Shown in pieces: positions 1 through 26,851 of a stretch of 26,851 bases of DNA (position 1 is its first letter; every line of letters begins with the position of its first letter). The stretch is from the IMG/VR virus record IMGVR_UViG_3300030380_003285, positions 9,527 to 36,377 of that record. One strand, 5' to 3'. This DNA is from a virus. A program made the position numbers and the translations under genes. The notes under the pieces are model-generated. The model saw only the letters and a program-made list of their open reading frames with translations. It was not told the DNA's origin and ran no database searches.

Positions 1-174
1 TTACATGTTAGATATAGAGCTTCTGAAACAGAAGACAGACGTTACAAGACTTGGATTACTGGTTCTGCTGGTGGTGCTATGACAAGTGATGTAGATAACA
101 TGCAAGTAAACTTCTTGTCAGAGAGAGCTGTTTGTACTTTAGGTGCTAACAACTTCTTTATCTTTCAAGAGTAG
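1..174 (+). CDS. Probable major capsid protein, C-terminal 57 residues (5' end outside window)
   Basis: An open frame runs from base 1 to a TAG at 172-174 and encodes 57 residues ending in ANNFFIFQE. Translation is in frame with the first base, so the gene enters from the left. The fragment is too short for a firm family call. Its place at the head of the structural block, directly before a strong intrinsic terminator (193-217) and upstream of connector- and tail-like genes, is where these phages usually carry the major capsid gene, and the end resembles capsid proteins of marine uvMED phages as I remember them. It could instead be another head protein. The reading frame is certain; the product is inferred from context. 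Confidence 0.5.
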   Translation, partial: LHVRYRASETEDRRYKTWITGSAGGAMTSDVDNMQVNFLSERAVCTLGANNFFIFQE

Positions 175-192
175 ATAATAAGTGTTTTTTCG

Positions 193-217
193 GGGGGATC
201 TCAAGATCCCCCTTTTT
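193..217 (+). terminator. Rho-independent terminator after the capsid-like gene
   Basis: A perfect 8-bp stem (GGGGGATC at 193-200, GATCCCCC at 205-212) with a TCAA loop is followed directly by five T. It lies 19 bases after the stop codon of the upstream gene and before the next ATG at 239, so it should separate the two transcripts. Confidence 0.9.
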
Positions 218-238
218 ATAAAATTTAAATCTAATCAA

Positions 239-991
239 ATGAAAACTACTAGTAAATACGTAGATAAAATCTACAAACTAACGCGCGAGACTGCGCCACT
301 ATCCTTAATTTTAGCGTCAAGACATACACAGAGATTCCCTCTATTGTGGTTTGATGAAAAGACTGGAACAAATAAAGCGTTGCGCTATGCAAGAAACCAA
401 AACTCACCTTTTCAAGAAGATCAAGATGATAATGCAATATTAGAGCCTATAGTTTTTGAAAATGGTTTTTTAACGGTGCGTAAAGAAAATCAAGTATTAC
501 AAAAATTTTTAGCATATCATCCTGGAAATGGCAGGGTATATGTTGAGGTTGACAAAGCAAAAGATGCAGCACAAATTGTTGACGACTTAAATGCTGAGGT
601 TGATGCATTAATAGAAGCTAGGCAATTAACTGTAGACCAAGTAGAAAATATTGGAAGAGTTTTATTTCAGCAAGATGTTACATCTATAACTACAGCTGAA
701 CTAAGAAGAGATATTCTAGTGTTTGCAAAAAATCAGCCTAAAGATTTTTTATTGTTACTTAAAGATCCAGCATTAAAATTAAATGCCAAGATCCAATTAT
801 TCTTTGATAAAAAGATTTTGCAATTTAGAAATAATAGCAAAGAGGTATGGTTTAACACACCATCTAACAAAAAGAAAATGTTAAATGTGCCTTATCAAGA
901 AGATCCTATATACATAATAGCGTCATTTTTTCAAACCGATGAAGGTTTAGAAGCATTAAAACATTTATCAGGATTGGCTAACAACATGTAA
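239..991 (+). CDS. Virion structural protein of unknown role, 250 aa
   Basis: The encoded protein begins MKTTSKYVDKIYKLTRETAP. The ATG at 239 is preferred over an in-frame GTG at 182, because that longer form would read straight through the terminator hairpin at 193-217. The protein is soluble and mixed alpha/beta, with no signal peptide, membrane segment or enzyme motif that I recognise. The first 100 residues contain many aromatic and beta-prone stretches; residues 110-220 look helical. It lies between the capsid-like gene and the connector-like genes and has its own terminator, which suggests a head or head-tail protein. Similar proteins occur in marine Bacteroidota phages in my recollection, but no function is established. 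I saw no TAnnTTTG element between the preceding terminator and this start. Confidence 0.75.
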   Translation: MKTTSKYVDKIYKLTRETAPLSLILASRHTQRFPLLWFDEKTGTNKALRYARNQNSPFQEDQDDNAILEPIVFENGFLTVRKENQVLQKFLAYHPGNGRVYVEVDKAKDAAQIVDDLNAEVDALIEARQLTVDQVENIGRVLFQQDVTSITTAELRRDILVFAKNQPKDFLLLLKDPALKLNAKIQLFFDKKILQFRNNSKEVWFNTPSNKKKMLNVPYQEDPIYIIASFFQTDEGLEALKHLSGLANNM

Positions 992-1030
992 ATCTACTTT
1001 AATATCTTTTTTATTTTTTACTATTTAGAG

Positions 1031-1064
1031 AAGGGGTCATGAAAAATTGACCTCTTTTTTTTTT
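1031..1064 (+). terminator. Rho-independent terminator with long T-tract
   Basis: A 9-bp stem (AAGGGGTCA at 1031-1039 with TGACCTCTT at 1048-1056, one G-T pair) has an 8-base loop and a run of ten T from 1055. It ends the 250-aa gene. Its right side overlaps the -33 region of the promoter proposed for the next gene. Confidence 0.85.
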
Positions 1065-1075
1065 ACTTATCTTTG
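1046..1075 (+). promoter_or_regulatory. Bacteroidota-type promoter for the connector gene pair
   Basis: TATCTTTG at 1068-1075 matches the Bacteroidota -7 consensus TAnnTTTG, and ATTG at 1046-1049 lies 18 bases upstream as a -33 element. The predicted start of transcription, around 1080, gives a leader of about ten bases before the ATG at 1091. An in-frame TTG codon at 1073 lies inside this -7 element, which argues against it as a translation start. Confidence 0.6.
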
Positions 1076-1090
1076 TGTAAAAGAATAACA

Positions 1091-1801
1091 ATGATAAATT
1101 CTGTACGAAATACAGTATTAGCAATTATAAACAAAAATAACTACGGGTATATATCACCAAGTGATTTTAATTTATTTGCTAAACAAGCACAGTTGGATTT
1201 ATTTGATGAATACTTTGTTAATTATAACCAGCAAATTAATGAGGAAAATGCTCGCGTTTCAGGTACAGGATATGCTGATATAAAAAAAGGATACGAAGAA
1301 GTAATAGATTCTTTTTCGGTAACAGCCACTCTTGCACAAAGCGCTGGCAATGTTTATACTTTGCCTGCGGATTATTACATAGTAAATAAAATTTTGTGTT
1401 CATCAGTGGGACAGTTTAAAGGTGAGGCAGAAAGAGTATCGCAAAGTAAAATTACAATGCTTAATAATTCACTGCTCACTGCTCCCTCTACAATTTATCC
1501 AGCTTATACTTTAGAAAGCAATTTAGTTACTATATTTCCCTCTACTTTTAACGGGGCTACTGATATTACTTCTCAGTATATAAGATATCCATTAGACCCT
1601 AAGTGGACTTTTACAACAATTGCAGGAGGAGCTCCTATATTTGACCAGAGTCAAGCTGACTTTCAAGATTTTGAATTACCAATTGATGACGCTAATGATT
1701 TAGTGGCTAAAATTTTACAGTATGCAGGTATATCTATTAGAGAAGGCGATATATTTAAATTTGGACAAGTTGAAGAACAAATGCAAAATCAACAACAATA
1801 A
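1091..1801 (+). CDS. Connector/ring-type tail protein, 236 aa
   Basis: The protein begins MINSVRNTVLAIINKNNYGY. The ATG at 1091 is chosen because a longer version starting at a TTG at 1073 would begin inside the promoter -7 element. The sequence has helices (residues 1-60) followed by a beta-rich part containing VYTLPADYYIVNKI, a pattern reminiscent of head-tail adaptor and tubular proteins in which 'LP.DY' marks the start of a beta-barrel. The next gene has a similar motif (FVLPSDYVNWVRI), so the two may be distant paralogues forming successive rings of a short tail. It is followed after two bases by that gene, with which it is probably co-transcribed. The family is familiar from marine Bacteroidota phages; the precise ring assignment is inference. 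Confidence 0.65.
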   Translation: MINSVRNTVLAIINKNNYGYISPSDFNLFAKQAQLDLFDEYFVNYNQQINEENARVSGTGYADIKKGYEEVIDSFSVTATLAQSAGNVYTLPADYYIVNKILCSSVGQFKGEAERVSQSKITMLNNSLLTAPSTIYPAYTLESNLVTIFPSTFNGATDITSQYIRYPLDPKWTFTTIAGGAPIFDQSQADFQDFELPIDDANDLVAKILQYAGISIREGDIFKFGQVEEQMQNQQQ

Positions 1802-1803
1802 TT

Positions 1804-2718
1804 ATGGCATATATAGATCAAAAAAAATATTATACTAATGATGGAGCGACACCCACTGATTTAAATTGGGGGTCTTATCAGTATGTAAGTTTAACAGATA
1901 TTGTCAATAATTTTCTGTTGATGTATAGCGGAAACCATTCTTTAGTTAATAATGAGGACAGGTTTAAAATATTATTTCACGCTAAACGAGGTATTCAAGA
2001 GCTCAACTATGATGCATTCAAGGAGATAAAATCTTTACAGTTAACGGTATATTCAGATTTAAGATTTGTTTTACCTTCTGATTATGTTAATTGGGTTAGA
2101 ATTTCTTTGTTTAAAAACAATACCATACGACCATTGCTTGAAAACATACAAGTTCAATCAGCCTTATCATACGTTCAGTCGGCAACCGCATCTTTTACTT
2201 ATGACGCAGACGATAATGTCAACACACAAACCTCAAGCCTCAATACCGCAAGAGAAGATGGATCGTTAAATAGTATTTACTTAAACCAAGCCAACCTAGA
2301 TCAAGACAATAACCCTCCGTTTAACGAAGATTTTTATGACACTTACATAGGAGCTCGATACGGCCTTAATACAGAGACGGCTAACATGAACCCTACCTTT
2401 ACGATAGATAAGAAAGCAGGGGTGATTAATTTCGATTCTACTATGGCAAATGAACAATGCATATTAGAATACATTTCAGATGGCATGGAAGGTGGGGATG
2501 ATTCTTTAATTACCTTAAACAAGTTATTCGAGGACTATATATATGCCTATATAAAATACGCGATATTAAATAACAAATTTGGAGTACAGGAATATATAAT
2601 AAACAGAGCAAGAAAAGATAAAACAGCATTATTAAGAAATGCAAAAATACGGTTAAGTAATATTCACCCAGGGCGTTTGTTGATGAACATGAGAGGGGAA
2701 AACAAGTGGCTAAAATAA
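1804..2718 (+). CDS. Connector/tail tubular-type protein, 304 aa
   Basis: The start is ATG at 1804, two bases after the previous stop. The N-terminal 100 residues contain a helical stretch with FKILFHAKRGIQELNYDAFKE and then the FVLPSDYVNWVRI motif that parallels the LPADYYIVNKI motif of the preceding protein. Residues 200-230 (FTIDKKAGVINFDS, ILEYISDG) are beta-rich, and the C-terminal 70 residues are helical and basic. This arrangement is typical of tail tubular or adaptor proteins that sit between portal and tail hub in short-tailed phages. It shares an operon with the flanking genes and is followed by the next ATG after a single base. No enzyme motif is visible. Structural role likely; exact position in the tail uncertain. 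Confidence 0.65.
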   Translation: MAYIDQKKYYTNDGATPTDLNWGSYQYVSLTDIVNNFLLMYSGNHSLVNNEDRFKILFHAKRGIQELNYDAFKEIKSLQLTVYSDLRFVLPSDYVNWVRISLFKNNTIRPLLENIQVQSALSYVQSATASFTYDADDNVNTQTSSLNTAREDGSLNSIYLNQANLDQDNNPPFNEDFYDTYIGARYGLNTETANMNPTFTIDKKAGVINFDSTMANEQCILEYISDGMEGGDDSLITLNKLFEDYIYAYIKYAILNNKFGVQEYIINRARKDKTALLRNAKIRLSNIHPGRLLMNMRGENKWLK

Positions 2719-2719
2719 A

Positions 2720-3805
2720 ATGGCAAACACACAAAGAAATTTTGTATTAGGGCGAATGAATAAAAGCCTTGACGAAAGGCTGCTACCTAACGGCGAATAT
2801 GTAGATGCGTTAAATTTAAGATTAGGGTCAACAGAGGAATCTGAAGTAGGTTCGGTAGAAAACGCAAAAGGAAATACACAACTTTCAGAATTATATTTTA
2901 TTGATCCTGTAACTCTTACTAATACTCCATTAAGCTCAGAAGCTAGAACAATTGGTGTTTATGAAGACGGAGCAAATGAAACTTTGTATTGGTTTGTGCA
3001 TGATTCAAACTTTCCAATAGGTGACACAGGCAAGATCGATATGATAGTCTCTTTAAATGTGTTAACAGGATTTTTAAAATATCATGTCATAAGCATTGAC
3101 GATGGCTCTGGTATAAACACTACATTAAATTTTAACCCACAGTTTTTAATTACTGGCACCAATAAGGTTGGTGATTTACTTTTTTTTACAGATTTTTTAA
3201 ATCCACCTAGAGTTATAAACGTAAAAAATTCATACAGTGAGCCGATTGTTTCAACTTTAACTAGCGGAACAACAACAGCGTTTGCATTTACAGCAGGCTC
3301 TGTAACATTAGGAGGGTTTATAAGTGTAGGATTTCATCAAGGCACCGTGTTAGGTTGTCCCGTTGCCGTAAACGCTATAGGAGCGGGTGCTGCTCCCACA
3401 ACAACTCAAATTGATTTACCAGGGACGGGTTGTTACGCAGGATCAGTAACTTCATTTGGCGCGACAGGCCCAGTAGTTGGTATACCTCCTACAACAAAAG
3501 GTTTTGGGATTCAAGGCGCAAATACGGCATCAGGATTTGCGTTAACACAATTTATTACTAATAGTGACGGGAGTGCAACTTTTGGACTTATCATGTCTAG
3601 CGGCGGGGGCAATCCAGGCACTGGAAAGATGAAGGGTGATATTACAGGAAGTGATGGTTCAAGCGGAACTTATGTAGCTAGATATGCCCCGACCGCACAA
3701 TATGTTGATGAAAGTAACGCCTCTCAGAACCCAGAGTCTGTAGGAAAGCTGAAATTAACAGGCATCACATTAATAGATGGTGTAACATATACAATAACAA
3801 TATAA
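2720..3805 (+). CDS. N-terminal part of a crAss-like tail stabilization/muzzle protein, split gene
   Basis: Residues 1-170 carry the hallmark start of a large tail protein of crAss-like and marine Bacteroidota phages: a GRMNKSLDERLLPNGEY segment (11-27), LNLRLGSTEESEVGSVEN (31-48), LYWFVHD (89-95) and LLFFTDFLNPPRVINV (153-168). From about residue 176 the sequence changes to a Gly/Thr/Ser/Ala-rich beta-type stretch with two cysteines, unlike that family, and the frame stops at 361 residues. The next gene begins one base later and appears to carry the rest of the family sequence (DQFSAESILVIKKPP). In relatives I remember, these two parts are continuous. The protein would form part of the distal tail. 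The split could be real, with the halves assembling after translation, or could reflect a one-base indel at 3798-3805. Confidence 0.65.
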   Translation: MANTQRNFVLGRMNKSLDERLLPNGEYVDALNLRLGSTEESEVGSVENAKGNTQLSELYFIDPVTLTNTPLSSEARTIGVYEDGANETLYWFVHDSNFPIGDTGKIDMIVSLNVLTGFLKYHVISIDDGSGINTTLNFNPQFLITGTNKVGDLLFFTDFLNPPRVINVKNSYSEPIVSTLTSGTTTAFAFTAGSVTLGGFISVGFHQGTVLGCPVAVNAIGAGAAPTTTQIDLPGTGCYAGSVTSFGATGPVVGIPPTTKGFGIQGANTASGFALTQFITNSDGSATFGLIMSSGGGNPGTGKMKGDITGSDGSSGTYVARYAPTAQYVDESNASQNPESVGKLKLTGITLIDGVTYTITI

Positions 3806-3806
3806 T

Positions 3807-6800
3807 ATGTCTTACATAGATCAGTTTAGCGCAGAAAGTATTTTGGTAATTAAAAAGCCGCCCACTTCTGCGCCTTCTATTGTAACCTCAACTGTTGCCG
3901 ACGGCACAGTATTTTTAGAAGACAGGTTTATTTGTTTTGCATATCGCTATGAGTATCAAAATGGAGAGTTTTCAGCAACGTCACAGTTTAGTGCGCCCGC
4001 ATTTCAAGCAGGGGTATATAGGTTTAGTGAGTCGAGTTTTCTTAATGAGGGGATGCTAAACACAGCAAACGTAGTCCAAGTTACATTTGATACTGGTGGA
4101 CCCTTAGTTGTTGCAATACAATTATTGTATAAGGACATGAGCGACCCTACAATAAAAATTATAGAGACCATCAATAAAGCTGAGCAAGGGTTAGGAGATA
4201 ACAACTCTTTTACATTTACCTTTGACGACCAAAAAATATTTACAGTATTGCCTGAGTTTGAAATACTAAGGCTTTATGACAATGTACCTTTAAAAGCACA
4301 AGCACAGACTTTGATGGGAAACCGCTTAGTCTATGGTAATTATTTTGAGGGTTATAATTTAAAAGACAGACAAAATAACGCAATAAATTTTACATATAAT
4401 TTAACGTTATCGTCTTCTGAAGTAAATCAAACAGGTTTAGTAGAAACTATAGGTGATGGATATTATACTTATGGCCAAACAGCGACCAAAACAAATTCTA
4501 TATTTTTTATAGATTTAAGTAGCTTACCTCTACGAGCAGGTTCTACAATATCATGGACAGTTAACTTTACTCATTTAAGTTTTTACACTTCTGCGGGATC
4601 GGCACCTACAGCACTTACGCCTGTTACTGAAATAGGGTTTTCATATACTTTAATCAAAGACTATGCTACTGTTTATGATTTAGCTACTGATTCACATTTT
4701 CAAGATAGTATAGGTACATCTAGCAATGTACAAACTGTTGGCAATGCATGTAATGGTTTTACTTTTAGTGATGTATTTAACTGTTCAATACCATCAACAC
4801 TAGGGGCTTTTGCTAAAACTGAAAGTGGTATAACTGCAGCAACTCAAGGTTTTGCTATACAATCAGTTCCTAGCGGACCAAATGATACTAGAATTGGTCT
4901 ACAACTATTGGCAATGAAATGGGTTGATGGAGTAAATGTAACTTATGAATATTATCAAGTTTTAAGCGCTGAGTCTTTTTTAAGGACGACAAATAATAAT
5001 TTTAGCTTACACAGTAATAGAGACTATGAGATTGGTATTGTATATATGGATGATTTCAATCGTTCCTCTACAGCTTTAGTTGGGCCTTTAAACACCACTC
5101 ACGTTCCTTGTCAGAACTCAGTTTTTTTAAATGGTATTACAGTAAACATACCAGGTGGCCAAGCAGGCGGAGCTCCTGCTCAACATGCTCCATATTGGGC
5201 AACAAGATATAAGTTTTGTATTAAGTCTAGTAAGTCTACATACGAGACAATTTACGTGTCAAGTTTTGTTAAAGAAGACAATACAGCACCAGTTTATTTT
5301 TTACTTGAAGGAGAGAATGCAAACAAAGTAGAAGAGGGTGACCGTCTAATAGTTAAAAAAGATTCCTCAGGAGCTTTAAGAAACTGTGCTACAGCGGTGG
5401 TTTTAGAAAAGCAGGCTCAATTAAAAGGGTTTATTGAATTTACAGATCCTTTAAATCCATCAGGTCCCAAGTTACAAGCGCCTCCTGGAACTTATATGAA
5501 AATGATACCAACTAATTTTGCGGTATCTTCAGTAACAAATCCTATTATTACTTACGGTAACATAAGCGGACCTAATGTAAAAAACGACCACTACCCAAAA
5601 GTTTTTTATCCCGTTACTATACCTAATCCAGCAGGTTCAGGAGCCACTGCGAATATATCTTATGATATACCAGAGAATAGTTCTGTCAAAATAAAAATTA
5701 AATCAACAAGACCAGGGGGAAAATCATCGGCCCCATGTGAAAATTTAGTTTGGTCATATGAGCAAGATATAATTGCTAGTGCAACTTTTGCAAACTTTAA
5801 AGAGTTTTTTGATGGAGAGGGATTAGGAGTTTTAACTTCAGGAGCTATACAAAAAAACTCTCTGTTTCAGTTAGGTAATCCTGCTGAAGAGCTGTCTTTT
5901 GATAATGGCACCAACATTCAGTATAACAACTCAACATTGCAAGTCGCTCGTGACCCTGTAGATGGAGATATATCTCAAGGTGTTCAATCATTCTTTTTTA
6001 GATTTATTGAAAACACTAATACTGGTGAAATATTCTTAGGAGTGAGTGGTGGTAGAGAGTGTCCTGGTAGAGGTGACTCAAGACTAGATGTAGAGATAGA
6101 GGTTATAAGGGCTCAAGCTTCAGTTGTTTTTGAAACCCAGCCTTTAGACGCGCTGCCTGATGTATGGTTTGAAAATGAGAAGTCTTTTGGAGTCGATTCG
6201 CTTGGACAGCATTTGGGAAGTATTCAAAATCAAATTATTGATATTGACAACTCAGGGGTAGTTACAGCTCAAGACGCTATCGTAGAAACAGGATTTACAA
6301 ATTGTATAGCTTTCGGAGACGGTATAGAAAGTTATAAAATTAGGGACTCTATAACAGGAAAGGGTCTAACTTTTGGAAATAGGACCACTACTACATCATC
6401 TCAAATTTATAAAGAAGCACATAGGTTTTCTGATTTAACATACAGTGGTGTGTTTAACGATGAAAGTAACGTAAATAAACTAAATGAATTTAACCTAGGC
6501 TTGGCAAACTTTAGCCCCTTAGAAGATTCATTTGGTCCAATAAGAAAACTTTATTCAAGACGTACCGACATCCTTACTTTACAAGAAGACAGAATATCTT
6601 ATGTTCCTGTCGGAAAGGATCTTTTAACAGATGCAGCTGGAGGGGGAGCACTTACTAGTGTACCTCAAGTTTTAGGTGTTCAGATAGCAAGAGATGAAGA
6701 GTATGGTATAAGTAATAATCCTGAAAGTTTTGCTGTATGGGGATACGATAAATATTTCGTTGATTCAAAACGTGGAGCTGTTATTAGATTAAGAGGAGGT

Positions 6801-8384
6801 TCTAGTGGTCAAGAAGAGCTTTCTGTAATATCTGAAAGAGGCATGAGAGGGTGGTTTAGAGATTTCTTTATAAATTCTTTAGGTACTCAAAAGCTAGGTG
6901 GTTATGACCCTTATACTAATGAGTTTGTGTTAGCGGGTAACTTGCAAAACACTTTCGATTTCAGACTATGTTTAGGGTGTGATGTAGCCGAAAATTTAGT
7001 TCTTGAACCTGGCAAAAGAACCATTTATTGTGTTGATGTAGGTCAAGATGTAGGACAAGTTACTGTTAGTTACATAATACCAGATGCTTCAGACGATAAT
7101 ATTATAACTGAAATAGACACACCTACAGGAGCTGGTTTACAAATAATGGAAACAGAAGCGGGAATATCTCCTATAGTAACTGAAGACACTAACACTGGTG
7201 TAGGATATACTTTTAATGCTTATTATAATGGTGTAAAATATACTAGCGGACTTGTCTTTGTGAGTGGTAGTTTTACCATACCAAAAAACAATGTCAATGA
7301 GTCAGAGGTAACTATTGAAGCCACAACAAATGCTAGTGTTGCAGATAGTGCAGAGGTTACTGTAAGTTGCCCAGAACAAAACTTAATTACCGTTTATAAC
7401 ATAGCCCTAACAAATAACGGTGACGCTCTTAAAACAATCCATAATGAATATAGATGGACCGATAACGTATTAAGTTCACCTCTAGAATCTAACTTAGTTA
7501 CATTTGCAAGCGGTACTAATCCCGTAGTTTCACAGTATTATACTATACAAGGTGCCTTAGGTTCAAATGCAGTACCAGATGAAGGATCTTTAGTGTCTAT
7601 TATAAGCAACAAATTTAGCTCTGATACTTTTGATTTTAATATTACTACTAACAAATTGAGATTTTTACGAAGCGCAACTGTTTACAACAACACAACAGCA
7701 GATATAAACGCATTAGTATCTGCATCAACAGAAGCGACACCTATTGTAACTACAGCAGGGTCTAATTATGCTACATTCACGATGCCAACTATGACGACGG
7801 CAGATAATAATCTTTATTTGATTTGGGATTATAGAACAATAACAGCCATAACTCTTTGTCAAAACACTACAGACTTTGGAGCATTAGCAGAGTTCAACTC
7901 TTGTTGTTCATGCGCACCACCAGCACCCACAACTCCATGTTCTCAAGCTGTTGGATATACAGGAGGTCAGAGTTATCCTGATAGGCGTAATATAGAATTA
8001 GGATCAGGTACTGGAACAGTTACTGTAGAGTTTAGGGGTCAAACAGTACCTGATAGAATGATAGTAAAATTTGATGGAGTTACAGTTATTGATAGTCAAT
8101 ATCATGGTGGACAATCACAAATTCCTAACTTGCATCAAGAATTGTCAGGCACTGACCCTAACACTGGAAGTCCTTATGTAGAGCCCACTTCAGGCAATGC
8201 CTACGCACCAAATGGAACAGCTCCATTGCCGACTGTAGCGAATGGAGGATTCATACAAGGAACGCAAAATGTATATAAAACATTTACGTTTAATAAAAAT
8301 ACAGCCACTACTTCATGTCAAGTAGAGGTATATGGTCCTCTTAGCGGAACAGCATATGATGTTAATGTCTCATGCCCAACATAA
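3807..8384 (+). CDS. Main part of the crAss-like tail stabilization/muzzle protein, 1525 aa
   Basis: This very large, beta-rich protein follows the 361-aa gene after one base. Its first 70 residues (DQFSAESILVIKKPP, then FICFAYRYEYQNGEFSATSQFS) and its centre (CIAFGDGIESYKIRDS, VFNDESNVNKLNEFNLGLANF, DILTLQEDRISYVPVGKDLL, SNNPESFAVWG, RGMRGWFRDFF, QKLGGYDP) match what I recall of the large tail protein of crAss-like and marine Bacteroidota podoviruses. Residues 812-823 form an EF-hand-like loop. Residues 1055-1188 and 1378-1523 are two similar beta-sandwich modules ending in VTVSCP and VNVSCP, probably adhesion or surface modules. CLGC (1055-1058) and CCSC (1366-1369) sit at the module boundaries. 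No signal peptide or membrane segment is seen. It is expected at the tail tip and may contact the host; the exact structural name is uncertain. Confidence 0.7.
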   Translation: MSYIDQFSAESILVIKKPPTSAPSIVTSTVADGTVFLEDRFICFAYRYEYQNGEFSATSQFSAPAFQAGVYRFSESSFLNEGMLNTANVVQVTFDTGGPLVVAIQLLYKDMSDPTIKIIETINKAEQGLGDNNSFTFTFDDQKIFTVLPEFEILRLYDNVPLKAQAQTLMGNRLVYGNYFEGYNLKDRQNNAINFTYNLTLSSSEVNQTGLVETIGDGYYTYGQTATKTNSIFFIDLSSLPLRAGSTISWTVNFTHLSFYTSAGSAPTALTPVTEIGFSYTLIKDYATVYDLATDSHFQDSIGTSSNVQTVGNACNGFTFSDVFNCSIPSTLGAFAKTESGITAATQGFAIQSVPSGPNDTRIGLQLLAMKWVDGVNVTYEYYQVLSAESFLRTTNNNFSLHSNRDYEIGIVYMDDFNRSSTALVGPLNTTHVPCQNSVFLNGITVNIPGGQAGGAPAQHAPYWATRYKFCIKSSKSTYETIYVSSFVKEDNTAPVYFLLEGENANKVEEGDRLIVKKDSSGALRNCATAVVLEKQAQLKGFIEFTDPLNPSGPKLQAPPGTYMKMIPTNFAVSSVTNPIITYGNISGPNVKNDHYPKVFYPVTIPNPAGSGATANISYDIPENSSVKIKIKSTRPGGKSSAPCENLVWSYEQDIIASATFANFKEFFDGEGLGVLTSGAIQKNSLFQLGNPAEELSFDNGTNIQYNNSTLQVARDPVDGDISQGVQSFFFRFIENTNTGEIFLGVSGGRECPGRGDSRLDVEIEVIRAQASVVFETQPLDALPDVWFENEKSFGVDSLGQHLGSIQNQIIDIDNSGVVTAQDAIVETGFTNCIAFGDGIESYKIRDSITGKGLTFGNRTTTTSSQIYKEAHRFSDLTYSGVFNDESNVNKLNEFNLGLANFSPLEDSFGPIRKLYSRRTDILTLQEDRISYVPVGKDLLTDAAGGGALTSVPQVLGVQIARDEEYGISNNPESFAVWGYDKYFVDSKRGAVIRLRGGSSGQEELSVISERGMRGWFRDFFINSLGTQKLGGYDPYTNEFVLAGNLQNTFDFRLCLGCDVAENLVLEPGKRTIYCVDVGQDVGQVTVSYIIPDASDDNIITEIDTPTGAGLQIMETEAGISPIVTEDTNTGVGYTFNAYYNGVKYTSGLVFVSGSFTIPKNNVNESEVTIEATTNASVADSAEVTVSCPEQNLITVYNIALTNNGDALKTIHNEYRWTDNVLSSPLESNLVTFASGTNPVVSQYYTIQGALGSNAVPDEGSLVSIISNKFSSDTFDFNITTNKLRFLRSATVYNNTTADINALVSASTEATPIVTTAGSNYATFTMPTMTTADNNLYLIWDYRTITAITLCQNTTDFGALAEFNSCCSCAPPAPTTPCSQAVGYTGGQSYPDRRNIELGSGTGTVTVEFRGQTVPDRMIVKFDGVTVIDSQYHGGQSQIPNLHQELSGTDPNTGSPYVEPTSGNAYAPNGTAPLPTVANGGFIQGTQNVYKTFTFNKNTATTSCQVEVYGPLSGTAYDVNVSCPT

Positions 8385-8395
8385 AATATTAAAAA

Positions 8396-9721
8396 ATGTC
8401 ACAACTAGCTTTATTTATCGATGCTCCAACTCTTTCAGAGGCAACAGCTGTTTATACTGATGCAGCTTTAACAGTTCTTGCTGTAGACGGATACTATTCA
8501 GATCAAGTTATAACACGACAACAATCGGGAGGGGTTTTGGGATCTTCAATAAATTGTCCTAATTGCTCGGGAAGCACGCCATCACCACCTACGATATATA
8601 GTGTTATACAAAACGTAACTAATAATATAGTGGGGACATTAAATGTTGACTATACTTTATCAGGCACTGGTTATGATGGCAATGACCCCGCAGGTTCTGT
8701 TACACAAACAGGTCAAGAAAATGACCCCTATAGTTTTAATATTGTAGCTTCACCAGTACAAGGAAAACAATTTAGTCCAACCGCTAAGTTTTCTGCAACA
8801 AATCCAGCGGGATCTATACCCGTTGGCGGGACGACAGTAACCAACACATTATCAGGAACTATAGAAATTATCCCTAGTACAGCCGCTACTATTAATTATA
8901 AATTAACAGCTTGTCAAGGTGAAAATGGAAATACACCTGCCTCAGGATACATCAATAGAACTTTTGCCAATAGACCTGCAGACAATCAAAGATTTGTAGC
9001 TACAAACGTAGAGCCTGAAGAGTATTATTACTACGACCCTGCGTCACCGACGGTATCTTTTGTTCCTGCTGCGGACTATTTAGATCAACCTGGAGGACGA
9101 AATTTAGTGTTGAATGAAATTGTTGGTGAAACGGGATGTCCTACGTTTAATGTTATAACAGGAAACATAGTTCAACTAACTAAATGTAGCGATGGCTCTA
9201 CAGACTATTACATGCAAGTGCCGTGGAATACACTATGGGCAACTAATAAAAGAGTTACGCCTGATTTAGGATCAACCATATACACTATGGGTGGTATTTT
9301 ACTTGCTAGTCAATTATCTGGTAAGCAAGAGCTTACAAATGTTTTACCAATTGACGTAAACGGTGTAGTTGAAGGACAACCTGGTTTTTATAAAGAAATA
9401 GTTGGTTGCCCTGCTGAAACTTATTACATATTAAAACCATGTGATCCATCATTACAAACAGGTAATCAATATGGTGGCAAAAGAGTATCTACATTACCTA
9501 CTAATGACCCTCTGTTTAGTGCAGGAGCACAGATAGGTAACTCAGGAAGTGTTTATAGGGGTGATGACGGAGTATGTTATCAGTTAGATGGCAGCACTAC
9601 AACTCCATCTCAATATATAACAAACACAACACCAGCAGTAGAGCCTCTTTTATTTTTAGGAAATGATTGTCAAGTATGTAATCAAATAGGAAGCGGTTCT
9701 AGTTCTAGTTATGTGGTTTAA
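8396..9721 (+). CDS. Tail/adhesin-like protein with CxxC motifs, 441 aa
   Basis: The protein starts MSQLALFIDAPTLSEATAVY. Residues 18-50 (VYTDAALTVLAVDGYYSDQV, then RQQSGGVLG) form a short module that recurs at the start of many tail proteins of marine Bacteroidota phages, as far as I remember. It is followed by CPNC (54-57) and a Ser/Pro-rich linker. The centre is beta-rich with many Thr, Gly and Asn; the end carries CQVC (425-428) and a flexible Gly/Ser tail. There is no enzyme motif. It follows the 1525-aa protein after 11 bases and probably shares its transcript. A role as a tail fibre or tip protein is inferred from position and composition; receptor binding is possible but not shown. 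Confidence 0.6.
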   Translation: MSQLALFIDAPTLSEATAVYTDAALTVLAVDGYYSDQVITRQQSGGVLGSSINCPNCSGSTPSPPTIYSVIQNVTNNIVGTLNVDYTLSGTGYDGNDPAGSVTQTGQENDPYSFNIVASPVQGKQFSPTAKFSATNPAGSIPVGGTTVTNTLSGTIEIIPSTAATINYKLTACQGENGNTPASGYINRTFANRPADNQRFVATNVEPEEYYYYDPASPTVSFVPAADYLDQPGGRNLVLNEIVGETGCPTFNVITGNIVQLTKCSDGSTDYYMQVPWNTLWATNKRVTPDLGSTIYTMGGILLASQLSGKQELTNVLPIDVNGVVEGQPGFYKEIVGCPAETYYILKPCDPSLQTGNQYGGKRVSTLPTNDPLFSAGAQIGNSGSVYRGDDGVCYQLDGSTTTPSQYITNTTPAVEPLLFLGNDCQVCNQIGSGSSSSYVV

Positions 9722-9728
9722 TATTTAT

Positions 9729-9736
9729 TATATTTG
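9729..9736 (+). promoter_or_regulatory. Bacteroidota-type -7 promoter element (TATATTTG)
   Basis: TATATTTG fits TAnnTTTG and lies in the 34-base gap before the glycosyltransferase ATG at 9756. The expected leader is about 15 bases. No clear TTG -33 element is seen 17-23 bases upstream. Confidence 0.5.
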
Positions 9737-9755
9737 ATAAATAAAATCAAATCTA

Positions 9756-10979
9756 ATGTATTCTATATTTGTTCAGATAGCTAGCTATCGTGATCCTGAA
9801 TTAGTACCCACTCTACACAATCTATTACACAATGCTAAATACCCTGAACAGCTAACCATATGCGTAGCTCATCAGCATAACGCAGAGGATGAGTGGGATA
9901 ACCTTAATGATTTTAAAAATGATTCAAGGTTTATAATAATAGACATACCTCACACAGAATCTCAAGGAACTTGTTGGGCTCGTCATCAAATACAAAGGCA
10001 CTATACCAATCAAATGTTTACACTACATTTAGATTCACACCACCGGTTTATAAAAGACTGGGACGCTGAGTGTATAGACATGTTTTTTTCTTTGAGAAAG
10101 AAGGGCGTAACAAGGCCACTTATTACTTCTTACTTGCCCTCCTATCTACCTGAGACAGAAAATGAGGACAAGGAAAATATGCCATGGAGCATGGTATTTG
10201 ACAGGTTTACTCCTAAAGGAATGTTGTTTTTTAAGCCACACTATATGGAGGATAATGCGACTGAGCCAATACCAGCTAGGTTTTATTCAGGACATTTTGC
10301 GTTTACCATTGGTGAAATATGTAGAGAAGTCCCTCACGATCCTTATTTATATTTTCACGGTGAAGAAATTAGTATAGCTGTAAGAGCCTATACTTGGGGT
10401 TATGATTTATTTCATCCACATAAGACAATAGCATGGCATGAATACACTAGGCAAGGCAGAGACAAGCATTGGGATGATCACACAGAATGGAGCAAAAGAG
10501 ATGAGTCTTCTCAAAATAGAGTTCGGACATTATTGCAAGTGGACAATCAGCAATGCACATCATGTGCAAAAAAGGCATTGAAAGGATATGACTTTGGACC
10601 TGTGCGTACTTTGGAACAATATGAGAGTTACGCTGGCATACGGTTTAAAAGCAGAACCGTACAGCAGTCTACCTTAGATAATAAACCCCCCGGTACAAAT
10701 CAAGATCCTTATCTTAGTTTATTTAGATATAAGATACAGTTAAATAAAAATCAATTCTTACATGATGACTATTCATTTGTTGCTGTAATATATGAGGATG
10801 AAAATGGAGTACTTATAAACAGGAAAGACTTGCAAGAAAGAGAAGTAAACACTTGGAAATATAAAGACGCTATAGAAATTGACAGTGAGTTTATAGGTAA
10901 GACGCCACACAAATATATTGTATGGCCTTACAGTAAATCAAAGGGATGGGTAAATAGAATAGAATCTATCATATTGTAA
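9756..10979 (+). CDS. GT60-like (Skp1 GlcNAc-transferase type, PF11397) glycosyltransferase, 407 aa
   Basis: Residues 1-250 match the 'GlcNAc' glycosyltransferase family, whose founding members transfer GlcNAc from UDP-GlcNAc to hydroxyproline of Skp1 in Dictyostelium. Visible family marks are IASYRDPEL at 8-16, a metal-binding DxH in LHLDSHHRF (D93, H95) followed by KDWD (100-103), YFHGEEISIAVRAYTWGYDLF (199-219) and WHEYTR (227-232). C267 and C270 form a CxxC in the next segment. Residues 310-407 are a separate beta-rich domain of unknown role. There is no signal peptide, so it would act in the cytoplasm. It sits between tail genes, has its own promoter-like element and precedes a protein with a Thr-Pro repeat, which makes a phage protein a plausible acceptor. 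Host surface sugars are an alternative acceptor. The family call is strong; donor and acceptor are unknown. Confidence 0.85.
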   Translation: MYSIFVQIASYRDPELVPTLHNLLHNAKYPEQLTICVAHQHNAEDEWDNLNDFKNDSRFIIIDIPHTESQGTCWARHQIQRHYTNQMFTLHLDSHHRFIKDWDAECIDMFFSLRKKGVTRPLITSYLPSYLPETENEDKENMPWSMVFDRFTPKGMLFFKPHYMEDNATEPIPARFYSGHFAFTIGEICREVPHDPYLYFHGEEISIAVRAYTWGYDLFHPHKTIAWHEYTRQGRDKHWDDHTEWSKRDESSQNRVRTLLQVDNQQCTSCAKKALKGYDFGPVRTLEQYESYAGIRFKSRTVQQSTLDNKPPGTNQDPYLSLFRYKIQLNKNQFLHDDYSFVAVIYEDENGVLINRKDLQEREVNTWKYKDAIEIDSEFIGKTPHKYIVWPYSKSKGWVNRIESIIL

Positions 10980-11005
10980 GTGCATAAAATAAAATTGTAA
11001 ATTTG
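10974..11005 (+). promoter_or_regulatory. Bacteroidota-type promoter before the Thr-Pro-tailed protein
   Basis: TAAATTTG at 10998-11005 matches the -7 consensus TAnnTTTG. TTG at 10974-10976, at the end of the glycosyltransferase gene, is 21 bases upstream and could serve as the -33 element. The expected leader is about 13 bases before the ATG at 11023. Confidence 0.5.
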
Positions 11006-11022
11006 TATTATAATTAAAAAGC

Positions 11023-11547
11023 ATGAGTTATTTAAGTTGTTCAGCCCAAGTTAGAACTGGTACCACATCACCAATTGTAAACACGTATCAAGGAACCGAT
11101 GGTGTAACCTATGCAATTGCTAATCAAGAGATTATAAATGTGCCCAATAATTTGGTTTTGACTGCTGGACTGACTCCATCAATTCAAAGCATTTGGCTTA
11201 GTGGCCCAGGGTTAGTTGTCGCAACAGGTGCTATTTTAGATTCATTAGGTAATGAGATAGTACGATTTTATCCACAGAGTCTTATCCCCCCTGCCTCAAG
11301 CGTTAGTCCAACCACAGCTTTTTTTCCGCCAAACCCAACATCACCTCTAGTTAGTGGTGAGTATACCATACTAACTTTCTTATTATATATAGAGGACAGT
11401 GAGGGTAGAACAAAAGGCGCGGGTCAAATATGTATAGGAGGCACGGAGATAACCCCTACACCAACGCCTACATTTGTTCCTACTTTAACTCCTACTCCTA
11501 CTCCCATACCCCCAACGCCAACGCCTACAGCTACTCCTATAGTTTAG
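11023..11547 (+). CDS. Unknown, probably virion-associated protein with C-terminal Thr-Pro repeat, 174 aa
   Basis: I do not recognise a family. Residues 1-140 are beta-rich and Ser/Thr/Pro-rich, with a cysteine near each end (LSCSAQ at the start, QICIGG near 137), and look like a compact beta-sandwich. Residues 144-172 are almost purely Thr and Pro with occasional Val, Phe, Leu, Ile and Ala, an extended and unstructured stalk typical of O-glycosylated linkers. There is no signal peptide. It has its own promoter-like element and lies immediately after the glycosyltransferase gene and before another tail-like gene. A decoration or fibre protein with a glycosylatable tail is the simplest reading, and this is inference. 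Confidence 0.55.
   Translation: MSYLSCSAQVRTGTTSPIVNTYQGTDGVTYAIANQEIINVPNNLVLTAGLTPSIQSIWLSGPGLVVATGAILDSLGNEIVRFYPQSLIPPASSVSPTTAFFPPNPTSPLVSGEYTILTFLLYIEDSEGRTKGAGQICIGGTEITPTPTPTFVPTLTPTPTPIPPTPTPTATPIV
11452..11538 (+). repeat. Degenerate hexanucleotide repeat encoding Thr-Pro dipeptides
   Basis: Degenerate tandem units related to CCTACT/CCAACG encode the Thr-Pro tail (residues 144-172) of the 174-aa protein. The pyrimidine- and C-rich strand stands out from the AT-rich surroundings. Such tracts can change length by slippage in multiples of six bases without shifting the frame. Confidence 0.75.
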
Positions 11548-11566
11548 GGCCAAAGTAAAAATATTG

Positions 11567-11574
11567 TATATTTG
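11567..11574 (+). promoter_or_regulatory. Bacteroidota-type -7 promoter element (TATATTTG)
   Basis: TATATTTG, identical to the element at 9729-9736, lies in the 48-base gap before the gene at 11596. The expected leader is about 17 bases. No TTG is seen at the -33 position. Confidence 0.5.
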
Positions 11575-11595
11575 TTTTAAATAAAAATTTTAAAG

Positions 11596-12417
11596 TTGGC
11601 ACAAATACCATCATCACCTAACCCTGTCGCTACGCCACAAATGCCTACTGGTGATCTGTATACTCTTACTTATAGCAATAGTGTGCAAGGTTGGCCATCG
11701 TTTTATTCATACAACCCTGATTATATGGTAGGTATGAATAACTACTTTTATACTTTTTCAGGCGGCAATATATACAGACATAACACTAATGAAGCAAGAA
11801 ATAATTTTTATGGTGTACAATATAACTGCTCAATAACAACTGTTATTAATGAAGCGCCCTTAGACAATAAATTATTTAAAACTATAAGCTTAGAATCAGA
11901 TTCACCTTGGAACACTAGCTTAAATACTGACATGAATAACCAAGCGTTTATAAACAACACATGGTTTGAGCTAAAAGAAGGGGCTTATTATGCGGCAGTC
12001 AAAAACACTTCACAAACTCCAGCGACACTCAGTGAGTTTGATCTAAGGTCTGTCAATGGTATAGGTAATACCACAGGCTTTACAATGACAAATCCTAGAG
12101 TCTTCACTTTTACTGTTGCAATCGATTCAATTATAAGTATAGGAGATTATTTGTATTATCTTAATGAGTTCACAAACTCTCCCTCATTAGCGGGTGTAAT
12201 TACAGCCAAAAATGCCACGTCAATTACAGTAGACAGCACAATACCTGGAGCAACTAATCCAACAACAAATACGCCTTTAATGATGGCGTTAAAGAATCTA
12301 ATTGCAGAGTCACATGGAATACTTGGGCACTATTCAATAATGACTTTTGAAAATATAGGACCTGCTAGAGCGGAGCTCTTTGCAGTGCAAGCGCAAGTAA
12401 TGAAAAGTGATCCTTAA
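11596..12417 (+). CDS. Tail protein, conserved in marine Bacteroidota phages, TTG start, 273 aa
   Basis: The N-terminus reads MAQIPSSPNPVATPQMPTGD if translation begins at the TTG at 11596, the first usable start after an in-frame stop at 11578. The next ATG (11641) would remove 15 residues. The TTG is favoured because it lies about 17 bases from the predicted transcription start. Residues 20-110 (YSNSVQGWPSFYSYNPDYMV, GMNNYFYTFSGGNIYRHNTN) strongly resemble a tail-tip protein I remember from several marine Bacteroidota phages and crAss relatives; Tyr, Phe and Asn are abundant and no membrane segment is present. The rest is beta-rich. It is probably a structural component of the distal tail. 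The role is from context and remembered similarity. Confidence 0.65.
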   Translation: MAQIPSSPNPVATPQMPTGDLYTLTYSNSVQGWPSFYSYNPDYMVGMNNYFYTFSGGNIYRHNTNEARNNFYGVQYNCSITTVINEAPLDNKLFKTISLESDSPWNTSLNTDMNNQAFINNTWFELKEGAYYAAVKNTSQTPATLSEFDLRSVNGIGNTTGFTMTNPRVFTFTVAIDSIISIGDYLYYLNEFTNSPSLAGVITAKNATSITVDSTIPGATNPTTNTPLMMALKNLIAESHGILGHYSIMTFENIGPARAELFAVQAQVMKSDP

Positions 12418-12424
12418 AAATTAG

Positions 12425-12432
12425 TATCTTTG
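12425..12432 (+). promoter_or_regulatory. Bacteroidota-type -7 promoter element close to the start codon (TATCTTTG)
   Basis: TATCTTTG is identical to the element at 1068-1075 and ends only seven bases before the ATG at 12440. Transcription would then start about two to four bases before the ATG, giving a nearly leaderless message. No TTG -33 element is visible upstream. Confidence 0.45.
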
Positions 12433-12439
12433 TTAGAGT

Positions 12440-12850
12440 ATGGAGTTTAATATACGTAAACTAAATTCTACTGACTACGAAGACATACTAGTGAGTTGGT
12501 GGAATGACTGGGGATGGGAGCCTCCGGCAAAAGATTTTTTGCCAGATGACGGTGAAGGTGGTTTAATAGTATTAGATAATAACATCCCTGTATGTGCAGG
12601 GTTTATATATATAACAAATTCAAAAGTAGCCTGGGTGGACTGGATTATATCAAATAAGAATTACGAAAATAAAAAGGCCAAGCACAGAGCTGTCAAATCT
12701 TTAGTTGACTCATTGACTCAAGCGTGCAAGGCAGGAGGAAGTAAATACGCCTATGCCTTAATAAAACATGATGGTTTGATTAATACGTATAAAGAATTAG
12801 GCTATATAAAAGCAGACAATTACTCACAAGAAATGATAAAAGTATTATAA
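12440..12850 (+). CDS. GNAT-like N-acetyltransferase, 136 aa
   Basis: Size and pattern fit the GNAT acetyltransferase fold and a small family often found in marine phage genomes. A Trp-rich segment at 20-27 (WWNDWGWE) is followed by LPDDGEGGLIVLDNNIPVCAG (34-54, beta-2/3), VAWVDWIISNKNY (63-75, beta-4), a helix at 80-98 and a final LIKHDGLINTYKELGY (107-122). The usual Q/RxxGxG/A acetyl-CoA loop after beta-4 is not clear here, where NKKAKHRAVKSLV occurs instead, so activity is not assured. It ends the accessory cassette and is followed after one base by the first internal virion gene, with which it is probably co-transcribed. The substrate is unknown; a host or virion protein, or a small metabolite, is possible. 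Confidence 0.65.
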   Translation: MEFNIRKLNSTDYEDILVSWWNDWGWEPPAKDFLPDDGEGGLIVLDNNIPVCAGFIYITNSKVAWVDWIISNKNYENKKAKHRAVKSLVDSLTQACKAGGSKYAYALIKHDGLINTYKELGYIKADNYSQEMIKVL

Positions 12851-12851
12851 T

Positions 12852-13613
12852 ATGGCAGCATTCACTACAATAGCAACAGCCGCTGGTTTAGCTATATCTG
12901 CAGCGGGAACAACGGGCAGTTTTATACAAGCGGGTAAGCAGAGAAAAAGACAAGAAGAAGCAGAACGGCTCGGCAAAAAAGCTTTCGATGAATCGAAAGA
13001 CACTATTAGTACCTTGTATGAAGGTGAAAGATCAATACAAAAAGAAAAGTACAATCTTGCTAGAGAGGCAGGGTTGTCGGGTTTAGGTCAAATTGTACAA
13101 GCTGGGCAAGAAGGCGAACAAAGAGGTGTTATTGCCACAGCTGGTAAAGCTAACATATTTAATCAGCAGCAGCAAGCAAGGACTAGAATTGCAATGGGAG
13201 AAGAGATGTCTGAAATTGAAAAAGCGCAGATTAGAGAAAAACAAAGAGTTCGTAATGCATTAGCTAATATTGGTCTACAAGAAGCAAGAGGTCAACAAAT
13301 GATAGCTGCCGACGCAAGAGCCGCAAGACAAGCGGCTAATCAAGCGGGTGTAAGCGGCCTTATGTCTTTAGGCACCCAAGCTATGAAGCTCCCAGGTCTT
13401 TATGGTAGTAGCACACCAGCAACAGGAGAAGCAGGTATGTTAGACTTCGTTTCTGATAAAGGTAATATGGATGCTTTAAGCGCTATTAGCGCTAGAGTAG
13501 GTGAAAATCCATCTTTCTCTGACATCTTTGGGCCAGTTAGCGCGCCCACTAATTTTGATCCTAATTCGGTGCAAGTCTTGGAGGAAGATCTTGATCCTAT
13601 AGTAATAAATTAA
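12852..13613 (+). CDS. Internal virion protein, T7 gp14-like, 253 aa
   Basis: Residues 2-28 form an Ala/Gly/Thr-rich hydrophobic segment able to insert in a membrane, followed by a long, Gln/Arg/Glu/Ala-rich helical and probably coiled-coil region (29-170) and a Gly/Ser/Asp-rich C-terminus. This layout resembles the smallest ejection protein of T7-like phages (gp14), which forms a pore in the outer membrane during DNA entry. It is also the first of three consecutive genes of increasing length (253, 649, 1952 aa), the same size order as T7 gp14-gp15-gp16. The call rests on architecture and gene order, not on a recognised sequence signature. Confidence 0.6.
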   Translation: MAAFTTIATAAGLAISAAGTTGSFIQAGKQRKRQEEAERLGKKAFDESKDTISTLYEGERSIQKEKYNLAREAGLSGLGQIVQAGQEGEQRGVIATAGKANIFNQQQQARTRIAMGEEMSEIEKAQIREKQRVRNALANIGLQEARGQQMIAADARAARQAANQAGVSGLMSLGTQAMKLPGLYGSSTPATGEAGMLDFVSDKGNMDALSAISARVGENPSFSDIFGPVSAPTNFDPNSVQVLEEDLDPIVIN

Positions 13614-13616
13614 GAT

Positions 13617-15566
13617 ATGGCACTAGGATTCGGATATGTAAGGGACGCAAAACCAATGCAAATAAATTGGGGTGAAGTTGGTCAAAAGATGACCGATGCT
13701 ATCTCTTTGGAACTTACAGACAGACAGAACAGAAAAGACGATATAAATAAACAGCTTGATGCTTACGAAGAAAATCTTTTAAATCAGCCACAAGGAACAA
13801 ACGCTGAGGTAAACAGATTTATGGGAGACTTTACATCTGATGCAGGTGATGCCATGAGAAATGCTGAGCGGTTATTAAAAAGCGGGCAATTGTCAGAGCG
13901 AGACTTCTACAAGTTTAGAGCCAACGCTAACCAAGGCACTACTCTTATGTTTACAGCTGCAAAAAAATTTAACGAGGGCTATGATGAGTCCATGCGTCGT
14001 TTTGCTGCAGGTGAAAGCCAAGCTAAAGAAAACTGGATGCGTCAACAGACTGAAGGTTTTTTAAACTTTGCCAACAATGGAGCTTACATAAATCCCCTTA
14101 CGGGCGAGGTCAATGTAGCTAGAAGAGATAAGGTAACAGGAGTTATATCTACCAAGCCAGGAGATTTTGCAAATGCATCAGAGCTTGTTCAGCAAGCTAC
14201 AAGACAGTACAATAGTTTTGATTTGGACGGAGCTGTAAATAATGCAGTTAAAGGTTTAGCCGCAACCTTAATTCAAGAGAGTGACGGGCGAACTACTAAA
14301 GAATTTTTCTTAGCTTCTCAAGAGGGTAAGTTAGGCGATGCAGAGCAAAAGCTTCTTAACGATGCGAAAAAAAATATGGTTGCTTCTTTTACTGTTAATC
14401 CTGATAATGTATCAAGCATTTTAACGGGTAACATAGGCGTAGCTCCCAACGGTAGCACTTACGATTTCACGTATGATGAAACAGAAGCTAAGAACAACCC
14501 CCACCTTATACTTGTTAACCCTGACGGCACAAATAATTTTAGTACTGCTCATGGTAAAGACCAACTATTAGCTGCACAGAAATATGCAGAGTCTAGATTT
14601 GAAGCGTCGTTGGGTGGGGAAAGAAAAGATGAACAAGATCCAACTAAACAACAAAAAATAGTCAACCAACAAGCTCAAGATAGGATAGATCTAGCAAGAG
14701 AAAAATTTGAATTTGAAAAAACTAAAGTAGATCCTCCGTCAGTTGCTGAGAAAAAAGCTAAATCCTTGAGAGATAAGGAGATAGGTTATTTAAAAAGTAT
14801 TGATAATGTTATTTCCGGAGACCAATCAACAGCGCAAGCATCTATCGATGCAATGATACAAGGGGCGAATGTTATCTATGGAAAATCACCAGGTATTCCA
14901 AACATACTAAACGCCACACGTTCTGAGGACGGAAAAACTTTAACAGTAACTAGAATAGATAATGAGGATCGAATAACATCTTCTCCATATGATATATCAA
15001 ATCCTGAGAAAGCGGGGGAGGTCTTGGTTGAGTTATTTTTTCCTGATGTACAAGGTTCTTATGAACAATTATTAACTGATTTTAATCAGACTGGTGGTTT
15101 TACAAAAAGTGTTGACGAAAAAGGATTACCTAATCCAAACTATAAGGGCGCATCTCAAGTCGGTAGAACACAAGCTAAGACTTCAATAACTGAAGATTTT
15201 AATACGGCAGAGGTTTTAGGAGAAAAAGCTGGTGATGAGAAGCCATTAAAAGAGGTGATAAAAAAAGTAACCGAGGACATGACATGGAAATTCGCAGATG
15301 GCCCGTTAAAAAGATCTAGTTCTATGGCAGACGGTATAGAAGAAGCGTTTAAAATATTAAAAGAAGATTTTCCTAATTTAGACGTTAGAAGTAGGGCAAC
15401 AACTTCTGGATTAGAACTCACTATACCAAGTATATTTGAGGGATCTTTATTGTTACCTAATAGTACTAGTGCTGATGATAAAAGAAACTACATTGAAGCA
15501 GTTAAAGAAATTTTCAATTCAATAGCTAAAGGCACCCCATTTGATAAATCGCTATTTGAAAAATAA
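13617..15566 (+). CDS. Internal virion protein, T7 gp15-like by position, 649 aa
   Basis: The start is ATG at 13617, three bases after the previous stop. The protein is highly charged, rich in Asn, Gln, Asp and Lys, and mostly helical, with probable coiled coils at residues 20-60 and around 340-375 (KIVNQQAQDRIDLAREKFEF region). There is no signal peptide, membrane segment or enzyme motif that I recognise. Its place between a short membrane-active-type protein and a giant protein matches gp15 of T7-like phages, part of the ejectosome that guides DNA through the periplasm. A structural or scaffolding protein is the main alternative. Its C-terminus runs into the next gene with a gap of two bases. 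Confidence 0.55.
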   Translation: MALGFGYVRDAKPMQINWGEVGQKMTDAISLELTDRQNRKDDINKQLDAYEENLLNQPQGTNAEVNRFMGDFTSDAGDAMRNAERLLKSGQLSERDFYKFRANANQGTTLMFTAAKKFNEGYDESMRRFAAGESQAKENWMRQQTEGFLNFANNGAYINPLTGEVNVARRDKVTGVISTKPGDFANASELVQQATRQYNSFDLDGAVNNAVKGLAATLIQESDGRTTKEFFLASQEGKLGDAEQKLLNDAKKNMVASFTVNPDNVSSILTGNIGVAPNGSTYDFTYDETEAKNNPHLILVNPDGTNNFSTAHGKDQLLAAQKYAESRFEASLGGERKDEQDPTKQQKIVNQQAQDRIDLAREKFEFEKTKVDPPSVAEKKAKSLRDKEIGYLKSIDNVISGDQSTAQASIDAMIQGANVIYGKSPGIPNILNATRSEDGKTLTVTRIDNEDRITSSPYDISNPEKAGEVLVELFFPDVQGSYEQLLTDFNQTGGFTKSVDEKGLPNPNYKGASQVGRTQAKTSITEDFNTAEVLGEKAGDEKPLKEVIKKVTEDMTWKFADGPLKRSSSMADGIEEAFKILKEDFPNLDVRSRATTSGLELTIPSIFEGSLLLPNSTSADDKRNYIEAVKEIFNSIAKGTPFDKSLFEK

Positions 15567-15568
15567 TA

Positions 15569-18500
15569 ATGGAAGAAGAAATATACATCACTCCTAATGG
15601 TTTAGAAATAAGTGAAGCTGAATTGCGAGAAGAATATGGCAAAAGGTTTGACGAGTTTGTAAGTCAAGGTTTATTAAAAAAAAAATCTGAGGGCGAACTT
15701 GTTGATGTAATAGAAAAGCCACCAATACAACAAGAATTAAATTCAAATGATTTAGAGGTACTGCAAAAAGATTTTGTTTTTCCACAGCAGCAACAAGAGC
15801 AACAACAAACTAACGTAGTTGATGAAATCCCTGAAGTATTAGAAGAGGAGACAGTAGAAATTACACCAGAACAAACATCCGAACAGAGAGCTTTCTTAGA
15901 AGGAAAAGGTGTAAACGTGGACGCTATTCTAAGAGAAAGAAAGTTTGGAAACAAAGATACCACGGGCACAGAGGCTGGTGATATAGCTCTAGAATATAGC
16001 ACTTATATTACCAACAACGCATCTCAAGATATACAGACTGATCTTCAGTCTCCGAATTTAAAGCCTGTTGAAAGAGAAGTAGAAGAAGAGGTAGAGATAA
16101 AGCCTACAACTATAAAAAAAAATATACTTGATGAGTTAAAAATAGATCAAGATGATTATTCTAAGTGGGAGGCTAAAACACAAAGAGAGGAGTCGGCGTC
16201 TTTTAAGTTTATTAAAGATATTATAGCCACTGATGAAGGTGAGGTTTTTGATCAAGAGAAAAAAGATACAGAGAAATTACTTTCATATAAGATGGAGGTA
16301 ATGAATAATCTAAGACAAGATATTTCTACTGTCGATTCTAGATTAGAATTAGCAAAAGATCCTAAAGATAAGCTGCAGCTGTTAAACATAAAAAAACAAC
16401 TTGAGGCAAAGCTAATAGAGGAGACTAACTTGTTAAATAAAATGGGTTCGTTATTTCCTAAATACAAGGAGCTCACATATGATTTGGATTTGCAACGTAG
16501 AAAAAAAGTATATGATGCTGGACAATCTAATATTACATTTAATGTTCCAGGTTCACCTGTTCCTGCTCCAATTAATGTAAAATTTATTACAGAGCTTGGG
16601 GAAACAGCTAAAACAATACCTACAACTATAGCTGATTTTGCTTTAGGTTCTGCAGCAGCAATAACTTCTTTAGTAGATCAAGTATTAACGGGCGCGGGTG
16701 CAGATAAAAAAGGTGTCCTTGCGGGGGTTACAGAGGCTCTTTTAGACACAAGCGAGGCATTAGATATAGAGATAGGCCCTGTAAAAAGATCAGGCGTTAC
16801 GGAAGGTAAGCCTGTGACAGTGGCTGGTAAACAATATATAGTAACTGAGGAAGGAGATGTAATTGATCCTATCACCAATGTTAGTATGATAGGTATTATA
16901 TCAGACGAAAGGTTTGAAGAAATAAAAAAAAGAGCAAAGAATGTAAAGTTCTCAGAAACAAATTACAGCGGAGGAAGTTTAGTTCAAGGAGGAGTACAAA
17001 CAATAGCCAACCTTTTTGGTTTGATAAAGGGGGGTCAAAGATTATCAAAAGCCTTAGGAATATCTGGAGGCTTTGGCATGGGGCTTGCCTCATACGCAAG
17101 CACAGCAGCTCAATCAGTAGAAGATATGAGAGCCGATTTAGTTCGGGCTGGTCTAACAGAGGATGAAGCTTTAACTAAAGCAGCAATTGCTGGAAACGCT
17201 ATAGCTACCTTAGATGGTGTGTTTTCTGGTCTAGCTGGATCTAATACCAAAGTATTAAGTAGTCTTCAGGGGTTTAAAACAGCCATAACTAATGCGGTCA
17301 AAAAAGATGGTAAAAAGTTTACTGTCGATGAGTTAAAAAGAAAGGCTAAAGATTTAGCAAAAGAAAATCTTAAAGAGGTTACTATAGAAGAATTGCCAGT
17401 GTTGTTTTCTGAAAAAGCAATAAACGCAGCTGTAAATGAAGTTACTGATTTGTCTGTGCGTAACAGTAAAATAAAAGAAAGTGAAATTATGGAAACCATA
17501 ATTATGACTTTAGGAGCCACCACAACTCTAGGTTCTAAAAATTTACTCTCAGGCAACAGAAGATTAGATGCCTTACGATATGTGGCTCGGAATGTAAGTG
17601 ACTTAGATCAGACAGTTAATGAATTAGTAAAAAACAACAACATCACAGAGCAGCAAGGCAAAGAAGTATATGATGAAATATATGCCATGCAAACAGCGGA
17701 GAATAGAACCAAAGGTACTATAGTCAACTCTGATAATATGCTGGAGGTTTCTGATTTATTAGATCAAAGACAGAGATTAATGGATCAAAAGAAAGGACTA
17801 GAAGGCCCGTTGGTAGAAGAGATAGATCAAAAAATCGCTGATGTAGATGAGCAAATTACTCAAGCAAAAGAAAGAGACAATCAACAAACTAAAACAGAAC
17901 AAGATGCCGATACAATCAAAAGCCCAGCTGAGGTACTTAATGAAGAACAATCCGAAGTTGGCGAAGCAGTGGTTGAAGGAGACAATCAATCCACAGAGCT
18001 TACCGGAGAGACTACACAAACCCAAAAAGAAACGCCCGTCGAACCAACCCCGGAGGACCAGGTTAAGGTTGAAGACATTCAAGATGGGGAGGTAGTTATT
18101 GAAGAGGGTAAACCTCTAACAGTAAATGAAAACAAACAAGTCTTTAGAGCAGTACGTGACCCTAAGACACCTAAAGAAACAAGGCGTAAAGCTTTCTTGG
18201 ATATAATTAATAAAATAAAAACAAAAGGTAAAGTAGCGGCGCGGGCAGCAAAGTCTTTAATAAAGGAGGTGGAGGGTCTTAATTTTGCCAATCCAGTAAC
18301 AGTTGAGCGTACTATTCAAAAGATTACTAAAACCTTTGAAAAGGCGAACAATGTAGAAGCATTGAATACAGCAAAGAAAACAAAAAATCAAATTAAAAAG
18401 GCCGCAGGTAATAAAAATCTAGACGCTAATGTTTCTGCCGCAGCTAAAGAGTTTTTAAGGATTGACCCTTTAACTGTGGATGACTTGACTAAATACCAAC

Positions 18501-21427
18501 AAGAAGCCACCAACTTATTAAAAGGACTTCGCTCTACAAGAAGAACTAAAACGGGAATAAATGTAGCGCCCGCAGTGGATATTAAATCTACCGAAGAGTA
18601 TTCACTTAAAGAAATTGAAGCGCAAGACAAAAGACAAGCCGAATTAGAATCAGATGCCTTTGAAGCTTTAACAGGAATACCACCTGGTGATTTATCATTG
18701 AGCGAGGTTCGTGATATAATTTATAGTGAAGAGACAACTGAAGAGGCTAAAAAAAGTAAAGCCGAAAAGAAAAGAAAAGTAATATTTGATGCTCTTAAAA
18801 ATGCCTTCAGCGTTTATACTGCAGTCGTAGACGAACAATTAAAAACTCAAAGAGACCCTTTTAAAAGAGACCTTAATACTGGAGAAAAGATTGAAATAAC
18901 TGCAGATCAAAAACGAATAGTAAGGGCGTTTATGAACATGAATTTAAATGTTCTAACGGATCAAGAAGCACTCCAAGCTCTAGACTCTTTAATTAATTTT
19001 GCTACTAACGCATCGACGGGTGGAATGGAAGCGGTAGTAAGTAATTATGTAGGGCGAACTAACCTAGTCAAAGCAATAAAAGATGGTCTTAAAGGTATTT
19101 CTTTAAATGATGCAGGGAATTTCTGGTCAAAAAACATTGCTTCAGTTCCTCTGATGCTTGAAATGATTTTTAAAGGACAGTCTCGAGCTGCAAAGGTTCT
19201 AGCTTTATCAGGCTTTCAAGATGTTATTAATGGCAGCGCTAAAGCTGAAACACAAACTCGAAAGATAGAAGAGAACTTTGTAAAGAAATTTGAAAATTCA
19301 AAACCTAACGGGGAAGCTTTTAATACTTCAGTAAACATGACTGAACGTGGTATGTTTGCTTTTATGAGAAGAACGTTAGTTGGGACAGAGGTAGAGCAAC
19401 AGCAAGAATTTGACAGAAAAAAAGGTCTTATTTTAGAATCTATAGAAAAATTAAAAGCCACTAAAAACAAGGGGGATAATGAGAAGGCAGATTTTTATCA
19501 AGAAGTCTTTGATAAAATTCTAAAAGATTCTAATAATATTACAGATGTTGAATCGAAAGTAGACCAAAAAAATATTGAAGCAGTTGAGTGGATGACTGAA
19601 GAGTGGAGTAAACACTATAAAGATTTAAGCGATACTAATTTAAATATATATAATAAAAAACTAGACCAAGACATAAACTATACCCCTGATGTGTTTAGTT
19701 TGCTAGAGCCAGATACCTCTCAACAAAAAATAGATGAACCGATGTTTGACACATCAGGAAGAAGAATCTATAACAAAGAAACAGGTGTGCTTAAAAAATC
19801 TAATCGTCCAAAATCTTTGGATGGAACGAGATATGTTAACCTAAGTTTCGATACATCAAATATAAACAGTCTACGAAAAGCTTTAACTGATATTAATACA
19901 GCCGCTGCCATACAACAAGTAAAAGGTTTTACTGAGTCTGGAGATTTTGACAAACTAATACCTAAAAAAGCTGATAGAGATATAGTTTATAATCGGATGA
20001 AAGATTATATAGCTAAAAAAAGAGGTTTAGACTATACTCCTCAATCAACAAAAACCGCTTTAAAATATTTAAATACACTCACTTCTCTAGGGGTTTCTAG
20101 AACTTTAGGAAGTGCGGGTCAATTTTTAAAACAGCTCACGCCGCTTTTCAACACAATGGTAAATGCAGGAGGAGTAAATACTATCGATGGCATTAGATTG
20201 TATACCAAGCCATCGGTTATAAATTGGCTTAAAAACAGTGGTTACGATATAGCAAATAGAGGAATATCTGCGTCAGCTAACTTAGAAAGTTTAAGCAGAA
20301 AAGTAGACGAGGCTGCTAATAGTAAGCCAGAAAAACTTAGACGAGGATTTCAGAATATACAAAATTGGTGGATTGACAAACTATTAGTAGCTCCAGATAA
20401 AATAGCAGCTAATGCTTCTTGGATGGCTTATTATGCAAGGGAGATGAAAAAGCAAGGCCTAGATGTTACAGTTCCAGGGTTTGATTGGGAAAATCATAAA
20501 GTAAATAAAAAAGCTGGAAACTATGCTCAACAACAAGTTGATAGACAGCAAAACATATCGGATCGTGATTTACAAGGACAATTATTTAGCTCTAATAATC
20601 CTTGGGCTACACTTACTAGACAAGTTTTATTGCCATTTTCTAATTTTTTATTGAATCAAAAAGCACGAATGTTTTCTGATGGAAGAACCCTAGCTAGTAA
20701 AACTGCTACAAAAGAAGATAAGACTGCTGCTTTAAGATCAATAGGGGGGCTCGCAGTTGAAACAGCTGTATTTAATGGTTTAGGATTATTACTTACCCAA
20801 GCTACCGCTGCGGCTTCAAACTATCTTATGGGAGAAGATGATGAAGAGCAAGCTGCAAAAGATTTAGATAACAGAATAAAGGGAAGAAAGCAAAATGTCC
20901 TTTTAGATGTAATTAATCCAGCTCCTCCTGCAGATGATTTAGTAATCAGGGCGATAAATGGGGTAATAAAAATGATAGACGATGATGAAGATCCTTATCA
21001 GTTTTTTGAAAATAATAAAAAACTAATTGAGGATTTAGGATTAATTAGTATATCTGCAGACAAAGTATATGAATTATATGATTTTGCTAATATAATGGCC
21101 TCAGGAGAGTATAAAAAAGAAAATGCTTTTGGTGGAAGCAAAACCCACAAGCTATCAAAAGACGAAAAGAAAGCTGCTCAATACAGTACATTACTACTAA
21201 CTCTTTATACTTTAGGTGCATTACCAGCTGAAGCAGGTAGTGTTGCAAGATACAACATGCGAACTATAAAAAGAAACGCATCTAAAGCGCCTAAATATTT
21301 AAATGCCGATCAACAAGCAAAGCTTAAGAAATCCAACCCTCGCAGGTGGGAAAGAGAGTATGGTAAGAACAGTGATTATCAAAGAGCCAAAGAAAGAGCT
21401 AGCAAAAGAAGAAGAGCTAGAAAATAA
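15569..21427 (+). CDS. Giant internal virion/ejection protein, 1952 aa
   Basis: This is the largest gene in the window and the last of the structural block. Residues 1-190 are acidic with a poly-Gln stretch near 72-80. Residues about 338-390 and 467-540 hold Ala/Gly-rich hydrophobic helices that could enter a membrane. Residues about 766-849 form a very acidic Glu/Thr/Gln linker, followed by a basic helical region. Residues 1490-1600 (LTSLGVSRTLGSAGQFLKQL) and a hydrophobic helix near 1728-1755 precede a strongly basic C-terminus (KKSNPRRWERE, then a KRRRARK end) suited to binding DNA. Length, helical content and gene order match the gp16-like ejection proteins of podoviruses. I see no lytic transglycosylase, peptidase or RNA polymerase motif, in contrast to several giant virion proteins of relatives. 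The last 11 bases overlap a gene on the other strand. Confidence 0.6.
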   Translation: MEEEIYITPNGLEISEAELREEYGKRFDEFVSQGLLKKKSEGELVDVIEKPPIQQELNSNDLEVLQKDFVFPQQQQEQQQTNVVDEIPEVLEEETVEITPEQTSEQRAFLEGKGVNVDAILRERKFGNKDTTGTEAGDIALEYSTYITNNASQDIQTDLQSPNLKPVEREVEEEVEIKPTTIKKNILDELKIDQDDYSKWEAKTQREESASFKFIKDIIATDEGEVFDQEKKDTEKLLSYKMEVMNNLRQDISTVDSRLELAKDPKDKLQLLNIKKQLEAKLIEETNLLNKMGSLFPKYKELTYDLDLQRRKKVYDAGQSNITFNVPGSPVPAPINVKFITELGETAKTIPTTIADFALGSAAAITSLVDQVLTGAGADKKGVLAGVTEALLDTSEALDIEIGPVKRSGVTEGKPVTVAGKQYIVTEEGDVIDPITNVSMIGIISDERFEEIKKRAKNVKFSETNYSGGSLVQGGVQTIANLFGLIKGGQRLSKALGISGGFGMGLASYASTAAQSVEDMRADLVRAGLTEDEALTKAAIAGNAIATLDGVFSGLAGSNTKVLSSLQGFKTAITNAVKKDGKKFTVDELKRKAKDLAKENLKEVTIEELPVLFSEKAINAAVNEVTDLSVRNSKIKESEIMETIIMTLGATTTLGSKNLLSGNRRLDALRYVARNVSDLDQTVNELVKNNNITEQQGKEVYDEIYAMQTAENRTKGTIVNSDNMLEVSDLLDQRQRLMDQKKGLEGPLVEEIDQKIADVDEQITQAKERDNQQTKTEQDADTIKSPAEVLNEEQSEVGEAVVEGDNQSTELTGETTQTQKETPVEPTPEDQVKVEDIQDGEVVIEEGKPLTVNENKQVFRAVRDPKTPKETRRKAFLDIINKIKTKGKVAARAAKSLIKEVEGLNFANPVTVERTIQKITKTFEKANNVEALNTAKKTKNQIKKAAGNKNLDANVSAAAKEFLRIDPLTVDDLTKYQQEATNLLKGLRSTRRTKTGINVAPAVDIKSTEEYSLKEIEAQDKRQAELESDAFEALTGIPPGDLSLSEVRDIIYSEETTEEAKKSKAEKKRKVIFDALKNAFSVYTAVVDEQLKTQRDPFKRDLNTGEKIEITADQKRIVRAFMNMNLNVLTDQEALQALDSLINFATNASTGGMEAVVSNYVGRTNLVKAIKDGLKGISLNDAGNFWSKNIASVPLMLEMIFKGQSRAAKVLALSGFQDVINGSAKAETQTRKIEENFVKKFENSKPNGEAFNTSVNMTERGMFAFMRRTLVGTEVEQQQEFDRKKGLILESIEKLKATKNKGDNEKADFYQEVFDKILKDSNNITDVESKVDQKNIEAVEWMTEEWSKHYKDLSDTNLNIYNKKLDQDINYTPDVFSLLEPDTSQQKIDEPMFDTSGRRIYNKETGVLKKSNRPKSLDGTRYVNLSFDTSNINSLRKALTDINTAAAIQQVKGFTESGDFDKLIPKKADRDIVYNRMKDYIAKKRGLDYTPQSTKTALKYLNTLTSLGVSRTLGSAGQFLKQLTPLFNTMVNAGGVNTIDGIRLYTKPSVINWLKNSGYDIANRGISASANLESLSRKVDEAANSKPEKLRRGFQNIQNWWIDKLLVAPDKIAANASWMAYYAREMKKQGLDVTVPGFDWENHKVNKKAGNYAQQQVDRQQNISDRDLQGQLFSSNNPWATLTRQVLLPFSNFLLNQKARMFSDGRTLASKTATKEDKTAALRSIGGLAVETAVFNGLGLLLTQATAAASNYLMGEDDEEQAAKDLDNRIKGRKQNVLLDVINPAPPADDLVIRAINGVIKMIDDDEDPYQFFENNKKLIEDLGLISISADKVYELYDFANIMASGEYKKENAFGGSKTHKLSKDEKKAAQYSTLLLTLYTLGALPAEAGSVARYNMRTIKRNASKAPKYLNADQQAKLKKSNPRRWEREYGKNSDYQRAKERASKRRRARK

Positions 21428-21503
21428 GAATAGAAAGTAAGTACATCGCTAAAACAGTGATGCACACAGCGCCTATAAAATCATAGTCTGGACTAAACTT
21501 CAT
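21417..21503 (-). CDS. Putative single-span membrane microprotein, 28 aa
   Basis: The ATG at 21503-21501 overlaps the end of the 63-aa gene by 11 bases, within GATGAAGTTTAG, an arrangement that favours translational coupling. The product begins MKFSPDYDFIGA and residues 9-28 are a continuous hydrophobic stretch (Phe, Ile, Ala, Val, Leu, with one Cys and one Tyr), enough for one membrane span with a short acidic N-terminal head. It is the last gene of the - strand block and overlaps the end of the giant + strand gene. Small single-span proteins of phages are often holins, lysis regulators or superinfection factors, but no role can be assigned here. An ORF this short can arise by chance; the membrane-span pattern and coupled start are the support. 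Confidence 0.45.
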   Translation of the reverse strand: MKFSPDYDFIGAVCITVLAMYLLSILIF

Positions 21504-21684
21504 CGGTTACCGACTCGCCAACACTACGAAGCTTTTTAGTTAATGAACTAACCTCTCCTTTAAGAGGGGTGTATTCTTTATCCATAAGGTGTTCGTAAAT
21601 TGAGTTCAGCGAAGCATGAAGATCAGCCATAACATAATTTATATGCTTGATGCGTTTGTGCTCAATTGGAGTTAATCCATTCAT
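21493..21684 (-). CDS. Small helical protein of unknown function, 63 aa
   Basis: The product starts MNGLTPIEHKRIKHINYVMA and is predicted to be nearly all helix, with heptad-like spacing at residues 10-55 (Ile, Met, Leu, Leu, Ile, Leu, Leu) that suggests a short coiled coil. There is no membrane segment. The bases before it on the - strand include TATCTTAG (21691-21698), one mismatch from the TAnnTTTG promoter element, so it may have its own promoter. It follows the 112-aa gene by 40 bases and overlaps the downstream 28-aa microprotein. No family recognised. Confidence 0.55.
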   Translation of the reverse strand: MNGLTPIEHKRIKHINYVMADLHASLNSIYEHLMDKEYTPLKGEVSSLTKKLRSVGESVTDEV

Positions 21685-21724
21685 GCCCTCTAAGATATAA
21701 ATTATTTTGAATAAAAAAAATACC

Positions 21725-22063
21725 TTACTCCTTAATACTCAGCAACATATTCTTATTATAATAATCTAAATATGCATCAGAGCTAATCTCGTGCAGATTT
21801 TCAAATACCATTTCGTCATAATGAGAGAGTACGACAACAAAATAAAAAGGAGTTTTTCTTTTTAAAACACCCGCCAACTCTAAAACATCATTAGGAGATT
21901 CTACATAATTTCTATCTACATACTTTTCAATTTGCATAACAATAGGAACTGAGGTATATAAATCATGTCGCATAAGTTCCAAAACAAAATCACTGTCGAA
22001 GGTATAAAGATAACCTTCATAGCTGCTAGCATTAACCTCTGTGAATTTGCGTCTCGAATCCAT
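21725..22063 (-). CDS. Unknown protein, 112 aa, overlapping the nuclease gene
   Basis: The ATG at 22063 lies inside the end of the VRR-NUC gene, in a different frame, giving a 32-base overlap. The product is mixed alpha/beta and acidic, with many Tyr and Asp, and contains KTPFYFVVVLSHYDE (70-84), a core beta-strand. No family is recognised. The overlap and shared direction suggest translational coupling with the nuclease, so an accessory role in DNA processing is possible; this is inferred only from context. Confidence 0.6.
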   Translation of the reverse strand: MDSRRKFTEVNASSYEGYLYTFDSDFVLELMRHDLYTSVPIVMQIEKYVDRNYVESPNDVLELAGVLKRKTPFYFVVVLSHYDEMVFENLHEISSDAYLDYYNKNMLLSIKE

Positions 22064-22271
22064 GGTCTTTGAGTTCTTTCATTCGATATTCCTGGAGCTT
22101 CGACACTCTACCCTTTTTAGTTTTAACCTCAACGAAAAGAACCTTATTGTTGGGGTGTATTGCTAACAAATCAGGGATACCATTTTTATTAGTCTTTATA
22201 AGCTTAAGCACATAGTAACCTTCTGCCTCTAGCTCCTTAATCTTTTTTGACTGTACTTGTTGCTCGGTCAT
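22032..22271 (-). CDS. VRR-NUC domain nuclease (PD-(D/E)XK superfamily), 79 aa
   Basis: The whole protein is a single VRR-NUC domain (PF08774), the minimal form seen in phages. The active-site pattern is visible: GIPDLLAI at 31-38 with catalytic D34, then VLFVEVKTKKGRVSKLQ at 44-60 with E48 and K50 (ExK) and Q60. These proteins are structure-specific DNA nucleases, related to the nuclease domain of FAN1 and to Holliday-junction resolving enzymes; in phages they are thought to process replication or recombination intermediates. The gene lies downstream of two helicase genes on the same strand, which fits that role. Its end overlaps the 112-aa gene by 32 bases. The domain call is secure; the DNA structure it cuts is not known. 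Confidence 0.9.
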   Translation of the reverse strand: MTEQQVQSKKIKELEAEGYYVLKLIKTNKNGIPDLLAIHPNNKVLFVEVKTKKGRVSKLQEYRMKELKDHGFETQIHRG

Positions 22272-22300
22272 TCATAAATTTACTAATTATAAACTTAACG

Positions 22301-22546
22301 TCATGAGTTATCTAAAGCGGCTTCCAAAAAAGCCTTCAAATATTTAGCGTCTTCAATATTCATAATAAATGTTGTTTCCTCAGGTATTTTTGCATCTGCT
22401 GGCATAGTTTCACCACAATCACAGGTATTCAATTCAAAAGTAATGCAGTCTTTTAATTCATCGCCTGGTTCTTTTAACCATTTTGTTTTATCTATTTCCA
22501 TTGAGTACCAACATTTACTGTCATATATTTTTAAAAAACTATTCAT
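22301..22546 (-). CDS. Unknown protein, 81 aa, with CDCG motif
   Basis: The product contains CWYSMEIDKTKW (12-23), a CDCGETMPADAKIP stretch (42-55) and a C-terminal helix (MNIEDAKYLKAFLEAALDNS). The CxC motif and the additional cysteines at positions 12 and 34 could bind a metal, but the spacing does not fit a standard zinc finger. It sits between the SNF2-like helicase (5-base gap) and the VRR-NUC gene (29-base gap), so it is very likely in the same operon. No family recognised. Confidence 0.6.
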   Translation of the reverse strand: MNSFLKIYDSKCWYSMEIDKTKWLKEPGDELKDCITFELNTCDCGETMPADAKIPEETTFIMNIEDAKYLKAFLEAALDNS

Positions 22547-22551
22547 TGTAA

Positions 22552-23781
22552 TTAATTTAAATTTAACAAATCTTTTTTGAAATGATTAAGGGTATAATCT
22601 TTCTTGTTAACAACTGCTTTGTATATCTGATCTTCTATACCGCCCCTAGAAAAAACCCAAAACACATTATTATTAAGTCTGTCTTTGGTTGTCATCCTGT
22701 CTCGTGATTGCCAATAACTAGTAGCGCTGAAGTCAATGTTGTAATAAACTAAACAGTCAGCTTGGCGCAAACTTATTCCTTCTCTTCCACTGACAATTTG
22801 AAGGGCAATGTTTTTATCAGTGTTAACAAATTCTTCTAACTCTGTGGTAAGGCTACCATTAAAAACTTTCTTTAAAGCTTTAAGCTCTTCTTTAAATTTA
22901 TAGAAGATACCTATTTTTTTATCCTTGAAACTTTGACAAATAAACTTTGCTTTGCTTAAATCTAGTGTCTGTGATATACCACTCTCAAACTTAACGGTTC
23001 CAGAGTATATCTGATGAAGCTTCATCATCAATTTGACAGGCGTGTCAGCTAAAATAACTTGCTCGTTACCTTCCACTACCAAGTCCTTCTTTAATTTTTT
23101 TGCAAGATTATAAGTCAAAGAGCTCATCTTAACATGCATTACTTTTTCTTTTGTTTGCACCTTAAAGCCTGCTTCTCTCTGACTATAAGAAATAAAGAAA
23201 GGCTGCATGGCATCCATTATACTTTGCTGACCTTTTGAGTAGTCTCTTATATTGAGCCCATTTATAGGCCTCTGAGTTACTAGCACATGCTTGTCACAGA
23301 ACCGATAGAAGTTTACAAAACGGTTAAACGGGTTACCTGGGATAGCATATACTTGATGGTACATTTGACTGTATGACTCAGGAGTCGGCGTACCAGATAG
23401 CAAGATAACTAGCGGATCATTCTTTTGAATTATAACTTTTACTTGCTTTGCTCTCTTACTTGGCTTAGGAAATGCGCCCAATGAATGGGCCTCATCCAAT
23501 ATTACTAGGTCATAGCTGCCTTCTATTTTATGCAAGCTCTCATAGTTAATTACCTCAAGGGTAAAATTTGGTTTAAGCATCTGATAGTCAGCCTCGATTG
23601 AGCTAATAGCTTTCTTTTTTGTAATGAACAAAACCCTTTTGACTCCCATCTCTTTAGCTATACCTAAACTTGTAAGTGTCTTTCCAGTTCTGACCTCCAT
23701 GGCTAGGTATACAAAACCATGCTCTGCTATCACATCTGATCCTTTAGTTATTATTTCCCCCTGATAATCTCTAAACTTCAT
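22552..23781 (-). CDS. SNF2-like superfamily 2 helicase, 409 aa
   Basis: The order of motifs is that of an SF2 DNA helicase/translocase of the SNF2 type: RDYQ near the N-terminus (4-7), Walker A as MEVRTGKT (28-35), DEAH in LVILDEAHSLG (92-102), motif III LLSGTPTPES (127-136), motif V region LQIVSGREGISLRQADCLV (327-345) and motif VI YWQSRDR (356-362) with R360 and R362. It is a compact form without extra domains. Such proteins are common in crAss-like and other Bacteroidota phages, where they are thought to remodel replication forks or protein-DNA complexes. Its ATG overlaps the stop of the primase gene by four bases (ATGA), so the two are translationally coupled and probably act together in replication. 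Confidence 0.9.
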   Translation of the reverse strand: MKFRDYQGEIITKGSDVIAEHGFVYLAMEVRTGKTLTSLGIAKEMGVKRVLFITKKKAISSIEADYQMLKPNFTLEVINYESLHKIEGSYDLVILDEAHSLGAFPKPSKRAKQVKVIIQKNDPLVILLSGTPTPESYSQMYHQVYAIPGNPFNRFVNFYRFCDKHVLVTQRPINGLNIRDYSKGQQSIMDAMQPFFISYSQREAGFKVQTKEKVMHVKMSSLTYNLAKKLKKDLVVEGNEQVILADTPVKLMMKLHQIYSGTVKFESGISQTLDLSKAKFICQSFKDKKIGIFYKFKEELKALKKVFNGSLTTELEEFVNTDKNIALQIVSGREGISLRQADCLVYYNIDFSATSYWQSRDRMTTKDRLNNNVFWVFSRGGIEDQIYKAVVNKKDYTLNHFKKDLLNLN

Positions 23782-26192
23782 AATAGTTTTTTTTGTATTT
23801 GTCCTTCTGCCCTTGGCTTAATTCTAATCCAATTACCCGCAGCGTCACGTCCTAGCTCTGGCTCAAGGCCTTCTTTATATACCGCGTAGGAAATCATCCA
23901 TTTTTTAAATTGATATTGTGATACTGATCGCTTTGAGAACTTAGCATAGTCTGGATATTGATTTGTAAAATCATAATGTAAATCATTAAGATGAATCCTT
24001 TTGTTTGCTTCAAGCAAAGTGTTGGATGCATGTGTATCCAATAAACCACACCACTCGATAAAGTCTGAGTTAGTATTTATAATTAATCTCTTCTTATCTG
24101 CATTAACCGAATCACTTTCTATTAAACCTTTTCTTAAGTACAACTGTATACATTTAATCATATAGTCATCAAACTTGCACCAGTCATCAGCCTCCCACTC
24201 TTCACCGAACAAAAACTTACCAAACTCTTGAGTGGGTGTAAAATTTTCCGTATAATAAGTAGCTAACTCAAGCTCCCATCTACGTCTAGCGAACGATGCG
24301 CCACTTCCTTTTATAGGATAGTTAGTAGTAATAATAACTTTAGGGGACTTGCTAAAAGGAATTTTTATAGCATCGCGATTCTTTTTTTCTAATGTTAAAC
24401 CTTCAGTTACAACTGAAAACAACCTCTCAAAGTCAAAATATTTTTTTACATCATCAAAGGCTAGTATCTGTGTGTCAGCAGAAACTAATTGATAAGGAAA
24501 AGACTTTTCAAATGCAAACGCTTTTCCATCTATCATCACTAGCTTCTTCATGTGCTCTAATGACTGTAAGAAAACACCTTTACCAGTACCACCATTAGCT
24601 GTGTCTGATATTTGCTCATCATTAAGTATGGTAGCGGGGCAGTAAGAAATGTTTTTGTGGCCGTGCATCATGTACCCTAGGGTAGATTCAAAGGTCAAGA
24701 TTCTACCAGGGTCTTTGCTAGATATATTACTTATGAAAGTTTTAAAATCGCTTTCTTCTGTCGTACATTTATTGTATTGTCTTTTTATCACATGGTCTTT
24801 CCAAACGTAACCATCTAGTTCTAAGTAGTCAATAGACTTTACGTTATCTTTTGTAATTTGCACGGCACAGTTCTCATAATATAAGTAAGCCGTGTCCATA
24901 GTGTCTTGTATAAAAAATATTTCAATGGTCCCTAATAAAGACAAAAAGTCCTCTTTAAATAGTCTTGTTTGATCAGCAAAATAATTATATATAGCCATGT
25001 CCTCCATGTCGTGTAGATGATCAAGTATAAAATCCTTTATTTCTTTCTCAGAGGTATGATCAATTAAGTTGTCAGTAACTTTAACAAAAACATAATGCTT
25101 CTGCCCTTCAGGAGAAAACTTATAAAAGCCATTAGATTCAAGAAACTTTTTAAATATTAAGGGTATAATTTTTACTACACCCTTGCTGCTCATTGTCCAA
25201 AACTTAACTGAGTTGTCTTCCTCAGCTTTATTAATAACGGAGTCAATCACATCATCCGCCAAGTTTGACTCCTGGAGAACTTGACGAATGGCTTTTTTTG
25301 ACTCTCCTCTTCTGAGCCGTTGCTGTATTTCGTTTATCTTATCCTCATCCTCGTAAAACTTTGTGTTAAAGTTTTTTGTATTAGAGTACGCTGACTTGAT
25401 TGTGTTGTTGATCTCAGTAGCATTGAAGTCTCTGCTTTTGTATTGACTTATAACTAGGTTAGCGGTGGTTTGAGAAATGCCAAAATCATTAAATGCCATG
25501 GCTAAGATAAAAGCATTTTGATTTCTTTGTCCTTGTGACATAGGGTATTTCTTCTGCCACCACTTAACCAAGATTTCTACTATTTTATTCTCATCAGTTA
25601 TAGGTATAGTCTTAACCCCGTTATTGGCTGTAAGTTCTTTGTACTCTAAATCCTCAGCCGTATCCCAAACTTTAGCCTCTGGATTAATCTCAATCAAAGG
25701 ATCATAGGATTCATAGCAAACTCTACTTATATTTTTAGAGGTCTTGTCAAAGTATTTAGACTTGAAATGTTTTTCTAATGCCATGAAATATCCTACATGG
25801 TTATCAGGGTTGGCAGGTATCTTTACAAGTACCTTCAGACCTTTGCCTGATGGTGAGATAAAAACTGAGTAGACGTATTTGTTTTTAGCAAACTTTCTCT
25901 TTTGATCAAGCAAATCTTTTTGAAGCTTATAGCCATCAAAATCTAAACATATTATACCACTGTGCTCTACTAATGAGACGTCAGACCTTTTATTAAATTG
26001 ACCAGAGAAACATATGCTAGGTAATTGTTTTTTCAGATTGTTTCGTTTCTCTTTATCATCTTCTTTTCTTATGGATAATACTAAATCTTTACTTGCTCCT
26101 TTTTTTATTCTATCCAAAATAACATTAACATCCCTGAAGAAAGGTGCCTTAGTTTCATTGATATTTTTAAATATTGTGACCGTATTTGACAT
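23778..26192 (-). CDS. Primase-helicase: BT4734/VirE-type N-terminal domain plus SF3/D5-like helicase, 804 aa
   Basis: Residues 60-180 match the BT4734-like/VirE N-terminal domain (PF08800), regarded as related to archaeo-eukaryotic primases: LDFDGY with D84 and D86, and SPSGKGLKVLVKI at 113-125. Residues 200-280 are a helical VirE-type domain. Residues 490-650 form a superfamily 3/D5-like helicase with Walker A NGGTGKG (533-539), Walker B ILAFDD (576-581), motif C KVIITTN (618-624) and an arginine finger region SFARRRWE (633-640). The protein would synthesise primers and unwind the replication fork, the core of phage replication. The start codon directly follows two AAAACCAACAT repeats on the coding strand, and the gene is coupled to the SNF2-like helicase by an ATGA overlap. 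Domain calls are firm; primase activity is inferred from the family. Confidence 0.85.
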   Translation of the reverse strand: MSNTVTIFKNINETKAPFFRDVNVILDRIKKGASKDLVLSIRKEDDKEKRNNLKKQLPSICFSGQFNKRSDVSLVEHSGIICLDFDGYKLQKDLLDQKRKFAKNKYVYSVFISPSGKGLKVLVKIPANPDNHVGYFMALEKHFKSKYFDKTSKNISRVCYESYDPLIEINPEAKVWDTAEDLEYKELTANNGVKTIPITDENKIVEILVKWWQKKYPMSQGQRNQNAFILAMAFNDFGISQTTANLVISQYKSRDFNATEINNTIKSAYSNTKNFNTKFYEDEDKINEIQQRLRRGESKKAIRQVLQESNLADDVIDSVINKAEEDNSVKFWTMSSKGVVKIIPLIFKKFLESNGFYKFSPEGQKHYVFVKVTDNLIDHTSEKEIKDFILDHLHDMEDMAIYNYFADQTRLFKEDFLSLLGTIEIFFIQDTMDTAYLYYENCAVQITKDNVKSIDYLELDGYVWKDHVIKRQYNKCTTEESDFKTFISNISSKDPGRILTFESTLGYMMHGHKNISYCPATILNDEQISDTANGGTGKGVFLQSLEHMKKLVMIDGKAFAFEKSFPYQLVSADTQILAFDDVKKYFDFERLFSVVTEGLTLEKKNRDAIKIPFSKSPKVIITTNYPIKGSGASFARRRWELELATYYTENFTPTQEFGKFLFGEEWEADDWCKFDDYMIKCIQLYLRKGLIESDSVNADKKRLIINTNSDFIEWCGLLDTHASNTLLEANKRIHLNDLHYDFTNQYPDYAKFSKRSVSQYQFKKWMISYAVYKEGLEPELGRDAAGNWIRIKPRAEGQIQKKLL

Positions 26193-26196
26193 TAAA

Positions 26197-26207
26197 ATGT
26201 TGGTTTT
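26197..26207 (+). repeat. 11-bp repeat ATGTTGGTTTT, copy 1
   Basis: This copy is directly adjacent to copy 2 and begins five bases beyond the primase ATG (26192). On the primase coding strand it reads AAAACCAACAT. Confidence 0.75.
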
Positions 26208-26218
26208 ATGTTGGTTTT
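26208..26218 (+). repeat. 11-bp repeat ATGTTGGTTTT, copy 2
   Basis: This is an exact tandem copy of 26197-26207, spaced 11 bases (about one helical turn). Confidence 0.75.
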
Positions 26219-26258
26219 AGTATTGCATAGCCTTTTATTTATAGGCATAGTGTTGAAA

Positions 26259-26269
26259 ATGTTGGTTTT
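26259..26269 (+). repeat. 11-bp repeat ATGTTGGTTTT, copy 3
   Basis: This is an exact third copy, 51 bases from copy 2 (close to five helical turns). It is flanked by AAA upstream, as is copy 1. Confidence 0.75.
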
Positions 26270-26355
26270 CACTGTCATTCTGTATTCAAAAAACTTAAAT
26301 ATAATTATAAATATATATATGTAAGACATAATAAATTATTTTTAACATTTAACAC

Positions 26356-26382
26356 AAAAAAAAAGGGGGAAACAACTCCCCC
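26356..26382 (-). terminator. Rho-independent terminator after the SSB-tip protein gene
   Basis: Read on the - strand, a 6-bp G/C-rich stem (GGGGGA at 26382-26377 with TCCCCC at 26370-26365) and a 6-base loop are followed by nine T. It lies 18 bases beyond the stop of the 96-aa gene and isolates that gene from the primase operon. Confidence 0.85.
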
Positions 26383-26400
26383 TAGTTTAGTTAGGGTTAA

Positions 26401-26691
26401 TTAAAAAGGCAAATCCTCATCAGGATCTTCTACTTCAGGAGCAGCTTGGCTAGGAGCTGCTGGCTCAGACGTAAACTCTTTATCAAGCATAAGCTTACCT
26501 AATTTATGGGCTACTTTGTTTTCTGCATCCCATATATCTATAGTTATGCCACCGTCTTCCCACATCGCTGCTTTGACTTTAATCTGGTGTCCGTACTTTT
26601 CAGTCTTCTCTACCTTTCCAGGGATTGTTTTGACTGCCTTGCCAAGGTTATCCAACTGTAGGTTGCCATAGTATTTATTTTTGATTGCCAT
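26401..26691 (-). CDS. Small protein with SSB-type acidic C-terminal tip, candidate ssDNA-binding protein, 96 aa
   Basis: Residues 1-70 contain alternating basic and hydrophobic strands (KYYGNLQLDNLGKAV, QIKVKAAMWEDGGITIDIWD) that could form a small beta-barrel. Residues 75-85 are an Ala/Pro/Ser-rich linker, and the end is EDPDEDLPF, very like the DDDIPF tip by which bacterial single-stranded DNA-binding proteins recruit replication partners. It is shorter than a standard SSB and I cannot match it to the SSB domain by eye, so a divergent OB-fold is a hypothesis. It lies just upstream of the primase-helicase on the same strand but has its own terminator, which would allow separate, higher expression. 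Confidence 0.55.
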   Translation of the reverse strand: MAIKNKYYGNLQLDNLGKAVKTIPGKVEKTEKYGHQIKVKAAMWEDGGITIDIWDAENKVAHKLGKLMLDKEFTSEPAAPSQAAPEVEDPDEDLPF

Positions 26692-26703
26692 AGTATAAAT
26701 TTA

Positions 26704-26850
26704 TTAAGTTAAAATTGTGTTATAAATAAAAGATTCAATGTTACGAGTTCCCTCTTTATGCTGTAAGTATCTTGATACAGCCTCCTGAGTTTTTTGTTTA
26801 CCCCTAAGTAATACCTCGTCCGTAGATGGGTGTATACCTATCTCATAATA
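26704..26850 (-). CDS. Unknown protein, C-terminal 48 residues (5' end outside window)
   Basis: An open frame on the - strand enters from the right edge and ends at a TAA at 26706-26704, with a second TAA right after it. The fragment includes GIHPSTDEVLLRGKQKTQEA, then SRYLQHKEG, and is helical and charged. The next gene starts 12 bases downstream, so both are probably on one transcript. Too little is visible for a family call. Confidence 0.5.
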   Translation of the reverse strand, partial: YYEIGIHPSTDEVLLRGKQKTQEAVSRYLQHKEGTRNIESFIYNTILT

Positions 26851-26851
26851 C

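Follow-up and report, generated by a model that had tools for sequence, protein, structure and literature searches.

A phage gene for a glycosyltransferase lying directly upstream of a gene whose product ends in a run of threonines and prolines raises the question of whether the enzyme modifies its neighbour and, if so, on which residue and in which part of the virion. The original prediction had proposed a tail glycosylation pair, acting on threonine or on hydroxyproline. We analysed the pair in the window (the whole stretch of DNA under study, 26,851 nucleotides of an IMG/VR record of 36,377 bases), with relatives of both proteins drawn from IMG/VR.

Genomic context of the gene pair

The phage is marine and crAss-like; matches to PF25729, phrog_38031, phrog_24687 and PF11397 identify the window as its late structural region, and both a PF25729 C-terminal domain and a muzzle body gene, which mark crAss-like muzzle loci, are found in it. 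The features needed below are as follows.

2720..3805, + strand: N-terminal part of the muzzle (MUZ1, 361 aa), fused to the body in relatives that lack the cassette
3807..8384, + strand: muzzle body (MUZ2, 1525 aa); phrog_14478 virion structural protein, 599 bits, and alignment with gp44
8396..9721, + strand: X441, a variable muzzle-site protein with homologs at the equivalent place in most relatives
9729..9736, + strand: TATATTTG, Bacteroidetes-type -7-like element before the glycosyltransferase, kept upstream of most L092-L099 homologs
9756..10979, + strand: PF11397/GT60-type glycosyltransferase, 407 aa
10032..10040, + strand: codons of the DxH motif (D93-S94-H95), putative metal/nucleotide-sugar site, from its invariance; position computed from the ORF start
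10437..10439, + strand: codon of H228 (WHEYTR motif), putative third metal ligand, invariant in 31 homologs
10998..11005, + strand: TAAATTTG, -7-like element before TP174, kept in L092-L099
11023..11547, + strand: TP174, 174 aa, a beta-sandwich head (1-143) with a Thr-Pro tail; N-terminal half of phrog_38031
11449..11544, + strand: Thr-Pro tail of TP174, ITPTPTPTFVPTLTPTPTPIPPTPTPTATPIV, proposed as acceptor from its conservation
11566..11574, + strand: GTATATTTG, -7-like element between TP174 and MUZC, kept in all eight split-gene relatives
11596..12417, + strand: muzzle C-terminal domain (MUZC273); PF25729, 59.7 bits, and C-terminal half of phrog_38031, 338.9 bits
Upstream of 12440: TATCTTTG, a TAnnTTTG element

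The N-terminus of X441 resembles UOF82484 of MW202828, and the L101 homolog of X441 has a Thr-Pro tract of its own. MUZC273 is followed by a small ORF (12440-12850, 136 aa, phrog_17252) that nearly always comes after MUZC, with or without a cassette, and whose counterpart in MW202828 is annotated as an N-terminal acetyltransferase subunit. Some relatives carry a small ankyrin-repeat ORF between enzyme and TP174 (L094:9610-9963 and a 117-aa ORF in L012). Each gene from the enzyme onward has its own TAnnTTTG element, which we take to be a Bacteroidetes-type -7 box, and these elements are mostly kept in eight relatives. Their function is presumably of the promoter type, and their conservation makes a Bacteroidota host likely.

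A glycosyltransferase resembling mucin-type initiators

Enzyme and neighbour are encoded precisely at the coordinates given originally. The motifs from which the enzyme had been recognised are all present (SYRDPE, D93-S-H95, FHGEE at residues 200-204 and WHEYTR at 227-232), and D93, S94, H95, E203, E204, H228, E229 and Y230 are invariant across 31 phage homologs. The ORF scores 254.5 bits (E 2.6e-75; cut-off 21) with the Pfam profile PF11397, 'Glycosyltransferase (GlcNAc)', and 544 bits with phrog_24687, 'glycosyltransferase'. By analogy with the polypeptide GalNAc-transferases (ppGalNAc-Ts), we take H228 to be the third metal ligand. The protein has no obvious signal peptide or membrane segment, and comprises a GT-A fold and a C-terminal beta domain (about residues 319-405).

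Sequence searches returned no PDB relatives for either the enzyme or the muzzle domain, and among annotated phages tblastn matched the enzyme in three jumbo phages only. The 39 best PDB matches to the AlphaFold model of the enzyme (pLDDT 92.3, pTM 0.88) are polypeptide GalNAc-transferases (E down to 1.3e-10, TM about 0.5), including GalNAc-T2, T4, T12, T1 and T. gondii T3, and the fold is predicted to be a GT-A fold of the polypeptide HexNAc-transferase type. The ppGalNAc-Ts are mucin-type initiators that act on Thr in Thr/Pro-rich peptides, and, as modelled, the phage enzyme looks like such an initiator.

TP174 and its Thr-Pro tail

Pro-rich sequence occurs nowhere in the window but in the C-terminal ~32 residues of TP174, where 11 of 24 residues are Pro; ITPTPTPTFVPTLTPTPTPIPPTPTP is a peptide from this tract in the native register. 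TP174 matches positions 5-166 of the phrog_38031 profile with 94.6 bits, and tblastn against annotated phages gave no match. In its AlphaFold model (pLDDT 86, and >90 over most of residues 1-143) the tail is extended and has no secondary structure. Foldseek returned no significant match for the head (best E 1.6e-3, TM <0.45); we therefore term the head a beta-sandwich only.

Ten TP174 homologs share the same residue at 27 of the 30 tail positions and at 53 of the 140 body positions, with mean identities of 97% and 67%, respectively. The body has a pN/pS ratio of 0.315 and the tail one of 0.035, pS being 0.70 in both, with synonymous sites saturated. Recent gene conversion and repeat slippage were rejected as sources of this invariance, because the codon choice of each tail Thr and Pro varies freely among homologs and synonymous differences are the same in tail and body. 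Judged from these substitutions, the tail is under selection at the level of protein sequence, beyond what chance would give.

A single insertion point in the muzzle

In phi-crAss001, gp44 forms a tail-tip assembly whose length varies by insertion (PMC10172136). Profile comparison places MUZ2 on gp44 residues 1049-1202 (weak when taken alone, E 0.0019) and MUZC on 1199-1283 (E 4e-5), in collinear order; since the MUZ2 alignment extends up to residue ~1202 and that of MUZC273 begins at 1199, so that they meet at about residue 1200, the enzyme, X441 and TP174 are inserted at one point of the muzzle. According to a record note, MS/MS identified the MUZC homolog of Cellulophaga phage phi18:3 as a virion protein; this phage has no cassette.

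In many relatives (L013, L014, L015, L016, L017, L019, L020, L022, L026, L101, L109), TP174 and MUZC273 make up a single chain of about 450-465 aa, in which the Thr-Pro tract serves as linker. It is this fusion to the crAss muzzle C-terminal domain that leads us to place TP174 at the tail tip, and it bears out the location in the tail proposed originally, when the next ORF (11596-12417) had not been recognised as that domain. The two are separate genes in the window's own clade, and the presence of TP174 in the virion is there something that we infer. MUZC273 has a TTG start and a short Pro-rich N-terminus, which is a remnant of the linker found in fused relatives. We also considered whether the stop codon separating TP174 from MUZC might be artefactual, and discarded this because both the split and the -7-like element in the gap are kept in eight relatives.

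Co-occurrence of enzyme and stalk in crAss-like phages

When TP174 alone was used as bait, the enzyme was found upstream of it in 12 of 12 loci. For a broader census, loci were collected by means of the muzzle C-terminal domain and the site between body and MUZC was inspected, a Pro-rich stalk being scored at >=9 Pro in 24 aa (the maximum in stalk-less loci is 6). Pooled over all baits, 125 muzzle loci distinct by MUZC sequence comprise 64 with both a sugar enzyme and a stalk, 61 with neither and none discordant; for muzzle-only baits the corresponding figures are 30, 58 and 0. However, on the MUZC tree the enzyme/stalk trait changes only three times, and branches with good support require just one of these changes (sign test p = 1). 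The two-by-two table, perfect as it is, therefore amounts to nearly one contrast rather than 125, and we have downgraded it as independent evidence. The class of enzyme turns over 13 times on the same tree while the stalk is retained. The sole crAss-like enzyme bearer with a weak Pro-rich stretch is L173 (Thr fraction 0.07).

Additional sugar-related genes occur at some of these loci. A protein of about 765 aa with tandem PF04488 domains (GT32-like) follows the enzyme in L101 (7649-9946), L015, L018, L271 and L272, and perhaps extends the first sugar. By analogy with phage XacN1, the L101 gene had been considered as a carbamoyltransferase, an assignment that was discarded on its tandem PF04488 match in Pfam.

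The enzyme outside crAss-like phages

PF11397 genes occur in phage contigs on at least 589 stretches. In 14 of 54 clusters of non-crAss enzymes (90% identity), the enzyme gene is immediately preceded by a same-strand, Thr-Pro-rich ORF; placing the enzyme at random gives 2.0 on average (20,000 draws, null maximum 9, p<=5e-5). These upstream ORFs belong to several partly unrelated families, and the result agrees with the pairing seen in crAss-like phages as an independent replicate of it. Nevertheless, 41 of 67 other enzyme-bearing phage loci have no Thr-Pro-rich ORF on the stretch read, and the enzyme family is thus not restricted to such substrates. The expectation that related phages would carry both genes consequently holds within the crAss-like group, where only the stalk of L173 is weak, and fails for a majority of the other loci. 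In the jumbo phages XacN1 (L006:7992-13305) and RAS14 (L007), a homolog of the enzyme is followed by a large NodU-type carbamoyltransferase gene, with an HtrL/YibB-like gene nearby; no Thr-Pro protein was seen at these two enzyme loci.

Bacterial PF11397 genes are widespread, and a Thr-Pro-rich ORF lies near the gene in 11 of 77 loci from bacterial genomes, two of the 11 (L312 and L321) being crAss-like contigs. These two cassette-bearing muzzle contigs are binned in unrelated MAGs, assigned to Planctomycetaceae and Gammaproteobacteria, respectively. In three further loci of the 11, from Pseudoduganella genomes (L377, L382, L389), a PF11397 gene lies directly downstream of the gene for a large Thr-Pro-rich protein, a possible cellular version of the pairing.

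Prolyl 4-hydroxylases in sister phages and the identity of the acceptor

At the muzzle insertion site of many other phages we find a protein of about 400 aa whose first half is a prolyl 4-hydroxylase (e.g. L172:7325-8497, L176:7328-8584, L180:4351-5628). It matches PF13640 with 53-69 bits, and its best PDB relative is a procollagen-proline dioxygenase (E 4e-26), the Chlamydomonas prolyl 4-hydroxylase also being matched. The second half is itself 2OG-oxygenase-like, with a conserved HxD and a distal H within residues 300-390. Its companions at the site are GT32-like, O-FucT-like, carbamoyltransferase or PF11397-type genes (the last in 15 loci), and the stalks are of PVPVPV, PAPAPA and PTPPTPP types. 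Of 79 loci retrieved with the hydroxylase as bait, 66 have crAss-like markers, and 65 of these 66 have a Pro-rich stalk at most three genes away. In the literature available to us we found no account of a prolyl hydroxylase in crAss-like phages or other phage genomes, nor of PF11397 in connection with phages.

No prolyl hydroxylase had been seen in the window originally; a PF13640 search that did detect the positive control, L172, found none in the 36 kb of its record or in 13 records that carry the enzyme only (up to 58.6 kb; all of these records are incomplete). The median Thr fraction of stalks is 0.30 where the enzyme occurs without hydroxylase and 0.16 where there is hydroxylase only, values that are clustered by descent; L271 and L272, which are enzyme-only inside a hydroxylase clade, have stalk Thr fractions of 0.31-0.33 against 0.17 in their sister L210. 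GT60 includes both the Skp1 hydroxyproline GlcNAc-transferase and Trypanosoma cruzi enzymes that make GlcNAc-alpha-Thr on mucins (PMC9472816, PMC8724618), and the latter show that the family permits a Thr acceptor without any hydroxylase. Given these precedents, the ppGalNAc-T-like model and the lack of PF13640, Thr is the likelier acceptor in the window's phage, while the hydroxyproline route fits the sister phages that bear a prolyl 4-hydroxylase at the muzzle site. Consequently, of the 'Skp1-type' label first given to the enzyme, we retain the membership of PF11397/GT60 and regard the implication of hydroxyproline as the less likely. The original observation is thus confirmed and its interpretation supported in part, in that the pairing and the place in the tail stand.

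Proposed mechanism and alternative explanations

We consider it fairly probable that the enzyme belongs to an exchangeable cassette for stalk glycosylation and that, working in the cytoplasm, it O-glycosylates Thr residues of the TP174 stalk. Late in infection, a cytosolic mucin-type polypeptide alpha-HexNAc transferase (PF11397/GT60) would draw on a UDP-sugar of the host, with UDP-GlcNAc the likeliest donor, and attach the sugar to tail threonines while virions are assembled or beforehand. TP174 would be an accessory protein of the tail tip (muzzle), the product would be a glycosylated stalk on virions, and the tail's unchanging register would dictate where the sugars are placed. Enzyme and TP174 would then be one version of a cassette exchanged between muzzle body and C-terminal domain, other versions of which combine prolyl 4-hydroxylase and other glycosyltransferases with Pro-rich stalks, probably via hydroxyproline. 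The benefit may be a stiff, protease-resistant and hydrophilic stalk, or a shield or adhesin at the tail tip. The broader generalisation, which we judge to have about an even chance of being correct, is that crAss-like phages of Bacteroidota have one fixed muzzle site for an exchangeable cassette, holding either a Thr-Pro stalk and a GT60 transferase or a Pro-rich stalk and prolyl 4-hydroxylase with GT60-like, O-FucT-like, GT32-like or carbamoyltransferase genes, so that both mucin-type and hydroxyproline-type O-glycosylation would occur on tail tips.

Several alternative hypotheses may explain the same observations. The tail could be an unmodified polyproline-II spacer or docking peptide, with the enzyme modifying another virion protein or host glycans. 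Unglycosylated Thr/Pro linkers also exist, the tract does link two domains in relatives, a fixed register would suit a docking peptide equally, and some phages carry the enzyme next to NodU- and YibB-like genes with no Thr-Pro-rich ORF in the vicinity. Yet linkers should be useful in enzyme-less muzzles too, and all 61 of these are without a stalk; moreover, Thr-Pro-rich ORFs adjoin the enzyme in unrelated phages, and the stalk is kept through the 13 changes of enzyme class, and we regard this explanation as unlikely. Glycosylation of hydroxyproline as in Skp1, by way of a host or unseen phage prolyl hydroxylase, would follow the founding GT60 enzyme and the 15 sister loci in which a muzzle-site hydroxylase accompanies a PF11397-type enzyme; against the Thr precedents within GT60, and with PF13640 absent from the window's own and the 13 enzyme-only records (incomplete as they are), it seems to us improbable for this phage.

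The two remaining explanations take the enzyme away from the virion. It is very improbable that the enzyme alters the host envelope (e.g. for superinfection exclusion) and that its position in the muzzle is incidental, since its place among the muzzle genes is constant in the crAss-like group, its co-occurrence with the stalk is strict and it has no membrane anchor, even though modification of host surface glycans by glycosyltransferases of phages is documented (PMC12619734) and PF11397 genes are common in bacteria. Many phage glycosyltransferases act on DNA (PMC12619734), and the XacN1 homolog lies downstream of a DNA polymerase gene and beside a carbamoyltransferase gene; modification of phage DNA is nonetheless scarcely credible for an enzyme encoded among structural genes, whose fold matches polypeptide transferases and for which no PF00303 thymidylate synthase-type (hydroxymethyl-base) gene was found on its own and six related records, these being fragments.

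Relation to known systems and implications

In carrying PF11397 and a DxH motif, the enzyme of the proposed Thr-glycosylating cassette is like the GT60 alpha-GlcNAc transferases (Dictyostelium Gnt1/Gnt2 and Trypanosoma cruzi TcOGNT); it is cytosolic like Gnt1, and in T. cruzi the acceptors are Thr-rich mucins (PMC9472816, PMC8724618). It differs from these enzymes in being phage-encoded, in its extra C-terminal beta domain and in its putative tail-tip stalk substrate. The ppGalNAc-Ts (GT27) provide the closest solved structures to the model and act on Thr in Thr/Pro-rich peptides, as we propose for the phage enzyme, whereas the phage enzyme has no ricin-type lectin domain, shows about 12% identity and belongs to another sequence family.

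We know of no Thr-Pro stalk or hydroxylase in the virion glycosylation of mycobacteriophages. In those phages, glycans are found at the C-termini of virion proteins (Freeman et al. 2023, as cited in PMC12619734), and the substrates are different, namely capsid and tail-tube subunits. Hydroxyproline glycosylation (Skp1 PhyA/Gnt1, and the extensins of plants and algae) has a putative parallel in the sister phages, where a single locus unites prolyl 4-hydroxylase and glycosyltransferases with Pro-rich stalks; the window's cassette, unlike these systems, has no hydroxylase. With phi-crAss001 gp44 (PMC10172136) the window shares the aligned segments of MUZ2 and MUZC, but its muzzle is split at gp44 residue ~1200 and has ~470 extra residues in MUZ2 as well as X441, enzyme and TP174. 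Phage virion glycosylation is known from mycobacteriophages; we found, in the literature available to us, no description of a crAss muzzle where a mucin-type transferase accompanies a Thr-Pro stalk, or of hydroxylase versions of this arrangement.

In these phages the stalks at the tail tip probably bear a coat of sugars, much like that on the mucins and cell-wall proteins of animals, protists and plants. If this is true, phages build mucin-like and, in the sisters, probably extensin-like tail-tip stalks with enzymes of their own, a bacterial-virus counterpart of a kind of protein glycosylation that has been described mostly in eukaryotes. This would also account for what phage prolyl 4-hydroxylases and part of the PF11397 genes on those phage stretches do. 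Enzyme and peptide make a compact pair for Thr-Pro O-glycosylation, and, with the insertion site in the muzzle fixed, glycosylation of crAss-like tail tips is open to direct test.
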